64,000 nt of DNA from Sulfolobus sp. E5-1-F (lineage in GTDB: Archaea > Thermoproteota > Thermoprotei_A > Sulfolobales > Sulfolobaceae). The position numbers and the translations under genes were made by a program. The notes under the pieces are model-generated. The model did no database searches and had not been told where the DNA came from. It saw only the letters and a list, made by a program, of their open reading frames with translations. The stretch is from contig NZ_CP045687.1 in NCBI RefSeq assembly GCF_009601705.1, positions 1,090,630 to 1,154,629 on the forward strand. The letters run 5' to 3'. This document shows, one piece after another, positions 1 through 64,000 of the stretch. Within the stretch, counting starts at the first letter, position 1; every line of letters starts with the position of its first letter.

Positions 1-2794
1 TCCACTGAGTCAAATGGGCCCTAACGATTAGTTTTGGTATCGTACCGTCTGGATTTGGTAATTTCCACCTTTCGATAGCGATCCAATCTCCTTCGTTAAT
101 TCCTAATTGTGCAGCAGTGATTGGATTTATCCATGCCCTCATTAAGATATCTTTATGGTAACTATCAGAAGCAATAGCCATCAATAGTGGATTGTCAGCG
201 CTAGAAGTATAAGCGAATTGTGGGATCTTATACTCTATGAAGAAGAATTCTGGCGGTGTTGGTTTGAACGTTGGTTCATTATATGGCGCTGGAGGTGGAT
301 GATAAACACCCTCCTCAACTGCGTAACCTCCATTCCAATTTGGTGGTATTTCAGCTATTATTGGATCCCATACTGGGTCATATCCATAATTCTGTATAAC
401 GTAATAGTATAATATAGTTGAATATATCTCAATCCTACCAGTTGGAGTTGCAACTGGTAAGTCCCAGGGTATTCTTTCATGATCTACAAAATAATCATTA
501 ATAGTTTTAATTATAATTACACCATTATTTCTTAAGGTTTGTAATATTTGCTCCTTAGGCATGTTTAGCTCCTCTGACAATACGCTAAGTTGTGCCTCTC
601 TCCACGCTTTGGCTGTGAAACTACCCCATGGTGGGTAACCGTTATTCTGAATTAAATATTGTTGATATTTAGGCATCTCTTGTTGTATAACTGACTTCAT
701 TATGTCTAAAGGTACCCCAGTGAACCTTGACATCCATTGTATATAAGCGTCTCCAGCTTGAGGATTTAACATATATGCAAACATTACAAATAAGTCTAGG
801 CCATTTGCAGTATTTGGCCATAATACTGGTATTGTCTGCCACCTACCTCTAATTGCTCGATCCATAGCTGGACCATCATCCCAGAAGAATTCGTCTCTCT
901 CTAGATAAGTTACATCCGGTAGAATTACATCTGCGTATAAACTAGCCTCTGTCGGTAAGATATCTATCATAATGTAAAATGTATTCTCCAACACTTGCTT
1001 ATACTCATCCCATTTGAAGTTAAATGGCGAACCTCCATAAGACATTACAATTTTAGGTTTATACTGTTGTCCATTCCAATTAACTTGCCCATTAATTGCG
1101 ACATATGATCCAGATTCTTCAAATAATGTATAAGCTCCAGCTGGTTTCTTCCCTTGTTGCTTTAGAACCTGATTATAGACATAGCTAAGCGCTGGAACAC
1201 CATGGGACCAAAATGAAGGATTATTATAAACGTATATGATAGGGAACATAGCGAATAAAGCCCCAGGCAAATCATTGACTGGTAATTGTTCCAATACCTC
1301 AGGCCTTTGTAGTAATATACCAGGCTTCGTCTTCCCACTACTGACCATGCTATTATAAGCGTTTACAACTTTCTTGACACCTTCTCTGTAGACCGCAGAA
1401 TACACCCAACCTCCTCTAATGTCTATGTTACCAGTTAGAGCCATTATAATTGCGTAAGCTTTTCTAAATTGTACAGCTTGATCGTTGAAGAAACCCTTTA
1501 ATCCAGTAATTATCGTCATTGGTTTCATTGTTGCAATTCTAAATGCTAGTTCTTGAAGTTGTGATAGAGGAACGTCTGCTACTTGCGCAGCATATTCAAG
1601 CGTATAATTACTAACTTTTTGTGCTAGGAATTGGAATACTGTTTGCACATGTTTACCATTATAAGTTAAACCTTGAGGCGCATATAAGGCTGGTCTGATA
1701 AAATTACCGTTAACATCGTATTTATTAGTATTTGTAAATGGTGGTACATTTACAATTTTTCCACTTATTTCGTCGTAAACGTAATATGTATTTACTGTAC
1801 CATCATTATAATCCTCTTCTAATAATTTGACAACTCCGTTCTCTTCATAGGCTAAGAAGGGAGCATTAGTGTAATACCTCACAAACTCGTCATCATAATA
1901 GTTATTTTGGATTAAGTAGTTAATAATAGCCATGGCAATATACAGATCAGAACCTGGTTTTGCTGGAATCCATAGATTAGCCTTAGATGCGGCCTCACTC
2001 ATCCTGGGATCAATCGCTATAACATACGCACCGTTTTCAATGCCTTTTGCATATCTTATAGCTCTATTTACAAATATTCCAGCGGGAATTCCACTAGTAC
2101 CCCACGCAACTATTAAAGAAGAATACGCCATGTCGTCCATCATATCGGTTGCGTGTAGATCGAATCCTCCTATTACGAAACCTATTGGCACTTGATCACT
2201 AAATAGGCAAGTTTGCATCGGAGTACCATTAATATTAGGTATTTGCATACCTAGTGTGAACGGAATAAAATAAGGCTTGTAGTTTGCACATGGTATTCCA
2301 CCTCCAATTAAAAGGAATTCATATGGTTGTGGTTTCAGTTGTTGAATGTTCTGCATTATATAATTAATCGCCTCCTCCCATGTGGCCTCCCTAAAACTCC
2401 AAGTACCTTTTGGACCTGTTCTAATTAGTGGAGTCTTAAGTCTATCTATGTTGTAAGTTCTGAAAATTCCGGCTCTTCCTCTAGGACAAACTTTACCCTC
2501 ATTTAGAGGTGAAAGGGGATTACCGTCGATCTCAAGAGCTCTCATATAACCATTTTTATACTCGGTTTCTACTAAAATATCACAAGTTGATGAACAAAAT
2601 GCGCATATACTAGGTGCATAAGAATATTGCCAACCCGGTTGTAACTCTTCATTATCCACTCTATCCTGTGTTACAAATATGTTGAAATTATATTTTGACG
2701 CAAAATAAGTGAGTCCCGCGACAACACCAGCAGCAACAGAAGCTTTTAAGAAGTCCCTTCTACTCAATCTAAGGCCTTTATTTTCTGCCATCAT
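1..2794 (-). CDS. Tat-exported molybdopterin oxidoreductase catalytic subunit (partial)
   Basis: This is the large subunit of a DMSO-reductase-family (complex iron-sulfur molybdoenzyme) oxidoreductase. The frame is open to the window edge, about 931 codons, so the C-terminus is missing. A twin-arginine motif (SRRDFLK, residues 11-17) followed by a hydrophobic stretch predicts export. Cys64, Cys67, Cys71 and Cys103 form the N-terminal [4Fe-4S] site, and Cys196 (in TPMQTC) is a candidate Mo ligand. I chose the first of two tandem ATGs because GGAGGAGG lies 8 nt upstream. Cys ligation and Tat export fit the polysulfide/sulfur/tetrathionate reductase branch, but the exact substrate cannot be read from sequence. 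The gene diverges from a membrane polyferredoxin that could be its electron partner (inference). Confidence 0.88.
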
Positions 2795-3087
2795 GTTACT
2801 ATCCTCCTCCATACTTAAAAATTTTTGCAAAAAATACAAAAAATGATAATTACAATAATTTAATAAAACCGTTAAACCGAAAATTCCTAAAAAATTAAAT
2901 TATTCATATAAACTAAATTTCGTTGAAGAAATAAAAATCTATTCGTAGATATTTATGCAGAAATTTGATTTATAGATTAAATTCATTTAGACATTAAATT
3001 GACTAAAGTTGAAAAAATAGTTCTACAATATTATTTTCTAATGGTATTTCAAGTAAAATTTAAATTTTTGAGACTCGAATAAACCAC

Positions 3088-4974
3088 ATGGAATATGAGA
3101 CTATACTTAAGCTGTTCTCTCTTGTTTACATTATTGTAATGATGTCACTTGATTTTTGGATATTTGGTTTGATTTTAAGAAGAGAATACGTCAAGGTTAA
3201 AGGTTTGTTACTGCTTGTTTCGATAATATTGGTAATGGGGTTTGAAAGTTTGGCATTAGCTCAGCTTGATATATTATTTTTCACGATTGGAATACTTCTA
3301 GTATTTATACCCTTATTCATATCACTCGTAATAAGGGATTATACTGTTAACGTTACTAGAAATTGGATATATGGGTTATTATTGTCGTCGGTAATAGTTT
3401 TCGATGAGTTAGCAATGGGTTATCTTTATGGTAGTTATTTCAATCCCTTACCTAACCCCTTACTTACTAGTGTTGATAATCCGGCCTATGGTGCAATGAT
3501 GTTAGGTGATGCGATTTTCTTCCTCTATATCTTGAGGAGAAAAAGCATTATAGAGTTCGCTATGACCACATTTGCAGTCTCCATGGCCTTCATGCCCTCT
3601 CTTTATTTAATGGACAGAATGCTTGAGTTTACAATGTCGCTTTTGACTTCAGTTTTCATGATAATAAACATCGTGTTGTTATATTTAACAGAAATGAGGA
3701 TATTGACATTTCAAGGGCAATTAATTGCGATCTCTCTATCCTTATTCAACCTCTTAATGATGATTGGCTTAACCTTTTTTGCCTCATTTAGCGACTTATA
3801 TTTCCTTACCCTATCCATGATTGCGTCAATGATTTGGTACTTCTTTTTAATATTTTACAATGTTCCTGCTAAGAAAATCTCACCTAAACCTTTCCTATTC
3901 CTTGTACTAATAAACTTGACTGAGCTTATAATGGGTTTTGGAGAGACCGTATTAGGATTTAGTCTAACGAACTCACTCTTCCTTAGTACGGTAAATAGCA
4001 AAATGATAATGGATCCACATATGATGAGATCGTCTTTCTCTAATCCGTTTTGGTGGCTATTCCCATTTAACCCTTTAACGATGATTACTATGGCGACAAT
4101 GCGATATAGTTTGCTTGGTCAACTAGTGATGATCCCATTTATGACTGTAATGGCAACTACAATGAGTCCATTTTACGTAATAATGATGGGGGTTGAGATG
4201 AGCTATTTAGTTTATGAGAGGTTTAAGAAGGTTAGGACTAAGTATCTGAAGGCATGGACACTAGGTATTATAGCTGGGATACCAACGTTTGTGGTGTTGA
4301 TCCCTTACTATACGAATTACTATATTTTTGGAATGAGCGGTATGATATTTCCAGTCACTTTAGCACCTTTCATAATTTCTCTAGTCGTTATCGCATTATT
4401 TTCAACATTATTTGGTAGGGGAGTTTACTGTAACCTTGTTTGTATGTCAGCTCACATGTGGTCTAATGTGTTCTATGAGCAATTCTCTGCTAGGAAAAGC
4501 AGTAAGGTTTGGGACTACTTGAGGTGGATTTTCATAATACCGATGATTGTTGCATTTTACCTTTACGTTATGACTCAAATAGGGAATATCAGCCTTTCTA
4601 TTAATCCCTTGGACTTATACGGCATGTTCACGCTTAACTACGTATGGTGGATTTTCTACTTCTTAACACCAGTTTTTGGAATATATTCGTGTGCTAGGCA
4701 AGGCTGGTGCGGTTTCGGCACTTTCACTGGGATATTTAATAAGGTGCTATTTAAGATAAGAGCTAAGGATGTTAGTGTTTGTCGAGGGTGTGCTAGTAAG
4801 GAGTGTGATGCCTCTTGCCCGGTTAAGATACCTATTAGTAATGACATATTAGTGAAAGGGTATTCTAATAGGATAAGTTGTATTGGCTGTGCTAGGTGTG
4901 TTGATGCTTGTGACAATCTTGAAATTATTAATGTTCTAACTATTCTGAAAAATAGGGAAAGTGAAAGTTTTTAA
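3088..4974 (+). CDS. Polytopic membrane protein with C-terminal 2x[4Fe-4S] domain (NapH/polyferredoxin-like)
   Basis: The 628-residue protein has many hydrophobic segments along its length. It has two Cys-containing membrane-edge motifs of the NapH/Fer4_5 type (GRGVYCNLVC and CARQGWCGFG) and a C-terminal ferredoxin module. Cys565/568/573/577 and Cys598/601/604/608 give two [4Fe-4S] clusters. Such proteins pass electrons between the quinone pool and a periplasmic or extracellular reductase. A TATA-like AT-rich box about 20 nt before the ATG suggests a leaderless transcript. It is divergent from the Mo-oxidoreductase gene with a 293 nt gap holding both promoters. The pairing suggests one quinone-linked respiratory complex, but no separate small ferredoxin subunit is visible here. 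The family assignment is good; the physiological role is inferred. Confidence 0.8.
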   Translation: MEYETILKLFSLVYIIVMMSLDFWIFGLILRREYVKVKGLLLLVSIILVMGFESLALAQLDILFFTIGILLVFIPLFISLVIRDYTVNVTRNWIYGLLLSSVIVFDELAMGYLYGSYFNPLPNPLLTSVDNPAYGAMMLGDAIFFLYILRRKSIIEFAMTTFAVSMAFMPSLYLMDRMLEFTMSLLTSVFMIINIVLLYLTEMRILTFQGQLIAISLSLFNLLMMIGLTFFASFSDLYFLTLSMIASMIWYFFLIFYNVPAKKISPKPFLFLVLINLTELIMGFGETVLGFSLTNSLFLSTVNSKMIMDPHMMRSSFSNPFWWLFPFNPLTMITMATMRYSLLGQLVMIPFMTVMATTMSPFYVIMMGVEMSYLVYERFKKVRTKYLKAWTLGIIAGIPTFVVLIPYYTNYYIFGMSGMIFPVTLAPFIISLVVIALFSTLFGRGVYCNLVCMSAHMWSNVFYEQFSARKSSKVWDYLRWIFIIPMIVAFYLYVMTQIGNISLSINPLDLYGMFTLNYVWWIFYFLTPVFGIYSCARQGWCGFGTFTGIFNKVLFKIRAKDVSVCRGCASKECDASCPVKIPISNDILVKGYSNRISCIGCARCVDACDNLEIINVLTILKNRESESF

Positions 4975-4998
4975 ATTAGTAATATGATATTATTTTAT

Positions 4999-5892
4999 AT
5001 GGCGCAACAGAATACGGAATTAGAAGGAATAGGAAAATTAAGGAGTGGTTCCCTCTTCATGATACTTGCAGTGTTACTTGCCGCAATAGGAACTCTGGTA
5101 ATTATATCTGCAGGAATCGCTAGTAGTATGTTTTCTGCTGCGACTGGTAACGCTGCTGGAATAATTGCCAGTGGTATTGGCCTTTTAGCAGGGATTGCTA
5201 TAGTAATACTAATTGGTGCTATTGTAGGACTATTAGGTGTATTAAGAGTAAGGAGTGGTTTCAGTATTTTGAAGAGCTTAGGTAAAGATGTGGGAATTGG
5301 CGAAACTGGGACTACTCTCTATCTAGTGGGGTTAATTATTGTCATTATTGGAGCGTTACTTACAATTGTAATTGTAGGATTACCAATATTGGTTTTAGGA
5401 GAAATAATAGCACTGATTGGTGGAATATTAATTGGTATAGGGTTTTACAGGGTTGGTGAAATATATAATGAAGGATTAGTTAAGATTGGTGGAATATTAA
5501 TAGCAATACCCATAGATCTTCTTAACTTCATCGGCTTTATTTTAGTATACGTAGGTTTAGGTAGAGTGAGACCATCACCAATGGTTACACAACAACCTTT
5601 AGTTCCTCAAGTTTATCAGGTTGGCCAAGGAATTATAAGGAATAATGGTTATGCTTATATCACGTTATACTCCTCATCCCCAGCTAGTGTTATATCTGCG
5701 AAAATTGAGGGTGCAAATATTATGTCGAGTGCAATAAATCCTACTGTGTTGCAAATCGGCAATAACGAGGTAACAATCTTCTTTGGGAATGTTCAATCAT
5801 TGGCTCCGAATACTACTTACATTATAACGTTAACATTAAATATTGGAGGAAATATAATTAACATCTCTACGGCTGCCGTTTATCAACCATAA
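4999..5892 (+). CDS. DUF973 family membrane protein
   Basis: This is a 297-residue membrane protein of the DUF973 family, which is expanded in Sulfolobales. It has about five hydrophobic helices up to residue 190 and a C-terminal soluble beta-rich domain of about 100 residues after a Pro/Gln-rich linker. I start at the ATG giving MAQQNTELEG rather than 15 nt upstream, because TTTTTAAATT lies at a leaderless distance from it. The motif GIGKLRSGSLF near the start and RVGEIYNEGLVKIGG before the last helix are shared with the gene at 12584-13507. A run of T follows the stop codon and may terminate transcription. Function unknown. Confidence 0.8.
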   Translation: MAQQNTELEGIGKLRSGSLFMILAVLLAAIGTLVIISAGIASSMFSAATGNAAGIIASGIGLLAGIAIVILIGAIVGLLGVLRVRSGFSILKSLGKDVGIGETGTTLYLVGLIIVIIGALLTIVIVGLPILVLGEIIALIGGILIGIGFYRVGEIYNEGLVKIGGILIAIPIDLLNFIGFILVYVGLGRVRPSPMVTQQPLVPQVYQVGQGIIRNNGYAYITLYSSSPASVISAKIEGANIMSSAINPTVLQIGNNEVTIFFGNVQSLAPNTTYIITLTLNIGGNIINISTAAVYQP

Positions 5893-6645
5893 TCATTAAT
5901 AAATAGGTAAAATTTTTTATTATTTATGTAATGATTCATTAATACGAAGTTTCTTAAGAAATCTCTTTCAATGATATTTGAATAAAACCTATTAAATCAG
6001 TAGGTGGAGTGTTATAGTTATATGACCTAAAAATCTAGCTCTCAATAATAATTCCTTTTTCGATACTTACTCCAGCAGCCAACTCTCACCACCTCATTGT
6101 ATCAACAATATTCATTAAGTATTCATAACACTATTTGTACTTAACTAATAACAAGAGGATCTTAAAATACAACAGTAATTCAAAATACGCGATCTTTGAG
6201 TTTAGCGTACTAAGGAATGAGATACTTACCGTTTTCAAACGAAGTAGTAACAGAGTTAATGAATTAAACTCAAATAATTACTTTATCTATATATAGAAAG
6301 ACTATTGTATTGGAAGGACCTATAACGACTTACTACGTTATACGTGAATGCAAATCTTCTCCACGATCATCTGGTTATCTATTTCCGATTAGCACACTAG
6401 GAATAGTAGTTATTATTGCCGTGAAATTTGAGCTTTAAGGAAATTTTTCTTTTGAAAGTCTCTGTTCTAACTGTGCAGTTGGAGCATTAATAATTAGACA
6501 CCTTTCAGGTTGAGTCCTGAACATTGTTTTCGTTAAATTGTTATGATCCGACTGGATAAATCTCTAAAGATTAAATTGTATAATTAATTCATAAGTTTTG
6601 CACATTTCCAAATCCTTAAATACTCTTATTATTACAATAATACAT
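5893..6645. other. Intergenic region, no gene recognised
   Basis: This is about 750 nt of AT-rich sequence with no supported coding frame. A T-rich tract just after 5892 is a likely terminator for the DUF973 gene. CCTTAAATA near 6614 is the probable TATA element of the DsrE-like gene. I saw no tRNA, repeat or transposase remnant. Confidence 0.5.
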
Positions 6646-7110
6646 ATGGAACAAGAAAGAAAGCTTGGGATTGTTGTCCAATCCGGAGCTGCCAATAGAA
6701 TATGTTGTGTTGTAGTTTACTCAGCCTCTGCATTAGCTAGTGGTTGGAAGGTTGTCTTACACCTAGTAAATGAGGGTTTGATTGCATTTAGAAAAGATAC
6801 GGCTAAGAAGGTTTGGGCTAGTTTAAACCCCAGAGATTTTAGTATCTATCCTTCATATTACGCACCAAACGTGGAAGTTTTTTTAAAGAACCTACAAGAG
6901 TTTATAAAGGCTGGTAAATTCCAAGATTGGCCAGATTACTTAACGGAGTTGAAGAAGGAATATCCAGAAAAGTTTAGGATTTATGCTTGTCCAATAGCAG
7001 CAGCTGCTTATAATATTAAAAAGGAAGATCTATTGGATATTGTTGACGATATTAAGGGCGGAGAATCATTCTTAGAAGAAGTATATCCCGGAGTAGTAAT
7101 GGTATTTTAA
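6646..7110 (+). CDS. DsrE/DsrF-like family protein
   Basis: This is a 154-residue soluble protein with the DsrE/F fold pattern: an N-terminal strand (LGIVVQSG), a helix rich in small residues, the strand VVLHLVNEGL, and a late YACPIAAAAYNI segment. The Cys in that last segment sits where DsrE-like sulfur carriers place theirs. The internal ATG at 6646 is used because CCTTAAATA lies about 24 nt upstream; the longer frame would start inside the promoter. DsrE proteins carry or sense sulfur in sulfur-oxidising and sulfur-trafficking pathways. The neighbouring Mo oxidoreductase and DoxDA elsewhere in the window make a sulfur role plausible but not proven. Confidence 0.75.
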   Translation: MEQERKLGIVVQSGAANRICCVVVYSASALASGWKVVLHLVNEGLIAFRKDTAKKVWASLNPRDFSIYPSYYAPNVEVFLKNLQEFIKAGKFQDWPDYLTELKKEYPEKFRIYACPIAAAAYNIKKEDLLDIVDDIKGGESFLEEVYPGVVMVF

Positions 7111-7484
7111 TTTTTTTCCAAGCTCTTGCTTTTTGGTAACTTCAGAATTATACAAAAATCATTATAAATTATCTCGATATCACTTGGATAAAAGGAATGG
7201 ATCGTAACAATTTCGAAGTGAACGTTACCACTTTGCAGAGAGTGGAGTTCAAGAATTAACGAACAAAATGCCAGGGCTGAGAATACAATTTCATGAAAAT
7301 TCCATGAAGCTCGAAAACCCCATAAGGTTATTTATTCTACACGAAAATATGATTTTTCTATAATGTCACTCCATTGAAATTTATTGAAGAATCTAACTAT
7401 GCATATTTGAGCTCAACCTTTAAAACCTGAATGCCAAATGTTAGACTCAATTTCTTCAAAAATTGGTTCTCTCAAATAGCAGAG
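7111..7484. other. Intergenic region before MITE-like repeat
   Basis: A T-rich tract follows the DsrE-like stop codon. The rest is non-coding in all frames that I could read; short coding-like pieces with stops may be old insertion debris but cannot be assigned. Confidence 0.4.
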
Positions 7485-7662
7485 GTAGTACTTTACGTAA
7501 ATTTACCTTAAATCTCTTAAACCTTAAACACTAACATAGATTCTCTTCTAAAAGATTTAAATAATCGTAAATATTTCAAGCGTGTATAGTATAGATACTC
7601 TTAGATTTCACACTGGAAAAATTAAACATTATATACTATACGTCATTTTCAGGAAACTACTA
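7485..7662. repeat. MITE-like dispersed repeat, copy A
   Basis: This 178 bp unit reappears at 35915-36093 in the same orientation with roughly 85-90 percent identity by eye. Its ends are imperfect inverted repeats: GTAGTACTTTAC at the left against GTAGTAGTTTCC read inward from the right. Copy A is flanked by CAGAG at 7480-7484 and 7663-7667, consistent with a target-site duplication. It has no coding capacity. Non-autonomous MITEs are known in S. solfataricus; I cannot assign this one to a named class. It ends about 12 nt beyond the 3' end of the AEC permease gene. Confidence 0.65.
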
Positions 7663-7674
7663 CAGAGCATATAA

Positions 7675-8571
7675 TTAATAAAGTAAAAGAAATATTATTA
7701 CAACTACAACAGCAATAGGCGTTAATATTAAGGTGGATCTTACTGTGGTTTCTACATCAAATCCATAAATCCTAGCCCAGATTACGTTAGTTATTGCAGG
7801 AGCCATCATTCCGGTTACCATCACTTGCTCAATTATTGTCTTTGAAGTCAAACCCAATACGAGTAAGATAAAAAATATCAGAATGGGGCTAATAGCGAGT
7901 CTAGATATATAGATTATTATATAGGGCTTTGATATAACATTCTCAATTTTCATTTCACCAATTACCCTTTTGATTTGATAACCGAATTCATAAAGGACTA
8001 TTAAGATAAGAATTAGATTTATTGTATTAACATCCTTTTCGCTCAGAATAGAACCTATTACATAATGCAATCCGCTACCTACTAGAAAGGCGATTACAGG
8101 GAGATATCTTGAAAGATTCGTCATTAACCCGTTTGGGACTAAGCTCTTACCCTTGTTCAAATAGGTAAAAACTATCATGGCTATTGGTAGTCTTAACGTA
8201 GCCATTGCAACTGCAACTGTTGCAGAGATTTCATAGTTTCCTCTGAATACCAGAAGTATTGAGAAAGGCAAATTAATTGTATTCATGAAGATTGAATTTA
8301 TCAACACAGCCCCTCTAACGAATGGACTAATATCTCTAGTTAAATATAATACTATAGCCAACATTAAGAAGTTATAGAGTACAGATGCTAGGAAAATTTT
8401 AGCATCACTTACCTCAAAACCTCGCTGAAGATATGTGATGAAAAATATTGTGGGTAAGTTTATGTAGTTGTTTACAAAGCTTACTATCTTCACGGATAAT
8501 TTATTGTGTAGAAAATATCCTAGAATTGCCGATAATAATAGGAAAAGACCTTGAAGCTGAAATATGTCCAC
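7675..8571 (-). CDS. AEC family (auxin efflux carrier-like) permease
   Basis: The 298-residue protein is almost wholly hydrophobic, with about ten predicted membrane segments in two five-helix halves, the layout of the AEC/Mem_trans family (auxin efflux and malonate/malate transporters). A polar break near residues 120-150 and the motif MAPAITNVIWARIYG near the end fit the family. It is monocistronic: 5' of it lies a 425 nt non-coding gap and 3' the MITE-like repeat. The substrate is unknown; organic acid anions are usual for microbial members. Confidence 0.78.
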   Translation of the reverse strand: MDIFQLQGLFLLLSAILGYFLHNKLSVKIVSFVNNYINLPTIFFITYLQRGFEVSDAKIFLASVLYNFLMLAIVLYLTRDISPFVRGAVLINSIFMNTINLPFSILLVFRGNYEISATVAVAMATLRLPIAMIVFTYLNKGKSLVPNGLMTNLSRYLPVIAFLVGSGLHYVIGSILSEKDVNTINLILILIVLYEFGYQIKRVIGEMKIENVISKPYIIIYISRLAISPILIFFILLVLGLTSKTIIEQVMVTGMMAPAITNVIWARIYGFDVETTVRSTLILTPIAVVVVIIFLLLY

Positions 8572-8996
8572 TTTATGGGTAGTATCGTAAAAACTTTTAT
8601 TTTTATCCGAAAAAAGGGGATGTCCTTAAGTAACAAGAATTCCCATAAACCCTTAAATTAGACGTACTTGAGGGCAGTACAGTATATTAGAGACAACACG
8701 ATATAATTTTTTATTTATTACATAATATTGAATAACATGAGAACACTTCCCCCAGTTCTTAGGGACAAAAATAATACAGATCTCTTCCTTTTGAGAATTT
8801 TATTATCCTTCTGACTTTCTTAGTATTCTTCAAGAATTTATTTATCTTCATTGTTTTGAATTATTGTGAAGATCTAGCTATAACTATGTTTAACTACACT
8901 TGACGTTAGCGGTTAACTGGAAATAATTTTTAATTTTACGATAGCAACACTAAAGGATTTTTAAATACTCCGAATAGATATTGAAAATTAATGAGA
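8572..8996. other. Intergenic region with possible transposase debris
   Basis: The promoter of the AEC permease lies at the left end. A plus-strand stretch starting with an ATG near 8738 reads as a short coding-like segment (MRTLPPVLRDKNN...) that soon hits several stops. It may be a decayed insertion-sequence fragment, but I cannot name a family. Confidence 0.3.
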
Positions 8997-10547
8997 TTAT
9001 TTGATTCTATCTCTTAGAACTCTTTTATTAACTTTTCCAGTACTAGTTAGCGGTAAATCTTCCATCACAATTATCTCATCTGGTATCCACCATTTTGGTA
9101 ACAAACCTTTATCTACACTGTCCTTAAGGTGATTAATTATATCTTCTCGCAGATTTTGCCCTTTGCCTTTAACTATCGCAACTGGTCTTTCTCCCCATTT
9201 TTCGTTCTTTCTACCTATTACAGCTACCATATCTACTCCACTTACTTCGGAAATTAAGGATTCAATTATACTAGGAATTATCCACTCTCCACCACTTTTA
9301 ATTAGGTCTTTTTCCCTATCTAATATTCTTAATTCATTGCTCTCTGTGATCATTGCCACATCTCCAGTTCTAAACCAATCATTCACATATGAGGATCTGG
9401 TGTTCTCTGGATCGTTAAGATACTCACCAGGTAACCAAGGTGTTTTAATCCATAACTCTCCTACCTCTCCCTTTTTAGCCTCTTCACCATCTGGTTTTAT
9501 TATTTTAAGCTCAACGAAAGGAAGAGGATGGGTGTATAACCTAGCATACTCTTCAGGATTTTGAATATTATTATTTGGGAATATTGTAATGGAGATCGCC
9601 AACATATCTGTCCCTCCATATATTGATGCGAAAGACACTCCATTTTCCTTCAACATCTTAGCGAGATTGGAAGAGATCGGAGATCCACCAACTAGAGCTT
9701 TCAATCCTTTTAGCTGTCCTTGCTTAGCTACGCCTAGTAGCATAAAGATCATCGTAGGAACTGCATTTAGCCAACTGATCCTCTCCTTCTCTATAATCTC
9801 TAAAATCTTCATTGGTTCAAATTTTCCACTCGTGACATATTTAGCGCCCAAATATGTAGCGTGAAATAGGGATCCCCATGACCATAAATGGTAAAACGGG
9901 ATAAGACCCAATATAACATCATCACTTTTCAGTGGAGCGGGACTGTTATAAAGTGATAATTGATGTACCATACCAAGTGCGCCATGAACTGTCTTTTCAT
10001 TAGTGTATATAACTGCTTTAGGTAACCCAGTTGTACCTGAGGTAAATAGAATAGAATATGGATCGCTTCCCTTTACGTTGACATCAGGTTCTTTAACCGA
10101 TCTTTTATTTACTAAGTCATCATAAGTTATCTTAGTATCGGAAGAGTCTAAACTGATAATCCTATCCTTGTTGAAGTTCTTGAAAAGAGGTGCGAAATCC
10201 TTTGCAGTGAAGATCCATTCAACTCTTGCGTGGTTAATTGTATGAAGTAATTGTTCATAGGGTAACCTTACATTTATAGGGTATATTATCGCACCTATTA
10301 AACTGGAGGCAAACAGTAATTCGACAAATTTAAGAGTGTTGTAGTCTGCAACTCCTATTATACTACCTTTAGTTATTCCAATCGATAACATTGAGTTAGA
10401 AATCCCTATTACTCTCTCATAGGTCTCTCTATATGTTTGTCTAACATTGCTGAAAGGGTCTACTATTTCCTTATCTGATGCTATTGTAATTGCTCTTTTC
10501 AAAAGTGAAAATATTGTAAATCCTTCCTGCATCCCTTTATCCCTCAT
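8997..10547 (-). CDS. AMP-dependent acyl-CoA synthetase/ligase
   Basis: This is a 516-residue member of the ANL superfamily that activates a carboxylic acid with ATP and joins it to CoA. The AMP-binding P-loop TSGTTGLPK is at residues 169-177. The A7-type motif WFRTGDVAMI and the C-terminal TSTGKVNK, carrying the catalytic lysine, are present, so the enzyme looks intact. Its start overlaps the end of the acyl-CoA dehydrogenase gene by 11 nt, so the two are co-transcribed and probably translationally coupled. An in-frame ATG at 10532 is an alternative start. The pairing points to activation and beta-oxidation of a fatty or branched acid. Chain length cannot be read from sequence. Confidence 0.88.
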   Translation of the reverse strand: MRDKGMQEGFTIFSLLKRAITIASDKEIVDPFSNVRQTYRETYERVIGISNSMLSIGITKGSIIGVADYNTLKFVELLFASSLIGAIIYPINVRLPYEQLLHTINHARVEWIFTAKDFAPLFKNFNKDRIISLDSSDTKITYDDLVNKRSVKEPDVNVKGSDPYSILFTSGTTGLPKAVIYTNEKTVHGALGMVHQLSLYNSPAPLKSDDVILGLIPFYHLWSWGSLFHATYLGAKYVTSGKFEPMKILEIIEKERISWLNAVPTMIFMLLGVAKQGQLKGLKALVGGSPISSNLAKMLKENGVSFASIYGGTDMLAISITIFPNNNIQNPEEYARLYTHPLPFVELKIIKPDGEEAKKGEVGELWIKTPWLPGEYLNDPENTRSSYVNDWFRTGDVAMITESNELRILDREKDLIKSGGEWIIPSIIESLISEVSGVDMVAVIGRKNEKWGERPVAIVKGKGQNLREDIINHLKDSVDKGLLPKWWIPDEIIVMEDLPLTSTGKVNKRVLRDRIK

Positions 10548-12171
10548 CTATAGCTATTAGCTTACGTATTTCCGGTATGTAGTCTCTTGAAATCTCCTTA
10601 CCCATAATGAATTTCTCGTAATAGATTTTCGATATGTCGATAAATCTTTCAATTCCAAGCTTATGACCGATGTGAGAAAGTAATATGACAGAGATACCGT
10701 GGCCTACGTTTGTTAATATATCCTTTGAGTAAAATTGCATTTCGTACTCTTTAAAAGATATAAGCGCTGTGAATTTGTCCTTAATGTATTCAAGAGTTTT
10801 AGATGCTGTCTCATCTCTTGTCTCATAGACTATTCTCTCTAAATCTTTCAGTAGTTGCTTATGGGCTTCTTTCTTTAGTATAGTCTCAAGCATTTCTAAA
10901 GCTTGAATATTTCCAGTTCCTTCCCAAATAGGGGTTATGAGCGCTTCTCTATGAAGTCTCTCTATTGGGAACTCCTCAAGGAATCCTATACCTCCATGAA
11001 TTTCCATAGCCATTCTCGACACATAAGACGCTATCTCGGCAGTAATGTATTTGGAAATATGAGTTAATAAACGGGCATAATGATACTCCTCACTATAGTA
11101 AGGTGGAACTGCTTTCCAGGATCTTTGAAATTCCTCTATTGCCTTAAAGGTTAATATCATACCACCGTCGATCATAATTTCCATTTCAAGCAAATCTTTT
11201 TGAATTAAAGGATGTTCAATTAGTGCTTTTCCGAAAGCTTTTCTCAACTGAGAGTAATAATATGATTCAAGAAAAGCTTTTCTCGCTATACCCAATGCTC
11301 CTACAGCATTGGCTAATCTCGATACCATGAGATCCTCAGTTATGTAATATATTCCATATTCCTTCTCCCCTATGAGATATGACTCTGAATTGTTAAACTC
11401 CACCTCCCCAGTCGGTACACTGTTAGTTCCACTTTTCCTCTTAAGTCTCCTAATTAGGAAATTTCTCTCTCCGCTACTATTCTCTTTAGGAACTAGGAAG
11501 AGAGCTAAACCTTTGGCTCCACTTTTACTTCCCCTAGGCCTAGCACTCACCAATGCGAGATCAGCTAATCCCACACCGCTAGCAAAGTACTTAGTATTTC
11601 CATTCAATACCCAATACTTACCATTAAACTCAGCTTCTACCATATTAGCCCCTAAATCACTACCACCCTGAACTTCTGTAAACCATGTAGCCCCGAAAAG
11701 TAACTCATCAGCATCTCCTATCAAATAGGAAACGTACTTCTTTAACTCATCTCCTCCATACTTATAAAGAGCGTATGCAGTTTGGTTGGTGATTGTTAGT
11801 ATACATGCAATACCCGGATCTGAAATTAAGTATATGGAAGCGAAATGTTTATGCCAATTTCCTTCTTTATATGGAAACTTATTTACATCGAAATCCTTAA
11901 TTAATCTATTAATAGCCCATCTCAGAGAAGGGTCAAGCCAGACTTCGTCAACTCTCTTTCCGTTGACGCTCCACATTATATGTATTGGCCTAGCCCTCTT
12001 ATCCACATGATCCGCTATTTCATATAATTCTCTGCCTGCAAAATCACCCAACTTTGAGAGATCTGCTTTTACATTAAAATAATCAAGTATCCTCTGTAAC
12101 GGCTTATCTACATCAAAATGATTTTTACCGTAAGCATTTGATCAGTATGAAAATGGATTATCCTTACCCAT
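10537..12171 (-). pseudogene. AidB-like acyl-CoA dehydrogenase with in-frame TGA at codon 10
   Basis: The frame encodes a large acyl-CoA dehydrogenase of the AidB/isovaleryl-type branch; TWFTEVQGGSDLGAN and the C-terminal MEIHGGIGFLEEFPIER and GTGNIQALE motifs are clear. Reading from the ATG at 12171 gives MGKDNPFSY, then TGA at 12142-12144, then SNAYGKNHFDVDKPLQRIL in the same frame, running without a break into the rest. A TATA box at 12194-12201 is placed for this ATG. The most economical view is a TGG to TGA nonsense mutation near the N-terminus. The next usable start is TTG at 12051, which would give a 504-residue product lacking about 40 residues and has no clear Shine-Dalgarno sequence. 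The rest of the gene is intact, so the mutation is recent or suppressed by reinitiation or readthrough. Confidence 0.75.
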
Positions 12172-12193
12172 ATATCTCTTTACAAGCTGATGA

Positions 12194-12201
12194 CTTATAA
12201 G
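12194..12201 (-). promoter_or_regulatory. TATA box of acyl-CoA dehydrogenase/ligase operon
   Basis: CTTATAAG lies 22 nt before the ATG at 12171, the spacing of leaderless Sulfolobus transcripts. It supports the upstream start and so the reality of the premature stop codon. Confidence 0.55.
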
Positions 12202-12554
12202 CTTTCTTCAATACTACAAATTATAATAAAAGATATGATCTATTGAGAGAAATATCTTTATTCACCTCCATATTAGTAATTAATTTCATTCCACTATAGA
12301 TCAAATATTGGAAAAGTAGTATTTTTTATTATTATTATAAAGTTATTTTGGGTTTACTGTTTAGGGCAAGAAGGAGGTCAGTTGAAATCACTCGTGTTTC
12401 CCTGAGTAATTTAATTAATAACACTTGTAACCAAACCACTATTTTTCGCAAAGTTAATACTCTACAATATTTGGAAATACCTCATATAGGACTTTCAATC
12501 TGTTGTTCAAGAGAGTAACTCGCTCTTTTCAATTTCCTTTCTTAGGTAGTAGAA
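12202..12554. other. Intergenic region, nothing recognised
   Basis: This stretch lies between the divergent acyl-CoA dehydrogenase and DUF973 genes. No coding frame, RNA gene or repeat was seen. Confidence 0.4.
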
Positions 12555-12583
12555 TTTATAAATCTTTAGTTAAAATATATATC

Positions 12584-13507
12584 ATGTCAAATAGTAATGA
12601 AAAAGTGGGCATTGGAAAATTAAGATTAGGCTTCCTAATTTTAATAGTAGTCTCACTTTTGTCTCTCGTAAACTTATTTAGAGGGTTTATAACTACAAAT
12701 CCTACAGTTTCCCAAAATATAAATAACACAAATACACAGCAATTACTTAGCCAAATACTCTCAAATGAAGTTTCGCAGATAGAGGAAGCGTTAATTTTCA
12801 CATCAATTGTAGCAGTGATAAATATAATAGGGATGATCATATTGCGAGGCGGTTTTAACGCTTTGAGTAAAGCAGTATCGAATGATATTGGAATAGGGAG
12901 TACTGGGACTATACTATACATCATTAGTTATCCCCTAGGTATAATAGGTAATTTAATTCTTCTTAATGGAATTTTGTCCTCGAGCTTTTTTGAAATATTA
13001 ATTAGCTTGCCGTTCTCTTTCATAGAAATTATCTTACTGTTAATAGGTTCAATACTTCTCGGAATTGGAGTGTACAGAGTAGGAAGAGAGTACAATAATA
13101 CTCTCGTAAAGGTGGGCGGAATATTTATAGCGATAATAATTCTCGCATTTATAGGTTCAATTTTATCTTATATAGGATTAGGAAAGGTAAAACCAATCTC
13201 TGTAACACAAAGTGTGCAGATATACCCACTAGGGCAAGGTGTAATCAAGCGAGATGGAAGTGCAAAAGTAGCTATATATTCATCTACAAAGGCAACAATA
13301 CTCTCAGTGAAAATTGAAGGGACCAAAATTTTCACATTTAATGTAAACCCAGTAAATTTGAGCCCCGGTAACAACGAGATAGTAATTCAGTTTAACGATA
13401 TATCATCTCTTGTCGAGAATTCAATATACGTCATAACGTTGATTGTGGACGTTAGCGGAAATAGTATACCAGTAAATGTAAACGCAATATATCAAGGATC
13501 ACAATAA
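12584..13507 (+). CDS. DUF973 family membrane protein (second paralogue)
   Basis: This is a 307-residue paralogue of the protein at 4999-5892: the same GIGKLRLGF start, membrane helices, GVYRVGREYNNTLVKVGG motif, then a beta-rich C-terminal domain of about 100 residues. It differs by a longer polar Asn/Gln-rich loop after the first helix. TTTATAAA at 12555-12562 places the start at 12584 (MSNSNEK); the longer frame from 12503 begins upstream of the promoter. Both copies stand alone, so their roles cannot be inferred from operon partners. The C-terminal domain is probably outside the membrane (inference). Confidence 0.78.
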   Translation: MSNSNEKVGIGKLRLGFLILIVVSLLSLVNLFRGFITTNPTVSQNINNTNTQQLLSQILSNEVSQIEEALIFTSIVAVINIIGMIILRGGFNALSKAVSNDIGIGSTGTILYIISYPLGIIGNLILLNGILSSSFFEILISLPFSFIEIILLLIGSILLGIGVYRVGREYNNTLVKVGGIFIAIIILAFIGSILSYIGLGKVKPISVTQSVQIYPLGQGVIKRDGSAKVAIYSSTKATILSVKIEGTKIFTFNVNPVNLSPGNNEIVIQFNDISSLVENSIYVITLIVDVSGNSIPVNVNAIYQGSQ

Positions 13508-13621
13508 TTTTTACCTTTAAACATATTATTCCGATGAGTATGGCTAACAATTTAATTAATTAGGAATAAACTATATACACCGATTTTATTATGAAAATGA
13601 ATCATTTTTATTTAGTTTTAG

Positions 13622-14190
13622 GTGATCACGGGATTTTTATTGGTAAGCAAATGTATTCTCGTGCTCATGAAAATCCTAATGGAGTATATTAAACTTAAGC
13701 CAAGATTTCACGTTAAGTCTAGTTATCTCTCTGGTTTATCCCCTTGGAGGATTGGTTTTCCTACTCCACCTTGCTCTACTATTATAAGAGGCTTTGTAGC
13801 GTTAAGTACGTTGTATCATTGAGATGCTATTTATGGGACTAAGGTTGTGTGTGATAAGGGTAATTATTATTACGTTTGGATCGTTAGGTATCTTGTGACT
13901 ATTCCTTTCTTCACGACTTGAGGAGTGATCTTCAAGTGTTGATTGTCCTAGTTAACATGATTGTGAATGAGTACTTCTGGGAGGGTTGATCGAGTTTGCT
14001 TGCATTACTGGCTATTAACATATAATGCTTTTGACTGTTTTAATGCACATGAGGGTTTGTGAGAGAGATTACGCTAAAAGATTTAGGACCTTGAAGCTCT
14101 CCTCTATAACTTCCCTCGGAATTCGAATAGGCTAACGAGTTGACTCTCAGTTTTCGTCCTAATCTACAACATACGCTTAATTGTATTTTG
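13622..14190 (+). pseudogene. Decayed transposase remnant
   Basis: Plus-strand translation gives coding-like pieces in all three frames broken by stops and frameshifts. They include GTKVVCDKGNYYYVWIVRYL, then LHDLRSDLQVLIVLVNMIVN in another frame. Near the end an AKRFRTLKL-like segment is followed, after a frame change, by a stretch ending VLIYNIRLI. That last pattern is typical of DDE transposase C-termini in Sulfolobus insertion sequences. I cannot name the family. No terminal inverted repeats were found, so the edges are approximate. Confidence 0.42.
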
Positions 14191-14299
14191 TGGATAAAGA
14201 AGTGTTAATAAATGCAAAAGTTTCAAACACACGAAATTGTTGTCCACGCTCAGCAACTGAAAAATTAAACTTTTAAACTTATTCTGATATAGTTGTTAT

Positions 14300-14653
14300 A
14301 TGACAGATATAACAATTCGAATAGACCTCAATTCCAAAAAGCAAGTCTACGAACAGATAGCGGATCAGATAATTGAGTTAATAGCTAAGGGAGTACTGAA
14401 CGCTGGGGATCCTTTACCTTCAGTTAGGGAAATGGCTGCAATGCTAGGCGTAAATATGTTAACTGTGGATAAAGCATATAAATATCTGGAAGGTGAAGGA
14501 TTCGTAACCGTTTACAAGAAGAGGTTTGTGGTTAAGACTGATATAAGAAATGAGAAGTGGAAGGAAATGATGAGAGAAGCAGTTTATTGGGCTTTGGCTA
14601 GTGGGGCTAAAAGAGATGAAATTCTCTTATTTATATCAAGCTTATTAAGGTGA
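14300..14653 (+). CDS. GntR family transcriptional regulator, YtrA-like
   Basis: The 117-residue protein has a winged-helix GntR domain (residues 10-80) including KKQVYEQIADQIIELIAKG, the helix pair PLPSVREMAAMLGVN and TVDKAYKYLEGEGFV. Only a short C-terminal tail follows, the build of the YtrA subfamily, whose members often control adjacent membrane-protein operons. A TTTTAAA box lies before the start. Its stop codon overlaps the region of the next gene's Shine-Dalgarno sequence, so it heads a three-gene operon and probably regulates it. Confidence 0.85.
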   Translation: MTDITIRIDLNSKKQVYEQIADQIIELIAKGVLNAGDPLPSVREMAAMLGVNMLTVDKAYKYLEGEGFVTVYKKRFVVKTDIRNEKWKEMMREAVYWALASGAKRDEILLFISSLLR

Positions 14654-14658
14654 AAAAC

Positions 14659-15694
14659 ATGGCACTTTTAGATGTAATCTTCTACGTAGAGTTCGCATTT
14701 ATCTTTATCAATTTCTTCTTGGTACCTAGCTTACAACCTCCTGATATGTTACTTGGGGCTAGGGTAACTACGGAATTTAAAAAGGGTAAGGGTAGAAAAA
14801 TAGTTAATAAGTATAGGCTTTCCCTAATAGGTTTAACGTTGGTATCCCTTTCGCTTTATTATTTTGTAAGCTTTGTGTCAGTTTTCATTTACGTCATTCT
14901 ACTTTTATTAAATGTTGTTTATTGGAGGAGGGTTGTGATAAGAAGTAGGGGAAGTCTACCGTTGGCTTCTTCTAGATATGCGGTAATTAGCACTAAAAAG
15001 AAGGAAAGTAGAATGTGGATAATTCCCATCGTACTTGCCTGGGGAATCATGGCAATTACCTTGTTTTTTTGGCTATCTAATATATTCCTCTATACCTCAA
15101 TTACTTCCTACTCACATTGGTCCTAGTGGTACAACTTTTCTCGTTAAGACACCTTTAAACTTTTACAAAGTCGAGATAATAAATGCTGTCATCTTAGGGT
15201 TATTAACAGTACTGGGAATATTAGTTACAAGGACTACTAATGTAGTTAACCCAGCATATCCAGAGAGAAGTTATTATGGATTTCTTAAATTTAAGGAGGG
15301 AGTTGCAACCATTACGGGGATTGCAGGAGTCTTTGTTAGTTCACTATATACTGCAATCTCACTCTTCATATGGACAATAATTAACTTAATCGAACTTGAA
15401 GTTTTGATAACCTTTCTCATATCTATACTCTTCACAATTCTCATAGTCTATGTGCTTAGAATTGGTATTGAAGGAGCTGGATATTTAAGAGATGTAATAG
15501 CTAATGATAACTTACTCAACGATGATAAGTATTGGAAAGGAGGAATAATATATGTTAATCCTAATGACCCGAGAATATGGGTTCCAAGAAGAAACGGTTT
15601 AGGTTACACGTTAAATTTCGGTCACGGGATCTCTATTTTGATCATTCTTGTTATAGTTTTTACTGTAGTAACTACGATAATCTTCGTTAGGTGA
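14659..15694 (+). pseudogene. DUF1648/DUF5808 membrane protein, frameshifted at a T7 run
   Basis: Two frames, 14659-15126 and about 15035-15694, together make one protein. The first gives four hydrophobic segments and ends soon after a DUF1648-type start; the second continues with the DUF1648 LPTHIGPSGT motif, more membrane helices and a C-terminal DUF5808 region (DDKYWKGGIIYVNPNDPRI, then RNGLGYTLNFGHG). Reading the seven T at 15064-15070 as six joins them into 344 residues with no other change. AGGTGA lies 5 nt before the ATG at 14659. DUF1648 proteins include the SdpI immunity protein of Bacillus (known of the family). The lesion is either a true frameshift, a sequencing error or a slippage site. 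Confidence 0.72.
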
Positions 15695-15700
15695 TGGAAG

Positions 15701-16396
15701 ATGAGCTTTGATCCCATTTATTTCCTAACCCCTATAGTGATGATCCTCTCTTTCGGAGTTGTATATAAGTTAGTTAATTGTGTAAAAGTGTTAGTGTTCT
15801 CTGCATTGGGGTTTTTCATAGCGATTATATTGAAGGTTTTAGTTCAATTTTTTACCCTAAGTTATCTAGTATCAATTAACAATTTAGTAATTTTAGGTTT
15901 ATATTATGGGTTACAAACTTCTATGTTTGAAGTAGGTCTGGCATACGCTTTTGCTCGATTGGGGAGGCTAAAGAATGGTTGGGGTTACGGAGCTTCTTTA
16001 GCAATGTGGGAAAACGCAGTATTAATATCAATACCCGCGCTCTTTACGTACATGATTTATTACTTCTACCCTTTTCAGCAATCAGTTCCATCCCAACTAG
16101 AATATCCAGTTATACAAGCACTGCCAATCATTGGGTTGAGCATACTTGAGAGAATTTCATCACTTCTAATTCACTCGTCATGGGGATATCTTTCAGTGTT
16201 AAGTGTTATTACTAGAAGAAAAAGAATAATGCTTGCAACCTTTCCAATGGGTTTTGTAGATTTTCTGGTTCCGTTCACGAAATATTTTGAAACGTTAAAA
16301 TTTGAGCTAATTGTATTCGGTATTGCATTGATTTGCTTAATTGTTGCTTGGTCTTTAGGTAGGCATTATCGCTCAACTTCTTCTAAGGGTACATGA
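15701..16396 (+). CDS. YhfC-like membrane protein, possible intramembrane protease
   Basis: The 231-residue protein has about seven membrane segments. GLYYGLQTSMFEVGLAYAF and LSILERISSLLIHSSWGYL resemble the Glu/Arg- and His-bearing helices of the YhfC family, a branch related to glutamic-type CPBP intramembrane proteases. GGTGAT lies about 8 nt before the start, and the gap from the previous gene is 6 nt, so it is the third gene of the GntR operon. The 3' end overlaps the convergent MFS gene by 31 nt. Protease activity is not shown; it could equally be a membrane scaffold. Confidence 0.6.
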   Translation: MSFDPIYFLTPIVMILSFGVVYKLVNCVKVLVFSALGFFIAIILKVLVQFFTLSYLVSINNLVILGLYYGLQTSMFEVGLAYAFARLGRLKNGWGYGASLAMWENAVLISIPALFTYMIYYFYPFQQSVPSQLEYPVIQALPIIGLSILERISSLLIHSSWGYLSVLSVITRRKRIMLATFPMGFVDFLVPFTKYFETLKFELIVFGIALICLIVAWSLGRHYRSTSSKGT

Positions 16397-17673
16397 TTTG
16401 TGTCTATACCTTTGAAGAACCAGACTATTGTGGTAGCTCCGCCTATTCCCCATAATACGGTGTTAAACACTATGTAATCGGTTAAAGTAAAGGACTGAGT
16501 AATGTAAGTGGAAATAGCATATGCTGTAATTGGCACAAATCTGATAAGTCCTATCATGAATGCCCTAAGGTTCTTTGGCATTAATATTGGCTCGTAAATT
16601 GTCCTAATTGCCCAACCGAACTCGCTAAATAACATATTCACAAATAGTAATGAGTAAAACATTGCCAAGTTGAAGTTCTCTGTCAAGTATATTATTGGAA
16701 TCATGCTAAGGGTTCCACCCACATATGATATTAAGGCAAATATTCTAGTCCTAATCTTATTCGCAATATAAGCTGCTATGAAGCCGGATATTGAAGCCCC
16801 TAAATTCGCTACGAAAATAATGAATGGAGTTTGTGATGAAGAAAAGTAATAGTCAGCTACCACAAATGCCATCAAACCGTAAGTTAAATATTGGGAAAGT
16901 CCAATTATTGCTAGGAATGCGTATCTCGAACCTAAACTCAATTTTTTCCCTACATTAACTTCTCTCACTTCTACTGTACCTTTCTTTAAAACTTTGCTTA
17001 CTTCTACCTTTGCCTTATCTAAATTCCCTTTTACCTCTAACCATCTCACAGATTCTGGTAACAATAATCTAATAATAATTGCTGTAGCAATACCCAATAT
17101 CGCGACTATGGAAATTGCTAGGAGTTCTATCACGAAAGAAGTAGTTGTGTTATAAGTTAGGTATCCTATTAGCGCAGCTACCATCGCCCCAATATTATCG
17201 AAATTTGGAGCCAATACCAGTATACTTTCTCTATACTTTAGAGGTATCATTTCTGCAGTGTAGGATAGCATTACTGGAACTTCTCCCTCAACACCAAACA
17301 CTCCTAAAATTATCCCTAAGATTATTAGAATCAATGAGGGGAATTTAGCTAAGTTATCGGTATTAAAACCAGCCATAACTGTTGCTAAAACTAGTAGTAT
17401 TGTCCCAATGGAGTATAGTGACATGGTTATGAAGAAAGTGGTCTTTCTGCCTAATTTCTTATCGGAAAGTAGTGAAAGGACTAAATCTCCCGCCAGTGTT
17501 GCGAAAGTTGGGGTTAGTAAGAATAGTACGCTATTTATATTGGGGTAAATCAAGGGAGCAATAGATGAGATAACTCCCCACATGAAATACCCTACTGCTA
17601 GCGAGGCAAACATTAGGGAATGTATTGAAGTCCATTTAGCCATATCTATTAATTTCTCAATACTTTTCTCCAT
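16366..17673 (-). CDS. Major facilitator superfamily transporter
   Basis: This 435-residue carrier has twelve predicted helices with a central cytosolic loop (residues 210-240). The MFS signature SDKKLGRK lies between helices 2 and 3, and PESVRWLEVKG follows helix 6, the pattern of the sugar-porter/metabolite:H+ symporter branch. It may import an organic acid or sugar; the substrate cannot be read. It shares its strand with the CbiZ-like gene 181 nt upstream but has room for its own promoter. Its 3' end overlaps the YhfC-like gene tail to tail. Confidence 0.85.
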   Translation of the reverse strand: MEKSIEKLIDMAKWTSIHSLMFASLAVGYFMWGVISSIAPLIYPNINSVLFLLTPTFATLAGDLVLSLLSDKKLGRKTTFFITMSLYSIGTILLVLATVMAGFNTDNLAKFPSLILIILGIILGVFGVEGEVPVMLSYTAEMIPLKYRESILVLAPNFDNIGAMVAALIGYLTYNTTTSFVIELLAISIVAILGIATAIIIRLLLPESVRWLEVKGNLDKAKVEVSKVLKKGTVEVREVNVGKKLSLGSRYAFLAIIGLSQYLTYGLMAFVVADYYFSSSQTPFIIFVANLGASISGFIAAYIANKIRTRIFALISYVGGTLSMIPIIYLTENFNLAMFYSLLFVNMLFSEFGWAIRTIYEPILMPKNLRAFMIGLIRFVPITAYAISTYITQSFTLTDYIVFNTVLWGIGGATTIVWFFKGIDTNHVPLEEVER

Positions 17674-17854
17674 GTGTAAAAATGATAATTAGCAACTTAT
17701 AAAGTTACTTATTTTGAATATTTAATAAGGCATCACCAAATCAGTCCTGGGACCACTCTTCACCTATCAAGCCCTGCCCATATCTTCTTCTTTATGATAG
17801 TATAAAAACCTAATCTTCATATTTTTAGATAATAATTGTAATTGAAATTTAATC

Positions 17855-18391
17855 TTAACTCTTAGATAGTAATTCAACAATAGTCTTTCTAATATCAAAT
17901 GCTATCCTCTTACCAAGTTCAGTCCCTGGACCTATAAAGTATTCATTACCCGGCAATGATCCAACAGCTACTGCATCGCTCACTGTTCCAGTAAAGTTAT
18001 ATCCCAAATCTCTTAAGGCACTTGCCTTTGCTTCAGTCACTGTCCTTATTAAATCTACTAGTCCATTTACGTTTAATCCCTTATTTACGAACACCCCGAT
18101 ATTTATGGTACAACCTGCGTCTTCTCCACTTTCACCAATTCCGGCACTTACGAAGAGTTTTCCCCAATCGGTTTCTTTAAAAGTGTAATCCCTTGCAGCA
18201 GTCATAAATATAACCGCTGATTTATAAGGACACCAATCAATTACGTCACTCCAAGGGTTATTACTACAATAGCTCTTATCAACGAAAATACTACAAATTT
18301 GATTAACTCTAATTATTCCTTCCGGATATAAGGCTGAAGTTAAAGTTATATAATCTGTCCCAAGGTTAAACCTAACCACTTTGGGGTTCAT
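17855..18391 (-). CDS. cbiZ: Adenosylcobinamide amidohydrolase (CbiZ-like)
   Basis: The 178-residue protein matches the CbiZ pattern: SAGIGESGEDAG, then CTINIGVFVN, then VTEAKASALRDLGY, then TGTVSDAVAVGS. CbiZ removes the aminopropanol side chain of adenosylcobinamide to make adenosylcobyric acid, letting archaea salvage incomplete corrinoids. A CLNSNN-type polar N-terminal part is typical of the family. No other cobalamin gene is adjacent, so assignment rests on the motifs alone. It is monocistronic or loosely linked to the downstream MFS carrier. Confidence 0.7.
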   Translation of the reverse strand: MNPKVVRFNLGTDYITLTSALYPEGIIRVNQICSIFVDKSYCSNNPWSDVIDWCPYKSAVIFMTAARDYTFKETDWGKLFVSAGIGESGEDAGCTINIGVFVNKGLNVNGLVDLIRTVTEAKASALRDLGYNFTGTVSDAVAVGSLPGNEYFIGPGTELGKRIAFDIRKTIVELLSKS

Positions 18392-18555
18392 AAACTATAA
18401 GGTTCAATACTCCTCTTTAAATTATTGGTTTAGATTAGATGTAACTTAGTTTTTAATAAGATTATAAGTCAAATGTATTAGTTCGATTATTCGAAACAAA
18501 TGATTCCTAAAGGCGAATCCATAACTTTTTAAACTCTTTAAACATTAGAATATTT

Positions 18556-19965
18556 ATGAGTGGAGTTAAAAAAGAATATGACATAATCCATAAGGAGTTA
18601 AGGGAGCAGAGTTTTATTAGAACTGACTATCCACCAAATCCCTCTGAGATATTATGGAATAGAAAGGTAATGGCTATGAAAAGGGAGGAACTTGATAAGA
18701 TTAAGACACTTAGGCTAAAGAGAATTGTGAAGTGGGCGTGGGAGAACATTGAATTCTATAGGAAGTTCTGGAAAGCTAAGAACTTCGAACCAGAAATGAT
18801 AAAGGATTGGAGAGACGTAACTAAAATACCAGTTTTGAGAAAGGATGAAATTAGGAAGGATATACAACAAAATCCTCCGTTTGGAAACATATTTCATCCA
18901 GAATTAGCTAGGTACATAAGGTTTGTCGGAGCAACTTCCGGTTCAACTGGATTACCCACTTTTCAAGGTTGGGGAGCTTTAGAATTAGACTACTTCCAAG
19001 AGGCCCAGGCTAGATATTTGTGGACTTTCGCCGAAGTTAAGCCAAATAGAGTTTACGCTAACTACTTAAACATGAGTGGATTTTACAGCTGGGGTCCTCC
19101 AGTTGTTGAGACTGCAATGTGGAGATGTGGAGCAACTGCAATAGCAGGAGGTGGTGAGACTTACTTCTCATGGAAGAATAGGCACAACTTAATCTTCAAA
19201 CTTTGGAAAGTTGACGTTTTTGCCACTACTCCTTGGCTACATAGGCTCGTGGGGGAGGAGGCTGTGTTAGAGGGATGGGAGACTCCATTTAAGGTTTTGT
19301 TGCTTCATGGTGGTGCAGCAGCTGAAAACACAAAGAAGAAACTGTTCAAGGTTCATCCGAATGCTGAATTGGCTATAAGTGTTTGGGGAACTACTGATGG
19401 GCATATGGCTATTGAGGTTCCGGGATTAGAAGGGCAATTAGTGATTTGGGAGAACATGGAAATATTCGACGTTGTAGATCCTAAGACTGATGAACCAGTT
19501 GCCGAGGGAGAGAGGGGTGAATTGATAGCTACCTTATTGAATCACTTTACCATGCCGTTAATTCGGTATAGTTTAGGAGATTACGTTAAGAACGAGTTCT
19601 TAACTGACCCAGATCCCAAATATGGCATAATCCATATGAGATTTGCTGAGCCAGTACCCGGTAGAGTGGAGTGGATGTTCTTCGTTAAAGGAAAATTATT
19701 GTTGCCAATTTACGTTGAGGATGCTATAAATGAGATTCCAGATACTACTGGAATGTTTAACATTTTCATCTATGATAATAGTATGGATAAATTAAAGATT
19801 AGAATAGAGACTAGGAAGGAACAAGTTGATTCAAATTACGATAAGCAAGCTAGGGAAATATTAGCTAGTAGGATTGGAATTAATCCAGACGACATTGAAA
19901 TAGAGTGGGTAAAGCCTGGAAATACAATATGGACTGGTTATAAGTTACAAGTATTTGTAGACTAA
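18556..19965 (+). CDS. Phenylacetate-CoA ligase-like (PaaK/coenzyme F390 synthetase family) enzyme
   Basis: The 469-residue adenylate-forming enzyme belongs to the PaaK branch: [13 protein letters not shown] near residue 60 is the typical N-terminal helix, and [11 protein letters not shown] is the phosphate-binding loop. The central [10 protein letters not shown] segment fits the A7 region. Such ligases activate aromatic or small carboxylic acids with CoA. A TTTTTAAAC box lies about 23 nt before the ATG. The gene opens a plus-strand group with the amidohydrolase/DUF59/ADH operon, though a 115 nt gap with its own AT-rich box separates them. Substrate unknown; aromatic acid is the best guess given the neighbours. 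Confidence 0.8.
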
Positions 19966-20080
19966 AGGAAGAAGAAATAGTTCCTTTTTTAATTCCTCAT
20001 AAGTTATAGTTTATTTTATAAAAAAGCAAAAATAATAACAGAAAAGTTCTTATGCAAGATTTCACAATAAAATAATTTGG

Positions 20081-21157
20081 GTGAGACAATTGATTATAGT
20101 TGAGACAAAGGATGGAAAAAAGGAGGAAATTCCGATAATCGACTACCACGTACACGTTTGGAAGGCTAATGAGGAAAATTGGCTAAGACCAGAACTTGCC
20201 AAGGGTTGGATTGATTGTTTCTACGACTATCATAAATCCCTAAGTCCGGAGGATTACCTCATGGACTATAACACTTTCAAATATTACGGTTCAAATAGAA
20301 TGATCGAGGATGTTTTCATTAACGGTTATGTTGATATTGCTATAACTCAACCGCAATATTTACAATACTTCTATCGTGAACCTTTTGGAAATACCGAGGA
20401 GTTTGGTAAACTAGCTTTGAGTAACCCTCATAGGTTTGTTATAGGAACAAGATGGGATCCTAGAGATGGTGAGGAAGGGAAGAAAAAATTGGAGGAAGAT
20501 GTTAGAAGATACAGGGTTAAGCCCTGGCAGATGAGACATGTTAAGCTGTATACTGCGGAGTGGAAGGACGTCAACGGTAAGCTGTCAAGGGGATGGAGAC
20601 TAGACTCTAAGGAAGCATTTGATTTCATAGAATTCAGTAAAGGTTTAGGGATAGATATTTTAGTAGCCCATAAGGGACCAACTGTATGGCCATTGGATAA
20701 GGACGCATTTGACATAACTGACGTTGATGCTGCAGCGTCTTCTTTCCCAGAAATTAAGTTCGTAGTCACGCATATAGGATTACCTAGATTAGACGATTTC
20801 GTGTGGACTGCAGTTCAAGATAAGAACATTTACGCAGGATTAGCTGTAGCTTCTGCCTTCATACATAAGAGACCTAGGTATTTCGCTCAAATAATGGCTG
20901 AATTGCTATTTTGGTTAGGTCCGGATAGGATTTTGATGGGTTCAGATTACGCAATTTGGAATCCAAAATGGATATTGGAGGAGTTCATGAAATTTGAATT
21001 ACCTCAAGATGTGGAGAAGGAATACGGTGTGGAGCTAACGTTAGAGGTAAAGAAGAAGATCCTATTTGAAAATGCATCTAAATTATGGGGCATTTCCCTA
21101 CCTCCTAAAGATGACGAGATTGGTAAGAGAGCTAAACCACTTATAGTAAAGGTGTGA
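20081..21157 (+). CDS. Amidohydrolase-2 family metal-dependent hydrolase
   Basis: This is a 358-residue TIM-barrel hydrolase of the amidohydrolase_2 family (relatives include aminocarboxymuconate-semialdehyde decarboxylase). IPIIDYHVHVWKA carries the HxH metal site, VVTHIGLPRLDD a further histidine, and ILMGSDYAIWNP the terminal Asp. The chosen start is GTG; the GGTGA overlapping it could instead serve TTG at 20090 in the same frame. It is followed after 4 nt by a DUF59 protein, then a zinc ADH. The same order is found downstream of soluble diiron monooxygenase genes in actinobacterial propane/phenol oxidation operons (recalled from the literature), where its role is also unclear. Confidence 0.82.
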   Translation: MRQLIIVETKDGKKEEIPIIDYHVHVWKANEENWLRPELAKGWIDCFYDYHKSLSPEDYLMDYNTFKYYGSNRMIEDVFINGYVDIAITQPQYLQYFYREPFGNTEEFGKLALSNPHRFVIGTRWDPRDGEEGKKKLEEDVRRYRVKPWQMRHVKLYTAEWKDVNGKLSRGWRLDSKEAFDFIEFSKGLGIDILVAHKGPTVWPLDKDAFDITDVDAAASSFPEIKFVVTHIGLPRLDDFVWTAVQDKNIYAGLAVASAFIHKRPRYFAQIMAELLFWLGPDRILMGSDYAIWNPKWILEEFMKFELPQDVEKEYGVELTLEVKKKILFENASKLWGISLPPKDDEIGKRAKPLIVKV

Positions 21158-21161
21158 AGGA

Positions 21162-21581
21162 TTGCTTGAGGATGTGATTGATCCAGAAACTAATTACTCC
21201 ATAATCGAAATGGGTTTCATAAGAAAGATAGAGGAGATTGAAGAGGGTAAGATAAAAATCACTTTATCACCTCCTACTTTTTGGTGTCCTCCCTTATTTC
21301 TATACATGATCTTGGAGGACGTTAGACAAAGGTTAAGTGAGCGTTACAATAATGTCATAATTCAAGTAGTTGATCATCACGATGCAGAGAAGTTAACCAG
21401 TTGTATAAATAGTGGAAAAAGATTTGAGGAGTGTTATAAGGATGAAGTTGAGGGAAATAGTTATATGAAGATAAGAGAGAGGTTTAGAATGAAAAGAGAG
21501 CGAGGTGATAAATTAAGTAGCCTAGCATTAAGTATAAATGGCGAGTTTTGCAAACTGATATATGAGGCTAAAAGAAAATGA
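21162..21581 (+). CDS. DUF59/MIP18-like protein (metal-sulfur cluster assembly type)
   Basis: The 139-residue protein opens with the DUF59 signature VIDPETNYSIIEMGFI and has a central SPPTFWCPPLF segment where the family keeps its conserved cysteine. A charged C-terminal extension of about 50 residues has two further cysteines. The start is TTG, 4 nt after the amidohydrolase stop, and its end overlaps the ADH start (ATGA). DUF59 proteins (PaaD, SufT, MIP18) help insert iron or Fe-S clusters; next to oxygenase genes they are thought to aid metallocentre maturation. No oxygenase is present within this window. Confidence 0.72.
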   Translation: MLEDVIDPETNYSIIEMGFIRKIEEIEEGKIKITLSPPTFWCPPLFLYMILEDVRQRLSERYNNVIIQVVDHHDAEKLTSCINSGKRFEECYKDEVEGNSYMKIRERFRMKRERGDKLSSLALSINGEFCKLIYEAKRK

Positions 21582-22612
21582 AAGCGGTAAGAATTCACGA
21601 ATATAATAAACCTTTATCTTTAGATGAGGTTCCTAAACCTAAGATTTCTGGACCATATGATATAATAGTAAGAATTAAGGGTGCTGGTGTCTGTAGAACT
21701 GACTTACACATTATTGAAGGGGTATGGAAAGATGTGATAAATCCTAAGTTACCATTTACCATTGGCCATGAAAACGTTGGTGTAATAGAGGAAAAGGGTA
21801 ATGCTGTAGACTGGTTAGATATAGGAGATCAAGTAATATTACATCCCTACATTACTTGTAGACATTGTAGAGCGTGTAGATCTGGAAACGACATGCATTG
21901 TCCATATGGGAAGTTCCCAGGATTAGATGGTACTGATGGTGGTTATGCAGAGTATTTGAAAACGTCGGCTTTCTCTGCAATAAAGATCCCCAAAGGGGTT
22001 GATATAATACCAATGGCACCTTTAGCTGATGCTGGAATAACAGCATATCACGCTGTAAAGAAGATTGCCCCATACCTCTACCCTGGGAGCATTGTGGCTG
22101 TTATTGGTGTTGGTGGACTAGGTCATATTGGTATTCAAGCCCTTAAGGCGATCACCCCGGCTAGAGTTATTGCTATAGATATAAATGAGGAGAAGATTAA
22201 GCTGGCTAAGGAATTAGGAGCTGATGAAGTAATAATTGCGGGAAAAGATGGTGGTATTAGCGACATATTGAAATTAACTGATAACGTGGGGGTAGATGTT
22301 GTTATAGATTTCGTTGGTGAGCACTCAACTCCTCAAAATGCCTTAAGGATGATAAGGAAGGGAGGAATATACTCAATTGTTGGCTATGGTGGTGAATTTA
22401 GAAATACTACATTAGATTTTATAAATAGGGAGATCATGGTAGTTGGCAATCTAGTAGGGACGTATAATGAGTTAAGTGAGCTAGTCACCTTGTACGTTCA
22501 AAATAAAGTAAAATTGAAATTAAAGACGTTCCCCTTGGAAGAGGCAAACAACGCACTTGAGGAGTTAAACTCTGGAAGGATTTTAGGGAGAGCGGTGCTA
22601 GTGCCCGGTTAG
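21578..22612 (+). CDS. Zinc-dependent medium-chain alcohol dehydrogenase
   Basis: This 344-residue MDR-family dehydrogenase has the catalytic zinc region GAGVCRTDLHI, then GHENVGVIEEKG. The structural-zinc cysteines lie in CRHCRACRSGNDMHC, and the Rossmann motif is VIGVGGLGHIG. The length and layout match the NAD-dependent ADH of S. solfataricus (a different gene). It is translationally coupled to the DUF59 protein by a 4 nt overlap. The likely reaction is oxidation of a primary or secondary alcohol produced by the pathway of this operon. Its 3' end overlaps the convergent ThDP enzyme by 15 nt. Confidence 0.88.
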   Translation: MKAVRIHEYNKPLSLDEVPKPKISGPYDIIVRIKGAGVCRTDLHIIEGVWKDVINPKLPFTIGHENVGVIEEKGNAVDWLDIGDQVILHPYITCRHCRACRSGNDMHCPYGKFPGLDGTDGGYAEYLKTSAFSAIKIPKGVDIIPMAPLADAGITAYHAVKKIAPYLYPGSIVAVIGVGGLGHIGIQALKAITPARVIAIDINEEKIKLAKELGADEVIIAGKDGGISDILKLTDNVGVDVVIDFVGEHSTPQNALRMIRKGGIYSIVGYGGEFRNTTLDFINREIMVVGNLVGTYNELSELVTLYVQNKVKLKLKTFPLEEANNALEELNSGRILGRAVLVPG

Positions 22613-24106
22613 TCTAATTTCCAACAGTTTTCTCCTATCATCTTCAAATAACCATTTTAAGTCATTTTTTACATCCCTTGATTCCCTAGCCTCAAACCCA
22701 TAAGCTAATGCGACTTTCCAAGGTGAAGTTGATGGAAACAACCAATCAGCTTCTACTTTATGCTTTGACAAAGACAAATAACCCCCGTTGTTAATTACAA
22801 TCACTTTCATTTTACTATTATATTTCACAGCACCCCATAATGCTTGAGGAGTGTAGTTAAAACTTCCATCTCCAACTATTGCAAGGACTTTATTACCACT
22901 TAAACTATAGCCTACTGATGCAGAAAGTGCCCATCCTAATAATCCAACTCTCGTTATATAGAGTGACGACGCTTTTAAGTCAATAGTTCTTATCAAAGCG
23001 TCCCTATAAGTAGGAATTTCAGCGAATATTGTATATTTATCCAAATAGACTCTCAAGTCTTTGAAAATATCTACTACAAAATCACTGTTTAACTCTGGAC
23101 TAATATTCTCGCGCCTAGTAATGTATTTATTTAGACTTTTGGGAAGCATATTGTTAAGCTTAATGATGAAATCTTTAGGATTACAAACAATAGTATCCCA
23201 TTTCCTCTTTGACGCCTCCTTTGAATCACTAATTACCTCAACTATATTTAATCCTATATCCACGTCTGGAAATACAACGTAATTTAACCATCCACCAATG
23301 ACTAAAACAAGGTCATATTTTTCTAACTCCTTCACTACATCAGAAGCCTTATATCTGGATAGAGGGCCTTTAAACAAAATATTAGAGGAGTCAATTGGGA
23401 ATATGCTCAAATATGGTTCAGTGTAAATTGGAGCGTTAAGCTTCTCAGCCAACTTAGTTAATTCCTCATAAGCGTCAAATATGGAAACTTCATAACCAGC
23501 CACAATCGCGATTGAATTAGCACTCCTTATCTTATCTAAAACAAATTCTATTGGAGACGTATCACAAACTCCACTCACAAAATATTTTGGTACATTTATT
23601 TTTTCCTCATTAATTTCCACATCTGGAATATCTTGAGGTAGGGATATAAGCACCGGACCATATGGAGGTGTAATACTCTCCTTGTAAGCTCTGATGAACG
23701 TTTTAATTGCGTCTCTCCCATTTCTTATCTCATATGCTGATTTAACAACTCCTTGAGAGATTTTTAATAAGTCCCCATACAGAACTGGTTCATCTATTAA
23801 TCTATCTGAATACTGTTGTCCAACCAATACAATAAGAGGAGTTCTGCTAATAAGAGCTTCATATATAAAACCCATGGCATTGGTAAGCCCGGGTGAGGAA
23901 TGTAAGTTAACTACTTGCGGTTTTCTCGTTGCCAAATAATATCCCTCAGCCATTCCCACTGAAATCCCGTCTTGGAGCGCTAGATAATAGTTGAAGTCCT
24001 TTGGCATGTATTTTAGAAAGCTGAGTTCCGTAGTACCAGGATTTCCAAATATTTGTCTAATACCTAATTCGTTCATCATCTTAAATAACGCATCTCCTAC
24101 TTTCAT
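22598..24106 (-). CDS. Thiamine-diphosphate-dependent decarboxylase, benzoylformate decarboxylase-like
   Basis: The 502-residue enzyme is of the pyruvate oxidase/benzoylformate decarboxylase type. GNPGTTELSFL and VNLHSSPGLTNAMG align with Ser26 and His70 regions of Pseudomonas benzoylformate decarboxylase; the serine is Thr here and the histidine is kept. The ThDP motif is GDGSFNYTPQALWG then VINNGGY. At the place of the conserved catalytic glutamate (LQEA in the model enzyme) this protein has LQDG, so Asp replaces Glu. The family also holds acetolactate synthases and carboligases, so a 2-oxo acid substrate is likely but not fixed. An IS element now lies about 35 nt upstream of the start. Confidence 0.82.
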   Translation of the reverse strand: MKVGDALFKMMNELGIRQIFGNPGTTELSFLKYMPKDFNYYLALQDGISVGMAEGYYLATRKPQVVNLHSSPGLTNAMGFIYEALISRTPLIVLVGQQYSDRLIDEPVLYGDLLKISQGVVKSAYEIRNGRDAIKTFIRAYKESITPPYGPVLISLPQDIPDVEINEEKINVPKYFVSGVCDTSPIEFVLDKIRSANSIAIVAGYEVSIFDAYEELTKLAEKLNAPIYTEPYLSIFPIDSSNILFKGPLSRYKASDVVKELEKYDLVLVIGGWLNYVVFPDVDIGLNIVEVISDSKEASKRKWDTIVCNPKDFIIKLNNMLPKSLNKYITRRENISPELNSDFVVDIFKDLRVYLDKYTIFAEIPTYRDALIRTIDLKASSLYITRVGLLGWALSASVGYSLSGNKVLAIVGDGSFNYTPQALWGAVKYNSKMKVIVINNGGYLSLSKHKVEADWLFPSTSPWKVALAYGFEARESRDVKNDLKWLFEDDRRKLLEIRLTGH

Positions 24107-24128
24107 TACTAAATAATATGAGCTGATA

Positions 24129-24138
24129 ATTTAAAAAG
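24129..24138 (-). promoter_or_regulatory. TATA box of the ThDP decarboxylase gene, at IS boundary
   Basis: On the minus strand CTTTTTAAAT lies 22 nt before the ATG at 24106. The end of the IS element abuts it, so any BRE or activator site upstream was displaced or is now supplied by the element. Confidence 0.5.
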
Positions 24139-24145
24139 TGAACTA

Positions 24146-24165
24146 CTCCGCCCTTGCGGACGGAG
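24146..24165 (-). repeat. Right-end subterminal hairpin of the IS element
   Basis: On the minus strand CTCCGTCC and GGGCGGAG pair with one wobble around a GCAA loop. Confidence 0.7.
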
Positions 24166-24175
24166 CATCCCCACC

Positions 24176-25381
24176 TCACGATGAGGATTTCCTGCTTCTT
24201 CCGGGAAACTTGCTATACACTCCCTCTGAGAAGGGAATGTATAGTAGAGGTTTCCCGTCCACAGGCACTAAGGGCAGTCCCGACCCCGCACAAAGAATAT
24301 TTAGAGAAGCATTATAATCACGATCTGCCACCCAACCACAGCTTGGACAAACAAATGTTCTGTCAGCAAGAGTAAGGTCGTTCCTCACATAACCACATCT
24401 CGCACACATCCTTGACGTGTTTCTTGGGTCTACCTTCACCACCCTCCTACCAGCTCTTTCAGCCTTGTAGGAGAGGTGATGAAGGAAGAGGGAGAAGTTT
24501 GAGTGAAGAATATGCTTCCTAAGGGTCTTGCTTTTTGGTCTCTCTACCATTTGTTTGGTTTCCAGATCTTCAACGTAAATCTCGTCATATTGTTCCACTA
24601 GCCATGTGGTTATCTTGTGTATGTAATCGTTCATAACGTTCTTGGCGTGTTCGTGAAGTTTTGCGAGCTTAACCCTAACCTTCTCGTAGTTCTTAGAACC
24701 TTTCTTTTTCCTAGATAATATTCGTTGGATAAGACGTATTTTCTTCTCGATCTTGTCGAACACTTTTGGATTTTCTATAACAATACCATCTGATGTTGTA
24801 ACTAGTTTCTCAACACCAACGTCAACACCTACTCTCCTACCGTTACTTGGTAATGGTTTCTTTTCAACTTCGGTTTGAAATACAGCATACCAGCCTGTGG
24901 CATTTTTCACTATAAGCACTCCCTTCACTCTCCCTTCTAAGGGTCTGTGAAAGAGTACCTTTACGAAACCTATCTTTGAGAGAATTAGCTTATCTCCCTC
25001 AACCTTGAAGCCAGATTGGTTGTAGTTTATGAACTTGAGGATCTTCTTATATCTAAGCTTACCGACTTTCTTTCCTTTCTTCTTGAGTTCGTGAAGTGCT
25101 CTAATATTATACCACAATACATTGTTTACCATTTGGAGGGCCTTTGAGTATACCAGTTCCTTTCCCTCCACTTTCAAGTCCTTGATCATTGCTTGGGTGT
25201 CACTTGGGGTTACATTCTTTCCCTCTCTTCTCGCTTTCGTAATAACGTCTAATAGCGCGTTGTAAACTTTTGCTTCAACTTGCATTACTCTGAGGAGTTT
25301 CTCCTCTACTTCTTTAGACGGGTAAATCTTGTACTTGAAGGATAGTTGTACTACGTTACTTTTTCCCTTGGCTCTCCACAT
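24176..25381 (-). CDS. tnpB: TnpB, RNA-guided nuclease of IS200/IS605 (OrfB)
   Basis: The 401-residue protein keeps the full RuvC-like active site: Asp in RRVGVDVGVEKL, Glu in DEIYVEDLETKQ, and Asp in GWVADRDYNASLN. A four-cysteine zinc finger lies between CARCGYV and CPSCGW. The N-terminal LSFKYKIYPSKEVEE region matches the WED start of the family. Start ATG lies inside the C-terminal part of the tnpA frame, overlapping it by about 26 nt. Recent work shows TnpB proteins are RNA-guided DNA nucleases that help retain their element; nothing here suggests inactivation. Confidence 0.92.
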   Translation of the reverse strand: MWRAKGKSNVVQLSFKYKIYPSKEVEEKLLRVMQVEAKVYNALLDVITKARREGKNVTPSDTQAMIKDLKVEGKELVYSKALQMVNNVLWYNIRALHELKKKGKKVGKLRYKKILKFINYNQSGFKVEGDKLILSKIGFVKVLFHRPLEGRVKGVLIVKNATGWYAVFQTEVEKKPLPSNGRRVGVDVGVEKLVTTSDGIVIENPKVFDKIEKKIRLIQRILSRKKKGSKNYEKVRVKLAKLHEHAKNVMNDYIHKITTWLVEQYDEIYVEDLETKQMVERPKSKTLRKHILHSNFSLFLHHLSYKAERAGRRVVKVDPRNTSRMCARCGYVRNDLTLADRTFVCPSCGWVADRDYNASLNILCAGSGLPLVPVDGKPLLYIPFSEGVYSKFPGRSRKSSS

Positions 25382-25746
25382 AGTTCTCCTCTAACGTAAC
25401 TTGTCCGCTAGTTGCAAGGAAGTAGGATGGGGACCATAGATGTCCCTTCCATAACTTGTGGAAATTTTCTCTGTATCTCCCTTGAGGTTATTGTCTTTAT
25501 CGCATTTATGTACCTTGGTATGTTAAGGGTTGGCTTAGCCTTGAATAACATGTGGAAGTGATCCTTGTCAACGCTAATGTCTATAACTTCTACTTCGAAT
25601 GTTTTGCTTATTTCAAGAATTGTTTCTTTCAAGAAATTTATGATCTCCTCATTGTCGAACACTTTCCTGCGGTACTTGACTACTTGGACATAGTGGTAGT
25701 AAAGCACGTAAACTGAATGTGCACTTCTGTCCAATCTTTTCCACAT
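25356..25746 (-). pseudogene. tnpA: TnpA, HUH/Y1 transposase of IS200/IS605, frameshifted
   Basis: The intact frame (25408-25746) has the N-terminal HSVYVLYYHYVQVVKYRRKV and the HUH motif DHFHML. After REIQRKFP, near 25455, the frame turns into unrelated residues and stops. In another frame the expected C-terminus continues as KLWKGHLWSPSYFLATSGQV and ends TLEENYVESQGKK, where the Tyr of NYVESQ corresponds to the nucleophile. A few residues are also missing just before that Tyr compared with relatives. The gene is therefore inactive as written. Confidence 0.82.
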
Positions 25747-25785
25747 AGTTACATGTATTTTTCAAAAACTATAAAAATCTTTCTA

Positions 25786-25835
25786 TAAGGGGGCTATCCA
25801 TCCCTCCCTCGCGGAAGGTGACTTTCGCCCCCTTA
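25786..25835 (-). repeat. Left-end hairpin of the IS element
   Basis: TAAGGGGGC and GCCCCCTTA form a perfect 9 bp stem at the ends of this 50 nt segment, with a further imperfect GC-rich stem inside. This is the subterminal structure TnpA recognises as single-stranded DNA in this family. Confidence 0.7.
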
Positions 25836-25890
25836 ACCCCCATAAAGTTAAAAGGAAAGAAATGACAGAAAGAAAGGAGGAAAAATAGTT

Positions 25891-26412
25891 TTAGGAGCTT
25901 ACTTTAACTGTTATCTGGAACTTACTCCCGTATGCAGACGACTGTCCATCCGCATCCCATACTTTCACAATATAGGTACCAGCTGGTATGGGATGAGGCA
26001 ATTGTAAGATTATTGTAGAGTTTTGTCCTAATGGAACCTCTATTCCTACTCCGTAGTTTCCTATCTTAATTGGTTCAGAAGGATGTAGTGGATATACATT
26101 CTTTATGCTATTTGGTGGTAATAGACCTAATTGTTGACCAGTCCATTGATATACTACTGTACCGTTGGGATACAAGAGTTGAACTAAAACTATGAAACCA
26201 CCATAAGTGTCTGGACCAGCCGTTCTACTTACTTGCAGGAACAATGTACCGTTTTCGTATAATGTAGTACCTACCAAAGAATATGCTGGAGTTTTAGAAT
26301 AGTTAGTTAAATGCCCAAGTCCTTGAAAGTTTATCTGATATAGTCCTAATGTGACTCCTGTAGTAAATAGTATCATAATAATTGCAACTAGTGTTGTAAT
26401 CTTGCCATTCAT
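25891..26412 (-). CDS. doxA: Thiosulfate:quinone oxidoreductase small subunit DoxA
   Basis: The 173-residue protein has one N-terminal membrane anchor (residues 6-26) and an extracellular beta-sandwich domain with several N-glycosylation sequons. DoxA and DoxD together oxidise thiosulfate to tetrathionate and reduce caldariellaquinone in Acidianus ambivalens (established). The start has GGTGAT about 5 nt upstream and lies 6 nt after the doxD stop, so the two are one operon. The region [23 protein letters not shown] near the end is characteristic. The IS element sits just beyond the 3' end. Confidence 0.88.
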
Positions 26413-26418
26413 CCTTCA

Positions 26419-26940
26419 TCACCACAAGGGTATGTAATACTTGCCAATCCTTATTCCCTTTGACTTTTTAGCTAAGAGATAGTCAATTGAAAACCATCTG
26501 CTTCCAGTAAATACAAACATAAATGCAGCAGCTCCCTCAACTGCTGCTATTTGCCACTCATCAACACACGTTGAACCTAACCAACCTGCTGCTAAACCAA
26601 TTCCCCAAGCTAAGCCCGCTAGTACTAATCCAGATAACCTAGTTAGCAATCCTAGTATCATGAAGAGTCCAAAAATAGCTTCTAATGCTGTAAATAGAAT
26701 TATAAAATCGTAGAGGACGCTAGGGTTTAACAGAATGCTTTCTAGCATTCCTTTTATTGGAGACCAAGCATGAGGTAAAAATGTTATCAATTTTCCTCCT
26801 ACATAGGCACTGCTGTTTGGATCAAGTTTCGCTGGAACGTTTATAGCTCTTCTAATAAAGGCTGAGAAGAACATGAATCCTAAGGTTATTCTAAGCATAG
26901 GAAGAAATTTTTGGGTCTGTTCTACTGTGACTTGTGCCAT
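26419..26940 (-). CDS. doxD: Thiosulfate:quinone oxidoreductase large subunit DoxD
   Basis: The 173-residue membrane protein has four helices, of the DoxD/DoxX family. The N-terminal [17 protein letters not shown] and the central [19 protein letters not shown] are typical, and a Cys lies in GSTCVDEWQ in the outer loop. With DoxA it forms the thiosulfate:quinone oxidoreductase of Sulfolobales. CTTTATAAA at 26974-26982 is the likely TATA box, leaving a short leader before the ATG. Both genes are intact. Confidence 0.9.
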
Positions 26941-27311
26941 AATTTATCATCATAAACTATATCTCATAAGAAGTTTATAAAGTTACTTAACAATAAACAT
27001 TATAAATTTATTTTTTAAGGTGAGATGGACTATACAAATTAACTTATCTAGCAAAATATTGAACTATCGTTTTATCTTTATGGAGTTAAAATGTGCTAAG
27101 CTAGACGAGGGTTGATAATTCTTTAGAAAACTCATGATAATAATTATTAAGTGTGTATATGAATGATCTAAAATACTATCAAGGTTTAAATGTGCTAAGA
27201 TTAGTGCTATCCAATCTAATAATGATGAAGCAAGTATAATGAGCTTATTTGAATATTTCAGTACCTAGAGTTTTTATTCTTATTCAAAACTTCTTTAATT
27301 TAATTTAAGAA
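26941..27311. other. Intergenic region upstream of doxDA
   Basis: It contains the doxD TATA box at the left. A short duplication (AAATGTGCTAAG seen twice, near 27090 and 27190) is the only structure noted; a coding-like fragment after the second copy cannot be assigned. Confidence 0.35.
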
Positions 27312-27857
27312 CTATTTCAGTTCTTTCGGGGCTTTCGGATATTTATCCCATAGTTTAGGATCATGTGAAATTATTATATTTGTTCTAGGTAACTTCTGCA
27401 TTGATTTAAGAAGTCTTATTCTTGTATAGTATTCTTCTGCATTACCTAATAACCAACCTTTACTTTCAAAACTAAGTTCTTCTGGCACATGTATGAAATC
27501 TCCAGTAAATATATAGTTATTATCATTTTGCGTTCTTACCTTTAGCAATATTGAACCAGGTGTATGTCCTCCAATCAAAAACAATTCAACTCCTGGGAGT
27601 ATTTCTAGATAATCAGTGGACATGGGGACAATGTTCATTTCTCGTAAAATTTCCAAATCCCTCAGCAGGTAAGGAGCAGGTTTATTTAACCATACGTTTA
27701 GTAACGCGTACTCTAATTCCTTCTCGTGAACAATTATATCTGGTTTAGAATTTTTAAACAGCTCCAGACTTCCAGTGTGATCAAGATGCAAGTGAGAAAA
27801 TATTATAAAGTGTATATCTTCTGGTTTATAACCTATTTTCTTCAGCTGATTTTCCAT
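27312..27857 (-). CDS. N-terminally truncated MBL-fold lactonase-like protein
   Basis: The 181-residue frame is clearly a paralogue of the full-length MBL protein at 33679-34494 but lacks about its first 85-90 residues. It keeps the HxHxDH motif (FSHLHLDHTG), GGHTPGS, TGDFIH and the late SHDPKLWDKYPKAPKEL. Upstream codons in frame (LFSEENK) still match the paralogue, then the similarity ends and a TGA closes the frame, so truncation is real rather than a mis-chosen start. The missing part holds core strands of the fold, so activity is doubtful. Probably a decaying duplicate. Confidence 0.65.
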   Translation of the reverse strand: MENQLKKIGYKPEDIHFIIFSHLHLDHTGSLELFKNSKPDIIVHEKELEYALLNVWLNKPAPYLLRDLEILREMNIVPMSTDYLEILPGVELFLIGGHTPGSILLKVRTQNDNNYIFTGDFIHVPEELSFESKGWLLGNAEEYYTRIRLLKSMQKLPRTNIIISHDPKLWDKYPKAPKELK

Positions 27858-28295
27858 TTTATTTTCTTCTGAGAATAGTGTATTATTATTGCTTAGATGT
27901 CTGAAACATATCGTTAATCAGATCTATAAAATATGGAAGTTAACCGAGGTTAATAGACTAATGTTCCTAGTAGATTACGGTATGAAACCATTACCTTTAG
28001 TACAAGATATACTTGTTAACATTAGGGAGAAAGTAACTAAACTTCTTGAAGAGAAAGGCATAGAGCTTGACTTCATGACTTAGACCTAGACAATGATTTA
28101 GTACAAACCTCATAAACCCTAATTTTAGTTTCATCGCTAAGCAGTCTTCAACGAGTTCTGGACTTATCTCAGTTTTTTGCATGGGAAGATGAGAGGATCT
28201 ATATAAGTGGTCGTGGCGATTGTAGCTAATTTTGTTGTTACTATATCGAATAAGATGACTACATCAAAATACTTCCAGTGAGATTAGTAGAAATA
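27858..28295. other. Intergenic region, decayed upstream part of truncated MBL gene
   Basis: The missing N-terminal coding part of the MBL paralogue is not recognisable here. Plus-strand frame 27889-28083 ends in a tidy Lys/Glu-rich stretch (LVNIREKVTKLLEEKG) that might be a fragment of another gene; I do not recognise it and do not call it. Confidence 0.3.
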
Positions 28296-28303
28296 TTTAT
28301 ATA
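28296..28303 (+). promoter_or_regulatory. TATA box of vapBC
   Basis: TTTATATA lies 23 nt before the vapB ATG, consistent with a leaderless transcript. Confidence 0.5.
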
Positions 28304-28326
28304 CTAGTAAATTAAGAAGTAGATGC

Positions 28327-28554
28327 ATGGAAAGGGTTAAGGTTACCAGAAATTATCAGATAACAATACCTGCTTCAGTGAGGAGTAAGATTGGAATAAA
28401 GGAAGGAGATGTACTTGAGGTTTACCTAAATAATGACGAGATAGTTCTTAGGAAGGTTAGGAGTGAGAGACCTAGAATAAGGCTCGGGAAACGCCTTTCT
28501 TTAGAAGATATAGAGGAGGCAATAGAACGTGGAGAAAGCAGTGATCGATACTAA
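28327..28554 (+). CDS. vapB: VapB antitoxin, AbrB/SpoVT family
   Basis: This 75-residue protein has an N-terminal swapped-hairpin AbrB domain (VTRNYQITIPASVRSKIGIK, then EGDVLEV), which binds its own operator, and a charged C-terminal tail that would wrap the toxin. It overlaps vapC by about 26 nt, the usual coupling in toxin-antitoxin pairs. Sulfolobales carry many VapBC pairs, linked in S. solfataricus to heat-shock response. Confidence 0.88.
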   Translation: MERVKVTRNYQITIPASVRSKIGIKEGDVLEVYLNNDEIVLRKVRSERPRIRLGKRLSLEDIEEAIERGESSDRY

Positions 28555-28930
28555 CATAATAATTTATGACTACATTGAAGATTCCGAGTATCATAAGAGG
28601 GCTGAAGAGTTACTCGACAGTCTCGATAAGTGGATAATACCAGTAACGGTTGTCCACGAACTTGTATGGTTTCTAAAGGGTATGAAACTTGAGGATAAGA
28701 TAGATGACTTGTTAGCTTACATTAGGAATGAAAAGGCTGAGGTTGTATGCGATTGTGCAGATAACGTAAGAAGTGCTATAGAAATAGTTAAGGAAGAAAA
28801 GCTTCCATTAGCAGACTATAAGGATATCGTTATACTGTCTCATGCGATTAGAGAAAGATTACCTTTGATTACCTTCGATAGAAAGCTTTCAAAAATAGCT
28901 GAAAGGTACGGTGTGACCATTATTAAGTAA
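28529..28930 (+). CDS. vapC: VapC toxin, PIN-domain ribonuclease
   Basis: The 133-residue PIN domain has its acidic site in VIDTNIIIYDY, Glu of VVHELVWFL, Asp in PLADYKDIVILSHA and Asp in LITFDRKL. All four positions are present, so it looks active. The start is GTG at 28529 or, 12 nt later, GTG at 28541. Its Mg-dependent cleavage of RNA is held in check by VapB. Confidence 0.88.
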   Translation: MEKAVIDTNIIIYDYIEDSEYHKRAEELLDSLDKWIIPVTVVHELVWFLKGMKLEDKIDDLLAYIRNEKAEVVCDCADNVRSAIEIVKEEKLPLADYKDIVILSHAIRERLPLITFDRKLSKIAERYGVTIIK

Positions 28931-29133
28931 AGCTCATTCTCACGATAGGATAGTTTTCTAGTTTATGAACGTGAGCAACAATTTTATGCATTAGAAATAT
29001 CTACATTTAAAATTATTACTCCCCTATTCACTAAATACACTTGATAGTAAAGAAGGTCGTAGATTAGGAAGAAGTCCACAAACCAAATCAAAACTGAAGT
29101 TTTTAAATCTTTAAACCTTTTCTGTTCTACTGC

Positions 29134-29958
29134 ATGCAGAAAACCACAATCTCTTTCCTTAGATGGATAGTTCCATTATCATTATTCTGGGGTTTTGCCT
29201 TCCCCTTAACTAAGATAATTGCATACTCTGCATCGCCTATGATCATTAGTGCCTTTAGAGTTGGGATAGCAGCTGTTTTCTTTTTAATTCTAGGTAGGGG
29301 ACTATCAGTAGGTAAAAAGCAATTCATAAACGGTTTAATGAATTTCGCATTCTTCTTAATCCTCATAAATCTGGGAATTGGATTATCTCCAGACCCGGGT
29401 TTAGTGGCAGTAATGATTTATACACAGCCGATATTCGTTCTGATAATTGAGAGATTGCTTGGGAATAGGATTACACCTAAAGGTATTGTCGGTGTGCTTT
29501 TAGGAGTTATAGGAGTGATATCCTCAGCAACTCTATCGTTTAACATTGGGCTAGTTTTCGGATTGTTGGCTGGGATATTGTGGGCTGGAGGTACTATTTA
29601 TTATTCCAGAAATTTAGCTAAAGAAGATATTGCAAAACTTAACGCATTCATGACCTTAACCTCACTTCCCATAGTTCTAGCTTTTACTCCAATTGACTAT
29701 TATTTCAGATTTAGTTTAGTTACACTATCCTTACTTTTACTGTTAGCGATCCTAGCCCAAATATTGGGATTCTACTTCTGGTTTAATGGAGTTAGGGAAT
29801 TGGGAACTGTTTACGCCAGCACTGGATCCTTATTAGTGCCAGTGATGGCTTACATTACTAGTTTCGCAGTGTTGGGTGTGGTTCCTACGCTACCTCAAAT
29901 AGTCGGTTCCGTTATAACACTACTTGGAGTCTACCTTACCATTACTAGTAGAAGTTAG
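29134..29958 (+). CDS. EamA/DMT family transporter
   Basis: The 274-residue protein has ten membrane segments as two EamA repeats. IVPLSLFWGFAFPLTKI at the start and AGILWAGGTIYYSRNLAKED in the second half are typical drug/metabolite transporter motifs. Substrate unknown; many relatives export amino acids or metabolites. The 3' end overlaps the convergent helicase gene by 39 nt. Confidence 0.85.
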   Translation: MQKTTISFLRWIVPLSLFWGFAFPLTKIIAYSASPMIISAFRVGIAAVFFLILGRGLSVGKKQFINGLMNFAFFLILINLGIGLSPDPGLVAVMIYTQPIFVLIIERLLGNRITPKGIVGVLLGVIGVISSATLSFNIGLVFGLLAGILWAGGTIYYSRNLAKEDIAKLNAFMTLTSLPIVLAFTPIDYYFRFSLVTLSLLLLLAILAQILGFYFWFNGVRELGTVYASTGSLLVPVMAYITSFAVLGVVPTLPQIVGSVITLLGVYLTITSRS

Positions 29959-31923
29959 TTTATAAAAATTAACCAAACTATTATAGGCTATTACAAGAGA
30001 ATTTAATTTAGCCAACTTCTCATCTTTGAGGTTATAGTAATTTATTTGAACTTTAGGATTCACAGTAACTGAATCAACACTAGCTGAGATTAGAATTTGA
30101 GCCATAAGACCATTCCCAACTTTGCCCATCGTGACCTCAACATTATAATCTTTTCCCTCCAACTCCTTCTCGTACTCACTTTTCTTACTGCTTAACTCGT
30201 TAATTACCTCGTCCAAATTACTGGAGAGAAATAACTTCATGAAAAGTCTGAGAGAGCTTTTCTTATCCAATTTTATGCTCCCTTTTTTCTTCCATAAAAT
30301 CTCTCCAATTTTCTTATATTCACTATTGCATAACCTCATGTAAGTCTCTCCAAAACCTATGTTACAATAACTCCCCAATAGGACTTGGCTAATTACCTTT
30401 CCCATCATCTCCTCATCGTAGTAGTATAACGCTTTACCGTCCCTCAACGTTCTATCAACGTACTCATCTATATGTGACTTACTTTCATTTGATTCTAAGA
30501 GAGATAGTAACGAGAGAGTGCTTCTCTTTTTCGTATCATCTATCTGATTAATTAGGACTCTCCCACCGCTTTTGTTAATAATATCTACTACCCTAGCGAC
30601 TGGTCCCTTATCTTCTCTCTTTTCAATAAGATAACTCACATCAACTCCCTCTAAGTAAAGATTCCTTAATGCCTCATCTAGATTGTCATATTCTGAAGTT
30701 TTTGGAGTTAACGTTACAACTAAATATTTTATAGCTGATTCCCCTTCCTCTTTTTCCTTTCCTCTTATTAGTCTTCCCAATCTTTGATAAAACCTCAATG
30801 CGCTTTGAGGAACGTCTGTCATTATTAATAGTTTAGCTTCCGGTATATCAATTCCCTCTTCTCCCACAATTGTTGATATTAGAACGTCAATTTCCCCTTT
30901 TCTAAGATCGTGAACTACTTTCAACCTTTCATATCTAGGTGAGTCCCCAGTTATTACTTTTACCTTCCCCATATCTGAGATGGCCCTTTCGAATTCATAC
31001 GCTGTTGACTTCCTGGAGGTAAATATTAGTACTGGCTTAAATTCCTCAACCTTATAAATATTTAAGACACTCCTCAATGCTCTAGCTTTGTGACTTAAAT
31101 CTTTTGAGTCACAAATGGAATCAATGTAAGGGTTCTCCTCTATTTTCCCAATTAGTCTTCTATAGCTTTCACAGAAAGCCTCTTTACCATAAGTGTAGAA
31201 TGTGAGTTCTAAGAACTTGACCGTTTCCTTTTTTCCTTTTATTAATCCCTTAAAGAAGGCCTCATAGACAGAATCCTCTAAGTTGTTGAACTCTGAATCG
31301 AAGATATCGGCTATTGCTTTAGGAAGCTTAAAAGATGGATCTATTGTCGAAAGGCTCTTGAAATCATAGGCTAAATACTCAGGCTGACCTAATAACTTAA
31401 CTAATCGGGAGTCTATAAGATACTTTTTATAAGAAGGTAGTAAGGCAGTAAAGCCTATCAAAAAATTAGGCTCTAAATCTACTAACACCTCCTCGTATCT
31501 TGCATCTCCAATGGCGTGATGTACTTCATCGACTATTATTGCGTCAGCTTTATCTAGGCATTTAGCTGTTGTAAATGGGGTTGACACTATGATTTTCTTC
31601 CCTTTTTCAAAGGACTCGCAATTTCCCTCATATTCTACACCAACATCATCACCAAAGACCTTCCTCCAGAATCTTTGGTACATTTGGTCGCATAGAAGTC
31701 TAGTGGGTTCTAATACAACTATATTACTAACCTTCTTCTTCGTCAAATAATAGGCAACGGATAATTCAATTAGTGTCTTCCCGCTTCCAGTAGGCATTGA
31801 AACTAAAATGAATCTTTTTCTATCAAGATTTTTCTTTATTTCTTCACTAACGTAATTTTGGTAAGGATAAGTTTCGATGCCAAGTTTCTCCCTAATTAGC
31901 TCATTTAACTCATTTAATGGCAC
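29920..31923 (-). CDS. SF2 DEAH-type helicase
   Basis: This 667-residue superfamily 2 helicase has Walker A MPTGSGKT (residues 43-50), Walker B with DEVHH (132-136), motif III-like GFTALLPSY, motif V VGEEGIDIPEAK and motif VI QRLGRLIRG. The two RecA-like domains end near residue 400; the C-terminal 230 residues are unlike any domain I recognise. The region between the RecA folds suggests a Hef/FANCM- or ERCC3-like helicase, which would process branched or damaged DNA, but it lacks the ERCC4 nuclease part. It stands alone. Confidence 0.8.
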   Translation of the reverse strand: MPLNELNELIREKLGIETYPYQNYVSEEIKKNLDRKRFILVSMPTGSGKTLIELSVAYYLTKKKVSNIVVLEPTRLLCDQMYQRFWRKVFGDDVGVEYEGNCESFEKGKKIIVSTPFTTAKCLDKADAIIVDEVHHAIGDARYEEVLVDLEPNFLIGFTALLPSYKKYLIDSRLVKLLGQPEYLAYDFKSLSTIDPSFKLPKAIADIFDSEFNNLEDSVYEAFFKGLIKGKKETVKFLELTFYTYGKEAFCESYRRLIGKIEENPYIDSICDSKDLSHKARALRSVLNIYKVEEFKPVLIFTSRKSTAYEFERAISDMGKVKVITGDSPRYERLKVVHDLRKGEIDVLISTIVGEEGIDIPEAKLLIMTDVPQSALRFYQRLGRLIRGKEKEEGESAIKYLVVTLTPKTSEYDNLDEALRNLYLEGVDVSYLIEKREDKGPVARVVDIINKSGGRVLINQIDDTKKRSTLSLLSLLESNESKSHIDEYVDRTLRDGKALYYYDEEMMGKVISQVLLGSYCNIGFGETYMRLCNSEYKKIGEILWKKKGSIKLDKKSSLRLFMKLFLSSNLDEVINELSSKKSEYEKELEGKDYNVEVTMGKVGNGLMAQILISASVDSVTVNPKVQINYYNLKDEKLAKLNSLVIAYNSLVNFYKLTSTSNGKVDSK

Positions 31924-32379
31924 AACATAGATATTGATGTATTAAAGTGATAAAGTTAGCCGTCGTCAGCAGTTTCAAACAAGCCTTGAAGTTTGTACAC
32001 TTTTCGTAAATATTTAATACTAAAACAAAAAAGATCCATCAACTTTCTTGGACAACATTATACGTAAAGAAAAGATAGATTACATATATAAGAGTATAAA
32101 AAAGATAGAGGTCAAAGGTTTAGAAATTAATGATGATTACGTGGTTCATACTGCTTATCCTTACAAAAATCTCCAATCCTCACACATAAAGTCAAACAGT
32201 TTAGCATTTTCTAGTTTCGTGGTTACCCCAAGATAATGACGACTAATTGTGAAAATTTTTAGTTTACTATATTTTTTAGTATATTGAATAAGACGACTGG
32301 ATAAGATCACTTCCGGAATTGTTTGAAGAAGAAACTTTTAGAAAAATTACGTCTCTTCTCTATAAAATTTTTTTCTTTC
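31924..32379. other. Intergenic region with one doubtful small frame
   Basis: A 62-residue TTG-started frame at 32048-32236 (plus) begins with a Lys/Ile-rich stretch and ends SSFVVTPR. I do not recognise it; it could be a remnant. Nothing else was seen. Confidence 0.3.
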
Positions 32380-33672
32380 TTACAACGCTTCCATAAATAT
32401 CTTCTTTATTTCTTCTCTAGTCAACCTTTTAGGAGATTGTTCAAGTAACCTTCTCTGAGCTAACGTACCTTCTACAAGCTTATCTAAATGCGACTCACTG
32501 AAGCCTATATCCCTTAGCTTTGTTGGTACAGATATGTCTTCTAATAAGTGTAAATAGTATTCTGATATGGCTTCTGATATCTCTTTAGGATCATTGCTTG
32601 TTTCAATTCCTACAATTTTCAATATTTCTTTAAATCTCTCTGGATAGAATTTAGCTAAATATCTAAATGCATATGCAGCAGGAATTGCAGTAGCTAAACC
32701 GTGAGGAACTATAGGATAGCCGAACTCATAATCTGAAGGATACCACTTTTCAACCATTCCGGCAATAGGATATGCCATAGCATGTGGTAAATGAACTCCA
32801 GCATGGCCAAATCCTATCCCCGCTATGCTTGCACCTAACATCATATAATATCTAGCTTCTATATCGTTAGGATTTGCATATGCTCTCCTTAAGTATTTAT
32901 TAACCCATTCAATAGATTTAGCCGCAAAAATATCGCTAATTGGCGTTGATCCAGCATATACTGCTCTCTTTAATGGTGACTCTGGATACTGCCTTGAGGT
33001 GTAAGGTCTAGAAGTAAAAGATTCTATAGCATGATTTAGAACATCTAAACCAGTAGATGCCGTAATCATCGGAGGTAAAGTTACAGTAGTTAGTGGATCA
33101 ACTATTGCAACAGTAGGCCTAATGTAAGGATTACTTATTCCAGTCTTAACTTTTAATGATTTAACATCGAGAACTGCAACCGAAGTACTCTCACTTCCAG
33201 TACCAGCAGTTGTTGGTATGGCAATTAGTGGCTTTATAGGGCCAGGGGGAATGTTACCCTTTCCTATTGGCGCGTTTATGTAATCTGAAAGCTCTGCAGG
33301 ATAAGTATGAAGCAAGTCCAATACTTTAGCAGTATCTATAGTTGAACCTCCTCCCAAAGCTACAAATCCGTCTACATTCTCATCTTTAATTTTTCTATAC
33401 GCCTCAATTAAGGCCTCATCTTCTGGCTCTATTCTAACTTCGTTAATTACCTTTACTGAAATAGAAGCTTCCTCTAACTTTTGTATAACCTTCTCGGTCA
33501 ATTTCATTTGAGAAAGTCTCTTTCCTACAACCAACATTACTTTTTTTAAACCTAAGCGCTTTGCCTCGATTCCTACTTCTTCTATAGCATTAATTCCAAA
33601 TTTTATTCTTGGAACTTCAATTACAAATACGGGATCGTTGTTAGGAGTATATGCAATATAGTTAGAGGACAT
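32380..33672 (-). CDS. Iron-containing alcohol dehydrogenase (hydroxyacid-oxoacid transhydrogenase-like)
   Basis: The 430-residue group III dehydrogenase has ALGGGSTIDTAK for nucleotide binding, PTTAGTGSE, and metal ligands in TGLDVLNHAIESF, GVHLPHAMAYP and VPHGLA. The insertion YAGSTPISDIFAA is typical of the branch containing human ADHFE1/HOT, which oxidises 4-hydroxybutyrate. It follows the MBL lactonase gene by 6 nt, so they form an operon. Lactone opening followed by hydroxy-acid oxidation, as in the Agrobacterium blcC-blcB (attM-attL) pair, is the simplest reading. Confidence 0.85.
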   Translation of the reverse strand: MSSNYIAYTPNNDPVFVIEVPRIKFGINAIEEVGIEAKRLGLKKVMLVVGKRLSQMKLTEKVIQKLEEASISVKVINEVRIEPEDEALIEAYRKIKDENVDGFVALGGGSTIDTAKVLDLLHTYPAELSDYINAPIGKGNIPPGPIKPLIAIPTTAGTGSESTSVAVLDVKSLKVKTGISNPYIRPTVAIVDPLTTVTLPPMITASTGLDVLNHAIESFTSRPYTSRQYPESPLKRAVYAGSTPISDIFAAKSIEWVNKYLRRAYANPNDIEARYYMMLGASIAGIGFGHAGVHLPHAMAYPIAGMVEKWYPSDYEFGYPIVPHGLATAIPAAYAFRYLAKFYPERFKEILKIVGIETSNDPKEISEAISEYYLHLLEDISVPTKLRDIGFSESHLDKLVEGTLAQRRLLEQSPKRLTREEIKKIFMEAL

Positions 33673-33678
33673 TGTATC

Positions 33679-34494
33679 TCACTCGAGCGCCTTCGGAGCC
33701 TTAGGGAAGTTATTCCAAAGGTTTACGTCATGTCCAGCTACTAGCTTAGTTTTAGGTTTAGAAACTAAATATTTTAGTTTTCTGATGTAAGTGTGCCACT
33801 CATCTGCGTCACCCAATAACCACCCTTTAGCCTCTAATTCCATTTCCTTAACTAAATGCAGATAATCTCCAGTTAAGATGTAAGTATTTCCAGCTTGTGT
33901 CTTTACATGAAGTATTTGATGACCAGGTGTGTGACCACCAGTAAATTCTGCAATAACACCATCAGCTATCTCAAATTTTTCATCAGCTATCGGAACCCAA
34001 TTAGCACCTCTTAATGGTCCAAGATCGGCGAAATCATAAGCACCTCCCTTACCTTGCCACATCATTAATAAGGCGTATTCTAGCTCCCTCTTTTGAACGA
34101 TAATAGGGGTTCTTAAATCCTTGAATATAATAGCTTGACCAATATGATCTAAATGGAGATGAGATATTACTACAGCCTTAATATCCTCTGGTTTAACATT
34201 TACTAAAGCTAACTGCTTTTCTAACCTATTTTCCTCAGCGAATTTAAGTAACGGGAAGGCTTCTACCAGACCCTTCTCATGAGTTTTCATTACATCTGGT
34301 GAAATTCCGGTATCGAATAAAATGTAACCTTCTGGATGCTCAATTAAGGCTGCGGAGACTGGAATTTCTAACCATTGACTTGTTGCGTTTCTATTGCTAT
34401 ATGTTTTTGCTCCTCCAGCAGCTCCTGGTAAAAACCATCCAGAATCTCCGCCTAGTATACCTAAATCTAAAAGATAGACTCTTTTTGCAACCAT
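33679..34494 (-). CDS. MBL-fold lactonase-like hydrolase (AttM/BlcC/AiiA type)
   Basis: The 271-residue protein carries ISHLHLDHIG (the two-metal HxHxDH site), GGHTPGHQ, TGDYLHL and the C-terminal AGHDVNLWNNFPKAPKAL, the layout of AHL/gamma-butyrolactone lactonases. It lies first in a two-gene operon with a hydroxy-acid-type Fe-ADH. TTTTAAAA lies about 25 nt before the ATG and two short palindromes flank it. The truncated copy at 27312-27857 is a paralogue. Whether the substrate is a small lactone or an acyl-homoserine lactone cannot be told from sequence. Confidence 0.84.
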   Translation of the reverse strand: MVAKRVYLLDLGILGGDSGWFLPGAAGGAKTYSNRNATSQWLEIPVSAALIEHPEGYILFDTGISPDVMKTHEKGLVEAFPLLKFAEENRLEKQLALVNVKPEDIKAVVISHLHLDHIGQAIIFKDLRTPIIVQKRELEYALLMMWQGKGGAYDFADLGPLRGANWVPIADEKFEIADGVIAEFTGGHTPGHQILHVKTQAGNTYILTGDYLHLVKEMELEAKGWLLGDADEWHTYIRKLKYLVSKPKTKLVAGHDVNLWNNFPKAPKALE

Positions 34495-34507
34495 AAAATA
34501 TATTTAT

Positions 34508-34555
34508 AAACATTTGTTTTTAAAAGTTTCTCTACAAATTGTTATAAACTGTTTA
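34508..34555 (-). promoter_or_regulatory. Promoter of lactonase/Fe-ADH operon with two palindromes
   Basis: AAACATTTGTTT (34508-34519) and TAAACTGTTTA (34545-34555) are perfect palindromes lying on either side of the likely TATA element (about 34519-34527). They share an AAAC...GTTT core, so they could be one repressor's sites. This is inference from sequence symmetry. Confidence 0.4.
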
Positions 34556-34913
34556 TTTAAATTTGAGATAAAATTCATAACTTTTATTTTTACGTCTCAT
34601 TTTTGCCCATAGTGATAACTTTTTATAATAAGTAACAATAGAATTTCTCCGAATAAAAAACTATATGAAAAGGCAGACTTTGTTATCTTTTGAGATGACT
34701 AATTTTCCTTCCTATTCTCTTACTGTGAACCGTTATACTTTAGCGTTAAGAGTTAAGGTATTATGGTGATATATTAAGATACTTTACTAAGCTTAGCTCT
34801 ATCTAAATAGTTTTAGAACTAGATCTCTTACTATCTATATTCATTTTTCAAAAAATGGAATAAAATTAAAAAACAACCTTAAAAACTCTAATTATTTTTA
34901 TTTTAGGATCTCC
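34556..34913. other. Intergenic region, nothing recognised
   Basis: AT-rich sequence upstream of the lactonase operon and downstream of the SDR gene. No coding frame, RNA or repeat was seen. Confidence 0.4.
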
Positions 34914-35660
34914 TCAATGTACTGTATATCCTCCATCAACTACTATCAATTGCCCGGTTATGAAACTAGATTCTTGGGAGGCTAAGAAAATTACCACGTT
35001 GGCTACATCTCTTGGTTTACCTAACCTCCCAACTGGTATTGCCCTCAAAAACGCTTGATAGTCTGCTTGTTGTGAAGAACTAGTGGACGTTCTCTCAGTT
35101 TCTATTGGCCCAGGAGCAATAGCATTTACTGTTATTCCATAAGGAGCGAGCTCTAAAGCCATTGCCCTAGTTAAACCTACCACGCCAGCTTTACTAGCAC
35201 AATAGTGGGCTAAACCAGGGAAGCCCACAATTGCTGCATTGCTTGAAATATTTATTATCCTCCCATACTTTCTCTGAACCATATGTTTAGCTACGCTTCT
35301 GGAAAAGAGAAATGTGCCCTTAAGGTTAACATTTAATACTTTATCCCAATCATCTTCAGTCATTTCCAAGAAGGGCTTAGTTGGATAAATTCCAGCGTTA
35401 TTTACTAATATATCAATTTCTCCAAAAGTATCTATTGCATCTTTTGTTGCTCTTTCTACATCTACCCTTTTAGTCACATCACCTACTATTGCCAACCCAT
35501 CAACTCCACGGTCCTTAACCTCACGGAGAGTATCCTTAACTTTTTCTACAATGTCAAATAAAACTACGTTAGATCCCTCTTCAGCTAGTCTTAGTGAAAT
35601 TTCCTTTCCTATACCCATTGCAGAACCAGTTACAATCGAAACCATTCCCTTTAAACTCAT
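34914..35660 (-). CDS. Short-chain dehydrogenase/reductase (classical SDR)
   Basis: The start is placed at the ATG giving MSLKGMVSIV, 24 nt inside the longest frame; this gives 248 residues, the usual classical SDR length. TGSAMGIG binds the nucleotide, NNAG is present, and catalytic Ser (NISSNAA) and Tyr-x3-Lys (HYCASK) are kept. The ending SFITGQLIVVDGGYTVH is typical of FabG-like enzymes. It may reduce a 3-oxoacyl or a ketone; it is alone and downstream of nothing on its strand. Confidence 0.85.
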   Translation of the reverse strand: MSLKGMVSIVTGSAMGIGKEISLRLAEEGSNVVLFDIVEKVKDTLREVKDRGVDGLAIVGDVTKRVDVERATKDAIDTFGEIDILVNNAGIYPTKPFLEMTEDDWDKVLNVNLKGTFLFSRSVAKHMVQRKYGRIINISSNAAIVGFPGLAHYCASKAGVVGLTRAMALELAPYGITVNAIAPGPIETERTSTSSSQQADYQAFLRAIPVGRLGKPRDVANVVIFLASQESSFITGQLIVVDGGYTVH

Positions 35661-36440
35661 GAATAATAGATTACCAGTAAACAATTAAATTTTTTCTTAC
35701 CTTGAAGTATTAAAAGGAGATTATGGAGTAAATCTTTAGGTTTATAGAAGTTTATAATTTAAGTATTTTTATATTTTTAATTTTTCAATTAGTTTTCTGC
35801 GTTGGTATGAGATATATCAATTATCAAACAATAAGATTAGTGAATCTTGAATAACATTCTCGTCAGCACATATCATTTTGGCAGTTCATCCCTCCATCAA
35901 TTATAAAATTCACTTAGTACTTTACGTAAATTCACCTTAAATCCCTTAAACCTTAAATACTAACATAGATTCTCTTCGAGAAGATTTAAGTAATCGTAAA
36001 TAGTTTAAGCGCATTTAGTATAAATACACCTTAAATCTTACATTGGAAAAATTAAGCGTTATATACTATAAGTCATTTTTCAGGAAACTACTATTTACTC
36101 TTGTTATCCATGATGCGTTATTAGACACTAAAAATGATGCTAATGTTGGTACATCCTTGGTCTTCCAACTCATCTTGTCTAATGTTGTTTTCCCTCCCTA
36201 CGGTAATTAAGCACTTTATTAACTTTACTTCAATTTTTTCTGGGATTAGATTCTTTTTATTCTATCTTTTCAATTTCGTCTTCATCTTTTATTACCTCCT
36301 TATCCACTTATTTTATGAAACTTACTACTTCCTTTAAATTAGGAAAAAGATTGATATTAAGAAGCTTTAGGAGATGTCCAATTTGTGAAAACTCAACGAG
36401 TCATGAACGTTTAGGTTAGGAAAAAATTTTTAAATGTGTA
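35661..36440. other. Long intergenic region with MITE-like repeat copy B
   Basis: It contains the SDR promoter at the left and the repeat at 35915-36093. The plus-strand frame 36134-36337 is hydrophobic but low in complexity, lacks a promoter-like start and is not called. No other structure was found. Confidence 0.4.
35915..36093. repeat. MITE-like dispersed repeat, copy B
   Basis: This is the second copy of the unit at 7485-7662, in the same orientation, with the same imperfect ends (TAGTACTTTAC at left; right end reading inward TAGTAGTTTCCTG). Differences are scattered substitutions, plus one extra T near the right end. No target duplication could be recognised here. An internal TTCTCTTCGAGAA is a perfect small hairpin that copy A has lost. 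Confidence 0.65.
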
Positions 36441-36444
36441 ATAC

Positions 36445-36455
36445 ATGTTTAACAT
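36445..36455 (+). promoter_or_regulatory. Palindrome at transcription/translation start of the RHH gene
   Basis: ATGTTTAACAT is a perfect 11 bp palindrome directly before the ATG and about 11 nt after a TTTTTAAAT box. At this place a bound protein would block initiation, so it is a natural autoregulatory operator candidate for the RHH protein it precedes. Confidence 0.4.
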
Positions 36456-36950
36456 ATGAGTCAAGAAAACAATGAAAACAATAAGAAAACAATTACAATA
36501 AGAGGAGTAGATGAGAAAATATATAAAAAACTAACAGAAATTGCTAGATCCTCTGGCAAGACTATTGGAGAGGTCACAAATCAGGCCTTTAGGACATTCT
36601 TGGATTTAACTGATGCTGCCAAAAGAACTGCAAGTGGCGTAGTTGAAAGTGGTAAAACGTTCATTGAGGGATTTAAGGAAGGAATGGGTAATTTAATTAT
36701 AATTTCCGATATAGACGAATTATCGGTAAACAAGGAGGAGATAATGCAAACGAATAAGCCTATTGTATTTAAAGGTATTAAGAAATTAAGCCTAGTTAAT
36801 ATCTCTGATGACGATGTGGAGAAATATATTCAAGAAATAAGTGACGTTGATGAGCTTATAATACCACCAAGCGTCAATAAGTTGAAACTATTGCAGAAGT
36901 GTAGGAGAGTTAAGAAAATAGTTGTACAAAATGTGAACAACCCCGTTTAA
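36456..36950 (+). CDS. Ribbon-helix-helix domain protein
   Basis: The 164-residue protein begins with a polar tail and then an RHH-like motif (KTITIRGVDEKIYKKLTEIA, then SSGKTIGEVTNQAFRTFLDL), residues 10-55. After a short amphipathic helix comes a domain of about 90 residues with regularly spaced beta-strand phrases (GNLIIISDIDELSV, PIVFKGIKKLSLVNI, DVDELIIPPSVNKLKLL), suggesting a small repeat solenoid. It lies 61 nt before two radical SAM genes on the same strand, which may have their own TATA. It could regulate them or act with them; I do not recognise the C-terminal domain. Confidence 0.65.
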   Translation: MSQENNENNKKTITIRGVDEKIYKKLTEIARSSGKTIGEVTNQAFRTFLDLTDAAKRTASGVVESGKTFIEGFKEGMGNLIIISDIDELSVNKEEIMQTNKPIVFKGIKKLSLVNISDDDVEKYIQEISDVDELIIPPSVNKLKLLQKCRRVKKIVVQNVNNPV

Positions 36951-37011
36951 GAAAATAATTGCTAAAGGATTAGGGATCGCCTTTTTATGATTTAAATACC
37001 TTTTTATTTTC

Positions 37012-38148
37012 ATGATTCCAATAAGCGTTCTAGTAACTAATTCTGGCACAGTATCATTTCACATTAAGGGTGAGTATAATAAGGATAGACCTAGTAAATT
37101 CAGTGACGTATTTAGACCAGTTGTAACATGGAATCTTACTCGGAAATGCAACTTGAAATGCCTTCATTGTTATATTAACGCATCGCCTGAGGGGGAAGAT
37201 GGGTTATCTACAGAAGACGCATTAAGGCTAATAGATGAAATGGCTGAAATGAAGATTCCGTTAATCATAATGAGTGGAGGAGAGCCTTTAATGAGGAGGG
37301 ACTTCTTCGAGTTAGCATCGTATGCTAGGAGTAAGGGAATAAAATTGGCCTTATCTACTAATGGCACATTGATAAGCCAGAGCGTTGCAAAGAAATTGAA
37401 GGAACTGGATTTCTCTTATGTAGGTATAAGTTTAGATAGTTACGATCCAGAATTTCACGATAAATTTAGAGGTCTAAATGGAGCCTTTAATATGACAGTA
37501 AAGGGAATTGAAAATGCAATAAACGTTGGATTAAATGTTGGACTCAGATTCACTATTACGGCTAAAAATATTCATCAAGTAGACGAGTACGTGAAATTGG
37601 CCTTGAAACTGGGAGTTAAGAGGATAACGTTTTATCATTTATCAGCTAGTGGTAGGGGTAAGGAATTAAGAGAGTGGATGTACACTTCTGAGGAATATGT
37701 TAGTTTCATAAACAAATTAGTTGACTATGCAATTAAGCTAAGTGGAAAGATTGAAATTGAAACTACTTTAGGACAATTTGATGGGATTTACATTGCTAAA
37801 AAGTTAGCTAGAAATGAGGAAGAGCTTGAAAAATATATGAAATTCGTTGAAAATAGTGGAGGATGTGGAAGGAAGATGATATCAATATATCCGAATGGTG
37901 ACGTTTATCCTTGTCAATTCATTGACTTTTACAAGTTAGGTAACGTTAGGGAAAAACCACTTAAGGAGATAATTAAGAATATTCCAGACTTTTTCATAAA
38001 TACGGACAAGTACTTGAAGGGAGAGTATTGTGGAAAATGTAAATATAGATCTGCATGTAAAGGAGGAGATAGAGCTAGAGCGTATTATTGGAATGAAGAC
38101 ATTTACGGGGATGATCCGTTATGCCCTTTGAAAACTCTCCACATCTAG
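37012..38148 (+). CDS. Radical SAM/SPASM protein (AhbC/NirJ-like)
   Basis: The 378-residue enzyme has the SAM-binding [4Fe-4S] motif CNLKCLHC (near residue 47), GGEP for SAM, and a SPASM-type C-terminus: [20 protein letters not shown] then [21 protein letters not shown] and DDPLCPL. That last cluster pattern is shared by the haem maturases AhbC/AhbD and NirJ. The next radical SAM gene overlaps it by 28 nt. The pair could catalyse side-chain removal from a tetrapyrrole, as in archaeal haem synthesis from sirohaem, or modify a peptide. No precursor-peptide-like gene is visible near by. Confidence 0.8.
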
Positions 38149-39170
38149 TCTTCTGGGAAGTAACTAAGGCTTGTCCATTAACTTGTAAACACTGTAGAGC
38201 TAATGCTATAGATAAGCCGTTACCAGATGAGCTTAATACTGAAGAGAGTAAAAAATTACTAGAGGATATAGCGAAATTTGGAAAGGTTGTTATAGTTTTC
38301 ACTGGTGGTGATCCGTTAAGTAGAAGTGATATTTTTGAACTGATGGAATACGCTAAATCATTAGGATTAATAGTTTCAATAGCACCCTCTCCTTCATATC
38401 GTCTAAACGATGAGACAATGAAGATGATAAGCAATTACGCTAAATACATGTCAATTAGCCTAGATGGAGCTACTCCTCAAACCCACGACTGGTTAAGGGG
38501 ATTTGGTAGTTACAAGCACGCTTTAAGGGGGATTGAGCTTGGACTAAAATACGGGATACAAGTTCAGGTTAATACCCTAGTCTGGAAGAAAAGCTATAGT
38601 GAGTTACCTTTTCTAGTAAAAACGCTAAAAGAGATTGGAGTAAAGATTTGGGAGGTGTTCTTTCTAATTCCAGTGGGTAGAGGAGTTATTGAGTTGGACA
38701 TACCTAAAGAGAGATATAAAGATGTTATAGACTTTCTAGTTGAAGTCACAAGATATGATTTAGTTGTAAGAACTGTTGAGGCACCTTTCTTTAGGAGAGC
38801 TAAACTCGAGTATACTTCAGCTACTGGTAACAATGAACTAGTTTCTAAATTACGTGAGCTATTAGGTGAACCAGTAAGGGAAATTGATAAGAGTATTTTG
38901 CCTACTAGGGACGGAGCTGGCGTTATCTTTGTCGGTTACAATGGTGATGTCTACCCTAGTGGCTTCTTACCATTATATTTAGGTAATGTTAGAAAGGAAA
39001 GTATCGTCAATATCTATAGAAAGTCCGAGGTTTTGAAAAAAATAAAAGATGGAAAATTTGAAGGGAAATGTGGTATTTGCAAGTACAATAATATTTGTGG
39101 AGGAAGTAGGGCTAGAGCTTTTGCAGTATATAATAATCCGTTTGCAGAAGATCCGATGTGTCCATATTAA
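38121..39170 (+). CDS. Radical SAM/SPASM protein (AhbD/TIGR04053-like)
   Basis: The 349-residue enzyme has CPLTCKHC as its SAM cluster site, TGGDPLSR and [16 protein letters not shown] in the barrel, and a C-terminal [20 protein letters not shown] and EDPMCPY cluster region. The APSPSYRL phrase and [10 protein letters not shown] recall the TIGR04053 family of SPASM proteins. It begins inside the preceding radical SAM gene, so the two are translationally linked and probably act in succession. The haem-type reading rests on the shared C-terminal pattern only. Confidence 0.8.
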
Positions 39171-39302
39171 TACGTTTTTACTCTTAATTATTTTAAACTA
39201 GAGATGATATGTTTAAAAACTTACCACAAACATTGTGTGTTCAAAAAATTGGATTAATTATTTCATAATTGCTTAAAAACTCCTAATACAAATATATACT
39301 TA

Positions 39303-40712
39303 ATGAGTCTAGAGGTTATTGAAATTCGTTCCCCCTCTAATCTTAAGGTAATTGGAACTGTGAAAAGAATGAGTAAAGATGAGGTTAGAGGAGAGATAGA
39401 GGAGGCATACAAGGGATTTGAAATAATATCAAAGATGCCCCTCTATAAAAGGACTGCTATACTGAGGAAAGTATCGGAAATTTTAGAAAGAGAGCAAGAG
39501 AGATTAGCCAGATTACTTGCAATGGAAGCCGGTAAGCCAATTAGGGATTCCAGAGTTGAAGTATTGAGAGCTTCCAGATTATTTAGACAGGCCGCTGAAG
39601 AGGCTGGGATGGTTTTAGAAGGTAAGAATTATAGAGTAGACGCTTATGAATACCCTCCTGGGAATGAGAATAGAATAGTTGTAAGTACAAGGGAACCAAT
39701 AGGTGTTGTAACTGCAATTTTACCCTTCAACTTCCCCATAAACTCGTTTGCTCACAAGGTTGCTCCAGCATTGGCAGTCGGAAATTCAGTAGTGGTTAAG
39801 CCAAGTATAAATACACCTCTTGCTGCAATAGAAATGAAGAAAATATTAGTTGAGGCTGGATTACCTGATAGCGTAGTTAGAGTAGTCACTGGTTATAGTA
39901 GTGAGATCGGGGATGAGATAATTACACATCCATTAGTTGGTTTGATTACACTAACTGGTTCCACGCAAACTGGCCTTAAGATAGCCTCTAAAGCCGTTTC
40001 CTTAGGGAAGAGAATAATAATGGAACTAGGTGGTTCCGATCCCATAATCGTCCTAGAAGATGCAAATATAGATAGAGCTTCCTCAATAGCTGTTAGAGCT
40101 AGGTTTGAGTACGCTGGACAGAACTGTAATGCTGGTAAGAGAATTATAGTTAGGCAAGAGGTATACGATAAGTTCGTAAAAGCATTTAACGAGAAGGCTA
40201 GAGCGTTAAAAGTAGGTGATCCATTGGATGAGACTACTGACGTTGGGCCAGTGATTAATAGGGAAAGCGTTGAGAATTTGAATAGTGTATTAGAGGATGC
40301 TAAGAGTAAAGGAGGTAAGATTGAGATTCTTAATAAGGGTCCAGAGGGTGGAAGCTATTTCCCATTGGCTATGGTTACTAATCCTTCTTTAGATATGTTA
40401 GTGCTAAAGACTGAAGTGTTTGGGCCAATAGCACCAATTGTGAGTGTAAAGAGCGATGAGGAGGCAATTCAAATAGCTAATTCGACTGAATATGGTTTGC
40501 AGTCCGCAATCTTTACTAATGATGTAAATAGAGCTCTAAAGTTAAGTAGGGAGTTAAAGTTTGGTGCGGTTATCATAAATGATAGTACAAGATTGAGATG
40601 GGATTCATTACCCTTTGGCGGATTTAAGAAAACAGGTATCGGTAGAGAAGGAGTTAGAGAAACGATGCTTGAGATGACTGAAAACAAATTGATAGCAATT
40701 ACGCTTCTCTGA
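39303..40712 (+). CDS. NAD(P)-dependent aldehyde dehydrogenase
   Basis: The 469-residue aldehyde dehydrogenase has catalytic Cys275 in GQNCNAGKR, the catalytic Glu in MELGGSDP and PFNFPINSFAHKVAPALAVG of the nucleotide domain. The length is normal. It is monocistronic; ATATATAC-type sequence lies just before the start. The substrate could be a short aldehyde such as succinate semialdehyde, lactaldehyde or glyceraldehyde; its closeness (5 kb) to the lactonase/Fe-ADH operon makes succinate semialdehyde an attractive option, not a demonstrated one. Confidence 0.88.
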   Translation: MSLEVIEIRSPSNLKVIGTVKRMSKDEVRGEIEEAYKGFEIISKMPLYKRTAILRKVSEILEREQERLARLLAMEAGKPIRDSRVEVLRASRLFRQAAEEAGMVLEGKNYRVDAYEYPPGNENRIVVSTREPIGVVTAILPFNFPINSFAHKVAPALAVGNSVVVKPSINTPLAAIEMKKILVEAGLPDSVVRVVTGYSSEIGDEIITHPLVGLITLTGSTQTGLKIASKAVSLGKRIIMELGGSDPIIVLEDANIDRASSIAVRARFEYAGQNCNAGKRIIVRQEVYDKFVKAFNEKARALKVGDPLDETTDVGPVINRESVENLNSVLEDAKSKGGKIEILNKGPEGGSYFPLAMVTNPSLDMLVLKTEVFGPIAPIVSVKSDEEAIQIANSTEYGLQSAIFTNDVNRALKLSRELKFGAVIINDSTRLRWDSLPFGGFKKTGIGREGVRETMLEMTENKLIAITLL

Positions 40713-41336
40713 ATTTTTTTAATTTTGTAATAAATAGTTTATTATATTCTCGATGGTGCATAACAGACATGAGATGGGTAACAGTATCTACTAGAAGAGT
40801 TGAATAATGGATCTTAGAGAGCTAAATGACCGCTGAATAAACTACTCTGAAGAGGGTTTGAAAGAGATTATAAGGAGAAGAGAAATCTAGAAAAGTATGG
40901 ATGAAATTTTTGAAAATCTTAGATGTGAAAGATATAGTGAAATCGATCAGTGAGATGAAAATATCGGATAAAGAAATATGCTACATATCGGATATAAGCT
41001 TTATAATTAATATTATCTAAATTATAAGAAGGAAAAAGTATAGATGTTCTAAAGATAAGAGAGTACTATAATAATAATAGCAGACTTAGTACAGTATGAA
41101 ATTGGAATTTCTTGTAGGCGAGAAAACTCATAAGCATCTTCAATCTCTCTATATAAAGATACTAAAAGTTATTGAGGAGATAGAGTAAGTTAAATAAAAT
41201 TATAGATTTTCTAAATTAAGTGAGAGAATAATCTATTACGAGACAGAATATTTTAAAAAATACAATATCCCAATCGATAGTTAACCAAAGGACTTGTCAG
41301 AAAAAGGGCGAAATCTTAGGTTCTGAATTGAATAGA
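40713..41336 (+). pseudogene. Region of decayed coding sequence
   Basis: The plus strand shows coding-like pieces cut by stops and frame changes: LRELNDR then INYSEEGLKEIIRRREI (about 40810-40890), MKFLKILDVKDIVKSISEMK (about 40911-41020) and MKLEFLVGEKTHKHLQSLYI (about 41096-41190). All are rich in Lys, Glu and Ile, as is true of Sulfolobus coding DNA. I do not recognise the family. Edges are approximate. Confidence 0.3.
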
Positions 41337-41966
41337 CTATAATTGCATCCAGTACTTTATCAATTTTGACGCTGAATTTTCAAGTTCACTTTCAAATTTC
41401 TTCACATCGTCAACTATACTTTCATTCCCACCATATAGCTTTACCCACTTGCTGATCATTTCCGAATTTATCTCAACATGAAATTGTACGCCTAAAGTTC
41501 TTTTTAGCCTAAACGCTTGGAAATATTTGTTACTGTAGCTTAGTAATACAGCATCATCTGGCAATGAGAATGTATCACCATGCCATTGAAATACTAATAA
41601 CTCATCAGTACCCATAAAATCCTTTAAGTCTCCCAACAACCTAACTTTCTGAACACCAATTTCTTGTCCAAAACCACCCTTAATTACCTTACCGCCTAAG
41701 GTTTCCGCAATTAACTGTGAACCTAAACAAACTCCTAAAACTCTTTTATCTAGCCTATACGCCTTTTTTATTAACTCCATCTCTACGTTCAAAAAATGAT
41801 ATTTATCCCTTTCATAAACGCCCATTGGTCCTCCCATTATTATTAACGCGTCAAATTGTTCATCTCCCTTAAGTTCTTCAGCCATTATTTCCTCAACATG
41901 AGGTAAGAATTTCTTTAATGTGCCTAGGGTTTCCACGGGATGATTGTAAACTGCCAGTATCCTCAT
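41337..41966 (-). CDS. Class I glutamine amidotransferase-like protein
   Basis: The 209-residue protein has the GATase1 nucleophile in LGVCLGSQLIAE and the His in GVQFHVEI, with FQWHGDTF between. It is a free-standing member related to the GMP synthase amidotransferase domain. It releases ammonia from glutamine for some acceptor, which is not encoded next to it; stand-alone relatives also act as gamma-glutamyl peptidases. TATAAAAG-like sequence lies just upstream of the start. Confidence 0.84.
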   Translation of the reverse strand: MRILAVYNHPVETLGTLKKFLPHVEEIMAEELKGDEQFDALIIMGGPMGVYERDKYHFLNVEMELIKKAYRLDKRVLGVCLGSQLIAETLGGKVIKGGFGQEIGVQKVRLLGDLKDFMGTDELLVFQWHGDTFSLPDDAVLLSYSNKYFQAFRLKRTLGVQFHVEINSEMISKWVKLYGGNESIVDDVKKFESELENSASKLIKYWMQL

Positions 41967-42001
41967 ATGTATAAAAGTAAGGAAATGTAAAAATATAAAT
42001 A

Positions 42002-42672
42002 TTAATGGCCAACAGCCCTAGCTATTCTTTGCCTTGCTAAAGCCCTTAAGATCCCAATCAAAGCATCTGCTGGGATTAAAGCTAGTAGGTCAAATTGCAT
42101 AGTAGTACAGTTCACTACAGCGCGGTGGATCAGAGGATTTAGAAATCCTAAGATAAAATAATAGGTCCGGAATTGCACATAGTATACCAATTATTATACC
42201 CTCAATTACGGCAAATCCCACTATTTTTGTCCTAACTGAAATTCTGCTATTGCCGTTATACCTAATATCGAACAAGTTACCTCGAGTGGCTATAATAATA
42301 GCTTCTGCAAAAAGGCTGTAAGTAACTCATAGACAACAGTTAGTCACCAAAGCCGTAATGGAACAAATTTGCTAACAATGTGTAAACCGCTAAGCTTATC
42401 ACACCGACTCTTGGCTTTCTAACCTGTAATTCGACTATCAGAAAGATAAAAAGTCTTCCCTAGAACCCAATTTCTAAAAAAGGAGAGCTAGGGAAGAACC
42501 TCGCTATGAAGCTACGCACGTAGAATTCCCAAACTACACTAAATGCTCCACCAACTGCTATATATACAAAATCAAGTGTTATAAAATCACTCTTAACTAG
42601 TCTTTTACCCAGTCCATATACCACTAAAGGTACCGGGATGAAATACACCACGACTATTTCCCAAGGTATCAT
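42002..42672 (-). pseudogene. Polytopic membrane protein pseudogene (two nonsense codons, frameshifts)
   Basis: Reading from ATG 42672 gives a membrane protein (VYFIPVPLVVYGLGKRLVKS...SSPFLEIGF), stopped by TAG; in the same frame it resumes as GRLFIFLIVELQVRKPRVGV and NLFHYGFGD, stopped by TAA. After a frame change FDIRYNGNSRISVRTKIVGF and GFAVIEGIIIGIL follow. A third frame ends FDLLALIPADALIGILRALA. Placed end to end these make one six- to seven-helix protein of about 220 residues. I do not recognise the family. The TAG most likely arose from TGG and the TAA from CAA. Confidence 0.72.
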
Positions 42673-42786
42673 TCCCGGGAACGATGTGCCGAATTTTATT
42701 CTATTGGATTCTATAATTATATATTTTTATATGAGAGATTATAAAGATTTTTTATGTAGAAAATATATTATTTACTGATATAGAAT

Positions 42787-43722
42787 CTATATATTATTAC
42801 CATAGATTAACTTGTAAATCATTTGGGCTCTCTTGGCTGGATAAGGATGGGTAGATAAAATGTCCTTAAATACACTAACCTTAGTTCTTAACCACTGTTC
42901 AACTAATAAGTAAGGATCTTTCTCTTCCACTTTCACTGGTGGTGCAGTTACTATAATTCCAGTAAATGGGTCAATCCTAATGTTTTGCATATAAATTTCG
43001 ATTTTAGCTAATGCAGTAGCTAAAGCTTTTGATGCCTCTCCTAATACTAGAAATGAGTTATAATCCGCGTATGATTCTCTAAGCCTATTAAACCATAAGA
43101 CGAATATTTGCAGTATGAAAGTTACAATAAAGATAACAAATCCTATTGCTAAAGCCGCTATAGCGAATAATAGTTCAATTTCATCGGCTGCAAGGAACAA
43201 TGCTAAATATCCGAAATTCATCAGTAGTGTACTAATATATCCTAATACTGTAGGAATTAGACCGATTGTCATACCTATCTCGACATCTCTATGCTTTATA
43301 TGTCCTACTTCGTGAGCTATAACTGCCGTCAATTCATCAAGGTTAAGGATATTTAACAAAGGTAAGGTTATTCCAACTCTCATACCGCTCAATCTATTAC
43401 CGTAAGCAAAGGCATTAGGGTAAGGTGCGTCAATCACGAAAACCCTAGGGGGCTTAATTTTAGACTCTTCAGCTATTTTCCTAACTAAGTTGTAGAGCCA
43501 GCCGTATTGAGGATCGTCTGGAAAAACCTCATAACCACCTCTTCCCACTACATAAGGTGAAATAATCCATTGAAATATCCAGAAAATTAAGAGTGCTGGA
43601 AATATAAAAAATAATGATATATGAAGTAAAGAGGCTATTGCTATTAATACTATGCCTTCTGATATAATTGTGAGGGACAATGATATAATCATACTTAATA
43701 TCAATCTTTGTTTTACATCCAT
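42787..43722 (-). CDS. htpX: HtpX-like M48 zinc metalloprotease
   Basis: The membrane protease has two N-terminal helices, HEVGHIKHRD as the zinc site and a downstream Glu in RLRESYADYNSF. HtpX-type proteases clear misfolded membrane proteins. I start at the internal ATG (311 residues, MDVKQRL) because TTTTAATA lies about 25 nt before it; an ATG 18 nt upstream is possible. The C-terminal LSTHPYPAKRAQMI motif is typical. Confidence 0.86.
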   Translation of the reverse strand: MDVKQRLILSMIISLSLTIISEGIVLIAIASLLHISLFFIFPALLIFWIFQWIISPYVVGRGGYEVFPDDPQYGWLYNLVRKIAEESKIKPPRVFVIDAPYPNAFAYGNRLSGMRVGITLPLLNILNLDELTAVIAHEVGHIKHRDVEIGMTIGLIPTVLGYISTLLMNFGYLALFLAADEIELLFAIAALAIGFVIFIVTFILQIFVLWFNRLRESYADYNSFLVLGEASKALATALAKIEIYMQNIRIDPFTGIIVTAPPVKVEEKDPYLLVEQWLRTKVSVFKDILSTHPYPAKRAQMIYKLIYGNNI

Positions 43723-43955
43723 CAATAGAATCTCACACACATCTTATTAAAATATTATGCAATGTTACTTAAGATTCTATCGCTAATCGCACATTTCACC
43801 AAATTCAGTAATTGGGAGTTAGAAATAATCCCTTATCTGACTTGACATATCTACTCCTTGTAATTTCGATACAGAGTAAACACTGAATGCAAGTCTTATA
43901 ACAATATAAACTTTAAGAATTAATTTTATATTGCTATATAAAATTATGTCATGCT

Positions 43956-44798
43956 ATGAGAAGAGTAAGATCCTATATTCCGGGACTTGACGAGATACTT
44001 TACGGAGGTATTCCAGAGAGGCATATTGTTTTAATTTCAGGAGGTCCTGGTACAGGAAAATCGATATTAGGTAAACAATTCCTCTACAACGGTTTAACTA
44101 AGGGGGAAAGCGGGGTATTCGTAGCTTTAGAAGAACACCCAGTTTCTGTGCTAAGAAGTTTCGAGCACTTCGGATGGAACGTTAGGAAATATGAAAAGGA
44201 GGGGAAGTTCGCAATCGTAGATGCTTTCACGGGAGGTTACGGTAGCACAGCACAAAGAGAGAAATACGTTGTGAAAAACATTGATGACGCTAAAGAATTA
44301 TCAGAAGTTTTGAGAACTGCAATAAAAGAGATAAATGCGACTAGAGTTGTTATAGACTCTATAAGTACACTTTACTTGAATAAGCCAGCGATGGCGAGAA
44401 GTATTGTAATGCAGTTGAAGAGAGTTATATCCGGTCTAGGCTGTACTGCAATTTTCGTTAGCCAAGTTTCAGTGGGTGAGAGGGGATTTGGAGGCCCCGG
44501 TGTAGAGCATGCTGTGGATGGTATAATAAGGCTAGATTTAGACGAGGTTGAGGGTGTAATGTATAGGTCAATAATCGTTTGGAAGATGAGGGATACTAAG
44601 ATTTCGATGGTTAGACATCCAATGGATATAACGGATAATGGAATTATTGTACAATGGGATAAGTATTTGAAAATTACCAATTGGTCAGTCTCAGTACAGC
44701 CCTTGCCACAAAAGGATATAGATGAGATGAAGAGAGCTGTGGCAGAAGTTGAAAAAGAAGTTGAAGTGAAGGAAGTAGAAAGGGAAGAGGAGGAATAG
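43956..44798 (+). CDS. KaiC-like/RadC-type RecA-family ATPase
   Basis: This 280-residue single-domain RecA-fold ATPase has Walker A GGPGTGKS (residues 29-36) and a Walker B strand in [11 protein letters not shown]. The phrases [20 protein letters not shown] and [12 protein letters not shown] are those of the archaeal RadA paralogues known as aRadC (SSO2452 type) and other KaiC-like proteins. A charged Glu/Lys-rich tail of about 25 residues follows the fold. Such proteins may modulate RadA or act as signalling ATPases. The start is the second ATG after TATA; nearby ATGs are out of frame. Confidence 0.82.
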
Positions 44799-44834
44799 AG
44801 TTAGTTATTTAACAAACTGTATAACTTTTAACTT

Positions 44835-46031
44835 ATGGATAAGGTTAGCATTTTTTCACTAATTGCCTCAAGGATTTTAAGAAGTCTGTCAGCTGGGATA
44901 ATATTCGTTATCTTACCTTATCTGGTTTTAGTTGAGTTGAAATATTCATCATTAATCTTGGGATTTACATACACTACTGGTACCTTTGCTACAGCCATAT
45001 TCGGCCTAGCAGTAGGTTACCTCGCCGACTTATATGGAAGGAAAAATACCTTAGTCCTAGCCTCAATTCTCCTACCACTAAGTGCTTTACTGATATTCCT
45101 AAATCACTCACTAATCGCACTTTTTGTTGCATCAGCACTAGGAGGGTATTCAGCGACTGGAGCAGTTGCCGGTGGTGGAATTGGAGGAATTGTAGCCCCC
45201 ATACAAAACGCTTTAATTACCGAACTGACTGACAACGATAATAGAACGTTTTATTTCTCTCTATTCACATTTCTATCTGGAATATCAGCCTCAATCGGCT
45301 CTCTCGTAGCTGGGTTATTTAATACGGAGCAAGGATTTTTAATTGCAATGGTAATGGGGTTTTTATCAGTTCTTGTACTGTTTCCAGTAAGGGCTAAAAA
45401 CATAAGGGCTAAGTCAGCTTCCTTGAAAAGCAAAGTGGTAATAGGGAAGTTCTCAATTACGGGGTTATTAAATGGTATATCTGTAGGTCTAATAACTCCA
45501 TTTCTGATTCCGTTCTTCATCCTCGTATACCACACACCAAAATCTGAAATGTCAATATTCACTTTCCTCAGTAGCCTTATCGCTTCTACGTTAATCCTCA
45601 TAGCACCACTGTTGGATAGGAAGATGGGATTTGTGATGAGCATAGCTATTACAAGGGGTATAGGTGCTTTTCTTTCAATTATAATGCCCATCATAAGGAT
45701 CTTTCCGATATCCTTAGGGATTTACCTTATTCTTCCTGCTATGAGAATATTAGCACTACCTATACAACAAAGGGCGATTGCGGAAATGGTAAGCCAAGAT
45801 GAGATAGGTAGAGCAATGGGGATTAATCAAGTAACTAGATTAGCAGCTTCCTCTGGTTCAACAAGCTTAACCGGCTACTTGTTCTCCGAATCTCAGATTG
45901 ATTTGCCATTCTTGGCTTCTGGTATAATAATGGCTTTAAATGTTTACATGTACTATAAATTCTTTGGAGGCAAAAATGAAGTTAATAGACCTTCACGAGG
46001 ATCTAGCCTACTCAAACCAAATGGGAATTGA
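44835..46031 (+). CDS. Major facilitator superfamily transporter
   Basis: The 398-residue carrier has twelve helices and motif A (GYLADLYGRKN) between helices 2 and 3. The build is that of the drug:H+ or metabolite exporter branch. Its 3' end overlaps the M19 dipeptidase by 56 nt, so the two share an mRNA; the carrier could import peptides or dipeptide-like compounds for the enzyme to cleave (inference). TATA-like sequence lies 10-25 nt before the ATG. Confidence 0.84.
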   Translation: MDKVSIFSLIASRILRSLSAGIIFVILPYLVLVELKYSSLILGFTYTTGTFATAIFGLAVGYLADLYGRKNTLVLASILLPLSALLIFLNHSLIALFVASALGGYSATGAVAGGGIGGIVAPIQNALITELTDNDNRTFYFSLFTFLSGISASIGSLVAGLFNTEQGFLIAMVMGFLSVLVLFPVRAKNIRAKSASLKSKVVIGKFSITGLLNGISVGLITPFLIPFFILVYHTPKSEMSIFTFLSSLIASTLILIAPLLDRKMGFVMSIAITRGIGAFLSIIMPIIRIFPISLGIYLILPAMRILALPIQQRAIAEMVSQDEIGRAMGINQVTRLAASSGSTSLTGYLFSESQIDLPFLASGIIMALNVYMYYKFFGGKNEVNRPSRGSSLLKPNGN

Positions 46032-46911
46032 CGTAATTGAAGGTAATAGGCAGTCCAGTATAAAAATGCTAACTGAGTTTGATTCATTAGTCTTTGCCTC
46101 ACTCTTCCCACATGTTGATACTTTAGATGAGAGAAGCGAGGAATTAACTGCTCTTTATGGAAGTCCAACTAAGTCAACAAACTTTTCTCTTGAACTATTT
46201 TTAGATCAAGTTAAGTTTTACTATTATTTGGAGAGAAAAGGTATAGTGAAAATTGTGAGAGATGTTAACGATATTGAGCCTAAAGATGTTAAACTACTAT
46301 TGTCATTAGAAGGTGCTGACATTCTAAGGGACTACACTGATCTATATCTTTTAAAAGAACTTAACGTTCTCAATTTAGGTTTAACCTGGAATTACGACAA
46401 TAAGTTTGCATCGTCTTGTATGTCCAAGAAGGATTACGGATTGACTTCAGAGGGCGAGGAGTTGGTTAGATTGGCTAATAAACTGGGTATAATAATAGAT
46501 TTAGCCCATGCTGGCAAGAGGACTGTTTTAGATGTTACGTCAATTTCTAAGAAACCAGTTATCGATTCTCACACTAACTTTACCAGATTAAAACAGCATA
46601 AGAGGAATTTGGACGATGAGGAGATAGAGGCTATAGTTAAGACTAAAGGTGTTATAGGAGTTACTGCAATAGTATCCACTTTAAAGGAGGCTACCATTAA
46701 TGGTATTGTTGAGAGTATAAGATACTTAGGAGAGTCGTTTGGTTGGGAATACGTTGCCATAGGTACAGATTTTCTAGGAATAAGCGAAACGCCAAAAGGA
46801 TTTGAGAACATCTTGAAGGTTAAGGATTTGGCTAAAGCGATAGAGGGACATGAAGAAGAGGTTTTATGGAAAAACGCCTATAGGGTAATAAAGGAGAATT
46901 TATCCTCATAA
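45976..46911 (+). CDS. Membrane dipeptidase (renal dipeptidase, peptidase M19)
   Basis: The start at 45976 is chosen because GGAGG lies 5 nt upstream; it gives 311 residues. LIDLHEDLAYS holds the HxD metal site, LSLEGADIL the bridging Glu, IDLAHAGKR and VIDSHTNF two further histidines, and TDFLG the terminal Asp. M19 enzymes hydrolyse dipeptides, often with a D-residue. Coupled to the MFS transporter upstream by a 56 nt overlap. Confidence 0.86.
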   Translation: MKLIDLHEDLAYSNQMGIDVIEGNRQSSIKMLTEFDSLVFASLFPHVDTLDERSEELTALYGSPTKSTNFSLELFLDQVKFYYYLERKGIVKIVRDVNDIEPKDVKLLLSLEGADILRDYTDLYLLKELNVLNLGLTWNYDNKFASSCMSKKDYGLTSEGEELVRLANKLGIIIDLAHAGKRTVLDVTSISKKPVIDSHTNFTRLKQHKRNLDDEEIEAIVKTKGVIGVTAIVSTLKEATINGIVESIRYLGESFGWEYVAIGTDFLGISETPKGFENILKVKDLAKAIEGHEEEVLWKNAYRVIKENLSS

Positions 46912-47210
46912 ATTATAATGATTGTTATAAGGTATTGAGGTTTTATCTTTATAGTCTATTTCTTCTCTTCTCCTTAAAAGTTCTATTCTGACCTCTCTTC
47001 TCTAAGTAATTAGTAATCTCCTAGCAAATTGTAACAATTAATACTGTTTCAGTAACTCACTTAAAAGTGCAGATGAAATTACATATTATAACTGAACAGT
47101 GTTTAGTCTTTTAAATATGATATTGATTCTCCCTTATACTACTAAGCTCATAACTAAGTGGATAAAGGTTTTTATATTTGTATGTCTATATTATTACGGG
47201 GGTTTAAAAT

Positions 47211-47642
47211 ATGGTGTTTAAAAATATAATCGTAGCATATGATGGCTCTGAAAACGCTAAAAGAGCATTAGATGTAGCAATAGATTTGGCGAAAAAGTAT
47301 GAGGCTAAACTTACAATAATTGAGGCAATTGATACTTCAGTACTTGTAGGAATGGGGTTAGGCCCAGTGCCTGGGGAGGTAATAAATGAAATGTATAATA
47401 AGGCTAAAAGAGACATAGAGGAGGCTAAGGCGAAAGCTATAAATAGTGGAGTTAAAAACGTTGAAGGTGTAAATGTTGAGGGAGACCCAGCCACTGTAGT
47501 AATAGACTATGCAGGAAAAACGGGAGCTGATTTGATAGTTACTGGAAGTAGAGGATTATCAACTGTTAAGAGAATATTCCTAGGTAGTGTTTCATCTAGA
47601 ATTGTTCATGAAGCTAAAACACCAGTATTAGTTGTTAAGTAA
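47211..47642 (+). CDS. Universal stress protein UspA
   Basis: This 143-residue UspA has the ATP-binding signature TGSRGLSTVKRIFLGSVSS near the end and the N-terminal IIVAYDGSENAKRAL. Both are intact, so it is of the ATP-binding class. TTTTTATATTTG near 47170 and GGGGG about 10 nt before the ATG give promoter and possible ribosome binding site. The 3' end overlaps the DUF59 gene by 8 nt, convergent. Confidence 0.9.
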   Translation: MVFKNIIVAYDGSENAKRALDVAIDLAKKYEAKLTIIEAIDTSVLVGMGLGPVPGEVINEMYNKAKRDIEEAKAKAINSGVKNVEGVNVEGDPATVVIDYAGKTGADLIVTGSRGLSTVKRIFLGSVSSRIVHEAKTPVLVVK

Positions 47643-48024
47643 CTTTTTCTTCCTCTAATTTTATACCCATCCTCTCAGTCCATCTTCTAACTATATCATA
47701 CCCAAATTTTCTTATGAACTCTTTTCTACCCTCTTCAGTCATCATTAATGGCGTCCACTCAGTATCCAAATCCAACTCTACTTTTATACTTTTAGCCTTT
47801 ACACTTTCCTTAACTACTTGCTCCACAGTATATTGCAAGTCTTCAGTAACTGGACAAGCTGGTGTAGTAGCTCCTATCCTAACGTATACATCTCCATCAT
47901 CACTGATATCTAATTGGTAAATTAATCCCAAGTTAACTATGTCTATTGGTATCTCAGGATCGTAAACTTCATGTAAACCTTGAAGTATCCTTTTCTTCCA
48001 TTCATCCTTTTCCTTTTCATTCAT
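47635..48024 (-). CDS. DUF59/MIP18 family Fe-S assembly-like protein
   Basis: The 129-residue protein has VYDPEIPIDIVNLGLIY and the TTPACPVTE cysteine motif of PaaD/SufT/MIP18 proteins, which assist Fe-S cluster targeting. TTATATAAAT lies about 26 nt before the ATG at 48024, so I use it rather than an earlier in-frame start. It is a general type, found throughout Sulfolobales, unlike the shorter-motif DUF59 protein at 21162. Confidence 0.82.
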   Translation of the reverse strand: MNEKEKDEWKKRILQGLHEVYDPEIPIDIVNLGLIYQLDISDDGDVYVRIGATTPACPVTEDLQYTVEQVVKESVKAKSIKVELDLDTEWTPLMMTEEGRKEFIRKFGYDIVRRWTERMGIKLEEEKVT

Positions 48025-48116
48025 ACATGTCTCTTTTCTGTCTTTGGAAAATTTATATAACACCCCTAAATGATGAGGTATTGATTACTCATATACTACC
48101 AAGAATAATTATAATT

Positions 48117-48350
48117 ATGGTTAAGCGTATAGTTCTAAAATGTGAAGTGTGTGGGGAAACGTTTAGTTCCAATTCCTTATATTATCAGCATAAGGCGCTC
48201 CAGCACTCTAACTATAAGCCAATAGTAAGGGAAGATGGATACGAATGCCCTGTTTGTCATGAAAAGAGAAGAGGAGCTGCTAGTATGCTTACACATATTG
48301 GATTACATCATGCAACTAACAAACCGTTAAGAGTAGAACTTCAACAGTGA
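48117..48350 (+). CDS. Small C2H2 zinc-finger protein
   Basis: The 77-residue protein has two fingers: CEVCGETFSSNSLYYQHKAL followed by QH, and CPVCHEKRRGAASMLTHIGL followed by HH. The longer frame from 47946 overlaps the opposite gene and has no promoter; the ATG at 48117 (MVKRIVLKC) is preferred. The fingers suggest DNA, RNA or protein binding. Alone on its strand, between DUF59 and DUF488. Confidence 0.72.
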   Translation: MVKRIVLKCEVCGETFSSNSLYYQHKALQHSNYKPIVREDGYECPVCHEKRRGAASMLTHIGLHHATNKPLRVELQQ

Positions 48351-48417
48351 GTCCCCACTCTTGTAAACCTAATCTATTAGTGTTTTCCTTTTTAAACCAA
48401 TATGAAAAGTTTAAACT

Positions 48418-48765
48418 ATGATCAGAATAAAGAGGATTTACGATCCAATAGAAAAGGATGACGGAGTAAGAATCTTAGTAGATAGGCTATGGCCAAGAGG
48501 TGTTAGCAAGGATAAAGTCGACTTATGGCTCAAAGACATAGCGCCTAGTGACGAATTACGAAAATGGTTTAGTCATGATGCTAGCAAATGGGATGAGTTC
48601 AAAAAGAAATATTTTGAAGAACTGGATGCTAATCCAAAGATAGGTGTACTATTCCAATTAGTTAAAAAAGGTGGAAATATTACTTTACTTTATGCCTCGA
48701 AGTCACCGTATAATAATGCAGTAGCGTTAAAGGAGTACCTAGAAAAAAAGATATTAAAACAATAG
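48418..48765 (+). CDS. DUF488 family protein
   Basis: The 115-residue protein opens [20 protein letters not shown] and has [19 protein letters not shown], the hallmark of DUF488 (YeaO-type). Function is not established; the conserved basic and acidic residues suggest a small enzyme or nucleic-acid binder. The HTH gene follows 17 nt later on the same strand. Confidence 0.85.
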
Positions 48766-48782
48766 TTGAGATTCTTTACTAG

Positions 48783-49397
<615 letters not shown>

Positions 49398-49469
49398 ACT
49401 TTTTGTTTAGGATATTAAATGAGGAGAAGCATAAAGGAAAAAAGAAATTAAGTCCTTATTTATTTTTTG

Positions 49470-49745
49470 TTAAAAGAAAGACTTATGCTCGTATAAGGTT
49501 TGCGGGACTAGTGGTGTAATTTTCCATGAGATATTAAATTGTTTTGCTGCTTGTATCAACAAATCCATATTGTCTACATTCCATTCACAAATTGCAGTTT
49601 TAGCGTCTTGAGAAATCCTTATGCTTTCCAATTTCATTCCTTTAGGGAGTTTTTTACCTTTAGCCATGCTGACTAATTGGTTAAAGAAGTCAGTTACGGC
49701 TCCCTTTTGGCTATCTTCCCATTGATGCACTACAACTATTTTCAT
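49470..49745 (-). CDS. Small conserved-type protein, possibly DUF3303/DUF4242-like
   Basis: The 91-residue protein begins MKIVVVHQWEDSQKGAV and has a ferredoxin-like alternation of strands and helices (SIRISQDAKTAICEWNVDNM, then ITPLVPQTLYEH). The pattern looks like a small dimeric alpha/beta-barrel sensor. I cannot name the family with confidence. It is divergent from the hemerythrin gene across a 124 nt gap that could hold shared control. Confidence 0.55.
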   Translation of the reverse strand: MKIVVVHQWEDSQKGAVTDFFNQLVSMAKGKKLPKGMKLESIRISQDAKTAICEWNVDNMDLLIQAAKQFNISWKITPLVPQTLYEHKSFF

Positions 49746-49869
49746 ATGTTTTTATTTGAAAAAACTAGTATTTATATTTTATTGTTAATTTTCATATTAC
49801 TTAACATTTCTTACCATCCCTTAACAATTAGGTGTTCAGTATAATACTCGATAATGAAAAAATACAGTG

Positions 49870-50385
49870 ATGTTAAACTCCATAAAGGCCTTAATGGATG
49901 AACACAATGTAATTCTAAAAGCACTGGATGTATTAAACGTTATAGACGCTAAAATGGATAATATACAAGATATTAAAACCATAATAAATTTCATAAAGAA
50001 CTTCGTTGACGATTGTCATCACGTTAAGGAAGAAAAAGTATTGTTTAACTTCTTAGAACAAAAAGGAATGGTAGGTGGTCCAACTTATGTTATGGTCTAT
50101 GAGCATAATAAATTGAGGGACCTAATAAGTAAGATTGAGGCAGAATATAGTGAACCTCAAAACCTACGGGAAGATTTGAATAACCTTATCATGCTGTTAG
50201 CTAGTCATATCGACAAGGAAAATAATGTCTTATTTCCAACTGCGGAAAACTTAATATCTGATGACGAGGATAAAGTGATTTATAATAAATTTGAAAAAAT
50301 TGAAGAAAATTTTGGTAGAGAAAAGCACGAGAAGTATATAGAGCTAATAAATGAACTCTATGGAAAATACGTTAATAAAAGATAA
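49870..50385 (+). CDS. Hemerythrin HHE domain protein
   Basis: The 171-residue four-helix protein has the iron-binding histidines and acids in MDEHNVILKAL, DDCHHVKEEKVLF, MVYEHNKLRDLI and LASHIDKENNVLF. The start is the ATG three nt after a GTG. Hemerythrin HHE proteins bind O2 or NO at a di-iron site and often accompany DUF2249 and Ric-type Fe-S repair proteins. Two DUF2249 genes lie within 2.5 kb here. Confidence 0.87.
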   Translation: MLNSIKALMDEHNVILKALDVLNVIDAKMDNIQDIKTIINFIKNFVDDCHHVKEEKVLFNFLEQKGMVGGPTYVMVYEHNKLRDLISKIEAEYSEPQNLREDLNNLIMLLASHIDKENNVLFPTAENLISDDEDKVIYNKFEKIEENFGREKHEKYIELINELYGKYVNKR

Positions 50386-50489
50386 AAGAATAAGTTATCT
50401 AACTATTTTTTATACTTTTTAAATTAACTTTGTAATTTCTATAGTGCATTTATCACAAAATTTTTAAACCTCTATGAGAATTAATACAT

Positions 50490-51248
<759 letters not shown>

Positions 51249-51251
51249 AAA

Positions 51252-51596
51252 ATGGAAAACTATCAAATTTTGGGATTAATTGGCTCCTTACTTCTAATTG
51301 TTGGAATTGGTTTTTCTTTTGCGTTTTACTATCCAAGTTATGGGATGATGGGCGTTTATGGATACGGAATGATGGGTAGAGGAATGATGTTCTTTGGCTT
51401 TATGGGACTTTTAATAATCCCTGCGTTTGTTTTGGGTATTATTGGTTCATTAATTTCAGATAGAACAGTAGCTGGCGTATTATTAATTTTGGCCTCAGTA
51501 CTTTCGATACCTGCAATGGGATTGATTGGAATAATATCATTTATCCTCTTGTTGATCGCTGGAATCCTAGCACTTACTAGCGGTAAGAAGACTTAA
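51252..51596 (+). CDS. Small Met/Gly-rich membrane protein
   Basis: The 114-residue protein has three or four helices and a Gly/Met/Tyr-rich loop (YPSYGMMGVYGYGMMGRGMM) like that of the cupredoxin before it. The Met-rich loop might bind copper or contact the cupredoxin (inference). Start 3 nt after the cupredoxin stop. The 3' end overlaps the opposite DUF2249 gene. Confidence 0.65.
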   Translation: MENYQILGLIGSLLLIVGIGFSFAFYYPSYGMMGVYGYGMMGRGMMFFGFMGLLIIPAFVLGIIGSLISDRTVAGVLLILASVLSIPAMGLIGIISFILLLIAGILALTSGKKT

Positions 51597-51825
51597 TCAA
51601 ATATATTATCCACTTCTTTTCTTTTTGATTATTTTTATGTATGAGTCTTACTATAACGTCAACCTTTTTCCGAATTTTTAACCTCGCAAGTATTCTAATT
51701 GGATCAATCTCTGAAATTATCACTATAGCTTCACTCTCTCTTATCTCGTCAATCTTCCTTTCAATTATCTCGTAATAGGGGAGTTCTAAAACTCTAGTGT
51801 CAATTATAAACCTTATCATCATCAC
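51577..51825 (-). CDS. DUF2249-like small protein
   Basis: This 82-residue protein starts IDTRVLELPYYEIIERKIDE, the phrase where DUF2249 proteins have their LDxR motif, and has SEIDPIRILARLKIR and WIIYLIKSS at the end. Three ATGs in a row are possible starts; a TTTATATT-type box lies about 24 nt upstream of the first. The family is thought to work in redox or nitrosative response with hemerythrin proteins; another member lies at 52410. It converges on the small membrane gene with a 20 nt overlap. Confidence 0.6.
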   Translation of the reverse strand: MMMIRFIIDTRVLELPYYEIIERKIDEIRESEAIVIISEIDPIRILARLKIRKKVDVIVRLIHKNNQKEKKWIIYLIKSSYR

Positions 51826-52409
51826 GAGAAATTATACTTCTTCTTCATAATATAAAATGAAGACCTAACATATAAGTTGATACAAAAATTAGGGGGTTGA
51901 AGGATTAACTTGTTTATCCGTGACTTTAGTTAAGAGTAAGGGTTAAGGATTGTTATTAAATATAGTGAAATCCTATGGGAGCGTGATCAATGATTTCATG
52001 CGTTTGAAACTGAGTTTAAATTCACCTAATCACTTTAGCCAAATGCTTTAATTACGTAATAGAATTTTGGGAAAAAATAAAAAATTACAGCATCTTCACT
52101 TTTTCAACATCCGAATCGCTTGTTGAATTGAAGATAAACGAATACTTTATGTGATTTTATACTAAACTAACAAAACTGCTATCAACACTCATTCTTTACC
52201 GATAAAGTAATTTAGTGAACTCTAGTGAAATGCAATTCTTTACTTAAACTTACATCAAATACACCTTTATCCTTACTTTAAATGTTTTCTATCGCCTAAT
52301 AGCATAGCTCTGAATCTATTCGTAGTTATGGGAAGATCGTTCTAAAAACCGTAGTAACCCTAATACTTTAGTGTCCCATTTTTTATAATATAAGATAATA
52401 CACTATCAC
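51826..52409. other. Intergenic region between two DUF2249 genes
   Basis: Both flanking DUF2249 genes are divergent, so both promoters are here. The middle, about 51900-52350, has no recognised coding frame, hairpin or repeat. Confidence 0.4.
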
Positions 52410-53009
52410 ATGGAATTAGATCTGAGGCCCGTACAACCAGAATATAGACATAAGTTAGTCTTGGAAAGCTTCAGTAAGTTAAAAGAAGGAGAGGAGCTAA
52501 CAGTAATAGCTGACCACTATCCATCTCATTTAATACAACTACTATCAGGTCATATTGAGAAGTATAAGGTTGAAGAAACTGCGAATGGGGATTTCGTGTT
52601 GAAGCTCACAAAAAAGAAGGGAAGTGCTAATAGACCGATAATTTCGCACATCTCTGAATTTAGAAAGACTGGGGAGGTCTTTACTCCAATTCCGGTGCTT
52701 AGGAAAGATGAATATGGGGTTATTTTAGTCTTTTTTAAGCCTGGACAATATATCCCAATACATGCACCAGATTCAGATCTGATCTTTTACGTATTACAAG
52801 GTCAAGGAAAAGTTAGTGTAGACAATAAGGAATACGAAGTACGTGAAGGATCGATCGTAATAGTACCTAGAGGTATTAAGAGAGGAGTTAAAGCTGATAC
52901 TTATATGGAGGCCATTCACATAGTTGTACCAAGCCCTTCACCAGAAGATCACGAAAAGGTAATGAGCGCCGCTATGAATGGTATTGCAGAAGTTGATCTA
53001 AAACACTAG
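52410..53009 (+). CDS. DUF2249 - cupin fusion protein
   Basis: Residues 1-75 (ELDLRPVQPEYRHKLVLESF, then DHYPSHLIQLLSG) are a DUF2249 domain; residues 95-190 are a cupin_2 barrel with IPIHAPDSDLIFYVLQGQG and EGSIVIVPRGIKRG. Cupin domains bind a metal with His residues and either catalyse or sense; here IPIHAP gives one His and AIHIVV another. The fusion suggests a redox or NO-responsive metal protein. Stands alone with TATAATAT before the start. Confidence 0.75.
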   Translation: MELDLRPVQPEYRHKLVLESFSKLKEGEELTVIADHYPSHLIQLLSGHIEKYKVEETANGDFVLKLTKKKGSANRPIISHISEFRKTGEVFTPIPVLRKDEYGVILVFFKPGQYIPIHAPDSDLIFYVLQGQGKVSVDNKEYEVREGSIVIVPRGIKRGVKADTYMEAIHIVVPSPSPEDHEKVMSAAMNGIAEVDLKH

Positions 53010-53069
53010 ACAGACTGTATATCTTTTTTATGTAATGATTTTTATACTTTCATCTCTTATTTTAACAAG

Positions 53070-54260
53070 ATGATAACTCTCGTAGGGAAAATATTCGACG
53101 GAGAAAAAATTATTGAACAAGGTACTGTAGTTATAGAGAATGATAAAATCGAAAGAGTTACCGAAGGAATTGATATCCCGCAAGGAAGTGAAGTAATTCA
53201 AGCTAACTTCATAATGCCCGGTTTAGTCGATGCACATTTACACTTTTTCGGAGTAGAAGAAGATAACGTTCTTTCTTGGAATATAGTAAACGAAATTGAT
53301 GTAGCTATAAGGAGTACTAGAGACATGGAAAGACTATTACGTTCCGGGTTCACTCTAGTAAGGGACTTAGGAAGTAAGGTTGCTGTAAGGTTAGATTACC
53401 TCCAGAGAAGGGGAGAGATATTGGGGCCGACCGTCATTGCCTCTGGATACTCTTTAGCAATCACTGGCGGTAATGACGATCCAAAGGATTTGCCAATAGA
53501 CATTGCGCAAAGGCTCTCATATTCATTTTATTGTGATTCTCCTTATGAGTGTAGAAAAGCTGTGAGAATGGCGATTAGACAAGGGGCTAGAGTAATAAAA
53601 GTTTACGCGTCCGGAGCCTTTTCTCAAGGTGGAAAAATTCTACCTGGATTTGCATTGGATGAGCTGAAGGCTATAGTTGACGAATCTCACAGATTTGGTT
53701 TAAAAGTTGCATCCCATGCCTATGGAAAAGAGGCAATTATGAACTCTATTCTAGCTGGCGTTGATACAATAGAACACGGTTTGGGGTTAGACGATGAAAC
53801 TGCGAGTATGATTAAAGAAAGGGGAATTTGTTATATTCCAACATTAGCTACTTATGAAGTACCATTTGAGGTAAAGGATCCTGAGGTTAGGATTTACAGA
53901 GAAGAGCTTGTCAAGAGACATTTTAGTGAGGACATTAGGATTGCCGTTTCCCACGGGGTGAAAATAGCTACCGGTACGGATTATGTGGGATCTAAGAAAA
54001 GACCTCATGGGCAGAATTATAGAGAGGCCGTTCTCCTATCTAGGTATATGAGTAATTTAGACGTATTAAGGGCATCAACATCGGTAGCTTCAGAATGTCT
54101 TGGTGTCAAGGCGGGTTACATAAGGGAAGGATATAAGGCTGATTTAATAGTATTAAAGGATGACCCCACTAGGGATATTGAGAACCTGAAACCCAATAAC
54201 GTTTCATATGTCATTAAAGATGGTAAGTTGTATACTGGTTATGGATTATATCAAGACTAA
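53070..54260 (+). CDS. Amidohydrolase superfamily protein (imidazolonepropionase/prolidase-like)
   Basis: The 396-residue hydrolase has MPGLVDAHLHF (HxH), VIKVYASGAF with the carboxylated Lys site, VASHAYGKEA, TIEHGLGLDD and ATGTDYVG. The metal ligands are all present. Relatives include Xaa-Pro dipeptidases and carboxypeptidases (Sgx9260 type), so a peptide or cyclic amide substrate is likely. The stop codon abuts the end of the convergent ABC permease with no gap. Confidence 0.82.
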   Translation: MITLVGKIFDGEKIIEQGTVVIENDKIERVTEGIDIPQGSEVIQANFIMPGLVDAHLHFFGVEEDNVLSWNIVNEIDVAIRSTRDMERLLRSGFTLVRDLGSKVAVRLDYLQRRGEILGPTVIASGYSLAITGGNDDPKDLPIDIAQRLSYSFYCDSPYECRKAVRMAIRQGARVIKVYASGAFSQGGKILPGFALDELKAIVDESHRFGLKVASHAYGKEAIMNSILAGVDTIEHGLGLDDETASMIKERGICYIPTLATYEVPFEVKDPEVRIYREELVKRHFSEDIRIAVSHGVKIATGTDYVGSKKRPHGQNYREAVLLSRYMSNLDVLRASTSVASECLGVKAGYIREGYKADLIVLKDDPTRDIENLKPNNVSYVIKDGKLYTGYGLYQD

Positions 54261-55448
54261 CTAATCTTTTCTTACTGCTTCTATAACGGTCAATTTCGAT
54301 GCTTTCCACGCTGGATATATCCCAGCTATAATACTTGTCACTAGGGCTATTAGGATTGATATTCCTACGTCAGACATTGAGAGAAATGGACGTATGACCA
54401 CGATTAGATTTGAACCATTACTGGAGCCCGCATTAAACGGTATACCATTTATGTCCATTACATATGTTCCCATTACAGTTAACGTTAACCCCACTATTCC
54501 ACCTAGTACTCCTACGATTAAAGCTTCTAATAGGAAGACCAATAAGACTTGCCTAGTGGTTAATCCTACAGTTTTCATAATTCCTATTTCCCTAGTCCTC
54601 TGATAGACTCTAGCTAGGGTTATTCCCATTATTCCAACAGCGCCAACAAATAATGAGATAGACCCTATTAATATTACTAGGAACGAGAAGCTGGTTATTA
54701 TAACTTGAACAGAGGATATTGCTTGTTGTATTGTGGTTACTGTTAATGAATTGCCGTAGATATAGTTTAACAGAGTGGTAATTGTATTAACTTCACTTAT
54801 GCTACTACCTTGCAATACTACCAGAAAATAGCCGGGAGGATTTACCAATGCCTTAGCCTCACTTAATGGAATGAAAATAACATCGGAAGTATCACCTATT
54901 ACAACAGACTCGCTTGGACGCAAAATTCCATATACTGTTAACGGTACAGTATTTCCATTGGAGAGTTTTAGAATTATAGTGGAACCAGGTTGAACGGTTA
55001 CGTCTGGGATAGGATGAGCTATATCGTGCCCTATTACAGCGTATGGTACTGTCACTGGAGGATATACCGTACCGTTCTCAAGCTCTACTTTTCCTAGCAA
55101 TGACGATATATTATCCACACCTACTACTAAAACATTAATAACCCTCCCTCCTATTTGGACTACTCCATGGGCTTCAATTACTGGATATACTGCATATACC
55201 CCGGGTAATGAACTCATAAGTGATACGTCAGTAGGAGATACATAGCCTATCTCGTTAAAAACGTAAATGTTTGTTGGATTAAGTTGAAAAAGTGTGGAAA
55301 TTACTGACCGTTCTACTCCTTGACTAAAAGCCTCGATAAAGGAGACACTTGTTATACCGATCATGATAGCTATTATGGATATTATCGCTAAAGTTTTCCT
55401 CGCCATTAAACCTTTATAAGCAAGCCATAAAATATCTATACCATTCAT
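54261..55448 (-). CDS. ABC transporter permease, MacB/FtsX type
   Basis: The 395-residue protein has one N-terminal helix, a large extracellular domain (residues 45-260) and three C-terminal helices: the MacB/FtsX topology. IGIMKTVGLTTRQVL after helix 2 and YPAWKASKLTVIEAVRKD at the end are typical. No ABC ATPase or adaptor is adjacent, so its partner must be elsewhere. A metallopeptidase gene precedes it by 33 nt on the same strand. Confidence 0.84.
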   Translation of the reverse strand: MNGIDILWLAYKGLMARKTLAIISIIAIMIGITSVSFIEAFSQGVERSVISTLFQLNPTNIYVFNEIGYVSPTDVSLMSSLPGVYAVYPVIEAHGVVQIGGRVINVLVVGVDNISSLLGKVELENGTVYPPVTVPYAVIGHDIAHPIPDVTVQPGSTIILKLSNGNTVPLTVYGILRPSESVVIGDTSDVIFIPLSEAKALVNPPGYFLVVLQGSSISEVNTITTLLNYIYGNSLTVTTIQQAISSVQVIITSFSFLVILIGSISLFVGAVGIMGITLARVYQRTREIGIMKTVGLTTRQVLLVFLLEALIVGVLGGIVGLTLTVMGTYVMDINGIPFNAGSSNGSNLIVVIRPFLSMSDVGISILIALVTSIIAGIYPAWKASKLTVIEAVRKD

Positions 55449-55481
55449 AAGGCACTTAAAGCCTTTAACATTAAAAATCTA

Positions 55482-56015
55482 TCAATTTGAGATACTGATA
55501 GTTCTTAATGACTTATATCTTTGTTGCTCCCTACAGAACTCCCTATTAGTTAATCCGAATTCTATGGCTTTCTCCTTTCCCATTTTTCTAAACATTTCAG
55601 CCCCTTTATAATATACCTTGAAGTAATACTTCGGTACTGAAAACCAGTACTTGTCTCCTCTATAACCCATAATCTCCTCATCAACCCATGTGGCAAAGCC
55701 CTCAACAAATTGGAAATACCTTAATAGTTTCCCATTTCCTACTCCAAAAGCTAAAGGAATAGCCTCAATTAACGTGTGGAGATAAGGGAACTTAGGTCTA
55801 CAGATCTTATCTTGAACGAAATGAGCCAATTCATGTATTAATGTTCTCTCCAACGCGTATTCATCATCATCAAAATAACCTATTATCACTGCATCGTATC
55901 TATAGGATCCATAAAAGGGAATACTGGTTTCGATTACGAGCGGAGTTGGAAAGGAAAATCCGAGGAACCGCTCTAATTTACTTTTAGCTCTATCTATTAT
56001 TTCAGTATTCCCCAT
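55482..56015 (-). CDS. Putative zinc metallopeptidase with HExxH motif
   Basis: The 177-residue protein has TLIHELAHFVQDKI (HExxH) near residue 60 and Glu in FQFVEGFATWVDEE about 60 residues later, the gluzincin arrangement. There is no signal peptide, so it is probably cytosolic. I do not recognise a named family. It lies just upstream of, and co-directional with, the ABC permease, and may be co-transcribed. Confidence 0.65.
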   Translation of the reverse strand: MGNTEIIDRAKSKLERFLGFSFPTPLVIETSIPFYGSYRYDAVIIGYFDDDEYALERTLIHELAHFVQDKICRPKFPYLHTLIEAIPLAFGVGNGKLLRYFQFVEGFATWVDEEIMGYRGDKYWFSVPKYYFKVYYKGAEMFRKMGKEKAIEFGLTNREFCREQQRYKSLRTISISN

Positions 56016-56252
56016 ATGTATATGTTAGTAATGATAATTATTAAATTTTCTGCCAAATTGTTGAGAATTATTGCGGAAAAACTTTAATTTAGTAAATTAG
56101 TAGATAAGTTTAAACTGAATCTCTATACTTTAAATACCATCAGTTTGTTCCAGATAAGCTAATACGAAGTAATGAAAATAAAACTCTGTAGTCAAATAAA
56201 CTCAACTTTGATGTAACCGAAAAAATTTTAATAGGTTCTTTTTTAATAACAA

Positions 56253-56957
56253 ATGAAAATGACCAATAAAGTCATTAAGGCGACGAACGAAGAACTGCAA
56301 CAAGTTTACAACGATATACCTAAAGCTTATGATAGGGCTAATAGGTTTATTTCATTTAATCAAGATGTAAAATGGAGGGCAGATCTCGTCAAGACCATAC
56401 TGAAGTACTGTAAGAGACCAAAGCTAATCTTAGACGTTGCAAGTGGAAAAGGTGAGCTCTCATATACGTTTAAAAAAATTTACAAAGATAACTCCAATTA
56501 CGAGATTATATTATCGGATTATGCTGAAAACATGCTTAAAATGGCGCTGATCGAAGATGATAAGGTACTTTGCTCGTTTGATGCACTACCATTTAGAGAA
56601 AAGGCATTCGATATCGTAATGAGTAGCTTTGCCTTACATGCCTCTGATAATATAGAGGATGTAATAAGGGAGATCACTAGAGTTTCAAGAAAAATTGTAG
56701 GATTTATAGCTATGGGAAAACCTGATAGTTGGATAAGGAGGGTTTACTTAAGTATATACCTAAAGTATATTATGCCATACATAGCAGTCTTAGGAGGAGC
56801 TAAGGCGAGGAATTTCAAATACATTTACTATATTTACGAGAGAGTCCCCACCAATTCTCAACATAAAAGGATTTTCGAAAAATATATTGACATCAAAGTA
56901 TACGAGGAAAGGGCATTAAATTTATTCTATTTTGTTGTGGGATTTCCTAAAGAGTAA
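56253..56957 (+). CDS. SAM-dependent methyltransferase, UbiE/MenG-like
   Basis: The 234-residue methyltransferase has [17 protein letters not shown] typical of Ubi[12 protein letters not shown] as motif I, and [19 protein letters not shown] as motifs II-III. The UbiE pattern suggests methylation of a quinone (caldariellaquinone is the main Sulfolobales quinone), but that role is not demonstrated. An ATG 6 nt downstream is an alternative. TTTTTTAATA lies before the start. Confidence 0.8.
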
Positions 56958-57240
56958 ATTTTGCAAGAATAGAGTAAGTGAGATTGGGATCGTAATCTCT
57001 GAGAAAGGTTTAGTTAAAAAATATAGCTGGTTAAGTAAAAGGAAGGTTACTTCGACTATTTTCACTGAAAATTTACGTTAGAATTAACTGATGGATGAAA
57101 AAGGTTACTTCCTGATGAAATATCAGATATCACATAAATCGGTTTTATAATACTAAAGGATTGGGTATTAACCATACGATCCAAGGAAAAAATACGTTAG
57201 TAGTTATGAGATTTTAACGCAGCTTAAAGGTTTTCATTAA
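56958..57240 (+). pseudogene. Remnant of an unrecognised gene
   Basis: In a single frame the sequence after the methyltransferase reads NRVSEIGIVISEKGLVKKYS, then after a few stops LMDEKGYFLMKYQISHKSVL and PYDPRKKYVSSYEILTQLKG, interrupted by TAG and several TAA codons but with no frame change. That pattern is more coding-like than random. The rest to 57320 is the 3' flank of the APC permease. I cannot name the family. Confidence 0.3.
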
Positions 57241-57320
57241 CTCCACTATTTCCTCCTAAACACCTTTCAGCTAGACTCTACAGTTCCTTTACGCTACTTA
57301 ATACAAGTTGTTAGAAAAAG

Positions 57321-58613
57321 TTATCTCTTAATCAAGAAACTAATTACACCTATTAATAAACCTCCAATAAGAGAGATTATACCTATTAGCGAATTTGGGT
57401 AACTGTAGGGTAGAATGTAACTGTAAACACCATAACCCATTAAGATAACTGCTGCTATTGCCAATAATACATCAAGAACGTTTAACCTTGAAATTTTATT
57501 TATAAATGATGGAAATACTCCAGCCACCAGCACGTGAGAAGCATAAAGCGTTACTAACGAGATTTCGGTGGTAATAGTATAAACGTTTAAGTATTGTCCC
57601 GTAAATGATGCCACTAAATTAACTAAAGTAAACGGTATTGCTACTACAAATATTGATTTTAGCATATCTTTTCTTATTAATGAATAGGAAAGTCTAGAAA
57701 GCGCTACGTATGCTGCTAGTACTGAACCTATTAAACTATTTGCGGTAAATATGAAAAATATTAAGGAAAATGTACTACCCATAAATTTACTAGCAATATA
57801 AAACCCCGGATAACTTGTGACGTTAAGTAAATTAGCTATGCCAACATTGGAATAACCAGCGGCTGCGATTTCAAAATACGCAGCAAATATCACCGCAATT
57901 GCGGCAACCCAGTATGAGATAAGGTAGCCTCTTCCTACAGTCCTTCCTTTTCCAATTGCTTCATATCCCAGAAAGAACGATGCTCCTCCCCCAGCTAATG
58001 TAAATCCAACTCCTAAAGCACCTTGGAAGAAATCCGGAACTTGTACTTTAAGCGTTAATGGTTCTATTGATAATCCGGTAACGCTTAAGACCTTTACGCC
58101 TAAGACTAAAATTAAAATCACTTCTATGGTAGACGTTACTAAAGCGTAAAATAGGGGTGGTCTAACTCCAACAAGCAAAAATAGAGTGAGAATAATCGGT
58201 ATTAAAACTTCAATAACGGATATTATCATTGGAGTTAAGCTGAACTCTGAAGGTAGAACCACACTTGCTAGATACGTTGTTGCAGATGGCAAGTAGATCA
58301 TATAACTTATCCAGTAAAGCCAACCGGCAATTCTCCCAATTAACTCTCCACCTCCTGCTCTAGCGAACTCGTACGTACCCCCAGTAGAGGCTATTACTTT
58401 GGAATACCTATACCCTATTAAAACCCAAAGAAAGTATATCAAAGCTCCTAATATACCGGCAATGACTGTGGATGAAAGAGAGTAGGTTAAAGCATAAGTC
58501 AGATAGGCTGAGGCTGAGCCCAGAGGTGCAATTGATGCCAATGATTGAGCGTAAACTAAGATTGGTGGGATCGTATTTTCCTTTGGTTCAAGCTTTTTGG
58601 ATAGTCTATCCAT
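57321..58613 (-). CDS. APC family amino acid permease
   Basis: The 430-residue carrier has twelve helices, with SLASIAPLGSASAYLTYAL in helix 1 and GGTYEFARAGGGELIGR after helix 2, as in the amino acid/polyamine/organocation superfamily. The glycine-rich GAGFTLA-like segment (GVGFTLAGGGASFFLGYEAIG) is also present. Substrate unknown; amino acids or amines are likely. Confidence 0.86.
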   Translation of the reverse strand: MDRLSKKLEPKENTIPPILVYAQSLASIAPLGSASAYLTYALTYSLSSTVIAGILGALIYFLWVLIGYRYSKVIASTGGTYEFARAGGGELIGRIAGWLYWISYMIYLPSATTYLASVVLPSEFSLTPMIISVIEVLIPIILTLFLLVGVRPPLFYALVTSTIEVILILVLGVKVLSVTGLSIEPLTLKVQVPDFFQGALGVGFTLAGGGASFFLGYEAIGKGRTVGRGYLISYWVAAIAVIFAAYFEIAAAGYSNVGIANLLNVTSYPGFYIASKFMGSTFSLIFFIFTANSLIGSVLAAYVALSRLSYSLIRKDMLKSIFVVAIPFTLVNLVASFTGQYLNVYTITTEISLVTLYASHVLVAGVFPSFINKISRLNVLDVLLAIAAVILMGYGVYSYILPYSYPNSLIGIISLIGGLLIGVISFLIKR

Positions 58614-58745
58614 ACGGATCGCTTACAACAATCTTTTATTAAAAGTTATCTATACATCTCTTTGTGTGAAAATTTTAACTTATAACTATAGTTTAACATA
58701 TTGAGCTTATATATTTTAAAAGGCTATCTATATATTGGTGATAAA

Positions 58746-59375
58746 ATGGTTTTCATAGATAACTTGGGTTTGATGTTATTTATATTACCACTAACATCAG
58801 TGTTAATTGCATATACTACAATTCAAGCGTTCATAGGATTTAGAAAGAGCGGTTATGAAGCAATAAAGAAAAGTCTTGACGATTCAATACTTCCAGCTGC
58901 AATCTTAGGTACCATAATCGTAATACTCAGCCTATGGGGAGAGTTCACATGGACACTACCCGGAAGTTATAACATACTATTTTACGATGTATATTTATTG
59001 CTAGGTATTACAATCCTTTCATATTCATTTGCAGTCTACATGGGAAAGAGATTGCAAAGTACTGGAATTTTCGCGTTATTCGTAGGCTTGATAACAATAT
59101 ATTACGGTGTTTCAGGTTATAATTTGGGACTAACTAGGGAACCGTTGGCACTATTAGCCTTATATACCACTTACGGAATAGCCGGTATCTTAGGATATCC
59201 TGTAACTTTAGCGTTAGATAAACTTAGGGATCAACAAGGAGTTAAGGATCCAAAATTAGAAGGTTGGATGTACGCATTCTTCATATTATTCTGGATATTT
59301 GTTGTAATTGCGGGAATCGTGGCAGCGTTCATTGGAGTTGAGACTATCCCAGCTCATCTTGCGCACCCTCCATAA
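58746..59375 (+). CDS. DUF981 family membrane protein
   Basis: This 209-residue protein has about six helices and the ILGTIIVILSLWGEFTWTLP and FYDVYLLLGITIL phrases of DUF981. GGTGAT 5 nt before the ATG and TTATATATTTT further up give the start at 58746; a longer frame from 58701 would begin within the promoter. Function is unknown in all members. Confidence 0.78.
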   Translation: MVFIDNLGLMLFILPLTSVLIAYTTIQAFIGFRKSGYEAIKKSLDDSILPAAILGTIIVILSLWGEFTWTLPGSYNILFYDVYLLLGITILSYSFAVYMGKRLQSTGIFALFVGLITIYYGVSGYNLGLTREPLALLALYTTYGIAGILGYPVTLALDKLRDQQGVKDPKLEGWMYAFFILFWIFVVIAGIVAAFIGVETIPAHLAHPP

Positions 59376-59494
59376 AAGTGTATTTTTTATTTTATCTTTT
59401 TGTCTTTTTGTTTGAAAAATAATTATCTTTTAGATAGAAAAGGCTTAGTTCAACATATGGAAAGATTTATTAGAAATAAATAAAGAAGAATTAT

Positions 59495-61477
59495 ATGAGT
59501 GAACTGAATTACTTATTTAAACCTAGAAGTATAGCAGTTATTGGTGCATCAAGGTATAAGGAGAAAGTTGGAAACGTTATATTCAGAAATTTGCTCTCTA
59601 CATTTCATAATAAACTCTACCCAGTTAACGCTAAGGCCGAAGACGTTGAAGGGATAAAGGCTTACAAAAGCGTAAAGGAAATCCCAGACGATATTGACCT
59701 AGGCATAATTACAGTTCCGAGGGAAGCTGTTCCCCAAGTGATGGAAGAATTAGTAGAAAAAGGAGTAAAAGCTTCTATAATTATAACTGCAGGATTTAGA
59801 GAGGTTGGAGAGGAAAGATTAGAAAATGAAGTAATAAACATTGCACGAAAAGGAGGGATTAGGGTTCTAGGACCAAATACATTTGGCATTATAACTCCAG
59901 AATTTAACGCAACCTTTACTTACACTGACGTGAAGAGGGGAAACATTGGCTTGGTAGTTCAAAGTGGTGGGTTAGGAGTTTACATGTTGAACTGGGCGCA
60001 GAAGTATAGGATAGGGATAAGCTATATGGTGAGTTTAGGTAATCAGGCTGATATAAAGGAGTATGAAGTTATCAACTACTTATCTAGGGATGCTGAGACA
60101 AGGGCAATATTTGTGTATTTGGAAGGAGTTTCAGACGGAAATGCTTTTCTTGAGACACTACCAGAGGCAACTAGAAGAAAACCAGTAGTCTTTTTAAAAG
60201 GAGGAGTTACCAATAGCGGAGCGTCAGCTGCTAAAACTCATACTGGGAGTTTAGCTGGTTCGTTTGAGGTATTTAAGGCAGCTGTTAAGACAGTTGGAGG
60301 GATTTTGGTAGAGAATCTTCACGATATGCTGAACTTAGCTAAGATATTAATGTACTCTGAACCTATAAGTGAAGAGATTCTAGTTATAACTAATTCCGGT
60401 GGACATGGCGTACTGGTTTCAGATGAGATAGATAGAAATAGGCTAAGACTCGTAGAAATTCCAGAATGGATGAAGAAAGAGCTAACTAAAATACTCCCAC
60501 CGACATCACTTCCTAAAAATCCACTGGACCTAACTGGAGATGCCGATAAGGAGAGATATTATAACGCGTTAAAAATAGTTAGTAATTTAGATTGTACTAA
60601 ATTGATAATAGTACAATCGTTACCCATGGTAAGTTGTAGTGACGTTGCTAGGACTATATCGAATTTTAAAGGAAAAGGAATAATCGGCGTAACCATGGGC
60701 TTAGATGAGGATATGGCATTAAAAATATTGGAGACGACTGGGATTCCAGGATATACTTTCCCGGAGGATGCGGTAAAGGCAATTAAATATTACACTTCTA
60801 GGCCTACACCCAGAAAGAAGATAAGAACTGTACAACCAATAGAATCAGCTTTAGAATTGGTTAAGGGGAAGAAGACTCTTAAGGATTTCGAAGCTCTGAA
60901 ACTTATGGAAATTTACGGGATTAGGACACCAAAATGGGGATTAGCTTCCAATGAGAATGAGGCTCAAAACGTTGCAGATAATATAGGTTACCCAGTTGTA
61001 ATGAAGATATCTCCAGATACACCAGTACACAAAACTGAACTTAAAGGAGTTGTAGTAAACGTTGAGAAAGAAGACGTTAAGAAGGTTTACAGCGAATTAT
61101 CAAAGATAACTAGTAGAGTACTAATCCAACAGCAGCTAAACGGGCTGGAAGTATTTATAGGAGGTTTAAAGGATCCAGCATTTGGACATGTAGTATTGGT
61201 AGGCAGTGGCGGAATCTACGTTGAAGTGCTTAAAAATATAGCCTACGCCCTTTCGCCAGTATATGAGGATGAGGCTCAAGAGTTATTAATTGAGAGTAAG
61301 ATTCACGACATGTTAAATGCCAGAAAGAGAGGATATGATGAGAGCTCAATAATAAGGACAATTACCAGGGTGTCAAGAATGATAGTTGACTTGAACGTAA
61401 AGGAAATGGATATCAATCCTCTGTTCGTTAACGAGAACGGTGCCTTTGCTGTAGATGTGAGGATAGTATTAGACTAA
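59495..61477 (+). CDS. ADP-forming acyl-CoA synthetase, fused alpha-beta
   Basis: The 660-residue enzyme joins the alpha part (CoA-binding RSIAVIGASRYKEKVGN, then ligase CoA domain to residue 440) and an ATP-grasp beta part (residues 450-660, IGYPVVMKISPDTPVHKTEL). The phosphorylated His of the alpha part is in KTHTGSLAG. It converts acyl-CoA, ADP and phosphate to acid, CoA and ATP, so it conserves energy from acyl-CoA breakdown; related fused proteins are called Acd. It stands alone. Substrate range unknown; acetyl- or 4-hydroxybutyryl-CoA are possible. Confidence 0.84.
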   Translation: MSELNYLFKPRSIAVIGASRYKEKVGNVIFRNLLSTFHNKLYPVNAKAEDVEGIKAYKSVKEIPDDIDLGIITVPREAVPQVMEELVEKGVKASIIITAGFREVGEERLENEVINIARKGGIRVLGPNTFGIITPEFNATFTYTDVKRGNIGLVVQSGGLGVYMLNWAQKYRIGISYMVSLGNQADIKEYEVINYLSRDAETRAIFVYLEGVSDGNAFLETLPEATRRKPVVFLKGGVTNSGASAAKTHTGSLAGSFEVFKAAVKTVGGILVENLHDMLNLAKILMYSEPISEEILVITNSGGHGVLVSDEIDRNRLRLVEIPEWMKKELTKILPPTSLPKNPLDLTGDADKERYYNALKIVSNLDCTKLIIVQSLPMVSCSDVARTISNFKGKGIIGVTMGLDEDMALKILETTGIPGYTFPEDAVKAIKYYTSRPTPRKKIRTVQPIESALELVKGKKTLKDFEALKLMEIYGIRTPKWGLASNENEAQNVADNIGYPVVMKISPDTPVHKTELKGVVVNVEKEDVKKVYSELSKITSRVLIQQQLNGLEVFIGGLKDPAFGHVVLVGSGGIYVEVLKNIAYALSPVYEDEAQELLIESKIHDMLNARKRGYDESSIIRTITRVSRMIVDLNVKEMDINPLFVNENGAFAVDVRIVLD

Positions 61478-61534
61478 TTTTCATAAAAACCTTTTTAACA
61501 AGAGTTTATTTTGACAAAAAACTGATAGATAAAT

Positions 61535-62065
61535 ATGAATGGGAGATTCTTACTACAAGGGAACATAATAAGCCTAATCGCCTCAATAATCATACTATAT
61601 GGGCTAATTCTATTGTTAGAGAATGGTATCTACTTTGCCTTATCTAAAACTTTCTTAATCTTAATGACCTTAGTGTGGATTTTGGCAATCCCGTCTTATA
61701 TTAGCTATCGTAGAAGTGAGTTAAGAAAACAATGGATCTTGAATAGTTTCGCGATTCCTGCAATGATAATAACATTCATAGGGATGATTCTAGCGTATAT
61801 GGGAAATTTTCTAGGTATAGAAATTATAGTTTTGGGGTATTTATTTGAACCTATTGCTGGAATATCGATTTATTTAAGTACGTTAAGTTCTTCCAAAATC
61901 TACTCCTCGTTATTCTTTTGGGGTGCGGTAGCGTTTACAATTGGACTCCCGCTATATATAACTAACTTGGGAATAGTTGCGGTAATAGGGGATTTAATAA
62001 AAATGGTTGGAATACTAGGATTGATAAACATAGGTAGAAAGACGTATCTAACCAAACCTAGCTGA
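61535..62065 (+). CDS. Hypothetical six-helix membrane protein
   Basis: The 176-residue protein has six hydrophobic helices and few charged residues except YRRSELRKQW between helices 2 and 3. I do not recognise a family. It is 57 nt downstream of the acyl-CoA synthetase and could share its mRNA. Confidence 0.6.
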   Translation: MNGRFLLQGNIISLIASIIILYGLILLLENGIYFALSKTFLILMTLVWILAIPSYISYRRSELRKQWILNSFAIPAMIITFIGMILAYMGNFLGIEIIVLGYLFEPIAGISIYLSTLSSSKIYSSLFFWGAVAFTIGLPLYITNLGIVAVIGDLIKMVGILGLINIGRKTYLTKPS

Positions 62066-62195
62066 GAACTTCAGTGCATGGAGATTTCTCTTATTTTATC
62101 TTGATATGGAATAGAAAGTATTAAAACCGCATTGATTAGTGTTTTCTTTGTAAAAATGTGTTGTACTAAAGTAGGAGAAAAATAGTACGTCCGTT

Positions 62196-62257
62196 GGGGA
62201 CAAGCGTAATTAACTGAAGTAGTAATGTTTGCATAATATTACTTCACGCTTATCCCC
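62196..62257. repeat. Long imperfect hairpin between convergent genes
   Basis: GGGGACAAGCGT and ACGCTTATCCCC pair over 12 bp with one mismatch; after an 8 nt bulge GAAGTA... pairs with ATTACTTC around a short loop. It lies in the 306 nt gap between the 3' ends of two genes, so it may act as a two-way terminator or be a small RNA or MITE remnant. No second copy seen in the window. The rest of 62066-62371 holds nothing recognisable. Confidence 0.45.
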
Positions 62258-62371
62258 TATTAGTTTCACCATAAAAATGTGGAATCAATTATTCTAAACA
62301 ATTCTATATAAATAAGTTGAAATCACCAAGGAGACGTGAATTAACCAGTATCACGGAAAGACCTAACTAAG

Positions 62372-63166
62372 CTATGAATTGGTATAATATATCTGTATTT
62401 CCCCATTTCCAACGAGGGCATGGATAACGGGCTTCGAGGAATTCGTTCCCGAACCGGGGATCGAGCTTACCCTCTCCCCATTTAGATAGATCTCTCCGTT
62501 ATCTACGGTAGGAAAGATATTCATTGGTACATTGGTGTATACCTTTATATTCCCGTTACTCACCATTATTAAGTACGTCGAGTTAGGGTAATTTTTCGTG
62601 AAGTTCAAGATTATCTCCCCATTTCTCACCACAGCGTTAAGGAAGTTGGCTCCACTGTTTTCCAAATTTATCACTCCGTTACTGGTAAAGATGTAACCTT
62701 CGGAGACGTTAGTTGAACTCAGTTTTATGAGTCCATTGTCGCTCTCCAAGTAGATTAACCTTGAACTGATATTATACAAATATATCTCCCCATTAATTAC
62801 GTTAACTGTTACGTTCTTGAAATAATTCGTCGGTAACTCCAAGCAAATATTTACGGATTGAAAGAAGTTGATGGGAGCCCTCACATAAACGTATAGAATA
62901 TCATTTGATGTGTAGAATGAGACCTTTATATTGCTTAATAGAGTGAGGAGTCCCCTAGCGTAAACGGTAATATGAAGAGTTGAGCTGTTATCTCTTGTAA
63001 TACTAACGTTACCATCTATATCAACAACATATATACCCTTTATGTCGGGATTTATAGAAGCGATTTCGCTCTCAACCCTTTCAGGGTAGAAGAATAACGC
63101 TACTGCGACAACCCCTATGACCAGAATAAAGATGATCAGCGCTAGTTGAAGAGATTTCCTTATCAT
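62372..63166 (-). CDS. Extracellular adhesin-like protein (DUF4097-type)
   Basis: The 264-residue protein has one N-terminal membrane anchor (residues 5-28) and then a repetitive beta-strand region where NG-turns recur every 20 residues or so: NVINGEIYLYN, LESDNGLIKLSS, IFTSNGVINLEN, VVRNGEIILNF, VSNGNIKVY, VDNGEIYLNG, VGNGEIQIYY. That is the right-handed beta-helix pattern of DUF4097/auto-adhesin proteins. About ten N-x-S/T sequons fit an S-layer-side glycoprotein. Confidence 0.68.
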   Translation of the reverse strand: MIRKSLQLALIIFILVIGVVAVALFFYPERVESEIASINPDIKGIYVVDIDGNVSITRDNSSTLHITVYARGLLTLLSNIKVSFYTSNDILYVYVRAPINFFQSVNICLELPTNYFKNVTVNVINGEIYLYNISSRLIYLESDNGLIKLSSTNVSEGYIFTSNGVINLENSGANFLNAVVRNGEIILNFTKNYPNSTYLIMVSNGNIKVYTNVPMNIFPTVDNGEIYLNGERVSSIPGSGTNSSKPVIHALVGNGEIQIYYTNS

Positions 63167-63414
63167 AGCTATATGTTACTCCATTAATATATAAGGATTT
63201 TCTAGGGAAATGCTTTGTGAGGTTGTTCAATAAATCTCAATAGAATGATATTGGAGGTTAATCACTTTTACATGTAGAGAATAAATACTGTGCAACTGCA
63301 CCAATATACTATTCAATTGAACGTTAAATCCAAAATAAGTCTTAGCTACTATGATAGAGACCCTAATATTTTAGGCAAAAAATCTTAATCAGTAAATTTT
63401 GTAGAGGAAAAGCG

Positions 63415-63756
63415 ATGATACTACTTTACCTAATTTCGCTCATGATATTGGTACACTTAATAGGCTCAATAATATCATTTCTTGGAAAGACATTTCCTAA
63501 AAGGGTAGGAAATATCATAGCAATTTATGAGATTGTTTTTTACATTATCGTTGTAATATTTTATCCCAATATGGTAACCGTTCTACTGGCTATAGGGTAC
63601 TTATACTTAGTAATTCATGTGATCGGTGGCATTCTTTATATCAAGGGAAGTTTACATAAAATCTATTCTAATCCAAATGAACTCTTATATTACGGAATTT
63701 ATGAATTTGTAGAGATGATCTATTTAATTTCATTACTAATTGAGCTAGTAGTATGA
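63415..63756 (+). CDS. Hypothetical four-helix membrane protein
   Basis: The 113-residue protein is hydrophobic with four helices and a short polar loop KGSLHKIYSNPNEL. I do not recognise a family. A TTTTGTAGAGG stretch precedes the start; GAGGA could be a ribosome binding site. Confidence 0.55.
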   Translation: MILLYLISLMILVHLIGSIISFLGKTFPKRVGNIIAIYEIVFYIIVVIFYPNMVTVLLAIGYLYLVIHVIGGILYIKGSLHKIYSNPNELLYYGIYEFVEMIYLISLLIELVV

Positions 63757-63820
63757 GATTAGAATGCATAAAAAATCTTATATAGTTTAATATAGGTCGA
63801 TCAAAAAGTATATTATTTAG

Positions 63821-64000
63821 TCAATATATTTCCTTTCTTCCATATTTTCTTAGTAATTCTATGGAAAAGATAGCTGAGATCATACTAATAACGACAAATA
63901 CCGAAAATGCTGTTGAGAAATTTGTCATCGATGCAATATAACCCATTGCTGGAGGGATTAATAGTCCTCCTGCAGATCCTATTCCACCAACCCATCCCGA
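63821..64000 (-). CDS. MFS transporter, C-terminal part (partial)
   Basis: The last 59 residues of a carrier end at the TGA at 63821-63823. GSAGGLLIPPAMGYIASM and AFSVFVVISMISAIFSIELL are helices 11 and 12 of an MFS protein, followed by the polar tail RKYGRKEIY. The start of the gene lies beyond the window, so its substrate class cannot be read. Confidence 0.75.
   Translation of the reverse strand, partial: SGWVGGIGSAGGLLIPPAMGYIASMTNFSTAFSVFVVISMISAIFSIELLRKYGRKEIY

Follow-up and report, generated by a model that had tools for sequence, protein, structure and literature searches.

The acyl-CoA dehydrogenase locus

The gene of interest here is an acyl-CoA dehydrogenase gene on the minus strand of the window, by which we mean the whole 64,000-nt stretch of a Saccharolobus-like genome that was analysed, and it is followed by an intact acyl-CoA ligase gene on the same strand (Table 1). 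Read directly, the dehydrogenase frame opens with the ATG at 12171-12169, runs through MGKDNPFSY, meets a TGA at 12144-12142 and then continues for 534 sense codons to a TAA at 10539-10537. The TGA is in frame at codon 10, with eight codons between it and the ATG at 12171, and no start further 5′ is possible, since an in-frame stop lies upstream of that ATG. A first-pass annotation made from the sequence had described this same arrangement of ATG, codon-10 TGA and long unbroken frame, and it is confirmed, the remaining frame amounting to 534 codons. The annotation had also placed a TATA box at the right distance from the first ATG, and this too holds up: the element CTTATAAG is also found in the sister genomes G014, G013 and G015, at 30 nt before the ATG as against 29 nt here, and Metallosphaera has a near-identical TATA-like element, CTTATAAT. 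Upstream of the dehydrogenase promoter, at 12221-12271 on the minus strand, is a 16-codon open frame that starts ATGGAGGTGAAT and has an internal Shine-Dalgarno-like GGAGGTGA; nothing in the sister sequences clearly corresponds to it.

Table 1. Coordinates of the features at the locus, numbered within the window
Feature	Position	Strand	Basis
TATA-like promoter element CTTATAAG	12194..12201	-	direct reading; 29 nt upstream of ATG
Start ATG and codons 1-9 (MGKDNPFSY)	12145..12171	-	direct reading; start is ATG in homologues (one GTG)
TGA, codon 10, in frame	12142..12144	-	direct reading; Ile/Leu codons in homologues
Rest of open frame, 534 codons and TAA; AidB_N, Acyl-CoA_dh_M, Acyl-CoA_dh_1	10537..12141	-	domain search, alignment
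TTG, codon 41, first in-frame candidate restart	12049..12051	-	close relatives all have TTA (Leu)
Glu417 codon, IWEGT motif, intact	10921..10923	-	invariant in alignment
GAGGG, possible Shine-Dalgarno site for ligase	10541..10545	-	direct reading; GAGG comparably placed in sisters
Acyl-CoA ligase (AMP-binding), intact	8997..10532	-	start ATG 10532 supported by homologues

For the ligase, the first-pass annotation had the start overlapping the end of the dehydrogenase gene, which is doubtful. An open frame beginning at ATG 10547 would indeed overlap the dehydrogenase stop, but that ATG is without a counterpart in the sisters, whose ligases have their first Met at the place of ATG 10532 and a GAGG upstream of it. 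This comparison makes ATG 10532 the probable ligase start, which leaves 4 nt between it and the dehydrogenase stop. Elsewhere in the window, two putative membrane proteins (12503-13507 and 4984-5892) look alike at both ends when compared by eye.

Homologues, family and the codon replaced by TGA

Eleven homologues were compared: four from genomes of the same genus, three from other genomes in the family, including Metallosphaera yellowstonensis, and four from named archaeal MAGs. All 11 align in a single frame on both sides of the TGA, stop-free, and nearly all begin at the codon equivalent to ATG 12171. The pattern, a stop inside the native frame and intact homologues, is one expected of a pseudogene made by nonsense mutation. 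Because the homologues are free of stops there, because they have the equivalent start and because the TATA-like element sits at a conserved position, the alignments place the TGA inside the native dehydrogenase coding sequence. Codons 11-40 are conserved in the homologues, which bears out the earlier claim that the residues after the TGA are native protein and not leader; homologues that begin at GDFAGREL and lack similarity upstream were looked for, and that is not the case for those compared.

The earlier proposal that the stop arose by a change from TGG to TGA is not sustained. Opposite the TGA the homologues carry Ile (ATA, ATC, ATT) or Leu (CTC, CTA, TTG), and Trp is found at codon 10 in none of the 11, so that a TGG origin is rejected. 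The sister codon at this position is ATA, two changes away from TGA, and this counts against the reading as a nonsense mutation. The simplest one-step precursor, on the codons compared, is likely Leu TTA; the codon would then probably have passed from Ile ATA through Leu TTA to TGA, or have started as an ancestral Leu TTA.

As to the family, the domains AidB_N (34.3 bits), Acyl-CoA_dh_M (66.0 bits) and Acyl-CoA_dh_1 (109.1 bits) all score above the curated Pfam cut-offs and fall in a single frame. Moreover, the structure model, which is only moderate (mean pLDDT 69.8, 11 sequences), matches the folds of 6sd8, 5ez3, 3u33 and 4y9j at TMq 0.70-0.73. The best sequence and fold matches are to the AidB/ACDH-11 type (6sd8, Bd2924; 4y9j, ACDH-11; 3djl, AidB), which has the same AidB_N, middle and C-terminal domains; the Sulfolobus copy differs in being archaeal, in its low identity to these proteins (20-27%) and in the codon-10 stop. 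Against the AidB-like equivalog PRK11561 of NCBIfam (NF008594) it scores 149.2 bits, below the curated cut-off of 545, and hence its likeness to AidB is one of domain architecture only and carries no implication of AidB's role in DNA repair. Glu417 of the IWEGT motif is likely to be at the position of the catalytic base in acyl-CoA dehydrogenases. The dehydrogenase of M. yellowstonensis has the same amino acids as that of G013 (dS 0.009), and the sequence further upstream of its promoter differs; these sequences indicate a recent dehydrogenase transfer between Saccharolobus-like and Metallosphaera lineages.

Constraint on the frame and accounts of the stop

The 534 codons downstream of the TGA show neither the relaxed constraint nor the further lesions that would be expected only of an old pseudogene. 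At sites conserved among the outgroups (at least five agreeing), the interrupted copy has 5 derived changes and the G014 copy 11; with the stricter requirement of at least six outgroups agreeing, the numbers are 1 and 7. The earlier claim that the remainder of the gene is undecayed is thus upheld, with fewer derived changes than in the sister, and the change is either recent or bypassed. Pairwise dN for the gene is 0.087, and pairwise dS, at about 2.3-2.6, is saturated and was left out of dating. With 84% identity to its G014 counterpart, the dehydrogenase falls in the lower eighth of ortholog pairs (median 92%). By 0.04 substitutions per site, a neutral simulation run without indels leaves about a 5% chance that no further stop has been acquired. 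The absence of relaxed constraint means either that the TGA is very young or that the gene still yields some protein. Without translation beyond the TGA, the simulation bound makes the mutation young; with some protein produced, its age could be greater.

Our preferred explanation, for a TGA base read from one assembly of one strain, is that the gene, which encodes an acyl-CoA dehydrogenase of the AidB/ACDH-11 type in this Saccharolobus-like genome, probably carries a spontaneous, recent nonsense mutation at codon 10 and is a natural null or near-null allele. The dehydrogenase mRNA would still be made, with its 5′ end at or just before the ATG and thus near-leaderless, and ribosomes would stop after a 9-residue peptide, leaving full-length enzyme absent or greatly reduced. 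The unrelaxed state of the downstream codons suggests that the mutation is young, but absence of decay is no less expected of a gene that still makes protein, and this stands against the null allele. The ligase gene is intact and has a possible ribosome site of its own. Ligase translation may drop somewhat if it is coupled to that of the dehydrogenase, and lost coupling could lower it, although its own initiation site would make full loss of ligase translation unlikely. Other acyl-CoA dehydrogenase genes may cover the loss, there being nine matches to the family in the genome overall.

Three rivals have to be weighed against the null allele, and we rank them in the order sequencing error, restart and readthrough. 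A sequencing or assembly error, with the true base giving a sense codon and an intact gene, is unlikely, though it stands at the head of the three. One genome of the lineage was searched, the gene is without sign of decay, and there is the example of aIF1 of S. solfataricus, annotated as interrupted and proved full-length on resequencing (PMC8211752). On the other hand, the genome is a single contig of 2.54 Mb and 99.99% complete, and nonsense lesions are present elsewhere in it, be they real or themselves errors. Two bases differ from the sister ATA, so that a one-base error needs TTA or a similar codon as the true one. Reinitiation at TTG 12051, GTG 12006 or ATG 11976, giving an N-truncated and partly active enzyme, is similarly doubtful and is placed after error. 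All three codons are in frame and the catalytic region is intact, but restarting would cost at least 40 residues, among them the invariant Tyr14, Asn17, His18 and Asp22 and part of AidB_N, and residues 11-40 are modelled with helices at pLDDT 81-92. Nor have codons 11-40 decayed, as a long-used restart would permit: in matches to three outgroups, the interrupted copy scores 20, 17 and 17 of 30 and the sister 19, 15 and 17. Codon 41, TTG here, reads TTA in every close relative, and the TTG lacks a clear ribosome site in front of it. From the invariant residues and conservation of codons 11-40 and the TTA of the relatives, we conclude that restart is not the native arrangement; TTG 12051 is rejected as the native start, given that the homologues use the first ATG and that codons 11-40 are conserved.

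Readthrough or recoding of the TGA, yielding full-length enzyme at a low level, comes last of the three and is highly improbable, as is the related notion that readthrough or bypass of the stop reaches useful levels, the gene staying functional and the early stop serving as a translational dimmer. It would fit the conservation of the entire frame, codons 11-40 included, and S. solfataricus is reported to have interrupted genes that function (PMC8211752, PMC8037382). Those Saccharolobus solfataricus genes, fucA1 and others, likewise have a single break in an otherwise conserved coding sequence and probably belong to the same genus (PMC8211752, PMC8037382). However, fucA1 has a -1 frameshift, a slippery site and shown expression, whereas the dehydrogenase has a single nonsense codon in one lineage only; the archaeal cases of programmed stop recoding held to be established are for Sec and Pyl, with fucA1 a frameshift (PMC8037382, PMC8211752). 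Programmed recoding would be marked by a stop conserved across lineages, and no homologue has a stop at codon 10. The genome as a whole has no tRNA-Sec above threshold, which makes selenocysteine at the TGA unlikely; sub-threshold matches occur also in S. acidocaldarius and control genomes. Among the 20 tRNAs found in 1.6 of the 2.54 Mb, none reads TGA. Reassignment of the codon is rejected, TGA being an ordinary stop: in the 1.6 Mb surveyed it closes 230 of 662 open frames of about 300 codons or longer. Nor is TGA favoured at interior lesions in this genome (2 of 6).

Interior nonsense lesions across the genome

To set a base rate, 1.6 Mb of this genome was compared with 1.2 Mb of G014, which gave 468 ortholog pairs. 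Manual reading of the lesion list left five genes clearly hit by interior nonsense lesions, at genome positions 1102773 (the dehydrogenase), 1269025, 2519712 with 2520972, 7837 and 2391897; the six stops are three TAA, two TGA and one TAG, and about seven further genes have apparent frameshifts. The codon-10 stop is most likely a real but ordinary instance of a kind of lesion carried by roughly 1 in 100 genes here. Searching the literature for this enzyme among Sulfolobus islandicus pseudogenes turned up no report of it, and no match was found in plasmid records. If the allele is plainly null, its importance is confined to annotation and to how the strain's fatty-acid metabolism is read. It is also a clean candidate for testing whether early nonsense codons are tolerated, in an archaeal genus with interrupted genes of which some are reported functional.

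Two of the other lesions, both outside the window, can be described further. The gene at 2519712/2520972, of 447 residues, has a TGA at the codon for Trp8 and a TAG at that for Tyr428 and is otherwise 95.5% identical to its G014 ortholog, the early TGA in this case lying opposite Trp. At 1269025, a TAA at codon 328 breaks the counterpart of a 902-residue open reading frame of G014.
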